A stretch of DNA of 36,136 nucleotides, from positions 1-36,136 of IMG/VR virus record IMGVR_UViG_3300025655_000130; one strand, written 5' to 3'. Position 1 is the stretch's first letter. The number at the start of each line of letters is the position of its first letter. This document shows, piece by piece, positions 1 through 36,136 of this stretch. Under the pieces are notes generated by a model. It had not been told where the DNA came from and searched no databases. It saw only the letters and a list, made by a program, of their open reading frames with translations. The position numbers and the translations under genes were made by a program. Source of the stretch: a virus.

Positions 1-289
1 ATATCTGTTTACTCAATTCTGCGTAAATTCTACTTTCTAAGTTAGCAAGAAACTTGTTAACGTTACTGTTTTCTTTTTCCCGCTCAGCTTCTCTAGCCGC
101 GGACTTTTTATCCGCTTCTATATCCTGTTTGCGTTGAAATGTTAAGTTTTCTATTGTAAGTAAATGACTGCTATAGCCAATACCATTGAATGCTGGACTT
201 TGGAAATTATACCTAAGTTCGTCAGCAGATGATATACTAATAAAAAACGTGCTAACCAAGCAACTCATAAATATTATTAGAAATTTCAC
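1..289 (-). CDS. csgF: CsgF-like curli assembly protein, partial at the window edge
   Basis: I translated this from the reverse strand; its 3' end lies beyond base 1. The GTG at 289 is preceded by GAGGGA about 8 bases upstream; an in-frame ATG at 266 is an alternative. Residues 1-21 form a hydrophobic secretory signal (VKFLIIFMSCLVSTFF) ending near ISSA. The mature part starts with ELRYNFQSPAFNG, matching the CsgF pattern of an aromatic strand followed by NPxFGG, and continues with LLTIENLTFQ and a charged stretch rich in Lys and Glu. CsgF caps the CsgG outer-membrane curli pore in bacteria. From memory, csgF and csgG occur in marine T4-like phages, where a role in host exit has been suggested. 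csgG would be expected just left of the window. Family call is fairly good; function in the phage is inferred. Confidence 0.68.
   Translation of the reverse strand, partial: MKFLIIFMSCLVSTFFISISSADELRYNFQSPAFNGIGYSSHLLTIENLTFQRKQDIEADKKSAAREAEREKENSNVNKFLANLESRIYAELSKQI
266..273 (+). promoter_or_regulatory. Possible late promoter box CATAAATA
   Basis: CATAAATA matches the NATAAATA form of the T4-type late promoter. It lies inside the 5' end of csgF on the other strand and would give a leader of roughly 65 bases before the plus-strand gene at 346. It is only eight bases in AT-rich DNA, so chance is possible. Confidence 0.35.
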
Positions 290-345
290 TCAGTTTTCCC
301 TCAATTATTAATTGTATTTAATAGATAACAACTCGGTTATATAGC

Positions 346-1563
346 ATGTTTAATATAGACAACATTTATGACATAATTGGCGTAAAATTCCTACGGCCAA
401 GGCACATAGCCGGGATTGTCCTTAAAGAATATGGTATATGCAATACAATCAATGACACCATACATATTGATACACAAGATCAATTTTTATATAACTTCCA
501 AAATGTATATTTTTATGATCAGGAACCAGTTTATGACATAAAAACCCTATCAAGATTCGTAAATTCTGATGATAAGGATGTGGATCATCCAAAGTTTATG
601 GCTAACAATATACTTGCTACAAGCGAAAAAAATAGTTCTAAAGTAGATGCAGTCTGTGTTCATAATAACCTTACAAAATGGTATTATTTTTATCATGCCT
701 TCGCTAGTTTAGATTGGTTTAGGAGTATACAGTATATGCCTAAAACAGAAAATATTTGGGAAGGTGCTAGTTTCATAAATTTAAACAACTTATATACTGG
801 TCCAAGAATTTACAGACTTTTGTTCCTATCAGAATTATATAAACAAGGGTTATTTGGAGAAGGAATAATATCTTATAATTGTGATGGCTATCAACAAGAG
901 CTAGTTAATAACAATTTTATTAACCAAGAACAAAAAGGCCAAATATCTACCTGGTGCAAACAAGCTAATAACAAATTTAGATTACAAACATGCTCTTATG
1001 AAAATGACCACGGCAGTGCAGAATCGGAACTTCCACTGTGGACTAGTGGGTTTTGGCACGTAGTGAGTGAAACTTGTTTTTATGAAAAAACATTGCACCT
1101 AACCGAGAAAGTATTCAAACCTATTGTTGCTAGACAACCTTTCCTATTATTAAGCACGCCGGGAGCATTACAGTATCTTAAAGGTTATGGTTTCAAAACT
1201 TTTGATAATGTAATAGATGAAAGTTATGATAACATAACTGATCCTTATGAACGAATAAAGGCAGTAACTAAAATATTAAAACAGATATGCAATATGTCTG
1301 AATCAGAAAAGAAACAAATGTATTATAAAATCGAAGACGCTGTAGAATTTAACTTTAGGTATTTTTATGATAGTTTTGGAGACTATTGCTGGGACGAACT
1401 AATCACAAACTTTAATACAGCACTTACTGAATCTGATCAAAAATGTTTGGAATACAGTACAAATAATAAATGCGAATGGGTAGAACCTTGTTACTTCCAA
1501 AGATCGTTATTAGACTTGCCCAGTAAACATGGGTTAAAAATGAAGAAGCTATTTAAGCAGTAG
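346..1563 (+). CDS. Glycosyltransferase-like protein
   Basis: This 405-residue protein is one of few plus-strand genes. The recognisable part is around residues 245-300: LHLTEKVFKPIVARQPFLLL, then a PGALQYL segment and GYGFKTF. This TEKxFKP...QPF...PGxLxYL...GFKTF pattern recurs in marine phage and bacterial proteins of the GT-B/exostosin or fucosyltransferase-like type, where it forms the nucleotide-sugar-binding C-terminal half. The N-terminal half has aromatic and asparagine-rich segments that I cannot assign. No clear ribosome binding site precedes the ATG. The 3' end overlaps the convergent oxygenase-like gene by 11 bases. A role in glycosylating virion proteins or host surface glycans is possible but inferred. 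Confidence 0.5.
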   Translation: MFNIDNIYDIIGVKFLRPRHIAGIVLKEYGICNTINDTIHIDTQDQFLYNFQNVYFYDQEPVYDIKTLSRFVNSDDKDVDHPKFMANNILATSEKNSSKVDAVCVHNNLTKWYYFYHAFASLDWFRSIQYMPKTENIWEGASFINLNNLYTGPRIYRLLFLSELYKQGLFGEGIISYNCDGYQQELVNNNFINQEQKGQISTWCKQANNKFRLQTCSYENDHGSAESELPLWTSGFWHVVSETCFYEKTLHLTEKVFKPIVARQPFLLLSTPGALQYLKGYGFKTFDNVIDESYDNITDPYERIKAVTKILKQICNMSESEKKQMYYKIEDAVEFNFRYFYDSFGDYCWDELITNFNTALTESDQKCLEYSTNNKCEWVEPCYFQRSLLDLPSKHGLKMKKLFKQ

Positions 1564-2161
1564 GGTCGTATTCAGTATCACCCGCATCACCACTTCTATA
1601 ATTCCAAAGATTTTGTGCTTGGCTTGATGGCGGATCAACATGGAATAAGGCTACTCTAGTAGATTCCATATTCTCAACACTATGTATTACATCTACACGT
1701 ATTTTATGCCACCGTCCTTCTTCAAGTACATATTCAGCTACTGGTTCGATTTCACCATAGGAAATAGGAGCCGCTAATGGAAAGTCTTGTACAGTTTTGT
1801 TTTTGTCCTTGGGTTGATAATAAACTGTCTTAACATTAGGACCTCCACTTCTTGCTAGGTACATACAACTCCAAGTTCTTTTAGGGTCTATATGTGGAAA
1901 TAAGTTTTTTCCGCTGTGCATTATTTGTACAAACCATTCCAAGTTTCCTAACATTTTCCCCAGCCATATATCTAATAACTGTGGTCGTAGTAGTAGTGCC
2001 TTAAAATGCGCAGGGTTAGAACTCCTGTGTTCATTAATTAGGTACTCAGAAAGGTCGAATTCCTTACCATTAAAATCCTGAAGGTTGTTATAAAGATTGT
2101 CTATTAACTTCTTAGGAGGGATAGGATAATGTGATATATCCTGAATATAATCATCTAACAT
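1553..2161 (-). CDS. 2OG-Fe(II) oxygenase-like protein, paralog 1
   Basis: This is a 202-residue protein of the aspartyl/asparaginyl hydroxylase-like type. The segment from about residue 89 reads FPHIDPKRTWSCMYL, giving an HxD iron-binding pair. A distal RVDVIHSVENMESTRVALFH supplies the second histidine and an arginine in the usual position for 2-oxoglutarate. The central GGPNVKTVYYQ is shared with the gene at 2768-3298, which shows common ancestry. It would use iron, 2-oxoglutarate and oxygen to hydroxylate an unknown substrate. It overlaps the next upstream gene by 11 bases, so the group is probably cotranscribed. Family assignment is good; substrate unknown. Confidence 0.68.
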   Translation of the reverse strand: MLDDYIQDISHYPIPPKKLIDNLYNNLQDFNGKEFDLSEYLINEHRSSNPAHFKALLLRPQLLDIWLGKMLGNLEWFVQIMHSGKNLFPHIDPKRTWSCMYLARSGGPNVKTVYYQPKDKNKTVQDFPLAAPISYGEIEPVAEYVLEEGRWHKIRVDVIHSVENMESTRVALFHVDPPSSQAQNLWNYRSGDAGDTEYDPTA

Positions 2162-2762
2162 CTGTTCTATACTGGTCGAGTGCGTTAGCGAGTTTGTCTA
2201 TATCTATATTACTCCCAAAACTTATTGTTATTAAATTTGCTTCTAAGTCTGACTTATTAGTCATTGAATGTGGGATACTGGAGTTTTTTAATATACCTAC
2301 TTCGTTTGTCCAACTAAACTTTATTGGGACTTGGCTACATTTAAGGAAATTTTCATCTTTGTGTTCGTGTCCTGGTTCAACAAAAACGTGTGTGCCATTG
2401 TTATTGAGTATTTCTTTACCATTCACATTGTGTACATTCAAACTTACTGTAGGGGATCCAAATAAACATACTATCACAGCCTCATTATCTTCATTTGCCT
2501 CAGGGTAACATATTAACCTACCGTCATGATGCGGTTGTATATGTACTAGTTCTACTGCTGTTGGCTCAAGACCTGCAATGTTTAAAATAGATAACAGATC
2601 CGAGTGTAACATTAATAAGATATTTTTTAGATTATGGACCTTAGAATTAGGGCCTAGTTGACCACCGTGTGTTGTATAATAACCCTGTTCTTTAACCTTC
2701 ACAACCTCATAGTCAGGGTCAAGATAATTGTCTGTTGGAAATTTAAATCTTGGATAATACAT
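2151..2762 (-). CDS. Divergent 2OG oxygenase-like protein, paralog 2
   Basis: This 203-residue protein sits between two clearer oxygenase-like genes. Near residue 76 it has VHIQPHHDGRL, with an HxD-like HHD, and near residue 176 it has a distal IPHSMTNKS followed by an ITISFG strand. That is the order of an HxD...H cupin-like iron site, and the segment between is rich in beta strands. It also has GTHVFVEPGHEHKDENFL, which might contribute a loop or another metal site. It is more divergent than its neighbours, so the call relies partly on context. Start is ATG, 5 bases after the upstream gene ends. Substrate unknown. Confidence 0.48.
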   Translation of the reverse strand: MYYPRFKFPTDNYLDPDYEVVKVKEQGYYTTHGGQLGPNSKVHNLKNILLMLHSDLLSILNIAGLEPTAVELVHIQPHHDGRLICYPEANEDNEAVIVCLFGSPTVSLNVHNVNGKEILNNNGTHVFVEPGHEHKDENFLKCSQVPIKFSWTNEVGILKNSSIPHSMTNKSDLEANLITISFGSNIDIDKLANALDQYRTDVR

Positions 2763-2767
2763 TTTAA

Positions 2768-3298
2768 CTATAACGGATACTTAGTACTAGGCATACATTC
2801 ATCTGGGATACTTCTCGCTAGGCAGACCCTAGTAGTCTCTAAATTTTCTACACTATGTGGATCCTGTACTGATATTTTATACCAACAGTGTTTCTCAAAC
2901 ACCTGACTGTGTTTTAATTTTAAATCAGTATATGGTATAGTTTCAGTCGCGGCATACGATTTGCCATCCAACATTTCATAGAACCTGGTTTCAACATTTT
3001 TACCTCCTGTTTCTATGATATACATAATTGCATATTCTCTGCCTTCGTCTGTATGCGGCACAAGATATGTTCCGTTTTCTACTATCTGTAAAGCCCAACG
3101 GTATTTGTCCTCACCACGATCTTTAAACCAAGTAGTATTAAGTTTAGACAAATCAATATTGTACATAATGAACGATGCGCTGTCTTTCAAATTAGGTTTT
3201 ACTTGAAAATCATAGTTACCTACGTGAGGATTTTTTTCTAATATTTCTTTTATGACCTCATCAGGGACAATAGGTTGATCTAATTGCTCAACGTACAT
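2768..3298 (-). CDS. 2OG-Fe(II) oxygenase-like protein, paralog 3
   Basis: This 176-residue protein has the same core as the gene at 1553-2161. LVPHTDEGREYAIMYI (about residue 80) carries the HxD pair, then GGKNVETRFYE, then WYKISVQDPHSVENLETTRV with the distal histidine and the arginine that would bind 2-oxoglutarate. The two genes line up without gaps around PHxD, GGxNVxTxxY and HSVENxETTRV. It starts with ATG directly next to the upstream 107-aa gene. The family is known for hydroxylation of proteins, small molecules or bases; nothing here says which. Confidence 0.68.
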   Translation of the reverse strand: MYVEQLDQPIVPDEVIKEILEKNPHVGNYDFQVKPNLKDSASFIMYNIDLSKLNTTWFKDRGEDKYRWALQIVENGTYLVPHTDEGREYAIMYIIETGGKNVETRFYEMLDGKSYAATETIPYTDLKLKHSQVFEKHCWYKISVQDPHSVENLETTRVCLARSIPDECMPSTKYPL

Positions 3299-3300
3299 TA

Positions 3301-3624
3301 CTATTCAGATATTCTGGCTTCCGCTAAAATATGTTTGTAATATGAGTCCAGTTCTCCCTTAAACTTACCCATCAAATGTTCAACAGCCTGCTCGCAAAAG
3401 TTGTAGTCCTTTTTAATATGGTTTTCTACTAATTGTTTATGTAAGTCTACCCATTGGTCCAAAGAGCTTATTTCTTGCAATGGTACTTTTTCCATATCTA
3501 TTATAACCTGTGGTTGCACAGTAACTGTTTTATTGTCCTCAGTTTGAGTAATAGGAGGTAAAGGCAGAACTGTGTATTTTTGTGCAAGTTCTGCCGCTAC
3601 CTCTTTGTCGAAAATTACATTCAT
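3301..3624 (-). CDS. Conserved T4-like phage protein of unknown function
   Basis: This 107-residue acidic protein begins MNVIFDKEVAAELAQKYTVL and ends with a helical part containing CEQAVEHLMGKFKGELDSYY. I recall small proteins with this layout (xVIFDxEVA at the start, HLxGKFxGELDSFY at the end) in marine T4-like phages, but I know no function. There are no membrane segments. It overlaps the upstream gene by 4 bases, giving an ATGA stop-start junction, so translation is probably coupled. Confidence 0.7.
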   Translation of the reverse strand: MNVIFDKEVAAELAQKYTVLPLPPITQTEDNKTVTVQPQVIIDMEKVPLQEISSLDQWVDLHKQLVENHIKKDYNFCEQAVEHLMGKFKGELDSYYKHILAEARISE

Positions 3625-4214
3625 TCAGTTGGTCCCATTTGTACGTCTTCTACTTTTGCACCATCGCACGATATTGCTTTCATAGCATAAGCAATAGTGC
3701 CCTTTTGTCTAGCGAAACTTATTGCCTGTCCATTTTGATATACAGTTTGTGTCTTAATTACCCAGTCTTTATCTAAGTAAAAGTCACGCATTGGTTTAGT
3801 TAGTCCGCTAGAGCAATCTATTGTTGCTTCGCTTACTACTCTAACTATACCTGTTGCGGCACCTGGTACTACTTTAGGGCCGTCTGTAAATTCAAACATA
3901 ACCCAAACATGCCTAAATATTGCGGCATATTCGATCTTGTCTACATTCACATACAACTTTCTATTTTCTACAAAACCTATTTGTTTCCAACCAGTGGGAT
4001 CGTTTTCCATTTTACCGTAGCGACTTATATCGCTAGGTTCTATATCTACCTGATCTCCATACATTTCTGTACCGTCTTCTAATATCAGTGGATTTTCTTT
4101 TGTATATTCTTGAGCACTTAGAACTGTTGTGAAAAGTATACCGAAAAAGATAAAAGCACCTAAAAAGAACAAGGTAAGGAATATACCTGTTGTTGCTTTT
4201 TGTACTTTGTTCAT
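3621..4214 (-). CDS. Membrane-anchored protein with surface-adhesin-E-like domain
   Basis: Residues 12-34 are a hydrophobic segment, so this 197-residue protein is probably exported and anchored by its N terminus. The rest has the layout of the SAE (surface-adhesin protein E) family: GWKQIGF, then KLYVNVDKIEY, then RHVWVMFEF, with one cysteine in ATIDCSS and one in AISCDG that could form a disulfide in the periplasm. Such domains occur in bacterial lipoproteins and small exported proteins; their job is unclear. No lipobox is visible. In a phage it could modify the envelope or act in superinfection exclusion, but that is guesswork. Confidence 0.5.
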   Translation of the reverse strand: MNKVQKATTGIFLTLFFLGAFIFFGILFTTVLSAQEYTKENPLILEDGTEMYGDQVDIEPSDISRYGKMENDPTGWKQIGFVENRKLYVNVDKIEYAAIFRHVWVMFEFTDGPKVVPGAATGIVRVVSEATIDCSSGLTKPMRDFYLDKDWVIKTQTVYQNGQAISFARQKGTIAYAMKAISCDGAKVEDVQMGPTE

Positions 4215-4239
4215 CGTTGTGTCCTATATAATAGTATAT

Positions 4240-4767
4240 TTAACGATTTAGGCCTAATTGTCTAAAAACCTTTTGTACTGCTTTGGCCTGATAATAACAA
4301 TCTGTCAGTGCATTGTGCGCACCCTCAAAGTTCTTGGGTCTAGGATCCTCGTTAACTAACTTAAACAACGTCCTCGAATCTCTGATTTGCCAGAACTGCC
4401 AGGGCACAGGGCGTTGTAACTGTCGCAACATATTCTCCAGTAGAGCAATGTCAAACACAGGTCCCTGAGCCCATATACTATCTACTCCTACCATAAACCT
4501 TGACAGGCTATCAAATACTATGTCCAGCGACTGTCTACCAGTGGTTCCCAAGGCTTCTTCTCTGACTTCTAATGCCTGTTTACCCCACCAGGCAATAGTC
4601 TCGTCATCAACACGCCTGCCCATTTTAAGTTGTGAATCGACGTCAAGCCTATGATAGATGCTACCGCCTTCAGCATTAGACTTAGGGTCAAACTTAAATG
4701 CACCTATTGTAAGTATGACAGAGTCAGGCGGTGTCGCCAGAGTCTCTATGTCGATCATTACATCCAT
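4240..4767 (-). CDS. dexA: DexA-like DEDDh 3'-5' exonuclease
   Basis: This is a 175-residue single-domain exonuclease. Motif I is MIDIET with D6 and E8; motif II has D106 in GPVFDIALL; motif III is HNALTDCYYQ with H151 and D156. RRVDDETIAWWGKQ at 51-64 is typical of the T4 DexA / exodeoxyribonuclease VIII-like subfamily. Members remove nucleotides from 3' ends of single-stranded DNA, or RNA in some relatives. In T4 DexA is non-essential. The gene directly follows clpS (3-base gap) and is probably in the same transcript. Confidence 0.82.
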   Translation of the reverse strand: MDVMIDIETLATPPDSVILTIGAFKFDPKSNAEGGSIYHRLDVDSQLKMGRRVDDETIAWWGKQALEVREEALGTTGRQSLDIVFDSLSRFMVGVDSIWAQGPVFDIALLENMLRQLQRPVPWQFWQIRDSRTLFKLVNEDPRPKNFEGAHNALTDCYYQAKAVQKVFRQLGLNR

Positions 4768-4770
4768 ATA

Positions 4771-5079
4771 TTATTCTGCTTCTAGTTTAACTTGTAGTGG
4801 AAAATTATGTTGCCGTGCTAATAATGTTACTTCAACACCTTTTTGTTCTGCTATCTCGTAGGGATAAGTTGCTACAACTGCACTTCCATCTTCGTGAATG
4901 GTATGTGTTTTTTCTGCGGCTTTATTGTGATCGTATTTAAAGACAGCTATTAAAGTGGAAATTACGAACTCTACTGTTGTTACCTCATCGTTGATGTATA
5001 TTACATTAAACATAGAAGGCTCTTTAACCTCTTCATTTACTACTGGTTTAGTAACTGTAACTTCTTTAGTATCTGCCAT
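4771..5079 (-). CDS. clpS: ClpS adaptor of Clp protease
   Basis: This 102-residue protein is full length for ClpS, with a disordered N-terminal tail (1-20) and a core starting PSMFNVIYINDE. N30, D31, E32 and H62 align with the E. coli residues that hold the alpha-amino group of N-degrons (N34, D35, D36, H66). The position matching the E. coli gatekeeper M40 is V36. YEIAEQKG and LLARQHNFPLQ fit the C-terminal helix and strand. In bacteria ClpS delivers proteins with destabilising N termini to ClpAP; no ClpA is in the window, but a ClpX gene lies 800 bases away. Start is ATG. The tail could drive unfoldase inhibition, as in E. coli. Confidence 0.88.
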   Translation of the reverse strand: MADTKEVTVTKPVVNEEVKEPSMFNVIYINDEVTTVEFVISTLIAVFKYDHNKAAEKTHTIHEDGSAVVATYPYEIAEQKGVEVTLLARQHNFPLQVKLEAE

Positions 5080-5097
5080 TTATTTCTTTCTATAGTT

Positions 5098-5116
5098 GGG
5101 GGACACAAGGTCCCCC
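5098..5116 (-). other. GC-rich hairpin between hsp20 and clpS
   Basis: GGGGGAC at 5098-5104 pairs with GTCCCCC at 5110-5116 around a 5-base loop. It is a striking 7-bp stem in AT-rich DNA. No clean U-run follows in the minus-strand transcript, so it is not a textbook terminator. It could attenuate transcription, protect the hsp20 mRNA 3' end or mark a processing site. Confidence 0.5.
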
Positions 5117-5126
5117 TTGTTTGTGT

Positions 5127-5558
5127 TTACTTGAATGTGATAGCAAGTTTCTGTGGTTTCATTTCCTCTGGTACTTCACGCTCAAGTGAAATACGCATTA
5201 CACCTTGCTCTACATCAACACTTTTAACTTCAACATGTTCTGCTAAGTTAAATGTTCTTGTAAAGTTTCGGCTGGAAAGACCACGATAAACATACTCTTG
5301 ATCCACTTTATCTTCTTTGTTACCTTCAATAGTGAGTTTTCCTTCATGTACTGTTACATTGAGGTCGTTCTCTCCGAATCCAGCCACAGCAACTTCGATA
5401 GTGTACGCTTCGTCACTATGTTTTACTACGTTGTATGGTGGGTAACCTTGATTGCCGACTTCCATTGAGCGTGTAAGCTCGTTAAACAGTCTGTCAAAGC
5501 CTATTCCGAATCTGGAAATTGTTGGTAAATCGTATGTGGTGAGTTTATAGTTTGTCAT
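5127..5558 (-). CDS. hsp20: Hsp20 / IbpA small heat-shock protein
   Basis: This 143-residue protein has the alpha-crystallin fold. PPYNVVKHSDEAYTIEVAVA begins the domain (about residue 40), followed by GKLTIEGNKED, YRGLSSRNFTRTFNL and the C-terminal GVMRISLERE. A short IAITFK-like tail replaces the usual IxI motif (here KLAITFK). It forms oligomers that hold unfolding proteins. Hsp20 genes are common in marine T4-like phages, probably to help virion assembly. AAGGAG lies just upstream of the ATG. The late promoter and leader hairpin at 5590-5626 suggest strong late expression. Confidence 0.92.
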   Translation of the reverse strand: MTNYKLTTYDLPTISRFGIGFDRLFNELTRSMEVGNQGYPPYNVVKHSDEAYTIEVAVAGFGENDLNVTVHEGKLTIEGNKEDKVDQEYVYRGLSSRNFTRTFNLAEHVEVKSVDVEQGVMRISLEREVPEEMKPQKLAITFK

Positions 5559-5589
5559 GTCTTTATCTCCTTTTAAGCAAGTTTATGAC

Positions 5590-5614
5590 TGTAAGACCCG
5601 TTAGGCATCTTACA
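5590..5614 (-). promoter_or_regulatory. 5' leader stem-loop of hsp20 mRNA
   Basis: TGTAAGA at 5590-5596 pairs with TCTTACA at 5608-5614 (7 bp, 11-base loop that may close further by CC/GG). It starts a few bases downstream of the TATAAATA box, so it would sit at the extreme 5' end of the transcript, where such structures protect T4 mRNAs from decay. Role inferred. Confidence 0.5.
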
Positions 5615-5618
5615 CTAT

Positions 5619-5626
5619 TATTTATA
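5619..5626 (-). promoter_or_regulatory. T4-type late promoter upstream of hsp20
   Basis: The minus strand reads TATAAATA, an exact match to the T4 late promoter consensus, in the non-coding gap between bS21 and hsp20. Transcription would start about 6 bases downstream, leaving a leader of about 50 bases before the Shine-Dalgarno sequence and ATG. Confidence 0.68.
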
Positions 5627-5645
5627 CAGGAACTCTGTACGAAAG

Positions 5646-5909
5646 TCAAAACAATTTTGTAGGTAGACGCTCAGAAGCCAACTTTTTCTGCCACCGTTTT
5701 CTGGCTTGATTAGCCTTTTGTTTACGCCTTGTAGTTGGCTTGATGTACTCGGATTTTTCCTGTAATTTCAGCAGTTTTCCACCTTCTTGCATCTTCTTTT
5801 TGAGTTTACGAAGTGCTTTGTCAACGTTACCATCTTTGACAAACACTACCGTACCCTTAGGTGCTTCGGCACCGCTCATGTCTAATATTCTATTTCTGTA
5901 TGGATTCAT
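5646..5909 (-). CDS. rpsU: Ribosomal protein bS21, phage version
   Basis: The core VKDGNVDKALRKLKKKMQEG, then IKPTTRRKQK and ARKRWQKKLAS, is the bS21 pattern: a short strand, a basic helix and a basic tail. In bacteria bS21 sits on the 30S platform near the anti-Shine-Dalgarno end of 16S rRNA. The 87-residue reading starts inside clpX (20-base overlap) and has an unusual N-terminal extension. An in-frame ATG at 5879 gives a 77-residue protein that starts 10 bases after the clpX stop and is equally likely; neither has a strong ribosome binding site. Phage bS21 genes are known in pelagiphages and huge phages and may bias initiation toward phage mRNAs. Confidence 0.88.
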   Translation of the reverse strand: MNPYRNRILDMSGAEAPKGTVVFVKDGNVDKALRKLKKKMQEGGKLLKLQEKSEYIKPTTRRKQKANQARKRWQKKLASERLPTKLF

Positions 5910-7113
5910 ATTTAATAATTGGTTTTTTATCTTCTGTTACTACTTTATCTGTAATTGTGATACTCTTTACACCCTTTTGTTTAAGATCAGATATCTCGAA
6001 CATATAAGGTTGCAAAATTTTCTCTATAACAGCCTTGAGTCCTCTTGCACCCACTTTCAACTTCATCGCTTCTTTTGCTAATGCTGATAATGATTTTGAA
6101 TCAAACATTAGTTTGATGTTATCAACATTGAAATAAAACTGCATCTGTTTCAGCAAATTGTTTTTAGGCTCTTTCATTATAGCAATATAATCGTCTAATG
6201 TCAAGTCATTTGTATGCACTATGACAGGGAATCTACCAGTAAATTCTGGTATCATACCAAATTTGACGAAATCTTCGTGTACAATCTTACTTCTGTCTAC
6301 ATTTCCGTCTCGTAACTTGCTACCAAAACCTATAGAGTTTGCGTTCATTCGTTTTTCAACTATTTTGTTTAGGTCTACAAATGCGCCGCCTGCAATAAAC
6401 AAAATATTCCTAGTATCTATTTCAACACTGTCGCTTACGACCATTTTTTTACTGGCTTTCACTGCAACTTTACATTTTGTACCTTCAACCAATTTAAGCA
6501 ATGCCTGTTGAACGCCTTCTCCTGATACGTCCTTACTCGTTGTACTTGATTCACCTTTACGTGCTATTTTATCTATCTCGTCAATAAACACTATACCTTG
6601 TTCACATTTATCAACATCAAAATCTGCTTCTGCTAATAAACGTTCTATTACATTTTCTACATCTTCGCCTACATAACCCGCTTCGGTTAAACTAGTAGCA
6701 TCTGTAATTACAAATGGTACATTTAAGTAATCTGCGATTGTACGTGCTAACAGCGTTTTACCTGAACCTGTTGGGCCAAATAACAGTAAGTTACTTTTAT
6801 CTAATTTAATATCGGTTCTATTGAACACTCGTTTATAATGGTTGACTACAGCAACAGATATTGCAACCTTAGCCTCGTCCTGGCCAATTATATGTTCGTC
6901 TAGATAACTCTTTATAGCCTGAGCATCTAGAGCTTCACGTATTTTTTCTTTTGTTCTGTTTTTACTGGTCTTTTCCTTAGCCAATATATTTGTACATAGT
7001 TCGGTACACTCATTACAGATGCCAACATCGTTACTGACTATCAGAGTCTCTACTTCACTTTTGCCCTTACCACAAAAGTTACATACTATCTCTGGTTTAT
7101 CTTTAGTGTTCAT
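5890..7113 (-). CDS. clpX: ClpX, AAA+ unfoldase of ClpXP
   Basis: This 407-residue protein is full length. The zinc-binding domain has C11, C14, C33 and C36. The ATPase core has Walker A GPTGSGKT (113-120), pore-1 loop GYVG (146-149), Walker B FIDE (176-179), DVSGEGVQQALLK, arginine finger R294 in FTGR and sensor-2 GARG (355-358). IGF at 261-263 is the tripeptide that docks on ClpP, so use of host ClpP is plausible. The loop after LVEGT that holds RKH in E. coli ClpX reads VKASKKMVV here, so substrate choice probably differs. No clpP is present. It overlaps the upstream 111-aa gene by 4 bases and bS21 downstream. It could remove host proteins or remodel phage proteins. Confidence 0.95.
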   Translation of the reverse strand: MNTKDKPEIVCNFCGKGKSEVETLIVSNDVGICNECTELCTNILAKEKTSKNRTKEKIREALDAQAIKSYLDEHIIGQDEAKVAISVAVVNHYKRVFNRTDIKLDKSNLLLFGPTGSGKTLLARTIADYLNVPFVITDATSLTEAGYVGEDVENVIERLLAEADFDVDKCEQGIVFIDEIDKIARKGESSTTSKDVSGEGVQQALLKLVEGTKCKVAVKASKKMVVSDSVEIDTRNILFIAGGAFVDLNKIVEKRMNANSIGFGSKLRDGNVDRSKIVHEDFVKFGMIPEFTGRFPVIVHTNDLTLDDYIAIMKEPKNNLLKQMQFYFNVDNIKLMFDSKSLSALAKEAMKLKVGARGLKAVIEKILQPYMFEISDLKQKGVKSITITDKVVTEDKKPIIKYESIQK

Positions 7114-7445
7114 TTACATCTTTCTAGTATAAAATCTAATACTGTTTTGTCGTTAGTTACTCTAAGCGACTTTTTATTTTGTAGGATTTCTAACTTGAGG
7201 TCTACATGTTCTGATAATTGTGTATTATTTACTATAATATAATCTACGATCTCAACTACTTTACTTAACCATTTAATGTCATTACTGTAACTGCCGTAGA
7301 TATAAAAATCTATGTTCATATCGAAATTGGAAAAAGTATCTTTAACTTCTATAAGCTCATCCATACTAATATCCAACAGTAAGAACTTAGTGCTTGTTCT
7401 ATCTATATGGTCAGGTGCCGATATTATGTTGATCTCACTTACCAA
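7110..7445 (-). CDS. Unknown protein translationally coupled to clpX
   Basis: I do not recognise this 111-residue acidic protein. It alternates strands and helices: TKFLLLDISM, IDFYIYGSY, VDYIIVNNTQ and DLKLEIL look like beta strands, so a small alpha/beta fold is likely. There is no membrane segment or obvious catalytic motif. Its stop overlaps the clpX start by 4 bases (ATGA) and its start overlaps the upstream gene by 11. The tight coupling to clpX makes a ClpX adaptor or substrate conceivable, but nothing in the sequence shows it. Confidence 0.65.
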   Translation of the reverse strand: MVSEINIISAPDHIDRTSTKFLLLDISMDELIEVKDTFSNFDMNIDFYIYGSYSNDIKWLSKVVEIVDYIIVNNTQLSEHVDLKLEILQNKKSLRVTNDKTVLDFILERCK

Positions 7446-7989
7446 GGACTGTCTCTTTCTTTAAGAACCGTTTTAATTCTTCCTGCTCGGTTATAGTTAA
7501 TTCTTCTAGTGTATAGTCGCCTCTATTGATACGCTCTATAAGGTGTTTTAAGTAGTCTTCATCGTAAGTATATGTGTCTGTCTTATCTTTGTCAACTTCA
7601 AACCATTTATTACCGTCATATTTGAATAACTTAGTTGGTTTTGAGTCTACTCGTAAGAACATATCACCCTTGTTTGGATTGTCAGGAAATTTTATACCGA
7701 ATCCTGTTTTACTTGGATTTTTGGATGCGTTGTCAGCCTGTAACCCTAGTTCATCTTCACGCATTAGTCTGAAGTATTCAGGTTTGCTTACTTCCTTCTC
7801 CACAACCTTTTCTACTTCGACTGCCACTTCTACTATCTTCTCGACTTCCACAGGTACTTCCACAATCTTCTCTACTACAACTTCCTTGGGCTTCTTTTCA
7901 AGTTCATCTAAAGCCTTATCTAGTCGCTGTAGAGCGATTTGGTATTTGATCCAGAGACTGTCTATAGTCTCTTGATGCTTACTAGCCAT
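7435..7989 (-). CDS. Coiled-coil protein with a three-fold decapeptide repeat
   Basis: The N terminus (MASKHQETIDSLWIKYQIAL) is related to that of the next upstream gene: both have MA, I-x-x-hydrophobic-W, KY, a leucine-rich helix and ALDE. Residues 40-69 hold three 10-residue repeats starting EKIVEVPVEV, EKIVEVAVEV and EKVVEKEV, likely an extended rod. The C-terminal part has KGDMFLRVDSKPTKLFKYDG followed by NKWFEV, a beta-rich pattern I associate with phage virion proteins, and a final acidic helix. It overlaps its upstream neighbour by 8 bases through ATGGCTAG. Likely structural or assembly protein; function unknown. Confidence 0.68.
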   Translation of the reverse strand: MASKHQETIDSLWIKYQIALQRLDKALDELEKKPKEVVVEKIVEVPVEVEKIVEVAVEVEKVVEKEVSKPEYFRLMREDELGLQADNASKNPSKTGFGIKFPDNPNKGDMFLRVDSKPTKLFKYDGNKWFEVDKDKTDTYTYDEDYLKHLIERINRGDYTLEELTITEQEELKRFLKKETVLGK

Positions 7990-8167
7990 CAGTTCCTATA
8001 CGTGAGTTAATTTTTGCTTCTAATTCTGCAATATCACTGGGCATAGTAAAGTCAATGTCAAGATCGCTCTTGAGTGCGTCATTTTCGTCTAACGCATCAC
8101 TCAAACGCTCTAAACTTGTACGATATTTGCCCCAAATTGCATTTATTTCGTCTTGTGGTTTAGCCAT
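7982..8167 (-). CDS. Small helical protein, paralog of the next gene's N terminus
   Basis: This 61-residue protein has two recognisable halves. The first, MAKPQDEINAIWGKYRTSLE through SDALDE, resembles the start of the downstream 184-aa protein. The second, FTMPSDIAELEAKINSRIG, resembles the end of the -1-frame reading just upstream (SMPAEVAELEQIVEQKI). It therefore links three neighbouring readings by partial duplication. GGAGCAT precedes the ATG at a good distance. It overlaps both neighbours by 8 bases with the same ATGGCTAR junction. No function known. Confidence 0.65.
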   Translation of the reverse strand: MAKPQDEINAIWGKYRTSLERLSDALDENDALKSDLDIDFTMPSDIAELEAKINSRIGTDG

Positions 8168-8300
8168 GTTTATGCTCCTTTATCTTTTGTTCCACTATTT
8201 GTTCTAGCTCTGCTACTTCAGCAGGCATAGATGTGTCTACGTCAGCTTCAACGTATACCTCTTTAATTTGTACTTCGGGATTAGACTCTAAAGTCAGAAC
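8160..8300 (-). CDS. Hidden -1-frame extension of the 507-aa gene (or small ORF without a normal start)
   Basis: The minus strand at 8310-8300 is A9G. The 507-aa gene reads CTA AAA AAA AAG TTC TGA and stops. A slip of -1 on this run gives AAA AAA AAA GTT CTG and adds 46 residues, VLTLESNPEVQIKEVYVEAD onwards, ending TAA at 8160. The reading has protein-like composition and its SMPAEVAELE part matches the TMPSDIAELE of the 61-aa gene. No ATG, GTG or TTG lies near its beginning; the only ATG, at 8228, gives 22 residues. Its stop overlaps the next ATG by 8 bases, as between the next two genes. It is either a programmed frameshift product or a homopolymer error or mutation. Confidence 0.6.
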   Translation of the reverse strand, partial: VLTLESNPEVQIKEVYVEADVDTSMPAEVAELEQIVEQKIKEHKHG

Positions 8301-9817
8301 TTTTTTTTTAGGTCTTCGACCTGGGCTTCTAATGCTTTCTTTTCTTGCACTAGTTGGTCGTATCTAGCATTAAGTTGTGCTAGTTCTTGTTCTAACTCAT
8401 CGACGTTATCAGCCTTTTCCTTTTTAGCTGACTCAAAGTCATTTAGTGCATACTCTAAGTCTTTAACAAGGCTGTTAATTGTATTATTTTTATCGGCTAG
8501 TTCTTGTTCTAACTCTTTTAACCTGGTATCGTCCACTGGCACTGGTTTCATTACAGGTTGCGGAGGATAATACTCGTTCATTAGTTCGTCGTCCGCCCAC
8601 ATTAGTTCGTCGTCTTTAACTGTATATTCCTTATGGGCGTAAGTAGGATTCTTCTCTTCTCTTACCCATTCAAAACTCTTAGTAGCGGCTAGAATAAGTG
8701 TAAGTGCTAGTGGATCAAACACAACAACTAGCAATATAATAACCCAACGTACTGCACGTTCTAGCATATTAACATCAGGATTGTCACCGTATATTAAAGC
8801 GGCTACATACTTGATTGGGCCTACTTCTGCTTCTAGTTTACGATATTCTTTTTCATATACTGCTGATTCTTCATTAATCTTGTCTATTTCTAATTGTTCT
8901 GCGTCAATAAAACCTTCTAATTCATCTACACGTTTATCTACATTGCCAGTTTTGACTTCAGTTTGTGAACGTAGACTTTTGATACGATTGTTGATGCCGT
9001 CTAATTGTGGTTTATATTTTGCATCTATTTCTTTGAGACGCTGATTTAGTCTATCGTTAATTGCTTTAATTTCACGTTGTGCGGCACTAGCAACTGATAA
9101 TTCGTTGTTCTTTGCGGTTTTTACTGCTTCTAGTTCAATCTTGTTAATTTCCGCAATAGCCTCGTCCATTTTAGCCTTACTGAAAGAATTCTTAAAACGG
9201 TCCTGTACAACCTGTATGTCTTGCTCTTTACGCTTCTGTGCGGCTTCGATATCTGAGGCTTTGCGTTGAGCGGCTTGCTCTAATCTCTTATTCTGTAGGT
9301 CTATTTGTTTGTCAGCATCAGCACGAGCGTTGGCTTTTTCCTTATCGATCTGAGCGTATATGGTGTTGAGAGCATCACCATCTTTTTCCACCAAATTATC
9401 AGTTCTTATGTCTATACCTTTAGTGAGACGTAAAATTTCTGTATTCCAACGTGCAATTTTGGCTTCACTTCTCATTACCTTTTCTTGCAGTTGGCTGATC
9501 TCTGCCTGTTGTTCATCGCTCAAACTTGTTTGTTCAATGTGTGCTTTACTTAGAAAACCAAAAATACCCATGCTGGTAATAAACATAAGAATAGCAACTG
9601 CGGGTACTAGATAGTACTTGAACGCTTTTGGAGCTCGTTGCCAGTTTTGATGCAACCAAACTGTGGTAGCAATCTTACCTATTTCTAATGCGCCGCCCAT
9701 TACAATAATAGGTATTGCCGCCGCGGCAAAGATAGCCATAAGACCAACAATACTATAGAATGCGGCTATAGCACTTATTCCTAGAGCAACGATTAAAATA
9801 AAACTTGCAAAAATCAT
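8294..9817 (-). CDS. Large membrane protein with long coiled coil
   Basis: This 507-residue protein starts with two hydrophobic hairpin-like stretches (residues 1-45) and a third membrane segment (about 69-91, VPAVAILMFITSMGIFGF). Residues about 95-330 are highly charged heptad-rich helix with AQRKASDIEAAQKRKEQDIQ-type repeats. A further membrane segment follows (about 350-378, VIILLVVVFDPLALTLILAA), then a C-terminal tail ending in another coiled coil. I recall similar long membrane/coiled-coil proteins in marine myophages but no known role. It could span the inner membrane to act in host takeover, lysis timing or exclusion. The 3' end has the A9G run described for 8160-8300. Confidence 0.75.
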   Translation of the reverse strand: MIFASFILIVALGISAIAAFYSIVGLMAIFAAAAIPIIVMGGALEIGKIATTVWLHQNWQRAPKAFKYYLVPAVAILMFITSMGIFGFLSKAHIEQTSLSDEQQAEISQLQEKVMRSEAKIARWNTEILRLTKGIDIRTDNLVEKDGDALNTIYAQIDKEKANARADADKQIDLQNKRLEQAAQRKASDIEAAQKRKEQDIQVVQDRFKNSFSKAKMDEAIAEINKIELEAVKTAKNNELSVASAAQREIKAINDRLNQRLKEIDAKYKPQLDGINNRIKSLRSQTEVKTGNVDKRVDELEGFIDAEQLEIDKINEESAVYEKEYRKLEAEVGPIKYVAALIYGDNPDVNMLERAVRWVIILLVVVFDPLALTLILAATKSFEWVREEKNPTYAHKEYTVKDDELMWADDELMNEYYPPQPVMKPVPVDDTRLKELEQELADKNNTINSLVKDLEYALNDFESAKKEKADNVDELEQELAQLNARYDQLVQEKKALEAQVEDLKKKF

Positions 9818-9827
9818 AGTATTGTAT

Positions 9828-10031
9828 TTAATGCAATTCTCGATTACGTGGTAGATACATATACAACCTTCGTTGCTCTTCTGTTATATTATCTGCATAC
9901 CAAAACTTTTTATGTGTATCAAATACATCAGTTGCTATGGCTTCCAGCATCTCTTTGAGACCTGGTAGCTCAACCTCGTGTAGGATCTCTTCATCGTCGT
10001 CCCAGTCTTGTTCTAGTTCTTTGTCTGCCAT
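9828..10031 (-). CDS. Small acidic protein of unknown function
   Basis: This 67-residue protein begins with an acidic stretch (residues 5-20, with WDDDEEI) and has a C-terminal part with FWYADNITEEQRRLYMYLPR. I cannot assign a family. Its ATG shares a base with the stop of the upstream zinc-ribbon gene (TAATG), so the two are coupled. No membrane segment. Confidence 0.6.
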   Translation of the reverse strand: MADKELEQDWDDDEEILHEVELPGLKEMLEAIATDVFDTHKKFWYADNITEEQRRLYMYLPRNRELH

Positions 10032-10186
10032 TATTCTTCCTTTAACTGCTCTACCATATCAAACATACAAGCAAGACAGGTAGGGCAAAACGCTACAGGT
10101 AGCATACCAAAATTACCCACAGTACCACCTTCTGCATATTCATCAAATTCACAACTACATACTGAACAATTATATACGTTTTCCAT
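10031..10186 (-). CDS. 51-aa zinc-ribbon protein
   Basis: I translated this short gene from the reverse strand: it begins MENVYNCSVCSCEFDEYAEG and ends MVEQLKEE. Cysteines in CSVCSC and in CPTCLAC form two CxxC knuckles about 20 residues apart, a zinc-ribbon layout. Such mini-proteins are common in T4-like phages; they may bind nucleic acid or polymerase, but no target is known. ATG at 10186; the stop TAA overlaps the next ATG by one base. Confidence 0.72.
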   Translation of the reverse strand: MENVYNCSVCSCEFDEYAEGGTVGNFGMLPVAFCPTCLACMFDMVEQLKEE

Positions 10187-10330
10187 TTATTGGTCTTTCT
10201 TTTTATGTTTGGTCTTTCTTGTGTACTTGCTACGATCTCGCTCAACTTTAGCCGTGTATAGACCCTGAGGATCCCTCAGTTCCTTTACTAACGGGTTGCG
10301 TTTTTTGAGTGTCGTCATTATCTGATCCAT
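10187..10330 (-). CDS. 47-aa basic protein
   Basis: I read this from the reverse strand: MDQIMTTLKKRNPLVKELRD at the start and a lysine/arginine-rich tail (KYTRKTKHKKKD). The in-frame ATG at 10318 would give a 43-residue form beginning MTTLKKRNP, which resembles small basic proteins I recall from T4-like phages, so that start may be the real one; neither has a strong ribosome binding site. The charge suggests nucleic acid or ribosome binding. It lies at the divergent boundary with the plus-strand gene at 10367. Confidence 0.6.
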   Translation of the reverse strand: MDQIMTTLKKRNPLVKELRDPQGLYTAKVERDRSKYTRKTKHKKKDQ

Positions 10331-10335
10331 AAATA
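10328..10335 (+). promoter_or_regulatory. Possible late promoter box CATAAATA
   Basis: CATAAATA lies in the short divergent gap, 31 bases before the ATG at 10367. AGGA at 10354-10357 then serves as ribosome binding site. Position and match are good, but the box overlaps the start codon of the minus-strand gene. Confidence 0.5.
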
Positions 10336-10366
10336 TATAGTATATAGTCTTTTAGGAAAAGTGTCA

Positions 10367-10606
10367 ATGCTTAGTACCATGGTCGCTGGCGGATTGGTCC
10401 AACATAAAATTAAATCGAATGAGCATGGCTACCGTTTTTGTCGCTTGGTTGAGGGCGAGTCAAAAGCATATAAATGCTTCAGTTGGTATGCAGAAAATGC
10501 CAAAGGACGTTGGGCTTGGCAACATACTCCTTGGCGCTCACAAAATGAATACCTTATATTCCTAGACGACGACAATGACATACTCTACTTCGAATTAAAA
10601 TATTAA
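10367..10606 (+). CDS. Small plus-strand protein, unknown function
   Basis: This 79-residue protein is rich in tryptophan and other aromatics: YKCFSWYAENAKGRWAWQHT is central, and the acidic end is FLDDDNDILYFELKY. I chose ATG at 10367 because AGGA is 9 bases upstream; the in-frame GTG at 10361 is too close to it. The pattern fits a small beta-sheet protein. Its 3' end overlaps the convergent SleB-like gene by 4 bases. No family recognised. Confidence 0.58.
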   Translation: MLSTMVAGGLVQHKIKSNEHGYRFCRLVEGESKAYKCFSWYAENAKGRWAWQHTPWRSQNEYLIFLDDDNDILYFELKY

Positions 10607-11178
10607 CCTTCCCAACGATAAAAAATGTGGTCTTCTATCTCCACAGTCTTCTTTTTGGTCTTAGCCCAGGAGGGTTTAACATAATCTGCATGATAAAATA
10701 GTGCACCATCTGTTATATCTATTATTTTTTTGGTAATTAATGTCTTTTTAACTAAGGTTACTATTTGTTCATAGGCTTTGGCATTGTTTATTTGATCAGA
10801 TAATCCATCACAGTACCAACTAAATTGACATTTGTGTTTAATTGGTATCAATTTTTCTGGATCTTTCCAGCTGGGCTTGTGTGATCCTTGGTAAACTACT
10901 TCACATATAGTATCTGGAAAACGATCATCTTTTACACGATTCAGTGTTACGAACATAACCGCTAATTGACCTGCTATTGGCTGGTTACGAGCTTCGAAAT
11001 AAATGTTATCGTATAAGCATGCTAGTTGGTCACTAGATAAATTAGATAATGACACAGGACTAGCCATCGCTGTAGATACTAATGGCATACTGGATTTTTG
11101 CTTATAATCCAATAGCATGCTGTATAACATAACTACCATAGCACTTATTAAACTTAAAAGTATAGCGTAAACCCTCAT
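10603..11178 (-). CDS. SleB-type cell wall hydrolase, membrane-anchored
   Basis: Residues 1-22 are hydrophobic (VYAILLSLISAMVVMLYSML) and act as signal or anchor. The domain begins DQLACLYDNIYFEARNQPIA with the likely catalytic glutamate E62, followed by VMFVTLNRVKDDRFPDTICE, the QFSWYCDG motif and a final LFYHADYVKPSW. This is the SleB / Hydrolase_2 family, which cleaves peptidoglycan glycan strands as lytic transglycosylase or amidase. In phages it is a candidate endolysin. The N-terminal hydrophobic segment could make it a signal-anchor-type lysin exported without a classical holin. Start ATG with GGAGG a few bases upstream. Confidence 0.82.
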   Translation of the reverse strand: MRVYAILLSLISAMVVMLYSMLLDYKQKSSMPLVSTAMASPVSLSNLSSDQLACLYDNIYFEARNQPIAGQLAVMFVTLNRVKDDRFPDTICEVVYQGSHKPSWKDPEKLIPIKHKCQFSWYCDGLSDQINNAKAYEQIVTLVKKTLITKKIIDITDGALFYHADYVKPSWAKTKKKTVEIEDHIFYRWEG

Positions 11179-11237
11179 TTGCGCCTCCTTAGTACGATTT
11201 AATGAGTTATTATATAGTAACTCGGTGAATATGTCAA

Positions 11238-12875
11238 CTACGTTAAAGCCTTAGGAATCAAGCCTTTAGCGTTAAGATTGGCCTGATTTTGCCCCGCAAA
11301 TAAACTGGCTTTTATAGCTTCCCCCGTAATATTGGATTCAATAAGATCTAACATTATATCTCGTAAACCCAAATTATCTACATCTTTACCAAAAGATTCT
11401 ATCTGGTTACCAAACCCCATAATGACTGATTTATTACTTGAAAACAATGCAGTATCAATACCTGCTTTATCACATAGCGCATCAGAATCAAAGGCCTGTT
11501 TGGCTATGGCATCCCAATCAGTGTATGCTGTTTCGCATGCTTGTCTTAATCCTAAGTCACCTATTGACAAGAATGATCTTAGGTTTGAATAGTATGTATC
11601 TAGTGCTGTTTCGATTGCGGCTATTGCTAAAGACTTAGACGCATATGATCCTGCACCTACTCCTGATACAACATAAGGTGCTCCCCCACCATCTGTTGCC
11701 ACTGCACTAATATTTTCGTAACCTTGTATTATGTTTAGACCATCTGAGCTTGCACTTATTGTTGCTAATGCGTTGCTTATTCTAGTTAATCGATCCTGTA
11801 ACAAATAGCCAGAGACTGGCCCAATAATATCTCTCACAGTTGGTTGTCCATATACACCATCACCTGTTCCTGTTTGTAATAGTATATCGTCACCAAGGTT
11901 CTCGTCAACTGGTGTTGCCAGTGTATCTAAATTCGCTGATTCGCCTGGTGTAGTTAAGGTTTTTACAAACTTTCCTAGTTCGATACTACTACGTATTTTT
12001 AACTGAGAAAATTTTTGCAATCCGTCGGCCACTTCTGTATATGTATTGAAACTAACGAGATCCCTTGAAAGTGATAAGGTTTTATTTACATCTAATATGT
12101 CCGCTAGGTTTTCTAAACGCTCGTTCTTTTTGTACTCAAAAGCCTGATAGAATTCTTCTGCTAAAGGTATGGAAGTCAATAATTCATATACAAGATTTTC
12201 GTAATCTTCGTCATACCAATCTATAGGATCACTTAAATTTAATTCGTTTACAAAGTCTGCAATAACCTGACTCATATTTAAATCTTTGCTCTCTATGGTT
12301 TTTGCTATACCTCTTGCTGTACCTAATAGATCTAAGTCCTTAAAATTAAATATCGTGCCTTGATTAATAAAGTCAGTACCTAGTTTTTCCAGACCTTCTG
12401 CAGAGTTTACTTTTAGTAATCCAGTGATACCACCTGATGCTATGTCACTTTGTTTGGTTACGTTTGCTCCAAAGTCCTCAAGATTAGAAGCGCCTTTCTT
12501 TGACACATCTGCCATTATTCCATACACTTGGCTTGCATATCCAAATGCCATCATATAGAACTGAGCAAATCCTGCTATATCTCCACCTGCAAATAATGCT
12601 CTAGCATAATTATAGTAAGATGTTCTTAGACTTTTCTTAGTAGTTAGTACTGATATGTATGCTAATGGTACTACTCCAGATGCCACAGGAAATATATCGC
12701 TACCCAAGTCTGTAATATCAACACCTATTCCGTCAGCGTCAGTGATTGCTTGTTGGGCTTTTGTTATTAAGGTTGTGTTATATACATCCGCAAAAAGACT
12801 GTTTACAAATGTATTATCTAATCCTTGATTTGCGAGTAAGCCTTTTATGGCAGTTAAAGAACTAGGCTGTGCCAC
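11238..12875 (-). CDS. Large probable virion protein downstream of PAAR
   Basis: This 545-residue protein starts at a GTG preceded by GGGGGA. It is mostly helical and small-residue rich, with many Ala, Ser and Leu segments, no clear membrane span and no signal peptide. I cannot name a family. It is one base from the PAAR gene, so it may be part of, or carried by, the baseplate spike, as in T4-like tails where extra proteins sit near gp5. The C-terminal part has SKSVIMGFGNQIESFGKDVD and a helix. A structural or injected effector role is inference from context. Confidence 0.55.
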   Translation of the reverse strand: MAQPSSLTAIKGLLANQGLDNTFVNSLFADVYNTTLITKAQQAITDADGIGVDITDLGSDIFPVASGVVPLAYISVLTTKKSLRTSYYNYARALFAGGDIAGFAQFYMMAFGYASQVYGIMADVSKKGASNLEDFGANVTKQSDIASGGITGLLKVNSAEGLEKLGTDFINQGTIFNFKDLDLLGTARGIAKTIESKDLNMSQVIADFVNELNLSDPIDWYDEDYENLVYELLTSIPLAEEFYQAFEYKKNERLENLADILDVNKTLSLSRDLVSFNTYTEVADGLQKFSQLKIRSSIELGKFVKTLTTPGESANLDTLATPVDENLGDDILLQTGTGDGVYGQPTVRDIIGPVSGYLLQDRLTRISNALATISASSDGLNIIQGYENISAVATDGGGAPYVVSGVGAGSYASKSLAIAAIETALDTYYSNLRSFLSIGDLGLRQACETAYTDWDAIAKQAFDSDALCDKAGIDTALFSSNKSVIMGFGNQIESFGKDVDNLGLRDIMLDLIESNITGEAIKASLFAGQNQANLNAKGLIPKALT

Positions 12876-12876
12876 G

Positions 12877-13164
12877 TTATCCCCCAGTAATTACTGAGCT
12901 TGCACCTGTTGCGTTTGCGGCTCCACAATTATTAGAATCGCCTATACGAGTTACTGGGATCCCGCCAGCATTAACTGACCCACTACCACCAGTAACTACA
13001 GGTCCGCAATGAGCTCCACCTAAGGGCGGACATAATCCGTCTGGTGTCAGAGTAGAACCTATAACAGCACATGCCTGTCCTTCTACAATAACTGACTCAA
13101 TAACAGCACCTACTATAGTACCACCGTGAGTGTTAACGTCGGTTCGTCTGGATGTTGCTGGCAT
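12877..13164 (-). CDS. PAAR-motif spike tip protein
   Basis: This 95-residue protein matches the PAAR family, the sharp zinc-bound tip of the T4 gp5 / T6SS VgrG spike. It has three glycine-rich strand blocks: GAVIESVIVEGQACAVIGST, then CPPLGGAHCGPVVTGGSG and VNAGGIPVTRIGDSNNCG. The conserved VxxGGIPVxRxGD and the cysteine and histidine residues that would bind the metal are present. It would tip the tail spike that pierces the outer membrane. Length is typical. It lies between a small beta-rich protein and the 545-aa protein. Confidence 0.87.
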   Translation of the reverse strand: MPATSRRTDVNTHGGTIVGAVIESVIVEGQACAVIGSTLTPDGLCPPLGGAHCGPVVTGGSGSVNAGGIPVTRIGDSNNCGAANATGASSVITGG

Positions 13165-13165
13165 T

Positions 13166-13465
13166 CTAGGCTCCTTTGGCTATTTGTATACCTGATGTGC
13201 CTTGTAAATAACTATCAGCGGCGTCCTTGGCAGTTATACCGTGAAACACTATATGCTGATTTTTAAGCACTACTGTATTTATTTGTGCAGTCATGCCCAT
13301 TGGGACCAAAGCCATACCTTGTTGACTAGGCATAAGTGCTAGGGGTTTTTCTACTAGAAAGCCTTCTTCCTGACATTCCTGTACTCTTGCAATACATTCC
13401 TGTCCTGTTACTAGCATAAAAGTTACAATGTCGCCCTTATCATAGACAGGTTTATTGATTAGCAT
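13166..13465 (-). CDS. Small beta-rich protein next to PAAR
   Basis: This 99-residue protein begins MLINKPVYDKGDIVTFMLVT and continues GQECIARVQECQEEGFLVEK. The strand pattern, with a GDxVxFxLxxGQEcIAxV motif, resembles the Sm/Lsm-like fold seen in several small T4-like phage proteins, but I cannot name a family. It ends in a helix-poor, glycine-rich tail. The start overlaps the glutaredoxin gene by 14 bases and the stop is one base from PAAR, so it may be a tail component or a small RNA/DNA-binding protein. Confidence 0.55.
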   Translation of the reverse strand: MLINKPVYDKGDIVTFMLVTGQECIARVQECQEEGFLVEKPLALMPSQQGMALVPMGMTAQINTVVLKNQHIVFHGITAKDAADSYLQGTSGIQIAKGA

Positions 13466-13715
13466 TTAATTCCTCTATTTTTTGTTTGATTAAATCTACC
13501 GGCACTTTGGCCAATCCTTGATAGCCACCCTCTACTAAAAGTTGTCCTTTAACATATAATTGTGGTACTGTTCTATGTCCTTGCCCCAAAACAAACTGTT
13601 TGGCTTCTTCATCATTACCAATATTGATTTCTTCAAATGGTATATTATTGTTCTCTAATAGTGCTTTTGCCTGTGAACAAAACGGGCAAAAGTCTTTAGT
13701 GTATATTGTTATCAT
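13452..13715 (-). CDS. grx: Glutaredoxin
   Basis: This 87-residue protein is a standard single-domain glutaredoxin. The redox motif is C10-P-F-C13 after MITIYTKDF; TVPQLYV is the cis-proline segment and GGYQGL is the second glutathione-binding loop. It is likely the electron donor that re-reduces the NrdA/NrdB pair encoded upstream, as T4 NrdC does. Its start overlaps the stop of the DUF6492-like gene by 4 bases. Confidence 0.92.
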   Translation of the reverse strand: MITIYTKDFCPFCSQAKALLENNNIPFEEINIGNDEEAKQFVLGQGHRTVPQLYVKGQLLVEGGYQGLAKVPVDLIKQKIEELNANQ

Positions 13716-14578
13716 AAAAACTTTTTAACCTTGTTGAATATCTCATCGAAGTTTACAACAATTTCTTCATCGTTATCGAATATGATACTGTCTTCTAAGT
13801 TTGGACAAGCATCGCATATACAGTTGTATTCTTCTGCTGAGCAATTACCTATATCATTAATATTTGTATAGGTGTAGCGTTTTTGTTCCATCATAGCTAT
13901 CTCTCGACGAGACATAATCCAGTTGCCTAATAATTCGTACTCGCTGAACCATTTGATGTTTGGAGTAGGAACACTATGTGGATCTTCAGGAACATTATTA
14001 ATTATCGCATCGAAGGGGTCACAGTTATTTCTTTTAATGAGCTCGTGTTTTAAACTTAACCAATCCTCTTTATATACTGGCATAAACTCAGTTACAAAAC
14101 AATGAGGTGTTTGTCTCTTCATACCCAATGCGTTCTCAAGTGTTTGATAATATGCTGGACTGTGTGATTCGTTAGGCAGGATAAAATATTTTAATTTGTC
14201 CCCTTCCCACAGGTTGTAGGGATTTATACAAAAAGAGTCAGGGTCTTGTATAAGAATAACGTCAGCATCTATATAATCCAAACTAGCAAGTTTTAAAGCC
14301 TGTTGATATAACCAACTGTTTCTGTAATCGTTAGGTATCCACCAATTTTTTATTGTAGGATATAGGCTATCCATCTCACCATCGTATACGTACTTGAATT
14401 CGCTGGTGTCGAGATACTTTGAGAAAACTCTATCTAAGAAATGATTTTCTTCAGTAATCTCACAATTAGTGAATATGTACGTTTCGTCTATACCTTGGAT
14501 ATAGTGGTCAAACTGTAAACTTAGGCAGGTGTGAGGTATTCTATAGCCGGCAACAAAAACAGCTCTTGCCACCTTCAT
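13712..14578 (-). CDS. DUF6492-like protein, possible glycosyltransferase
   Basis: This 288-residue protein has the features I associate with DUF6492: an N-terminal strand and capsular-GT-like start, then NSWLYQQALKLASLDYIDAD followed by VILIQDPDSFCINP, where DAD and DPD give acidic DxD-type motifs, and FSEYELLGNWI near residue 213. Such proteins are related to GT-A type glycosyltransferases that bind a metal and a nucleotide sugar. The C-terminal quarter has a cysteine set (NCSAEEYNCICDACPN) that could bind a metal. It sits inside the nucleotide metabolism operon with 4-base overlaps on both sides. Substrate unknown. Confidence 0.55.
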   Translation of the reverse strand: MKVARAVFVAGYRIPHTCLSLQFDHYIQGIDETYIFTNCEITEENHFLDRVFSKYLDTSEFKYVYDGEMDSLYPTIKNWWIPNDYRNSWLYQQALKLASLDYIDADVILIQDPDSFCINPYNLWEGDKLKYFILPNESHSPAYYQTLENALGMKRQTPHCFVTEFMPVYKEDWLSLKHELIKRNNCDPFDAIINNVPEDPHSVPTPNIKWFSEYELLGNWIMSRREIAMMEQKRYTYTNINDIGNCSAEEYNCICDACPNLEDSIIFDNDEEIVVNFDEIFNKVKKFL

Positions 14579-15705
14579 AAAGTCATGCCTTTAAAAGTCT
14601 CCTCGTTAACATCCTGCTTGGTACCACCAATAACGTAACTACTAAGTTCCACTTCTTGTGGTGCTACTTGTACCTCTGCACCAGCAATCCATTTTTGTGT
14701 CCAGGGTAATGGGTTGCTTTGTCCTACTTTGTAGTGACTGTCAACGCCTATTGCAGTCATACGTTTGTTGGCTAACCATTCAACATACTCACTGAGTAGT
14801 TGTTTATTGAGACCAATCATGCTTCCATCTTTGAATAGGTATTCTGCCCAGGCTTTTTCCTGATCCACGGCCTGTACAAAAATATCTTTAACTTCTTGCT
14901 CACATTCTTGTTTAATCTTTGCGAAATCTTTGTCGTCTGTTGGTAGTATCTTTAACAATGCCTGTGTACTTGCAAGGTGTACATTCTCATCACGAGCAAT
15001 AAACTTAATAATTTTAGCATTGCCTTCCATCTTCTTAAGTTCAGCAAATGCCCAACTACACGCAAACGAAACATAGAAGCGTATGCCTTCTAGTGCGTTA
15101 ACACTATTAAGTGCCAGCCAGATACGCTTCTTAAGCTCATATGCACTTACTTCAAAACGCTTGCCGTTCGCTGTGTGGCTTCCTTCACCAAACAAGTTAT
15201 ATGCTTGTGTGTACTGAATAAGTTCGTCGTAGTGTCCTGTAATAGACTCTGCACAATTTACAATCTCTTTGATGTCTGTTAGTTCATCAAATACTTTTGC
15301 AGGGTCGCTGTATACGTTACGAATAATATGTGTATAACTGCGACTGTGTATTGTTTCGTTAAATGCCCAAGTCTCAATCCAAGTTTCTAATTCTGGGATT
15401 GTGGCTAGTGGCAAAAATGCTAGGTTAGGTGAGCGTCCTTGAACACTGTCTAATAGAATTTGTCTCTTTAAGTTACTGGTAAAGATGTGTTGCTCGTGTG
15501 CTGTAAGATCCTTAAAGTCCTTGGCATCACGCATAACATCGACTTCTTCTGGTCTCCAAAAAAAGCCTAGTTGTTTGTCTGTTAATTTTTCAAACTGTCT
15601 ATACTTTACTGTATCGTAACGCTGTACACTACTGCCGCCCTTTGGATCAAGGAAGGCTAACGCCTTAAGGTGGTTACCCTTTTGTTGTATGTTAAAGACA
15701 CTCAT
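14575..15705 (-). CDS. nrdB: Ribonucleotide reductase beta subunit, class I
   Basis: This 376-residue protein is the radical-generating subunit. WAFNETIHSRSYTHIIRNVY contains a metal ligand glutamate, the ligand histidine and the tyrosine in SRSYTH equivalent to E. coli Y122. ARDENVHLASTQALL holds the second Glu/His ligand pair. It pairs with NrdA to reduce ribonucleoside diphosphates. Length and motifs are normal. The 9-base gap to nrdA indicates one operon. The last residues (ETFKGMTL) are slightly different from the E. coli tail that binds NrdA. Confidence 0.96.
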   Translation of the reverse strand: MSVFNIQQKGNHLKALAFLDPKGGSSVQRYDTVKYRQFEKLTDKQLGFFWRPEEVDVMRDAKDFKDLTAHEQHIFTSNLKRQILLDSVQGRSPNLAFLPLATIPELETWIETWAFNETIHSRSYTHIIRNVYSDPAKVFDELTDIKEIVNCAESITGHYDELIQYTQAYNLFGEGSHTANGKRFEVSAYELKKRIWLALNSVNALEGIRFYVSFACSWAFAELKKMEGNAKIIKFIARDENVHLASTQALLKILPTDDKDFAKIKQECEQEVKDIFVQAVDQEKAWAEYLFKDGSMIGLNKQLLSEYVEWLANKRMTAIGVDSHYKVGQSNPLPWTQKWIAGAEVQVAPQEVELSSYVIGGTKQDVNEETFKGMTL

Positions 15706-15714
15706 TTTATTATC

Positions 15715-18006
15715 CTATATTACGCAACTCTCACAGGCTTCGTCGTCAACTTCACCTGGCTGTAGTTCTTCAAGTTTGTTTACGTCTATTTCTCCCTGCC
15801 CATCATAGGTATTGAAATAGTATAACTGCTTTCCGCCGTACTTATAAAACATCATGAGATGTCTTAGCATCTCGCTCATAGGTATTTTTTCATCTTCATA
15901 CCACTGTGGATTGTAACTGGTATTAACGCTAATACCTTGGTCGATATACTTCTGAAGAACTGCCATGATCTTTAGGTATCCCGTAGGATCCTTTTGGTCC
16001 CATAGCAATTCATATTTATTTTTCAGTCTGCGGTACTCAGGTACTACTTGCTTGAGTACACCATCTTTACTTTGTTTAACACTCACGTAACTACGTGGTG
16101 GCTCTACACCGTTAGTAGCATTACTAATTTGCGCAGATGTTTCTGCAGGCATGAGTGCCATAAGTGTAGCATTCCTAATGCCGTGTTGTTTAATTTCTGT
16201 ACGTAGATAGTTCCAGTCAAACTGTCTCTGCTGTGGTGCTACTAGTTCGTCTACATCTTTCTTATAAGTGTCAATAGGCAATATACCGTCTGCATACTTT
16301 AAGTTTTGGAATCCTTCACATGGGCCTTGCTCTTTAGCAAGTTCTAAACTGGCACTAATCAAATAGTAACTCCAGGCTTCTGCGTACTGGTCTACCAGTT
16401 CTAATGCGGAAGGATCATTATATGTTTTGTCGTTCTTTGCTAACCAGTAAGCCAAGTTAATAATACCTACGCCTAATGGTCTGTACTCACGTGTGGCTTC
16501 TTGTGCCGCCTTAACAGGGTAGCCCTGATAACTTAGTAGTGCATCTAATCCACGTACCGCTAGTTTACAAGGTTTCTCAAAATCTTCCGGGTTTTTAATC
16601 GCACCCCAGTTAATAGCACTCAGTGTACACAATGCTATCCTACCTTCTGGATCCTCAAAACTTTTAAGTGGCTTGGTAGGTAAGTCGATCTCGCAACATA
16701 AGTTACTTTGCTTAATAGGTGCTACTTCTTGCTTGAACGGTGAGTGTGTATTTGCGTGGTCAACGTTCATTAAGTAGACACGCCCTGTATCTTTACGCTC
16801 CTGCATAAAGGCAGTAAACAAATCAATTGCTTTGACTTTCTTTTTACGAATGCTTGTCTTACGCTCTGCTTGCTCGTAAAGCTCTTTAAACTTGTCGGCG
16901 TTAGCATAGAACGCATCGTACATTTCCGGTACATCATTGGGCGAAAATAGAGTAATATCTCCCCCTTGGATAAGTCTTTCGTACATTAATTTGTTAAATT
17001 GGACGCCATAATCCATGTGGCGTACTCTATTATCCTCTGTGCCTTTATTGTTCTTTAAAACTAATAAATCTTCTACTTCCAAGTGCCAGATAGGATAGTA
17101 TAGTGTTGCCGCTCCGCCACGCACACCACCTTGGCTACATGACTTAACAGCACTCTGGAATAATTTGTAAAACGGAATAACGCCTGTGTGATAAGCATCA
17201 CCGTTACGCACTGGCGAATTAATAGCACGAATACGTCCTGCACCAATACCAATGCCTGCTTTTTGTGATACGTATTTTACAATAGCACTTGCTGTTGCGT
17301 TAATGCTGTCTAAACTGTCATCAGTTTCTACAAGTACACAACTACTAAATTGTTTTTGTGGTGTACGCACACCTGCCATAACAGGAGTGGGCAGACTAAT
17401 TAAGTGGTTACTAATAGCATCATAGTAATCATGCACCCACTGTAGTCTTGAGTCTTTAGGATAGTTTTGGAACAGAGTCGCCGCAATTAACATATAACAC
17501 ACTTGCGGTGTTTCGTATAATTCTTTTGTTACACGATTTTGTACAAGGTATTTGCCTCTGAATTGCTCCATAGCAACATAGGTAAAGTTTTCATCACGTT
17601 CGTGTTTTACATAACTGTTTAGCTTGTCCCACTCTTCTTCTGTATAACTTGTTAACAATTCACTGTCGTAGTAACCTCTTTCCACATTGGCTTTTACAAT
17701 CCTGTGAAGATGCCAAGGCTCGTATTCGTTGTAAACCTGTTTTCTAATATGATAGTTAATTAGTCTACCAGCAACATACTGATAGTTTGGTGTCTCTTCT
17801 GAAATTAAATCTGCCGCACTTTTAATAAGTGTTTCTTGAATGTCTGATGTTTTAATACCGTCGTAAAATTGTAAACTGGATTTAATTTCTACTTCGCTTG
17901 CACTCACGCCTGTGATATTTTCAGTAGCCCAGATGACTACCTTATGCATTTTTTCTAAGTTGATAGGCTCCTTGTGCCCCTCACGTTTGGTTACTTGTAT
18001 ATTCAT
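15715..18006 (-). CDS. nrdA: Ribonucleotide reductase alpha subunit, class Ia
   Basis: Starts at ATG 18006 (MNIQVTKREGHKEPINLEKM), giving 763 residues; a longer in-frame reading to 18060 is not part of the protein. The N-terminal ATP-cone (about 1-90) is the activity-control domain. FSSCVLVETDDSLDSI has the first active-site cysteine, NLCCEIDLPTKPL the catalytic one, and ALCTLSAINWG the second of the redox pair. The C-terminal CESCVI is the swinging disulfide that accepts electrons from glutaredoxin. Genes nrdA, nrdB and grx lie in one transcript, separated by the DUF6492-like gene. Phage dNTP synthesis is the role. Confidence 0.97.
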   Translation of the reverse strand: MNIQVTKREGHKEPINLEKMHKVVIWATENITGVSASEVEIKSSLQFYDGIKTSDIQETLIKSAADLISEETPNYQYVAGRLINYHIRKQVYNEYEPWHLHRIVKANVERGYYDSELLTSYTEEEWDKLNSYVKHERDENFTYVAMEQFRGKYLVQNRVTKELYETPQVCYMLIAATLFQNYPKDSRLQWVHDYYDAISNHLISLPTPVMAGVRTPQKQFSSCVLVETDDSLDSINATASAIVKYVSQKAGIGIGAGRIRAINSPVRNGDAYHTGVIPFYKLFQSAVKSCSQGGVRGGAATLYYPIWHLEVEDLLVLKNNKGTEDNRVRHMDYGVQFNKLMYERLIQGGDITLFSPNDVPEMYDAFYANADKFKELYEQAERKTSIRKKKVKAIDLFTAFMQERKDTGRVYLMNVDHANTHSPFKQEVAPIKQSNLCCEIDLPTKPLKSFEDPEGRIALCTLSAINWGAIKNPEDFEKPCKLAVRGLDALLSYQGYPVKAAQEATREYRPLGVGIINLAYWLAKNDKTYNDPSALELVDQYAEAWSYYLISASLELAKEQGPCEGFQNLKYADGILPIDTYKKDVDELVAPQQRQFDWNYLRTEIKQHGIRNATLMALMPAETSAQISNATNGVEPPRSYVSVKQSKDGVLKQVVPEYRRLKNKYELLWDQKDPTGYLKIMAVLQKYIDQGISVNTSYNPQWYEDEKIPMSEMLRHLMMFYKYGGKQLYYFNTYDGQGEIDVNKLEELQPGEVDDEACESCVI

Positions 18007-18014
18007 TGATGCCT

Positions 18015-18464
18015 CTAAATGTATTGTTCTAGTTCTAGATCCTGATGGGAATAACGGCACATGATCCTCAGATCAGGACTAACATTGTTTTTATTTACTA
18101 TCTCCATCCAGTCGTAATTAAGTACATATTTTCCATCATCTACACTGACTATATAGCGATACTCGCCGTTCTCAAGTCCTATCACTACTTCGTATGTGTG
18201 TTCATTATGTCCACTAAGATATAAAGTATACATGATGCCAAGACATTTTGCAAGTTCGTCATAGCCAGAGTCTTCCAATAGTTCCCAGGGATCTGGAAAC
18301 GTTGAACTATCTGTATAGTCCATCCACTGGTTAATTATTGGTGCATAGGACCATAGTTTAATAGTTTCGAAGATTGCTTCTTCAAATGATTTGGTTTGCA
18401 TTTCTTTGCGAAACGCCGCCCACTCGCGGATTCGCTCAGAAGTTTTTTGGTAATGCCAAAGCAT
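18015..18464 (-). CDS. Conserved T4-like phage protein of unknown function
   Basis: This 149-residue protein starts MLWHYQKTSERIREWAAFRK and continues with an acidic part with WSYAPIINQWMDYTDSSTFP. The second half has strands (VVIGLENGEYRYIVSVDD) and ends YSHQDLELEQYI. I do not know a function; similar proteins occur beside nrdA in T4-like marine phages as far as I recall. ATG overlaps the stop of the tail fibre by one base and nrdA follows 8 bases later, so it bridges the structural and nucleotide genes. Confidence 0.6.
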   Translation of the reverse strand: MLWHYQKTSERIREWAAFRKEMQTKSFEEAIFETIKLWSYAPIINQWMDYTDSSTFPDPWELLEDSGYDELAKCLGIMYTLYLSGHNEHTYEVVIGLENGEYRYIVSVDDGKYVLNYDWMEIVNKNNVSPDLRIMCRYSHQDLELEQYI

Positions 18465-20050
18465 TAATATAGATATCTAATAGAGTATTTCATTGTGGCA
18501 TTACTGCCAGTTGATGTTGTTGTATAGTTAATTGTACTTGTGTTACTAGCAAATGTAACTGTTAATGCCACACCTGTTGATGAGTCTTCTGAGTAATCAT
18601 CACTGTAACCAACACTAGTACCGTGTCCTATTTTTAATGTTCCTGTTCTATACGTTGTTCCACGAACAATACTATAATCAATAATAGCACCGTGTGTATA
18701 TTTGCTGTCTGATAAAGTAATTCCTGTAGTAGCGGCCACTGCTGTGTTGTCAGTCAGTGTAACACTTAATCCTGCTTCTTGTCTATGCGCACCATAGGCT
18801 ACAGAATTGTCAGCTATCATACCATAACTTGAAACGTTATCAATTTGTAGTCTAGGCTGGTTCAAATCATCAGCATCGTTACGTTCAAATTGATCTCCTA
18901 TACTAAAATTACCTTCCGATACATAATATATAATAGGTGATGCCTCATTGCCTGCACCGTTGTATGCATTACCTACTTCGTAGAAGTAATTAAATGCTGA
19001 GACAACATGCTTAACAGTTCCGTATGCGTGTATTGCCATGTTAGCAATTCTATCAAAATAACTATTTGTTATCTTGAATCCTCTAGGTCCCTCATCTTGC
19101 GGTGAAATACCTGTAAGGCTTTCTCCTAACTTTACACCTTTATATAACTCGTCCCAATAACTATTTTGTATAACAATGTTTCTACAATTATAATCTATCT
19201 CAACACCGAAAGTGTTATTTGTGAAATAGCAGTTGTCAAAGGTAACGTGTTCTGTGGTCAATATTGCTGTTGACTCAACATGTACATCTGCTTTTGCATC
19301 TGTAACAACTGTAGGCAAAGTTAAATTTCCCTTAAACTTAACATCATCAAAGTGTATGTGTTGTGCTGAACTTATAAGACCTACGTGATTTGTAGTACTG
19401 TTCCAGAAAGTGCAACCGGATACTTCAATATACTGGGGTCTTGTAGCGGCGTTAGTTGCGATACCTGCGTCAACCTGCTGTAAACTATCTGCTAATTTGA
19501 ATACGTAATCTTCGCCAGAGTCAGTTTGTTTAATAATGGTTGACTCTGCGCCCTCTCCTATAATTTTAGCATAAGTTGGGATTTTAACTACATCACCAGT
19601 AATCTTATAAACGCCTGCTGGAAAATAGAGAGCTCTACGAATCTCTTCATTAACTTCTCTACAGTATAACTGGTATAATGCTCTGTTAATAGCGGCTGTA
19701 TCATCTGTGGTGCCGTCTCCGACTGCACCGAAATCTCTAACATTAACAAAGTCATCAAATTTACGTTGAAGGGTTCTTTCAACAGGTGAACTAGAACTTG
19801 TGCCTGTTGTTGCTGTGTAGCCAGCGGCTTCGCCTTTATATGTGTAAGACTGACTGGTGTTTAATAAATCACTAAATTCTGTAAGGATCTCTGTGTTGCC
19901 CAGTATAGGTGCACCTTCTTCGAGTGTACCATTACCAATGTATAGTTTTCTATTGTCTACTGACCAACCTAGTTCAGCCGCTGATAGTTGCGGTAGGTTG
20001 TCTGACGTACCACGTCTGTGTTGTATTCGGGATATTTGTAAAATCGCCAC
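18464..20050 (-). CDS. Tail fibre with pectate-lyase-like beta helix
   Basis: This 528-residue protein starts at GTG 20050 with AAGGA upstream. Residues 1-48 (ISRIQHRRGTSDNLPQLSAA, then ELGWSVDNRKLYIGNG) match the Mtd N-terminal/phage fibre collar motif. From about 100, VNVRDFGAVGDGTTDDTAAI is the start of a Pectate_lyase_3 right-handed beta helix, with repeated short strands up to about 430. The last 80 residues are a separate Thr/Ser/Gly-rich beta domain. It is likely a receptor-binding fibre or tailspike that recognises or cleaves host polysaccharide; whether it is an active lyase cannot be told. AATAAATA at 20080-20087 could be its late promoter. Confidence 0.82.
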   Translation of the reverse strand: MAILQISRIQHRRGTSDNLPQLSAAELGWSVDNRKLYIGNGTLEEGAPILGNTEILTEFSDLLNTSQSYTYKGEAAGYTATTGTSSSSPVERTLQRKFDDFVNVRDFGAVGDGTTDDTAAINRALYQLYCREVNEEIRRALYFPAGVYKITGDVVKIPTYAKIIGEGAESTIIKQTDSGEDYVFKLADSLQQVDAGIATNAATRPQYIEVSGCTFWNSTTNHVGLISSAQHIHFDDVKFKGNLTLPTVVTDAKADVHVESTAILTTEHVTFDNCYFTNNTFGVEIDYNCRNIVIQNSYWDELYKGVKLGESLTGISPQDEGPRGFKITNSYFDRIANMAIHAYGTVKHVVSAFNYFYEVGNAYNGAGNEASPIIYYVSEGNFSIGDQFERNDADDLNQPRLQIDNVSSYGMIADNSVAYGAHRQEAGLSVTLTDNTAVAATTGITLSDSKYTHGAIIDYSIVRGTTYRTGTLKIGHGTSVGYSDDYSEDSSTGVALTVTFASNTSTINYTTTSTGSNATMKYSIRYLY

Positions 20051-20078
20051 GTTTATAGTCCTTACTAATGTATTTTAC

Positions 20079-20753
20079 TTATTTATTATAAAATTGCTCT
20101 ACTCTATCCCACCATTTGTTCTTCCAGAACTCTAGCTCGTCACCTTCTATTTCAAATTGTTGATATTTAAAGTCCCTACTACACATCAAGATAACACCAC
20201 GTTTAATCTCAGTGTTGTGTATTTTGTCGTGTGCTAAAATATACGCACTTAATTGTAGGAAGTAGTCCTCAATCCATTCACGTTTTTTAGGTTTATTCGT
20301 TTGCTTAAAGTCCAAGACAGCAGGCTCACCTTTAAACATACCCACGCAGTCCGTAGTACCTGCGTATAGTCCTGAGTAATATAAAGGTACTTCAACACCC
20401 CAACACTCATTCATGTCTTTTAAGCCAGTGTCAATTACTACACGAGCCATCTTGTCTGCTTGTTGTTGTATTAGGTTGCTACCTGGTGCTTCAAGTGTGC
20501 CTAAACAATACTCTTCCAGTTTCTTGTGCATCACTGTGCCAACATTGGCGGCTTCAGTAACAATCTGCTGAGCCTTTTCTTCGCCTACACGTTTTTTCCA
20601 GTTAAGTAGTGCCTGCATCTTTTCAGCAGGTTTGGTTTTGTCGAGAATAGTAGTAACAGATGGAACAGCATCACCTTCTGGTGTTTTGTAATGTCTTTTT
20701 CCGTCTATGTTTGTTCTACTGATCTTTTTGTATTCGTATCGTTCAGTTAGCAT
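20079..20753 (-). CDS. RecB-family PD-(D/E)XK exonuclease
   Basis: This 224-residue nuclease has the full RecB/Cas4-like signature: H76 in GTVMHKKLEEY, D135 in AGTTDCVGMF, the catalytic D148-F-K150 of AVLDFKQT, and the QLSAY motif at 167-171. Such enzymes remove nucleotides from DNA ends. In the marine T4-like phages a similar enzyme is found near tail genes. A role in host genome degradation or recombination is possible. No helicase domain is fused. The gene starts 3 bases after a short structural gene ends. Confidence 0.83.
   Translation of the reverse strand: MLTERYEYKKISRTNIDGKRHYKTPEGDAVPSVTTILDKTKPAEKMQALLNWKKRVGEEKAQQIVTEAANVGTVMHKKLEEYCLGTLEAPGSNLIQQQADKMARVVIDTGLKDMNECWGVEVPLYYSGLYAGTTDCVGMFKGEPAVLDFKQTNKPKKREWIEDYFLQLSAYILAHDKIHNTEIKRGVILMCSRDFKYQQFEIEGDELEFWKNKWWDRVEQFYNK
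20080..20087 (-). promoter_or_regulatory. Possible late promoter AATAAATA for the tail fibre
   Basis: The minus strand reads AATAAATA, matching NATAAATA, with about 30 bases to the GTG start of the tail fibre and an AAGGA ribosome binding site between. It overlaps the last codons of the upstream nuclease. Confidence 0.5.
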
Positions 20754-20756
20754 TGA

Positions 20757-21116
20757 TTACCAGGTAATTTGCCAATAAAGCTCTGTACCTGTTGTTGATT
20801 TACGGACAATATCATATCCTAGTTTTTGGAAATGCGAGATGACTTCTGCCATCTGCTCGGTTTTTACTGCGTCAGTTGTTGTACCTTGCCAGGCAGTATA
20901 ATATGCTTGCCCAGTTGAATCAGCGTTGGTCATTACACTACCAGTAATAGTAGTACCGTTAATAGTAACAGTAGTTGAACTTGTAGCAGTTGTAGTGAAT
21001 ACACCTGAACTAATTGCGCTTAGTACACGTTGTGTTAAGATTGCAATCTCGCCTGCAACTACTGCGTTGCCTTGCGACTGTTCACGTGCGTTTGCTGATG
21101 TAGGTAAAAATGCCAT
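20757..21116 (-). CDS. Small virion-like protein
   Basis: This 119-residue protein begins MAFLPTSANAREQSQGNAVV and has a Thr/Ser-rich middle (FTTTATSSTTVTINGTTITG), a region of low complexity typical of phage structural or fibre-associated proteins. The final part (QMAEVISHFQKLGYDIVRKS) resembles small proteins I have seen beside tail fibres in T4-like marine phages. No signal peptide. Preceded by AATAAATA (21135-21142), which suggests late expression. Function unknown. Confidence 0.62.
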   Translation of the reverse strand: MAFLPTSANAREQSQGNAVVAGEIAILTQRVLSAISSGVFTTTATSSTTVTINGTTITGSVMTNADSTGQAYYTAWQGTTTDAVKTEQMAEVISHFQKLGYDIVRKSTTGTELYWQITW

Positions 21117-21134
21117 GCTAGTAATCCTTTAGTG

Positions 21135-21142
21135 TATTTATT
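21135..21142 (-). promoter_or_regulatory. Possible late promoter AATAAATA
   Basis: The minus strand has AATAAATA about 19 bases before the ATG of the 119-aa gene. The box overlaps the stop region of the Fe-S gene (stop at 21138). Confidence 0.48.
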
Positions 21143-21452
21143 TAAAAGTAACACTTTCCCCACATCCACAACTTGCGATTTCATTAGGATTTAGGAATAC
21201 TAGTTTAGTGTTAAGTCCCTTAACTTGCATGTCAACTGTTGTGCCTGTAAGCCAATCTTCATGCTCGGGTTTCCAAGTATAAGTTATGTCGCCTTGTTTG
21301 CTAATCTTATACCCTTCTGGTATACTGTCAAGCCAGTCAATCTGATAACTGTAGCCTGTACAGCCTTCTTGTTTGAAACTTATTTGTAGTGTTTTGTTGT
21401 CGCCTACGTACTTGTAAAAGTGATCGTATGCTTTAGGTGTGAATGTAATCAT
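21138..21452 (-). CDS. A-type iron-sulfur carrier (IscA/ErpA-like)
   Basis: This 104-residue protein has the HesB/IscA layout with its three cysteines: C31 in EGCTGYSYQID, then C95 and C97 in ASCGCGESV. These three bind the Fe-S cluster or iron. It starts MITFTPKAYDHFYKYV, like the TxxA helix of the family. Cellular IscA proteins hand clusters to apo-enzymes. In this phage it may serve the radical SAM enzyme encoded at 32075-32974 or host Fe-S proteins. Known in marine phages. Confidence 0.87.
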   Translation of the reverse strand: MITFTPKAYDHFYKYVGDNKTLQISFKQEGCTGYSYQIDWLDSIPEGYKISKQGDITYTWKPEHEDWLTGTTVDMQVKGLNTKLVFLNPNEIASCGCGESVTFK

Positions 21453-21469
21453 GTATGTATTATAACAGA

Positions 21470-21814
21470 TTACTGTCTACGATTCAATGCCCTTTTCGCC
21501 ATTTGGTTAACTTTAACTTCTGGTGGCATATTACCTCCACCTGGTTGAAGTTCGGACATTCCGCCGTCGAGGTTTAGAGTAATCATGTTACCCTCTACGT
21601 TTTTAATTAGGTTTCTTATTGTTGGTTCATTAAACAGTTCTTGCATTGTTGCAGGGTCAAGGTGTGCGCCAGTATTCTGAACCATTTTAACAAGACTGTC
21701 TACTGTGATGTTTGGTTGTAGATTACGATCACTCGCTCTACCTTTTAAGAACTCAAGAACAGAAGCTAGTTTCGCAACTAGCTTCTTATCTTCATGCAAC
21801 TCAGAAAAGCGCAT
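21470..21814 (-). CDS. Unknown phage protein with possible processing site
   Basis: This 114-residue protein starts MRFSELHEDKKLVAKLASVL; L-H-E at 6-8 is a possible prohead-protease type site (L/I-x-E). The rest is helical with a C-terminal glycine-rich part (LDGGMSELQPGGGNMPPEVK). Start and the stop of the upstream gene share a base (TAATG). The pattern suggests a head-associated protein, but this is inference. Confidence 0.62.
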   Translation of the reverse strand: MRFSELHEDKKLVAKLASVLEFLKGRASDRNLQPNITVDSLVKMVQNTGAHLDPATMQELFNEPTIRNLIKNVEGNMITLNLDGGMSELQPGGGNMPPEVKVNQMAKRALNRRQ

Positions 21815-22440
21815 TAGCGCATCTCTCTACCGACTGGTGCTTCCTCTTCTGGTTCCATTGCTGGCTCTTCAGCAGGCATATCCATTGCTGGTTCTTCAGC
21901 AGGTACGTCACCTGCCATTGCTGGTTCAGGACCTTCACCAGTTAATACTTTACTAGCATCATCTAATGCTTGCTTGGCAGCTTTCATAGCATCTAATAAA
22001 CCCTGGATTGTAGCACTTGCACTACTAACATACTGTGTGCCTTTGCCTTCGCCCATTTGGTCATTGATACTGTCACCTAGTGGTGGTAAATCTTCATTAA
22101 GCATTTCGCCTAAGTCTTCTACCATACCTTGTAGTCTGTCAGTAATGTCTTTAGCGGCTAATAATGCTTCAGCAGTTTGAAGCTCGCCTTCTGTTACGAT
22201 TACTGTATCGTCTAACCAATCAGTTAAACTTTCTTTAACCAATAATAACTCCATGTAACGTGGGTTCTTCTCAGCAGAGTGGAAAGAACTACTGTTACGG
22301 ATTTTTGTTAATCCTGACTCAATAGTTTCTAGTAAGCCTTCTGCTTTTTGAACTGTCATCTTGTCAAAGTTGACAGCAAAGCCAAATCTGCTTTCCATAA
22401 CTTTTGTTGTGTTCTTTTTCTTTAAGTCGTTAAGTTGCAT
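21814..22440 (-). CDS. Helical protein with acidic Pro/Ala/Glu repeats
   Basis: This 208-residue protein begins MQLNDLKKKNTTKVMESRFG. The middle (40-165) is a long helix-rich region. The C-terminal 40 residues are very acidic with repeats of the form PAEEPAMxMPAEEPAMEPEE. Low-complexity acidic tails of this kind are common in phage scaffold or head-core proteins, but I cannot prove it here. No membrane segment. Preceded by a short AT-rich gap after the 151-aa gene. Function unknown. Confidence 0.62.
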   Translation of the reverse strand: MQLNDLKKKNTTKVMESRFGFAVNFDKMTVQKAEGLLETIESGLTKIRNSSSFHSAEKNPRYMELLLVKESLTDWLDDTVIVTEGELQTAEALLAAKDITDRLQGMVEDLGEMLNEDLPPLGDSINDQMGEGKGTQYVSSASATIQGLLDAMKAAKQALDDASKVLTGEGPEPAMAGDVPAEEPAMDMPAEEPAMEPEEEAPVGREMR

Positions 22441-22457
22441 TTTAAGAATTCCTAAAT

Positions 22458-22913
22458 TTAATTGTATTTAGCCAGAAAGATTGTTTTCTTACATTCTTGT
22501 TCCGTGCGTTGTTTGAGTGGAAGTGCTTGTGTATACCTAGCATAATACAATAAGAACTTGTCCTCGTTGTTTTCCTTGAGGTACTTAGTTAGACGCTTTT
22601 TATAATGTTCCACATCATGACTATAATTCTCTAGTTGATGGTCTAGAATTACTATACTATTGCATCTGTCCATATTTGCTGTTTGATAAAAACTAGCATA
22701 ACATACTGCATGTTTTTGCTTATAAAACGTTTGCTCGAAGCCGTTATGTACTCGTACAGTATAGTGTCCGTTTGCTGTTTTTCTTACCTGTAATTGTCCC
22801 ACCATTAGGATATCTTTTCCCACAGACCAAATCAAAGTAGGGTCTTTGGTTAAGATCTCTGGTAAGTGTTTAGAGGTGAATTGCTTGAGTTTTTTGGCTG
22901 CTTGATGTTTCAC
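22458..22913 (-). CDS. Unknown basic protein
   Basis: This 151-residue protein is lysine- and histidine-rich at both ends: MKHQAAKKLKQFTSKHLPEI and QECKKTIFLAKYN. The middle has strand-like parts (LMVGQLQVRKTANGHYTVRV) and then a helix. Three cysteines do not form a metal motif. Similar proteins appear in T4-like marine phages without a known role. It lies 4 bases downstream of the coiled-coil membrane gene. Confidence 0.6.
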   Translation of the reverse strand: MKHQAAKKLKQFTSKHLPEILTKDPTLIWSVGKDILMVGQLQVRKTANGHYTVRVHNGFEQTFYKQKHAVCYASFYQTANMDRCNSIVILDHQLENYSHDVEHYKKRLTKYLKENNEDKFLLYYARYTQALPLKQRTEQECKKTIFLAKYN

Positions 22914-22917
22914 TAGT

Positions 22918-23181
22918 CTAGGCTAATACTTTGATTATCAGTGCCAGAACAGCAGTAGATAGGACTCCTATTACGCCACCGGCAATAGTAATTATTCTAT
23001 TATTGATAGAGCGAGTAATTTTGTTCATATCCTCTTTCATGCCCAAAACGTGGGAGGACAGACTGTCGACTCGTTTTTCAAGACTACATATATTTTTGTT
23101 CAATTCTTCGTACCTTTCGGCACATAAATCTACGTGAGCCTCGAGAGATTTCTTCTCGATTGTTTGGGACTTAATTGCCAC
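22918..23181 (-). CDS. Coiled-coil protein with C-terminal membrane segment
   Basis: This 87-residue protein starts at GTG with AGGAG 8-10 bases upstream, overlapping the stop of the hidden 36-aa gene. Residues 10-62 form a coiled coil (LCAERYEELNKNICSLEKRV), and 65-86 a single membrane span (TIAGGVIGVLSTAVLALIIK). The layout is like XhlA-type haemolysin/holin-associated proteins of phages. A role in lysis or membrane attachment is possible but unproven. Confidence 0.62.
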   Translation of the reverse strand: MAIKSQTIEKKSLEAHVDLCAERYEELNKNICSLEKRVDSLSSHVLGMKEDMNKITRSINNRIITIAGGVIGVLSTAVLALIIKVLA

Positions 23182-23193
23182 TACTCTTATCTC

Positions 23194-23304
23194 CTAGTTA
23201 GAGTTAATGTAAAATCCATTGCCAAAATAGTCGAGCCTAAGTAGTGCCAGTGTGCCTAAAAATGCCTTAATTAATGTGCCATAATCGCAAGTATTTATAA
23301 CCAT
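23194..23304 (-). CDS. Hidden 36-aa hydrophobic protein
   Basis: I translated this from the gap between two genes: M-V-I-N-T-C-D-Y-G then TLIKAFLGTLALLRLDYFG, NGFYINSN and stop TAG. ATG shares a base with the upstream stop (TAATG), a junction used elsewhere in this window, and the TAG overlaps the AGGAG of the next gene. The middle is hydrophobic enough for a short membrane helix. Its place before the coiled-coil membrane gene makes a small lysis or membrane partner conceivable. Its length is short, so confidence is moderate. Confidence 0.5.
   Translation of the reverse strand: MVINTCDYGTLIKAFLGTLALLRLDYFGNGFYINSN
23292..23299 (-). promoter_or_regulatory. Possible late promoter TATAAATA
   Basis: The minus strand reads TATAAATA, an exact T4 late consensus. 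It lies over the first codons of the hidden 36-aa gene and about 110 bases before the GTG of the 87-aa gene. If used, it would make transcripts starting inside the small gene, so only the 87-aa gene and those after it would be expressed from it. Confidence 0.5.
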
Positions 23305-23810
23305 TAACTACGTAATTTAAAGTATATGTTTATTCCTAACTGCAATGTTGGGACGTCTATCTCAAAAGTTTCATTTAGCCCTATTATAATAGGTATATTT
23401 TCTATATCTTCTTCTAGTGCGGCAAGAGGATTATCGCCTTTCTTGTAAACATCTCTTTGTTCAGCGTTGAAACTAAAACGCCAAACGTCATGTGTACCCT
23501 CTTTATTTTCAAAATCATATAATGATAAGTTTTGCTTTCTAAGACGTTTGGGGTCTTCTAGATAAATGGGCTGGGCACGTAGGCCTATAACTTGTATTAA
23601 TGTTTCATAGTTACGTTGCTGATTACGGCTTTTACTCCAGGAATCTTCATCATTAATAATCTGCTCAGCGTCATCTAGAAACATAGGCATGTCTTCTTTG
23701 TAGTAGGCAACCACTCCTGTCCTACTTATATCCACAAGAGTATAACAATCTATTAGGCCAACTCCCTTGCCATCGCTAGTTGCTGAACTGTATCCGTGTG
23801 CTTTAATCAT
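23304..23810 (-). CDS. Conserved phage protein of unknown function
   Basis: This 168-residue protein has beta-rich segments (GLIDCYTLVDISRTGVVAYY; VPTLQLGINIYFKLRS) and an acidic middle. It overlaps the ParB-like gene by 8 bases, so it is coupled to it. I recognise no domain. Confidence 0.58.
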   Translation of the reverse strand: MIKAHGYSSATSDGKGVGLIDCYTLVDISRTGVVAYYKEDMPMFLDDAEQIINDEDSWSKSRNQQRNYETLIQVIGLRAQPIYLEDPKRLRKQNLSLYDFENKEGTHDVWRFSFNAEQRDVYKKGDNPLAALEEDIENIPIIIGLNETFEIDVPTLQLGINIYFKLRS

Positions 23811-24219
23811 AACTAAATTTTCCTCGATATGGTTCAGGATCTTTATTAAACAAAGGGTTTATGTATTGAAAGTATCTGTCCCAGGTAACACAATCATTTA
23901 AGTTAGGATGCACAATAACATCTATAGAGGTATAACCTAAATGCATAGCGGCATCATATCTATTAGATCCCATTTTTATAGCCCATACTAGACCATCTTC
24001 ATTTACTGTAGGGTCTTGTTTTGGAGAGCCCCAAAACTGTTTTGCAAATAGGTCTTCTGTAATTTTACATACTGCTAATGGATAGTACATGCCTTGATCT
24101 CTCATTGTGGGAAGTACTTTCCATTTGAAACGTTCGTTGGGATGCAGGAACAACGAACTTAATTTTTCCAATGGTACTTCTTGTATTCTCGAATCTCTAT
24201 ATAAACTTTGACAGTGCAT
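23803..24219 (-). CDS. Stand-alone ParB/sulfiredoxin-like protein
   Basis: I start it at ATG 24219 (MHCQSLYRDSRIQEVPLEKL), 138 residues; a longer GTG reading would start in the terminator hairpin. The VPLEKL start, then PTMRDQGMYYPLAVCKI and MGSNRYDAAMHLGYTSIDVI are the ParB/Srx-fold pattern, in which a GxxRxxAAxxLG loop binds nucleotide. Many such phage proteins have unknown roles: CTPase, nuclease or protein modifier. No HTH DNA-binding domain is present, so it is not a partition protein. Confidence 0.62.
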   Translation of the reverse strand: MHCQSLYRDSRIQEVPLEKLSSLFLHPNERFKWKVLPTMRDQGMYYPLAVCKITEDLFAKQFWGSPKQDPTVNEDGLVWAIKMGSNRYDAAMHLGYTSIDVIVHPNLNDCVTWDRYFQYINPLFNKDPEPYRGKFSYD

Positions 24220-24221
24220 AA

Positions 24222-24250
24222 AAAAAGGCACACAAAATGTATGCCTTTTT
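24222..24250 (-). terminator. Rho-independent terminator after the 152-aa gene
   Basis: AAAAAGGCA at 24222-24230 pairs with TGCCTTTTT at 24242-24250; three more pairs after one mismatch close a 3-base loop. In the minus-strand transcript the stem ends in seven U residues. It would stop transcription of the gene at 24283-24741. The hairpin could also act from the plus strand. Confidence 0.75.
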
Positions 24251-24257
24251 ATTTATA
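24250..24257 (-). promoter_or_regulatory. Late promoter TATAAATA upstream of the ParB-like gene
   Basis: The minus strand reads TATAAATA. Its start site would fall within the terminator hairpin at 24222-24250, about 25 bases before the ATG of the ParB-like gene. Terminator and promoter thus share about 30 bases, isolating the two genes. Confidence 0.6.
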
Positions 24258-24282
24258 GTGCTAAGTGTTACTTAACAGTAAA

Positions 24283-24741
24283 TTATGATGTTGCTAATTT
24301 AAAGCCTGTATCTGTAACGTCTGTGCCTGAAACGTCAACGGTGTTTGCACCAACTGTTGTGCCTAATGCACGAATAGCTGTTTGCATTGCAGAAGATGTC
24401 CAGTTAGAACCAGCAACCATTACACTGATTTGACCGTTTGCATCACCTTCAACTTGGTATGCTAAAACTTCGCCACCGTAGTTGACGTCAGAAACCGTAG
24501 CTGACTGGATTGTTTGTAAGATTTTAGAAACTGCTTCGTTAGGATCTAATTCGTTACGTAGGTCGATGTTACCTGCGCCGGCTGAACCAGATGCATTGTA
24601 AACTGTGATACCAAAAAACTTACAACTTCTACCAACATTAACTACTAATTCGTCTGCAGAGATCGCTCCGTCACCTGCACTGCCTCTGTCAACGTTGACA
24701 ACACCAAATGCGTCACCGTGTACTCTTGTTACGTCTGCCAT
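24283..24741 (-). CDS. Probable abundant virion protein
   Basis: This 152-residue protein is beta-rich and rich in Gly, Ala, Ser, Thr and Val, with few charges: MADVTRVHGDAFGVVNVDRG, VNVGRSCKFFGITVYNASGS, GTTVGANTVDVSGTDVTDTG. It lies between AATAAATA upstream and a strong terminator downstream, so it may be made as a single, highly expressed late transcript. This fits a head-decoration or tail protein. No family recognised. Confidence 0.62.
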   Translation of the reverse strand: MADVTRVHGDAFGVVNVDRGSAGDGAISADELVVNVGRSCKFFGITVYNASGSAGAGNIDLRNELDPNEAVSKILQTIQSATVSDVNYGGEVLAYQVEGDANGQISVMVAGSNWTSSAMQTAIRALGTTVGANTVDVSGTDVTDTGFKLATS

Positions 24742-24790
24742 TTTAAAACTCCTTAAATTTTATTGCCAGTATTATTACTGACTTAATGTT

Positions 24791-24798
24791 ATTTATTT
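24791..24798 (-). promoter_or_regulatory. Possible late promoter AATAAATA
   Basis: The minus strand reads AATAAATA 50 bases before the ATG of the 152-aa gene. It overlaps the stop codon of the upstream 185-aa gene. Ribosome binding sequence AAGGAG (24745-24755 region) follows. Confidence 0.5.
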
Positions 24799-25350
24799 CA
24801 ATTCTTTAAATTTTGACCAATATACATCAATATATGGGGTGTCGGCCCTTACATTACGTCTAAGATTAACAATAGCAGTTTTCTTTACTGTATCGCTGTA
24901 AGTGTCCCAATAACTTACTAATCTACGTACATTTTTAAGATCGCCATCTGTTATTTTTAGATAGTCTTCTAGTTTTACAAATAATTCTCTATCTCGTTGA
25001 ATGTACCTATGTCCCTCAATTATATCACGCAGGTACCTTTTTATACCGAACTCAGGAGCACTCACTGTATGGTCTACATCCAAGTATTCTTCTAAGTCTT
25101 TTTGATTGTTTATTGCGGATATAAGATTATACATATCGGTCATAGCAGGCTTCATACCTGGAAAACCCGCATACCGATATGTATCATTAGCGTATTGTTT
25201 TGCATACTTCTCATCATAATGCCTAATAATCTCAAGCATTAATATAATTTGATATAGCATGTGTCCTAGGTCACGTGCCGACATCCCCCTGAAGTCACGT
25301 GCGTACCTAAAGATTCTGCTTTCATTTAGTTCTTGAATAAAGTCAAACAA
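24793..25350 (-). CDS. Unknown helical protein, TTG start
   Basis: This 185-residue protein starts at TTG 25350 with GGGG upstream, overlapping the stop of the HxGH gene by 8 bases. The first residues MFDFIQELNESRIFRYARDF include L-N-E at 8-10, again a possible L/I-x-E processing site. The body is mostly helix, rich in Tyr, Arg and Asp, with no known domain. Position next to the nucleotidyltransferase cassette suggests cotranscription. Role unknown. Confidence 0.58.
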   Translation of the reverse strand: MFDFIQELNESRIFRYARDFRGMSARDLGHMLYQIILMLEIIRHYDEKYAKQYANDTYRYAGFPGMKPAMTDMYNLISAINNQKDLEEYLDVDHTVSAPEFGIKRYLRDIIEGHRYIQRDRELFVKLEDYLKITDGDLKNVRRLVSYWDTYSDTVKKTAIVNLRRNVRADTPYIDVYWSKFKELK

Positions 25351-25933
25351 CGCCCATCCCCTCTGCTACCTTGTTAAAAACGGTCTGAGCTAACTTACCT
25401 TCTAAACCAGTAAGTTGTTGGAACTTATCCATGTCCTTGGCTTGTACTGCTCCTCGGACATCTGTCGCTCTCACATCGCCCTTGTCAGTGTTGGCAAAGC
25501 CTACTACGTCTTTAAATTTGTAGTAACCGTGTCTTGCTTCAACACCGTTAAACTTTTTAAAGCCACCAACAAAGTCGTTGATTCTTTCTGGATCCCCTAC
25601 AAAAACAAGAGTAATGTTCTCTGCTTCTTTGGGATCGTATTTTTTATATATTGCTACAATAGCATCGTATGCTGTCCTAATACTAGGATCAGCTAGTATG
25701 TTGTCACTATATGCAGGAAATACCTGCTTTAATATAGCAACTTTGTCTGCATACTGTAATGGATTCTTTTTAGGATCGTGTGTTTGTCCTGTGCCAATCC
25801 AAAAACCATAGTTGCCTATAGATTCAAGTTTCTTAAACACCTCTGCGTGTCCTAGGTGCGGTGGCTGAAACCTACCCCAACTAAAGGCTACACGTTGTTC
25901 TGGTGCTTCTTGTAAAAACTCTTTTGCTCTCAT
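25343..25933 (-). CDS. HxGH cytidylyltransferase/NMN-adenylyltransferase-like protein
   Basis: I start it at ATG 25933 (MRAKEFLQEAPEQRV), 196 residues; upstream in-frame codons overlap another gene. SWGRFQPPHLGHAEVF has the HxGH nucleotide-binding motif (H26-x-x-H29 with G28), TGQTHDPKKNPLQYADKVAI and RATDVRGAV (equivalent of the SxTxxR motif) complete the class I nucleotidyltransferase pattern close to NadM. It would transfer AMP or CMP to a phosphate. The N terminus L7-Q8-E9 followed by A10 fits a T4 prohead-protease site. Possible link to NAD metabolism or RNA ends. Confidence 0.72.
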   Translation of the reverse strand: MRAKEFLQEAPEQRVAFSWGRFQPPHLGHAEVFKKLESIGNYGFWIGTGQTHDPKKNPLQYADKVAILKQVFPAYSDNILADPSIRTAYDAIVAIYKKYDPKEAENITLVFVGDPERINDFVGGFKKFNGVEARHGYYKFKDVVGFANTDKGDVRATDVRGAVQAKDMDKFQQLTGLEGKLAQTVFNKVAEGMGVV

Positions 25934-25937
25934 AGTA

Positions 25938-27041
25938 CTACTTATCTTTAGGAGACCAGTTAGGTTGGTCAATCATTTTAACAAACTGTCCTGGTAAGTC
26001 TGATTTAAACTCCTTACCTGGATGTGCTTGCACATAACCTTCCGGCTTGGTCTGTCTGATATCTCCGTGTTTTGCAGAACCCAGTTGCTGTAATACCTGG
26101 TTCTTTTGTCCTGTAATCATTTCAACTGCACTTAGTGTAGCATCTAATCCAGGATGATTTAATATTTTCTCTGCTTGTCCTGCACTTAAATTTTTCTCTA
26201 CCCAGTCTGTAAAGCCTTTTTTAGCACCAGGTACTCTTAGTGTTTGGTTGTAGAACTTGTATAGCACATCGCCTGGTCTCTTTAAGCCAGGCTGTCCACC
26301 AATAAAGTCATCTATTTTACTGGCATTACTGCTAATATAACGCTCTACAATGTTTAAGCCTTTGTCATCTAGTTTAGGCTTTGCTTCTGTATATGTTGTA
26401 CCCTGTACAATAACATCTGGTGTGCTTAGTTTTTCTATACCGTCTAGTCTGCTTTCAGGTGCATTAATGTCTTCATAGTAACCTGTTACTGCTACCATAA
26501 CTTTGGCACCAGCAATACGTTTGCCTAAGTTGCTGTCAGCAGGAATATGAAACTGTGTAATGTTGGGTTTAAATTCGTATTCGTTTGTTTTGGGATTCAG
26601 TTTTGCGGGCTCACCAGGATAAAATAGTAATCCACCTTCTACTAGTCCTTTTTTAGGACTTGCTTTACGTAGTAGTGGCCATAAGTTACCCATGTCTTGA
26701 GCAAATGCCATTCTAGCATCTTCTTGCCCTGGTTGTGGTTTACCAGTACCTGCTACAAAATCATTTACATCCTGCGGTCCTGTTGCCAGTGTAGGAATAC
26801 CTGCACCAACTTCTCTCACACCACGCTTTAGGTATGCAAGAGCATTCTTCATCAAGACCGTAAATTTACCGTCAACCTCTCCCCAGTAAAGTACAGGACT
26901 ACCGTCCCACTTAAGTTCTATGCCACCAGACTCTTGCATGTCACGTAGACGCTCAACAGCATGTAGTCCACCACGACTGCCGTTAGTGAATACTAGATCT
27001 TCAATGTGTTGATATTTTCTGCCTACTGTAGGTTCTGCCAT
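25938..27041 (-). CDS. KxDG nucleotidyltransferase/ligase-like protein
   Basis: I start it at ATG 27041 (MAEPTVGRKYQHIEDLVF), 367 residues; a GTG at 27053 is an alternative. IELKWDGSPVLYWGEVDGKF has K-x-D-G of the covalent nucleotidyltransferase superfamily (DNA/RNA ligases and capping enzymes), lysine 44 in the short form. GLVEGGLLFYPG fits motif IV. The later part contains Gly/Pro-rich and coiled-coil sections. I recall related phage proteins under DUF6267. The canonical motif V with two lysines is not clear, so activity is uncertain. It overlaps the Pol-beta-type gene by 19 bases. Confidence 0.58.
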   Translation of the reverse strand: MAEPTVGRKYQHIEDLVFTNGSRGGLHAVERLRDMQESGGIELKWDGSPVLYWGEVDGKFTVLMKNALAYLKRGVREVGAGIPTLATGPQDVNDFVAGTGKPQPGQEDARMAFAQDMGNLWPLLRKASPKKGLVEGGLLFYPGEPAKLNPKTNEYEFKPNITQFHIPADSNLGKRIAGAKVMVAVTGYYEDINAPESRLDGIEKLSTPDVIVQGTTYTEAKPKLDDKGLNIVERYISSNASKIDDFIGGQPGLKRPGDVLYKFYNQTLRVPGAKKGFTDWVEKNLSAGQAEKILNHPGLDATLSAVEMITGQKNQVLQQLGSAKHGDIRQTKPEGYVQAHPGKEFKSDLPGQFVKMIDQPNWSPKDK

Positions 27042-27721
27042 TTTTGAGTCCACTCTGTTGCCATGTATTTGTTCTTAATTGCATCGTACTTTTTAGGATA
27101 TGGTTCTAATGCTTTTAGTAACTTTGTTGGGTTACCCATGTCATCTGCTGTGGCACTAGGACCAATAATAATCTTTGCTATCTCGTCTTTGTTGTTAGTG
27201 ACTAGTTCTTTTGTTTCTCTGTTAACTAGTCCTTTGTATGGACTCATCATTAAACTTTCTGCTTCGGGAGTCGCACTCATGTTTGCTAGGTCTGCCCACA
27301 TAGCATGTAGTGTGCCACCTTTCATTTGTGAGTCTGTGTAATCATGTGTGTGCAATGGCTGTGCCGCTTTTGCGTTTTCAACTGCCATTAAATCTACTTG
27401 TGCAACACCGCCCTCACCATTAGGGATACCAACGTGTACACTAACTCCTGTACGTTTGGCTTCTAGACCCATGCTTTGGAAATGTTTTTCTAGTGCCTGT
27501 CTTGCTAGTTTTAATTCATCTACAGGAAACACATCTAGTAGTTGTCCAGCATCAATAAGAACATCCACATCACTGCTGACTTCTTTCTTGCCTGCTGAAC
27601 CAATAGGGTACATATCTATACCCAGTGGTAAAGCCTTTTGTAAGTTTTTCTTAACAGCGTCGAAGTTTTTAAGTGTTATTGGTTCCGCTGAAGGTATTGC
27701 CTTACCGCCCTCAGTTATCAT
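27023..27721 (-). CDS. Pol-beta-type nucleotidyltransferase
   Basis: This 232-residue protein has the minimal Pol-beta nucleotidyltransferase core: G41-S42 in YPIGSAGKKEVSSDVDVLID with metal-binding D51 and D53, and the third acidic residue D110 in AQVDLMAV. Poly(A) polymerases, CCA enzymes and small-molecule nucleotidyltransferases share this. The N terminus MITEGG has I-T-E before G, again like a prohead-protease site. It overlaps the 204-aa gene by 4 bases (ATGA). Substrate could be RNA 3' ends or a protein/antibiotic-like small molecule. Confidence 0.72.
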   Translation of the reverse strand: MITEGGKAIPSAEPITLKNFDAVKKNLQKALPLGIDMYPIGSAGKKEVSSDVDVLIDAGQLLDVFPVDELKLARQALEKHFQSMGLEAKRTGVSVHVGIPNGEGGVAQVDLMAVENAKAAQPLHTHDYTDSQMKGGTLHAMWADLANMSATPEAESLMMSPYKGLVNRETKELVTNNKDEIAKIIIGPSATADDMGNPTKLLKALEPYPKKYDAIKNKYMATEWTQKWQNLQ

Positions 27722-28332
27722 TTTTGGAATCCTGTTACTAGATCATCTAACTTGTTATTTGGATTAATATATGCTTTGAAATCATTACTCCACCAACCTG
27801 CTGGGGTAAGATCGAATGTAACGTAACCTGTTAGTCCTGAGCCCTCACGTCCAATTGCTTTTTGCCAGTCCTTCATAGGAATCTGTACACTAGTTTGGAA
27901 GTTCATGTGATGAGGAGGTCTAGATTTAATAAATCTTGTACTAGGGTCTTCTTTATCAAACTTGTGTGGATCAACGTAAACGTCTACACTGTCTATGTAA
28001 CGACGTTCATCATCAGTTATTCTGCCGCTTTGTAGTTCGCCCTGTTGTTTAAGGTATTCTATCTTAGTGTTAATGTTTTCATTAGGATCGTTAACAGGAC
28101 CTTGTTTTTGGGGTTTAACCTTTTTAACTTGTTCTTGGTCTGTGGTCTTTTTAACAGTAGCACCAGGCGTTGTGTCTATCCCTAATTTTTTACCTAAGTC
28201 CTCAAGGTCTTTAATAGCGTTGCGGGCTTGTTTATTTTGGGTATCCTTTTCGACCTGACTGGGAGACTTACCTGCTAGGCCACCTAAAAACTGTGTCCAC
28301 ATACCTGCTTCGAATAACTCTTTTACTTTCAC
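27718..28332 (-). CDS. Small protein with possible capsid-targeting start
   Basis: This 204-residue protein starts at GTG (MKVKELFEAGMWTQFLGGLA). L6-F7-E8 followed by A9 is a fit to the L/I-x-E site. GGLAGKSPSQV at 17-27 is shared with the 136-aa protein upstream (GGMAGKSASQV). The middle is charged (KKTTDQEQVKKVKPQKQGPV), and the end has a strand-rich domain (SVDVYVDPHKF; NFQTSVQIPMKDWQKAIG). Head-internal protein is my best inference. No enzyme motif. Confidence 0.62.
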   Translation of the reverse strand: MKVKELFEAGMWTQFLGGLAGKSPSQVEKDTQNKQARNAIKDLEDLGKKLGIDTTPGATVKKTTDQEQVKKVKPQKQGPVNDPNENINTKIEYLKQQGELQSGRITDDERRYIDSVDVYVDPHKFDKEDPSTRFIKSRPPHHMNFQTSVQIPMKDWQKAIGREGSGLTGYVTFDLTPAGWWSNDFKAYINPNNKLDDLVTGFQK

Positions 28333-28342
28333 TACCTACCCC

Positions 28343-28753
28343 TTATTCTGGTCTTCTACTAGAGCCTGGTCTCACCACGGCAGGACCGCCTTTATTCATG
28401 TTATTTGCGATAAATGCGTTCAGTTGGCCTGAGCTGGCTAACCTGCTATACTCAGCTACTGATATCCCTAACTCTGCCGCTTTTTTTTCAACAGCCTTTT
28501 TCCGTTTTTTTGCATCCTCTGCCTTCTTTTTCTCTTTATCCTTTTCTGCCTTCTGTATTCTTTTTTCTTTCTCATCCTGCATGTTGTATGCGACTTGGCT
28601 AGCAGACTTTCCTGCCATTCCACCTGTTGCCTGTCTTACTAACTCAGATGTTGTAGCCTTGTTATATCCACTTTTAATGGCAGAACCGGCACTTTTTAAT
28701 CCACTTGCTATACTACCGAGAATACCTTCTGTAACTACCTCATTAATCTTCAC
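28343..28753 (-). CDS. Lysine-rich small protein with possible capsid-targeting start
   Basis: This 136-residue protein starts at GTG (MKINEVVTEGILGSIASGLK). V7-T8-E9 followed by G10 resembles a processing site, with Val in place of Leu or Ile. The segment 58-90 is nearly all Lys, Glu and Arg, like T4 internal proteins that bind DNA. GGMAGKSASQV at 44-54 is shared with the 204-aa gene. It overlaps the 82-aa gene by 11 bases. Inferred head-internal protein. Confidence 0.62.
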   Translation of the reverse strand: MKINEVVTEGILGSIASGLKSAGSAIKSGYNKATTSELVRQATGGMAGKSASQVAYNMQDEKEKRIQKAEKDKEKKKAEDAKKRKKAVEKKAAELGISVAEYSRLASSGQLNAFIANNMNKGGPAVVRPGSSRRPE

Positions 28754-28991
28754 GTCGAACTCTCCTAATACCTCGAGTAAACTTTTCAGGTTCGCCTGTA
28801 CGTATGCTGTTCAACAAACGCTTTTCTAAGTTAGCGGCTGTGTCAGCATCATAGTTTTGACGGATATGCTCTAAGAGGTTAATAGCACTCTTAATAACGT
28901 TATTAGCTCTGCTTTCTATTAGGCTATTATTGTCACGTTTTGTGACGAAAGTGTCTAATTCGTCTAATAAACTTCTTGTTTTCTTTTGCAC
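28743..28991 (-). CDS. Small helical protein, GTG start
   Basis: This 82-residue protein starts at GTG with TGGAGT 7 bases upstream. It is helical and charged (MQKKTRSLLDELDTFVTKRD; IEKRL-type end KFTRGIRRVRRED). I recall similar small proteins in T4-like marine phages but no function. It is the first gene of the cassette that runs to 24793 and is directly downstream of TATAAATA at 29013-29020. Confidence 0.62.
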   Translation of the reverse strand: MQKKTRSLLDELDTFVTKRDNNSLIESRANNVIKSAINLLEHIRQNYDADTAANLEKRLLNSIRTGEPEKFTRGIRRVRRED

Positions 28992-29012
28992 CGTTTACTC
29001 CAGGATTAAGTA

Positions 29013-29020
29013 TATTTATA
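29013..29020 (-). promoter_or_regulatory. T4-type late promoter for the nucleotidyltransferase cassette
   Basis: The minus strand reads TATAAATA, an exact match, 22 bases before the GTG of the 82-aa gene and in a true intergenic gap. Late expression fits with packaging of the cassette's products in the head. Confidence 0.68.
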
Positions 29021-29035
29021 GTATTTGTTACCTTT

Positions 29036-29926
29036 ATGGCAAGACTAAAAATCAGACTATCTAACGAATCAGGCTCCCATTACAACATCTATTTTAACAT
29101 ATTTCATACCGAAATAGCAAGTAAATGGTTAGCCGAATTGCAAAAAACACTAGATATGGGCACTCAATTAGACGACCCAGAGCGTATGTATGGATTTAAA
29201 GGTTCAAAATATACAAAGTCTTACGTCATTAACACTATAAATGGGTTTGTGGATACCATAAATCAGTATAAACCCGTATGCGAAAGGCGTCTGTCAGACA
29301 ATTATACACAGGATGACCTCAACTACTTACATAATATATTTGAACGCTATCATGGGCTCTATGACACCCAAGACAGCAACGAATTTTACACAAACGCACC
29401 CAAGGAAGTACAGTATGCCTTAGGGCAACTTAACATATACATACATAGGCTAGAGAGTATTCAGGGATATGCTAGAATGGTATGCACATTTAGTAGTGAT
29501 GGTAGACCCAGAATACCGTTTGCTCCTGAGGACTACAAACATTTTACCATACAGGAAGTATGGGGAGGCTTGTATATAAATTACTGTGAAATAGGCAAGA
29601 CTTTGGTGGATATGTACAGGGATAATGACGAACACATTGGCAACGAAGCATTTATTCCGCAACGATACTTTAAAAGCGACTTCAATGTAAAGTTTACACA
29701 CCATACTCCTGAAGAGTATGCCGAGCTAGAACAAAATGTAATTAGGTATTACGAGAAACACCTAGACAAATTTGTTTCTCTAGGACACACTGACCCTAAA
29801 TTTGCACTAGGGTCTATTCAGGTAGGACAAATAAGTTTCCCCGATGATGCCGACAAAAAAGTTTTTGAAGATTTATACTTGTCGGATTATACGTTTATCG
29901 ATAGTTTACATATAGACTACGCCTAA
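29036..29926 (+). CDS. Unknown plus-strand protein
   Basis: I start it at ATG 29036 (MARLKIRLSNESGSHYNIYF), 296 residues. It is mostly helical, rich in Tyr, Asp and His, with segments such as FERYHGLYDTQDSNEFYTNA, GYARMVCTFSSDGRPRIPFA and QRYFKSDFNVKFTHH. No domain recognised; no membrane segment. No clear late promoter on this strand. Its 3' end overlaps the convergent 2OG oxygenase gene by 32 bases. Confidence 0.62.
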   Translation: MARLKIRLSNESGSHYNIYFNIFHTEIASKWLAELQKTLDMGTQLDDPERMYGFKGSKYTKSYVINTINGFVDTINQYKPVCERRLSDNYTQDDLNYLHNIFERYHGLYDTQDSNEFYTNAPKEVQYALGQLNIYIHRLESIQGYARMVCTFSSDGRPRIPFAPEDYKHFTIQEVWGGLYINYCEIGKTLVDMYRDNDEHIGNEAFIPQRYFKSDFNVKFTHHTPEEYAELEQNVIRYYEKHLDKFVSLGHTDPKFALGSIQVGQISFPDDADKKVFEDLYLSDYTFIDSLHIDYA

Positions 29927-30488
29927 TATTACCTGGCGTCATCATACCGTGCCAACTATGCGCACTATTCTTTAAGATGTATCCTGTGTTTTTCTTAAAA
30001 GGCACTTTATATATTATGTCACCATTAGGACCATTATACATACAGGTACCACACTCAGGATCTGCATCATTAAGATAAATCTGTAACGCGAAGTTGATGT
30101 TGTTGTTATCGACGTGAGGTGCTATAGTATACTCAGCACTGTCTTCCCACATATTACTATGCTGAAATTCTACATGTTCGTTAAACATACCACGTATAAC
30201 TGGTGTGAGTTGTTGGAATATAAAATGCATCTGTCTGTAAGGACTAGCATCAGATTGATCCCAATGTACTGCACGTCTAGGCCACGATTCTTGAAGGTCT
30301 ACATTTTCCCACTTGTCGTTACTATCTAAGAAATAGTTAATAGTATTAAGTATGTTTGGAGGGAGAACATCATCTATCTGCCAACAGAAGTCACATACCT
30401 GTTGGCGATTGTGTATAGAATTAGCAATCCATTTTGCAGTAAATTGTAAATCTGCAAACTGGTTTAGGACGGTTTCGTTAGTTCCCAT
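29895..30488 (-). CDS. 2OG-Fe(II) oxygenase
   Basis: This 197-residue protein has a good double-stranded beta-helix signature: APHVDNNNINFALQIYL with the HxD pair, then GTCMYNGPNGDIIYKVPFKK, GYILKNSAHSWHG with the distal histidine, and RRSLYVNYR with the arginine that would bind 2-oxoglutarate. It is closer to prolyl-hydroxylase-like phage enzymes than the three genes at 1553-3298. Substrate unknown; phage or host protein hydroxylation is the usual guess. It overlaps the 83-aa gene by 25 bases. Confidence 0.75.
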   Translation of the reverse strand: MGTNETVLNQFADLQFTAKWIANSIHNRQQVCDFCWQIDDVLPPNILNTINYFLDSNDKWENVDLQESWPRRAVHWDQSDASPYRQMHFIFQQLTPVIRGMFNEHVEFQHSNMWEDSAEYTIAPHVDNNNINFALQIYLNDADPECGTCMYNGPNGDIIYKVPFKKNTGYILKNSAHSWHGMMTPGNIRRSLYVNYR

Positions 30489-30715
30489 ATTGTTTTTAAC
30501 TGAATAAGAACATCCCGTAGAGTAGGGTTGTCTTTAGCATAATGCATCATGTTATTAAAGTCTTTGATATCAATATACCACTCTGGCAACTCCTTGTACT
30601 TGACAAGTTTGCGTCCTGTTTTGCCAGGGTGTCTTTCGTACACTGTCTGGCCACCGTCTGGAGATTCAAATATTACCAATTCTCTATATAATATATCAAA
30701 ACTATCGTCACTCAA
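30464..30715 (-). CDS. Small T4-like phage protein
   Basis: This 83-residue protein begins MSDDSFDILYRELVIFESPD and contains GGQTVYERHPGKTGRKLVKY, then a helix. I recall similar small proteins in T4-like marine phages near the helicase; no function known. Its start overlaps the helicase by 8 bases, so it is cotranscribed with it. Confidence 0.62.
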   Translation of the reverse strand: MSDDSFDILYRELVIFESPDGGQTVYERHPGKTGRKLVKYKELPEWYIDIKDFNNMMHYAKDNPTLRDVLIQLKTIWELTKPS

Positions 30716-32078
30716 CTTTCTTCAGCCCAGCCAACATAGACTTGAGCTTAGAACTATCGACTTGAGCATTTACCTTGGGTTGTTCTGTCGTTGTCGTTGA
30801 TTTTGTTTTTATTTGATCCATAATACTTGACTGTGGTTTGTTGGCTTGCTCATCCTCACCTGCATCGATAATTCTTAGCGTCTCCATGTTGTACTCTAAA
30901 TCAATCTTTTGTCCAACACCACTAGAACTACGAGTTTTCATCAACTGTATCTGGTATCTACCACGTTCACGCATTGCCCTAGACGTAAAGATTCCAAAAA
31001 CGTTATCAGCAGTATTTATTTTACTTAAACCACCTGCGATATGGCTATGATCAAATTCTATTTCTTCCACCGCCGCTCTGTTTAACTGCGACGCTGTTAC
31101 CATTAGTATGTTAAATTCTTTTGCTAGGTTACGTAATTCTTCCGACACATACTTGTCTTTAACAAACAAGTCATTCGGTGATACTTTAGCACTAACTGGC
31201 ATAACCAAGTCCAAGTAGTCTACCATGATAAAGTCTAACTTCATGCCTGTCTGTACTTGTAGTTCTTTTAAGTATGCTCTAATCTGATTAACATTGCTCT
31301 GTGCTGGCATATACTTAATACGCAACTTACCAGACTTCTTGCCTACCATTTTGACTTTCATCTCCACAGTATCAATGTCTTTAAATATTTCTCTTGTGCT
31401 TACGTTAGCCAACATGCTGTCAATACGCATAGCACATAAACCTTCACTAAGTTCTAGTGTTAAGTACACACCATTCAATCCTGCTGTGGCAAAGTTTACT
31501 GACAAGTTTTGCATAAACAAACTCTTACCACTACCAGATCCACCAGCAAAAATGTTTAGTTCGCCTCTGTTGAAACCACCAAATAGTTTCTTGTCTAGTG
31601 TGGGCCAACCTGTGCTTATCTGTCCGTTGTTGTCTTTCAATGCTGTTAGTCTTGCTTTAGGATCATCAAAGTAGTCTGTACCTAAGTCTTTTGTAAGACT
31701 AATTTGTACTGCGTCCTTAATTAACTTTTCTACTGGATCATAGTTCCCTTTTTCCAAGTAGTCAGCCGCTTTTAAAATAGCACGTTCTAGTTCACCTTTA
31801 CGACTGAATCCTTCAAACTCTTCCAGGAACCAGTCATGCTGTGCTTCGTCTATATCCTCTACTAACTTTAATGCTACACCAGATGTTGCTTTAACTTGGT
31901 CAGCGTTAGGCAACGCTTTATGTTTGTCTGCATACTCCTGTATAAACCTTGCGGTGTCTTGTAGACTACGATCAAAGTTTTTAGGATTATATATGTTACC
32001 TACACGCACAAACATCTGTGCATCTGACATCATCATTTCTAAAAATAGTTTTTGTAAATCTGGACTGTAATCTTTCAT
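30708..32078 (-). CDS. T4 gp41-type replicative DNA helicase
   Basis: I start it at ATG 32078 (MKDYSPDLQKLF), 456 residues; the ATGA junction with the radical SAM stop decides this. The N-terminal helical domain (about 1-125) is followed by the RecA-type domain with Walker A GGSGSGKS (179-186), LTLELSEGLCAMRIDSML (motif H1a), FIMVDYLDLVMPV (Walker B) and VTASQLNRAAVEE (motif H3). It forms a hexamer that unwinds the phage fork and binds primase. A low-complexity Thr/Gln tail ends the protein. Confidence 0.93.
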   Translation of the reverse strand: MKDYSPDLQKLFLEMMMSDAQMFVRVGNIYNPKNFDRSLQDTARFIQEYADKHKALPNADQVKATSGVALKLVEDIDEAQHDWFLEEFEGFSRKGELERAILKAADYLEKGNYDPVEKLIKDAVQISLTKDLGTDYFDDPKARLTALKDNNGQISTGWPTLDKKLFGGFNRGELNIFAGGSGSGKSLFMQNLSVNFATAGLNGVYLTLELSEGLCAMRIDSMLANVSTREIFKDIDTVEMKVKMVGKKSGKLRIKYMPAQSNVNQIRAYLKELQVQTGMKLDFIMVDYLDLVMPVSAKVSPNDLFVKDKYVSEELRNLAKEFNILMVTASQLNRAAVEEIEFDHSHIAGGLSKINTADNVFGIFTSRAMRERGRYQIQLMKTRSSSGVGQKIDLEYNMETLRIIDAGEDEQANKPQSSIMDQIKTKSTTTTEQPKVNAQVDSSKLKSMLAGLKKVE

Positions 32079-32974
32079 AGTTTGGGACACTTATATGTAC
32101 ATACGTTAGGTTTAGACGTTTCAATATTATTGAAGAAGTCAATAGTTGAGTTAGAATTTAATACTTTGCTTATAGTAGTTTTACTTATATCGTATAGGTC
32201 TTTATTCTTATAAAAATCTGTCTTGTAGTAAAAGTTATGATTGGGTACATGACAGCATGGTGCATAGTATCCTGTAGATGTGATAAAATGTTCTACATTG
32301 GATGTTTTACATCTGGGATCTATATCTCTTTGTTTATTCGTATGCCATGTTATCTCTTGGTGGTCAGCATTGCTAGGACGCAGACTATCACTTTCATCTG
32401 ACCAACGACTACTATTAATAACTAAAAATTCATCGAAACCAAGGTCTTTACTAAACTGTTTAACTTCGTCTATATCAGCTTCATTAAATGAGAAAGGTAT
32501 AAACTGCCATACCATTGTAACGTTACCTCTACATACATCTATACCTACTTTTATACTATTCCAATCTGCGTTAATACGATAAGTTGTAAATGTGTTGGGC
32601 AATCCATCAATAGCAAATACTATACGATCATTTACATCCATATGAGATACTAATTCTTCCCACCAGACTTTGGTTTTATAACTTCCGTTGGTGTGTAGAC
32701 TAATACTAGCACCTGATTGCTTGAGCCATGCCACCATTTCTATAAGTTTATCATAATAAATGGCGTCTCCATAGTCACCACAAATAATAACTTCAAGTCC
32801 ATCTAGATTTATGTCTAGAAAACTTTTGAAATGTTCTAAGTTTAACTGTTTATTTTTCCAGGCAGATGGAAACTTATTAATAAACTCTGTTCTTGCACAC
32901 TTAGGACATTTTAGTGTACACATATTTGTTGGTTCTATAGTTAAGCCTTTTATACTACCAATCATATTAGACAT
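32075..32974 (-). CDS. Radical SAM enzyme between primase and helicase
   Basis: I start it at ATG 32974, sharing a base with the primase stop (TGATG), 299 residues. The cluster-binding motif is C19-x3-C23-x2-C26 in NMCTLKCPKCART; GDYGDAIYY and SLHTNGSYKT are the GxGE-like and strand-4 regions of the TIM barrel. C-terminal cysteines in YYAPCCHV and NVCTYKCPKL resemble a SPASM/Twitch-type auxiliary cluster site. It would cleave S-adenosylmethionine to a radical. Substrate unknown: peptide, nucleotide or cofactor. Overlaps the helicase start by 4 bases, so it is made with the replication proteins. Confidence 0.85.
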   Translation of the reverse strand: MSNMIGSIKGLTIEPTNMCTLKCPKCARTEFINKFPSAWKNKQLNLEHFKSFLDINLDGLEVIICGDYGDAIYYDKLIEMVAWLKQSGASISLHTNGSYKTKVWWEELVSHMDVNDRIVFAIDGLPNTFTTYRINADWNSIKVGIDVCRGNVTMVWQFIPFSFNEADIDEVKQFSKDLGFDEFLVINSSRWSDESDSLRPSNADHQEITWHTNKQRDIDPRCKTSNVEHFITSTGYYAPCCHVPNHNFYYKTDFYKNKDLYDISKTTISKVLNSNSTIDFFNNIETSKPNVCTYKCPKL

Positions 32975-33999
32975 CACTTAATTGCTTTACGCATAAGATT
33001 AATTTTAAGTTTACTAGCCTGCGCATTATCTAAAATATTTTTTACAACAAACAACTTACCATACTTTTGTACTGCTTCGCCTATATCTTTACAGGTTTCT
33101 GACCAAGTAGGAAAACTTACTTCCCAGTCATATATAATAGCGTCCTGTATCATACGTTGTCCTGACTTATCAAAGTCTGGCACAACAATAACACGTTTGC
33201 CTAAACGCTCTATAATTTCTGCCTGTGTTTCATTTATATTATTACTTAATATAGCAACACCGTCAACTGCCATGGCATCAAAGGGACCTTCACATACTAT
33301 GACAAACTTTGCGTCCTTGGGTTGCATGTCTGTGTTAAAAACATAATTGCTGTCATAACTGCTAAAGTACTTGGGTTTAATATGGTTATCCAAAGCTCTA
33401 GCAGTATATCCTATTGTTTTACCCTGCCATGTAAATGGAATAACAACACGCCTATCCATATTCATATTACGACTAGTACTATAAAATATTGGATAACGTT
33501 CTATGTTTATTTTACGTTCTACTGCGTAACAAACCACATCTCTGAAGTTTTGTGTTGTTTCGTACCTGGGGTCTAGTGCCATCATTGTAGCGACTTGTGT
33601 TATGTCTGCGCTTTCCTCAGGCAATGGCTTTGGTTCGAACTCTATCTTTTCCTGTTGCTGTTCTATTTCTTCAACAGCATCGCCAAGTTCTTCTCTGATA
33701 CGCATGGCTTCAAACACCAAACGCTGTGTGTCATTTTGCTGTACGCCAAACCAAGATAGTAGCCTACGAAACTTAAAGTTAAAGTGCCAGCCTGGTCGCC
33801 AAGTTGCTTTAAAGTTACAGTTAAAACAATGATAACTTACAGATCCATCTGCGGCATTTATAACGCCGCCCCTACCCCTTGTGTCTGGACTATGCCCACG
33901 ATGTGTACAACATGGAGCATTAAAACTTGTCCAGCCACTTGGAGTGGTTTTGCGTTTTGCTGGTAAGTTGTCTAGTAGTGTTTGTTGTATGGCGTTCAC
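32974..33999 (-). CDS. T4 gp61-type DNA primase
   Basis: This 341-residue protein starts at GTG 33999, sharing a base with the upstream stop (TAGTG). The N-terminal zinc domain is CCTHRGHSPDTRGRGG then YHCFNCNFKATW. The TOPRIM domain has FVIVCEGPFDAMAVDGVAIL with the catalytic glutamate and IVVPDFDKSGQRMIQDA with DxD-type metal residues. It makes RNA primers with the gp41-type helicase encoded two genes downstream. Length is typical for T4-like primases. Confidence 0.93.
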   Translation of the reverse strand: MNAIQQTLLDNLPAKRKTTPSGWTSFNAPCCTHRGHSPDTRGRGGVINAADGSVSYHCFNCNFKATWRPGWHFNFKFRRLLSWFGVQQNDTQRLVFEAMRIREELGDAVEEIEQQQEKIEFEPKPLPEESADITQVATMMALDPRYETTQNFRDVVCYAVERKINIERYPIFYSTSRNMNMDRRVVIPFTWQGKTIGYTARALDNHIKPKYFSSYDSNYVFNTDMQPKDAKFVIVCEGPFDAMAVDGVAILSNNINETQAEIIERLGKRVIVVPDFDKSGQRMIQDAIIYDWEVSFPTWSETCKDIGEAVQKYGKLFVVKNILDNAQASKLKINLMRKAIK

Positions 34000-34769
34000 T
34001 ATATAAGTTTACGCTCTTTCATAAAATTTATCAAGTGTTTTGCTATTAATTTATGTCCAAGTTCGTTAGGATGTCCTGTGTTAGGTTCGTACCATACCTT
34101 ATGTCCATTCATAGCTTCTATGGTCATTATCTCATTCTGAGTCCATCTATAACAGTTTGGATTATCAATCAGGATAGTCTCTCCTGCACGGTGTCGTGTG
34201 GTTTCTGGATTGAACCTGAAAACTGGAGTATAGATGTATCTTATTCCTAGACTTTCACATATATGTTTAGTAGTTAACGTAAAGTCTAGAACTGTCCAAT
34301 TATGCAGTTCATCGCAGTCGCTGGTAACAAGATGTAGTTTCCAGATTTCTTCAAGATTGGTTACGCCATGTGCCCAGCTTGAATGTCTCCAATACTTTTC
34401 TTTATTATCGAAGAAACTAAATCTAGAGGATTCAGTAACTCCAAATATGACTAGTGTTTCCCTCAGTTCGTCAACACCGCTATACAATCCGCCTTTATCC
34501 TTAATCCACTCCAAAAAGTTGTAGCGCATTCCTGGTATACTGTTACCAGCTTCAGAATAGTTTTCTACTTCACAGTCTAGTTGTTGTCCCAACAAGGTTA
34601 GATAACAGTGTGCTTCTCGGTATTCAACATTTCTATGGTAGCGTTGACCAAATTCTGCGTCTTGTCGTTCTAGACCCTGAGCTAATGTTTCTTCTAATAA
34701 GGTCGGTTCAACTATATCAGACCCGAACATCCATGAATCGCCAAACCCTACAATCTTCTTTATAGACAC
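33999..34769 (-). CDS. SGNH/GDSL-type hydrolase
   Basis: This 256-residue protein starts at GTG with GGGGG upstream. Block I is VGFGDSWMFGSD (serine), block II has EAGNSIPG (Gly/Asn), block III-like is VIFGVTESSR, and block V is NTGHPNELGHKLIA with the catalytic His near the end (H-P-N-E-x-G-H). The family cleaves esters, acetyl groups or lipids. In phages it could de-acetylate host surface sugars or act in a tail-associated esterase. It has no signal peptide. Directly upstream of the primase with a one-base overlap. Confidence 0.76.
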   Translation of the reverse strand: MSIKKIVGFGDSWMFGSDIVEPTLLEETLAQGLERQDAEFGQRYHRNVEYREAHCYLTLLGQQLDCEVENYSEAGNSIPGMRYNFLEWIKDKGGLYSGVDELRETLVIFGVTESSRFSFFDNKEKYWRHSSWAHGVTNLEEIWKLHLVTSDCDELHNWTVLDFTLTTKHICESLGIRYIYTPVFRFNPETTRHRAGETILIDNPNCYRWTQNEIMTIEAMNGHKVWYEPNTGHPNELGHKLIAKHLINFMKERKLI

Positions 34770-34770
34770 A

Positions 34771-35529
34771 TTACCCCCTATAAAGAATTTTGGTTATGCT
34801 CCCTGATGAAGATACTTCTGAAAATCTAACAGCTCTATAGTTACCTGTCCAAGTTGTGTACTCTACGTTGCTTGAAGCAGTATATGACTTTGTTTGAATA
34901 GTAAAGTAATTTGCTGATGAGTAGTTTGGTGTATCATCTAATGTACCTTCTACTAAGATGTCACCTGTGAAGCCATTCAAGTAAAATGCCGCTGTGTGTA
35001 ACTTACTGCCTTGGTTAGTGCTCTTATCACTAATAACATAAGTTGTAGACATAGTGCTAGAATTAATAGTAAGTTCTGTTGATGCTGTAAATGTTGGGTA
35101 ATGTCCATCTAGTACTTGTAATGTGCCACGCACACCATAATTGTCGTCAGCGTATGCAATTTCGTCTGTGCCTTCACCGTCAGTAACTGCAACCGTGTAG
35201 TTATAATAAGTGGCAGGCAAATCTAACAAGTCGTTGTCGTCAAGTGTTACAAGTGCCTGCCCTTTAGCGGCGTTATGAATACTAGCAGTAGTTGTGCTAT
35301 AAACTGTATTAGTCTGTGGATTAAGAATGTTTAATTTGATGGTACGACTGCTAATGTTAATTGGTTTCTGATCTTGATTCTTAACTTCTATTAAGAATTT
35401 ATTTGCTACTCCTCGGTAGGCTTTTATATCTCTATTATACACGCTCACGGTCCTTCTGTTGGTTTCCAAAAGTTCAACAATTTGGCAAGGTATTTTTTGC
35501 CTATATAAATATTGGGTAATTAATTGCAT
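34771..35529 (-). CDS. Probable virion protein with Ig-like beta domains
   Basis: This 252-residue protein is beta-rich: VYNRDIKAYRGVANKFLIEV, then KNQDQKPINISSRTIKLNIL and a C-terminal domain with TYVISDKSTN and TASSNVEYTTWTGNYRAVRF. The VYNRDxKxYRGVxNxxxxxVKNxDQK start is one I associate with T4-like marine phage baseplate/tail proteins. ATG at 35529 has no ribosome binding site; an in-frame GTG at 35442 has AAGGA 8 bases upstream and would shorten it by 29 residues. Both starts are possible. Confidence 0.62.
   Translation of the reverse strand: MQLITQYLYRQKIPCQIVELLETNRRTVSVYNRDIKAYRGVANKFLIEVKNQDQKPINISSRTIKLNILNPQTNTVYSTTTASIHNAAKGQALVTLDDNDLLDLPATYYNYTVAVTDGEGTDEIAYADDNYGVRGTLQVLDGHYPTFTASTELTINSSTMSTTYVISDKSTNQGSKLHTAAFYLNGFTGDILVEGTLDDTPNYSSANYFTIQTKSYTASSNVEYTTWTGNYRAVRFSEVSSSGSITKILYRG
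35504..35511 (+). promoter_or_regulatory. Possible late promoter TATAAATA, plus strand
   Basis: TATAAATA on the plus strand, an exact consensus match, lies 31 bases before GTG 35542. It sits within the first codons of the minus-strand virion gene. Confidence 0.5.
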
Positions 35530-35533
35530 ATTG

Positions 35534-35541
35534 TATTTATT
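35534..35541 (-). promoter_or_regulatory. Possible late promoter AATAAATA, minus strand
   Basis: The minus strand reads AATAAATA 5 bases before ATG 35529. That is too close for a leader to this ATG, but right for the GTG at 35442. It faces the plus-strand box at 35504-35511. Confidence 0.42.
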
Positions 35542-35919
35542 GTGTCAGACCAAGATTTTAAACAACTATTAGACCAATATCCTTTCCTAAGTTACGTTGT
35601 CTATGGCGGCAATGATTACATAGGAATCATACAAAACCACGATGAACTAATCACTGCTATTTACGACTATAGTTCAGTTAACACTAAAGAAGAGCGTATT
35701 AAGTTTCTAGAGCTGGCAGATACATGGTGGTGGGAATCTAATAGAATGATACCTATCAATATATTCCTTAAACAAGACTGGTTCAGATTTAAATCAGTTT
35801 TAAGAACATTCAACAGTAAAGATGTGATATTAAAATATGGGCCACATCTTAGTCTCAGAGACCTAAGCAAAAAACGTACTAAACGTAGAGCTATTACGCT
35901 AGTTCGAAAGATGAACTAA
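35542..35919 (+). CDS. Unknown plus-strand protein
   Basis: I start it at GTG 35542 (MSDQDFKQLLDQYPFLSYVV), 125 residues; an in-frame TTG at 35524 is possible. It has strand-helix segments (VVYGGNDYIGIIQN; ITAIYDYSSVNT) and a basic tail (LSKKRTKRRAITLVRK) that may bind nucleic acid. No domain recognised. Its 3' end overlaps the convergent DnaE-like gene by 21 bases. Confidence 0.58.
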   Translation: MSDQDFKQLLDQYPFLSYVVYGGNDYIGIIQNHDELITAIYDYSSVNTKEERIKFLELADTWWWESNRMIPINIFLKQDWFRFKSVLRTFNSKDVILKYGPHLSLRDLSKKRTKRRAITLVRKMN

Positions 35920-36136
35920 ATTCATGTGTACTACAACTAAGTAGGCATAACTTGTAGCATGACTTTTCTTAAAGTAGTAACTTCCATCTGAAGGCTTTGT
36001 CCATACTTCATGATTAATAGTAGCCCAGTCTTTGTTTAACAAGTAACGTTTACTAGGACGTATTATAGCAAGTACAGCCGCCATTTCATCTACAGTTTTG
36101 GGTTGTAGTTTTTTGACAATGTCATAATGATTACCA
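35899..36136 (-). CDS. DnaE-like fragment, partial at the window edge
   Basis: Only the C-terminal 78 residues are in the window; the reading frame stays open to the right end. KTVDEMAAVLAIIRPSKRYL and SYYFKKSHATSYAYLVVVHM resemble the RPG...YxFNKSHSAAYAL part of bacterial DNA polymerase III alpha (DnaE), here very short at the C terminus with no following domains. I recall small proteins of this kind in T4-like cyanophages. Catalytic aspartates lie, if at all, beyond the window. It is likely a divergent polymerase-derived protein. Confidence 0.55.
   Translation of the reverse strand, partial: GNHYDIVKKLQPKTVDEMAAVLAIIRPSKRYLLNKDWATINHEVWTKPSDGSYYFKKSHATSYAYLVVVHMNLVHLSN

Follow-up and report, generated by a model that had tools for sequence, protein, structure and literature searches.

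Nucleotidyltransferase-like genes with candidate head-targeting leaders in a T4-type phage genome fragment

Organization of the locus

The phage analysed here is known solely as a 36-kb IMG/VR fragment (IMGVR_UViG_3300025655_000130, positions 1 to 36,136), which is called the window below; the virion evidence that we cite comes from homologs. The cassette, its flanking genes and a candidate from a second cluster comprise the following features.

25343..25933, minus strand: HIGH-motif nucleotidyltransferase (CTP_transf_like, NMNAT-like; PF01467, phrog_3041), leader MRAKEFLQE/A
25907..25933, minus strand: putative capsid-targeting leader MRAKEFLQE of the HIGH enzyme, cut predicted after E9 from sequence and the family test
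25938..27053, minus strand: DUF6267 protein (PF19782), predicted ATP-dependent-ligase-like; KWDG motif I, EGYV, K359
27023..27721, minus strand: Pol-beta superfamily protein, minimal-family-X-like (palm and thumb; D51, D53, D110), leader MITE/GG
27718..28332, minus strand: fast-evolving protein, leader MKVKELFE/A, GTG start
28343..28753, minus strand: fast-evolving lysine-rich protein, internal-protein-like, leader MKINEVVTE/G, GTG start
28743..28991, minus strand: virion structural protein directly upstream of the 28343 gene (phrog_11854, head and packaging, E 1.3e-17)
24793..25350, minus strand: protein of unassigned function, weak leader candidate MFDFIQELNE/S, TTG start
21470..21814, minus strand: second-cluster leader candidate MRFSELHE/D, beside a virion-structural-like gene

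The open reading frame at 25343-25972 begins with TTG; because the MRAKEF start is an ATG at 25933, the HIGH enzyme gene was bounded at 25343-25933. All six N termini to which the initial annotation drew attention, those of the genes at 25343, 27023, 27718, 28343, 24793 and 21470, are present among the translated minus-strand genes, and the nucleotidyltransferase motifs that it noted in two of these proteins were confirmed. The gene between those two, at 25938-27053, was not on its list and encodes a third nucleotidyltransferase-like protein, without a canonical leader: it either starts with the non-canonical VDSKMAE/P or begins at MAEPT.

The leader site is conserved in families but not enriched in genomes

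The bare motif by which these proteins had been grouped occurs at chance level. Its loose form was found in these 6 of the 51 window genes and in no other, where internal segments of the window's own proteins predict 4.6 (P 0.3), although 5 of the 6 fall within six adjacent genes (simulated P ~6e-4). Across the whole genome of a 289-kb near relative it begins 28 of 359 genes (25-27 expected), and in four isolates it is barely above expectation. Since counts are near chance in both the window and the near relative, a motif count on its own is no evidence. A strict M[KR] form was seen 7 times in the relative against 0.5 expected, but this form was picked post hoc. In cyanophage S-SCSM1 the loose motif tracks virion labels weakly (P 0.04) and the strict forms not significantly. 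We accordingly rejected the motif as a genome-wide predictor, given its chance-level counts and the inability of strict forms to tell the virion genes of S-SCSM1 from its other genes.

Within protein families the picture is different, and the search of relatives for conserved start peptides that the initial annotation had proposed revealed conservation far above chance. In tests whose relatives are not independent of one another, [LIVMF]-x-E stands directly before the DUF6267 domain in 47 of 48 distinct leaders (mean 12.7 and maximum 23 in 2000 shuffles); the same site occurs at 17 of 17 junctions of fused pol-beta/DUF6267 proteins (1.5 shuffled), at 27 of 28 HIGH-domain boundaries within longer proteins, mostly DUF6267/HIGH fusions (5.8 shuffled), and in 73 of 100 leaders of the HIGH family (34 shuffled). 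At the DUF6267 site, P1 is E in 65/65 sequences, P3 is L, I or V in 61/65, and P1' is mostly A. The HIGH leader varies among relatives (MRAKEILRE/A, MRAREILRE/A) while L-x-E/A stays constant, and homologs that lack a leader start at the predicted mature end, MAKNTHLEHLED. Comparison of these protein families thus established that the cassette enzymes bear short, putatively cleavable N-terminal leaders ending in hydrophobic-x-E, and that this site recurs between the domains of fused homologs.

If the class is defined by a leader of ~6-20 residues that ends in (L/I/V)-x-E and is followed by a small residue, the products of the genes at 25343, 27718 and 28343 belong to it. That of 27023 has a leader of 4 residues only, those of 24793 and 21470 resemble the class weakly, and the window's own 25938 product, with M-A-E/P or no leader, falls outside it.

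Protease, capsid maturation site and virion proteins

A member of the gp21 protease family (PF03420) is encoded by the nearest long relative (E 1.4e-27) and by 5 of 5 isolates examined; the 36-kb window itself has no match to it, as expected of a fragment. Major-capsid propeptides of the relatives end in FLSE/A, FLAE/A, VLTE/A, LAE/S, FLTE/T and FLGE/I, and these ends, in phages that encode gp21, share the leader motif: the leader site matches the major capsid propeptide, the known substrate of that protease. In T4 the leader has 10 residues, of which residues 4 and 7 direct targeting (rules from PMC9026906 and PMC5694885), and the enzyme Alt is cut by gp21 at ITE-6 and LTE-619 (PMC5694885). 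An E-to-D change at P1 stops processing in T4 and leaves targeting intact.

Published mass spectrometry detected a HIGH nucleotidyltransferase in the virions of three cyanophages, S-SZBM1, S-CREM2 and S-SCSM1. The S-SCSM1 enzyme begins MKSFLQFLKE/A. In S-SZBM1 the leadered protein _140 (MRFRQFIIE/A) is in the published virion list, from which the leaderless ligase-like _141 and also _142 are absent.

The earlier proposal that the leaders are T4-type targeting and processing signals therefore holds for the enzyme families, on the strength of conservation, fusion junctions, the capsid-site match, gp21 in relatives and the published virion HIGH enzyme. It holds less well for MITE/G, as every T4 leader is longer, and for the 24793 and 21470 cases, where there is a motif only. 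Given the leaders of relatives, the junctions, the capsid site and the virion data, packaging and processing are well supported as predictions for the HIGH enzyme and the 27718 and 28343 proteins of this phage. The polymerase-like protein is likely to be packaged and processed as well, its leader here being putative, and packaging and processing of the window's ligase-like protein are doubtful because it has no proper leader.

Predicted functions of the cassette proteins

HIGH enzyme. This protein matches PF01467 (E 7e-8, 33 bits against a cut-off of 21) and the cytidyltransferase family phrog_3041 (E 4e-24), with a weak profile match to the NMNAT MJ0541 (E 0.018). It has both a cytidylyltransferase-like domain and the HxGH motif (GRFQPPHLGH), and is predicted to be an NMN-adenylyltransferase-like enzyme.

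Polymerase-X-like protein. The AlphaFold model of the 27023-27721 product (pLDDT 84) is disordered at residues 223-232 and at residues 1-4, the latter coinciding with the predicted propeptide. Every one of the top Foldseek matches listed is a family X polymerase (best E 2.6e-6), and the model aligns with Pol beta over palm and thumb (Z 10.6 across 164-166 residues). The alignment begins at Pol beta residue 142, so that the N-terminal 8-kDa lyase domain is absent, as it is from minimal family X members; we therefore call the protein polymerase-X-like only, and predict from the model that it is a DNA polymerase X-like protein. D51, D53 and D110 are invariant and were equated with the Pol beta triad by motif, without superposition; E4-G5-G6 at the end of the leader is likewise invariant in relatives. 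The protein has no match in Pfam (RlaP included), in PDB profile searches or, by tblastn, among isolate phages, and a literature search on phage family X polymerases returned nothing. One match lies in a bacterial genome bin, on a 4.2-kb contig of a metagenome-assembled genome, and is likely phage contamination.

Ligase-like protein. The 25938-27053 product matches PF19782 (DUF6267; E 1e-16), and its AlphaFold model (pLDDT 88) is disordered at residues 1-11. The best 50 matches listed in a fold search are all RNA or DNA ligases, with a top Z of 7.3 that is below the confident range: Naegleria RNA ligase scores 7.3, T4 Rnl2 5.8, Rnl1 5.7 and Trl1 5.6, and Foldseek gives E 0.2. Motifs I, IV and V, assigned by eye as K48-W-D-G51, E338-G339 and K359, are invariant or nearly so across 39 sequences. 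A sequence-profile search of the PDB gave no meaningful match and a literature search on DUF6267 found nothing. We predict an ATP-dependent-ligase-like protein on the basis of the model.

Small fast-evolving proteins. The 27718 protein shares 35-42% identity with its positional homologs, while the proteins encoded next to them reach 81-99%, and its leader is kept; the 28343 protein has 31-36% identity to homologs that begin MKIKEVITE/G or VKVNEVVTE/G. By analogy, both look like counterparts of T4 IPI-IPIII, and their role is probably anti-defence.

A probable variant of the T4 internal-protein system

The cassette is probably a variant of the already known T4 internal-protein system. With IPI-IPIII and Alt it shares the short leader that closes with hydrophobic-x-E and is followed by a small residue, the gp21 family (here in relatives), small fast-evolving proteins, and enzymes among the cargo. 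It differs in that the cargo is polymerase-X-like, ligase-like and NMNAT-like, sometimes as one fused polypeptide with inter-domain sites, in the polymerase-X-like leader of only 4 residues, and in that packaging is predicted from genes. Some eukaryotic DNA viruses, such as African swine fever virus, have a repair pair of family X polymerase and ligase. The cassette resembles such a pair in its minimal Pol X-like protein without a lyase domain and its adjoining ligase-like protein, but belongs to a phage with a T4-type head, has another ligase type and uses leader-based delivery, and no sequence-level homology was found.

The NMNAT/cytidylyltransferase virion proteins of cyanophages S-SCSM1, S-SZBM1, S-CREM2 and S-CBWM1 are homologous to the HIGH enzyme, with the S-SCSM1 and S-SZBM1 leaders given above. 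In their accessible parts, the cyanophage virion papers report detection and speculate on a role in NAD, and do not discuss ligase-like and polymerase-X-like partners or polyproteins; two of them (PMC9602691, PMC10665884) name no targeting leader for the enzyme. Polyvalent injected proteins (Iyer et al. 2017, PMC5512222) also join several enzymatic domains in one supposedly injected polypeptide, but are freed by embedded peptidases, whereas the linkers here have gp21-type sites and the protease is separate.

A probable packaged enzyme kit and its alternatives

In the reading that we consider probable, the products of the cassette are carried inside the head of a T4-type phage and include a nucleotidyltransferase kit delivered together with the DNA. 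Because most proteins of the cluster start with a cleavable T4-type head-loading tag, these phages probably inject the kit ready-made. The leader would dock each protein into the prohead core, a gp21-type protease would cut behind the E during head maturation, and the trimmed enzymes would stay inside the capsid until they pass into the host alongside the DNA. Judged by fold, the kit may combine a gap filler of the family-X-polymerase-like type with an NMN-adenylyltransferase-like enzyme and with a ligase-like enzyme for which this phage probably does not use leader targeting. These three predicted folds would suit roles in repairing nucleic acids and in NAD metabolism. The most likely jobs would be mending damaged nucleic acid just after entry and sustaining NAD.

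It is possible that packaging is confined to the HIGH enzyme and the two small proteins, and that the polymerase-like and the ligase-like protein work in the cytoplasm late in infection. The missing canonical leader of the window's ligase-like protein, the absence of S-SZBM1_141 and _142 from the virion list and the very short MITE all point this way, but most other relatives have a ligase-like protein with an evident leader or junction site, and the E-G-G that follows the pol-beta leader does not vary.

More tentatively, a T4-type lineage may pack a full repair kit of gap filler, sealer and NAD maker, in some members as one polyprotein cut inside the prohead by the capsid-maturation protease, so that damaged incoming genomes are mended before expression. 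We regard as somewhat unlikely that the packaged Pol-beta and ligase-like proteins instead repair tRNAs of the host or the phage after defence nucleases have cleaved them, in the manner of jumbo-phage RlaP and RNA ligase pairs. RNA ligases are the top fold neighbours of DUF6267, and phage RNA-ligase-associated Pol-beta enzymes have been described (PMC7824862); the Pol-beta protein, however, aligns with family X DNA polymerases over palm and thumb, matches no Pfam model such as RlaP, and has no recognised end-processing kinase or phosphatase beside it in the cassette.

The initial annotation had suggested Alt-like effectors that act on host proteins or RNA on entry; AMPylation would be one such modification. 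Alt shares the gp21-dependent delivery route (PMC5694885), and Pol-beta nucleotidyltransferases have been proposed as protein modifiers within injected polyvalent proteins (PMC5512222), but both the thumb of polymerase-X type and the ligase-like protein encoded next to it suggest that the substrates are polynucleotides, and no effector-specific feature was found, which makes this reading improbable. Judged from the models, a repair plus NAD kit would fit the enzymes at least as well. That the leaders are accidental N-terminal L-x-E in ordinary cytoplasmic early enzymes, as the chance-level genome-wide counts and the position of the genes near replication genes and away from the late head cluster might suggest, is very improbable given family conservation despite variable flanking residues, the fusion junctions, the capsid-site match and the homologs seen in virions by mass spectrometry.

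T4-type phages are among the commonest viruses in water. The leader and junction signature offers a simple predictor of the cargo that they inject besides DNA if applied to families, not single proteins, and explains the recurrent NMNAT-like enzymes in cyanophage virion proteomes. Predicted functions (polymerase X-like and ligase-like) are now attached to one unannotated family and one DUF. If the packaged repair kit is real, such a phage would enter the cell equipped to repair its own genome; if the cargo serves anti-defence, it is an extensive and so far unexploited source of counter-defence proteins.

Further leader candidates

The 24793-25350 protein has no family match in the Pfam/PHROG-type searches of window proteins, and its relatives at 69-72% identity keep L/I-N-E/S. 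The leader of the 21470 protein, MRFSELHE/D, is maintained in relatives, and the neighbouring gene at 21814-22440 matches a virion structural family (phrog_14154, E 5e-8).

Three nucleotidyltransferase-like proteins in one cassette

Similarity and gene order assign the window, an IMG/VR virus fragment, to a T4-type phage with relatives in the Kyanoviridae. Three of its genes encode nucleotidyltransferase-like proteins:

25343-25933, minus strand: HIGH-motif nucleotidyltransferase (HIGH enzyme), by family match
25938-27053, minus strand: DUF6267 protein, ligase-like, by family match and predicted structure
27023-27721, minus strand: pol-X-like protein, by predicted structure (pLDDT 84)

The best profile match of the HIGH enzyme was an archaeal NMN adenylyltransferase, and this match was weak. 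Sequence-family searches with the pol-X-like protein gave no match, while its model aligned with the palm and thumb of family X DNA polymerases (Foldseek E 2.6e-6; Z 10.6 over 164-166 residues). Disorder was predicted at both of its ends, in MITE (residues 1-4) and in the final ten residues. For the DUF6267 protein, the model (pLDDT 88, first 11 residues predicted disordered) resembled ATP-dependent ligases all through the list, headed by a Naegleria RNA ligase (Z 7.3); by eye, KWDG was assigned to motif I, while motifs IV and V could be placed at EGYV and K359. Three apparently unrelated nucleotidyltransferase-like folds therefore lie side by side.

Leader sites are conserved among relatives

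The initial annotation proposed that six proteins open with a T4-like capsid-targeting leader, a short tag ending in hydrophobic-x-E before a predicted cut (marked by a slash). All six N termini are present in the window, although the one beginning MRAKEF starts at an ATG at 25933 and not at the TTG that opens ORF 25343-25972; the small proteins at 27718-28332 and 28343-28753 start with GTG, and a weaker candidate at 24793 with TTG. The motif count alone is worthless as evidence, since the loose motif (hydrophobic-x-E near the N terminus, then a small or polar residue) occurs in 6/51 window genes, where internal segments of these proteins predict 4.6 (P 0.3), and in 28/359 in the nearest long relative (289 kb) against 25-27. 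Five of the six window matches nevertheless cluster within six adjacent genes (simulated P 6e-4), the odd one in this run being 25938-27053, whose N terminus is VDSKMAE/P or starts at MAEPT.

We compared about 70 viral contigs carrying the pol-X-like (pol-beta) gene and its neighbours, and alignment searches added 80 loci for DUF6267 and 80 for the HIGH enzyme. The site is kept: within the last nine residues ahead of the conserved domain, 47/48 distinct DUF6267 leaders have [LIVMF]-x-E, against 12.7 when shuffled (maximum 23 in 2000 shuffles), these and all other leader and junction counts being drawn from related sequences and hence not independent events. Around the predicted cut, all 65 DUF6267 sites have E at P1, 61 have L, I or V at P3 and 42 have A at P1' (for example MKSFKSFITE/A, MQSFKQYLSE/A, MKKFDKYIVE/A and MKIRELLTE/A), and the site stays constant while surrounding residues vary freely. 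Leaderless DUF6267 homologs open exactly at the predicted mature N terminus (MAKNTHLEHLED). HIGH-enzyme leaders carry the site in 73/100 cases against 34 shuffled (maximum 48), many of the misses having hydrophobic-x-E slightly upstream of the 12-residue cut-off.

Predicted cut sites persist in fused polyproteins

In several relatives (including L039, L043, L050-L053 and L058) the pol-beta protein and DUF6267, often with the HIGH enzyme, form a single reading frame. A leader-type site occurs at 17/17 pol-beta/DUF6267 junctions against 1.5 shuffled, and at 27/28 HIGH-domain boundaries within longer proteins against 5.8; junction sites include KYFSQPISE/AADVGRKYQH, NQPVTE/AQD, SAVRE/AKEG, SVVNE/AQ and SVLRE/D. 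On sequence grounds the leader family and its junction sites are well established, and a cut site that outlasts gene fusion is the strongest argument of this kind that cleavage is real.

Pol-X-like relatives also have an L/V-x-E/GS close to the C terminus, recalling the C-terminal cut of T4 Alt, which is cleaved at ITE-6 and LTE-619 (PMC5694885). The conserved tail ([VL]xE/GSxEWFR, columns 222-245 of the pol-X-like alignment) is possibly a C-terminal propeptide.

Protease and capsid substrate

No gene for gp21, the T4-type prohead protease, was found in the 36,136-base fragment. A PF03420 protease is present in the nearest long relative (E 1.4e-27) and in P-TIM40, C48C1, Melnitz, HTVC008M and Cr30. 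In an alignment of major capsid proteins from these phages, with S-SCSM1 added and Cr30 left out, the propeptides end in the leader motif (LAE/S, FLGE/I, VLTE/A, FLSE/A, FLAE/A, FLTE/T), the cut being placed by alignment. In the T4 leader, residues 4 and 7 target the protein, residues 8 and 10 are required for processing, and D at residue 10 stops it (PMC9026906).

Homologs of the HIGH enzyme in virions

Virion presence is established for homologs of one enzyme. Published mass spectrometry detected the HIGH enzyme in virions of S-SZBM1 (PMC9146016), S-CREM2 (PMC10665884) and S-SCSM1 (PMC9602691), and an NMNAT was reported in the S-CBWM1 virion. S-SZBM1 offers a natural test: the virion-detected proteins _140 and _139 have MRFRQFIIE/A and KILNCVTE/G, and the virion list (n=30) contains neither the leaderless DUF6267 protein _141 (MAKNTHLEHLED) nor _142 (MARTIKEAWND). 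The S-SCSM1 HIGH enzyme begins MKSFLQFLKE/A, and its neighbours 89, 90, 92, 93 and 97 are likewise marked in the record as virion proteins. When every S-SCSM1 gene is considered, the motif distinguishes virion proteins from the rest only weakly (P 0.04 loose; strict not significant), as would follow if tail components make up most of the virion proteins.

In the related phage S-N03, gp226 (L318:6546-7259), downstream of the HIGH enzyme, is a second, different pol-beta-type nucleotidyltransferase (TGGNANYNYTPYSDIDLHLVVD). By length and relative position, S-CREM2 ORF156, also detected in virions (PMC10665884), is probably its counterpart.

Proposed packaging and function

We infer that the window phage cuts, packages and injects these enzymes. 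The leader would attach each protein to the head core, gp21 would cleave it during head maturation, and the trimmed enzymes would stay beside the DNA and be injected. Given its M-A-E/P leader, or the lack of any, the window's own ligase-like protein may be left unpackaged.

The most likely function, held with moderate confidence, is early nucleic-acid repair together with NAD supply. The nearest competing explanation is RNA repair, since DUF6267 has its best fold matches among RNA ligases and phages are known to carry RlaP-type partners (PMC7824862). Precedents exist for both capsid-targeted internal proteins and NMNAT-like virion proteins; in the open-licence literature we found no report of a leader explaining the NMNAT virion detections, of leadered DUF6267 and polymerase-X-like partners, or of fusion polyproteins with gp21-type junctions.

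Small fast-evolving leadered proteins

The proteins at 27718 and 28343 share 31-42% identity with their counterparts, against 81-99% for flanking structural, polymerase-like and ligase-like genes on the same contigs. They are hypervariable between otherwise near-identical contigs, and the leader and a subsequent GG-x-AGKS segment are kept despite this divergence. T4 internal proteins show the same pattern of conserved leader and diverging body (PMC9026906), and an anti-defence role may be suggested for both. Leader types have apparently been exchanged between them, contig L007 having MKIKELLTE/GWKD at the 27718 position.

Other genes

Leadered proteins of nuclease-like appearance (KTDILIGN / IEIKAS, judged by eye) occur in related contigs (L011:5266-6351, L012:6908-7966, L113:13796-14542), with leaders MQGFKTFLSE/A and MRAYQFLTE/G; those of L011 and L012 lie immediately upstream of the ligase-like gene. 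They are possibly a further packaged enzyme. The cassette-bearing genomes C48C1 and Melnitz encode more leadered unknown proteins (e.g. MTQKFSQFITE/E, MKKFKQYIDE/G). Elsewhere in the window we noted:

4771-5079: ClpS-like adaptor gene, by eye, close to the ClpX-like gene
5890-7113: ClpX-like ATPase gene, by eye, close to the ClpS-like gene
13452-13715: glutaredoxin-like gene, by eye
13712-14578: DUF6492-like gene, by family match, between the glutaredoxin-like and NrdB/NrdA genes
within 13452-18060: class I ribonucleotide reductase NrdB and NrdA genes, by eye
21138-21452: HesB/IscA-like iron-sulfur carrier protein, CGCGES motif, by eye
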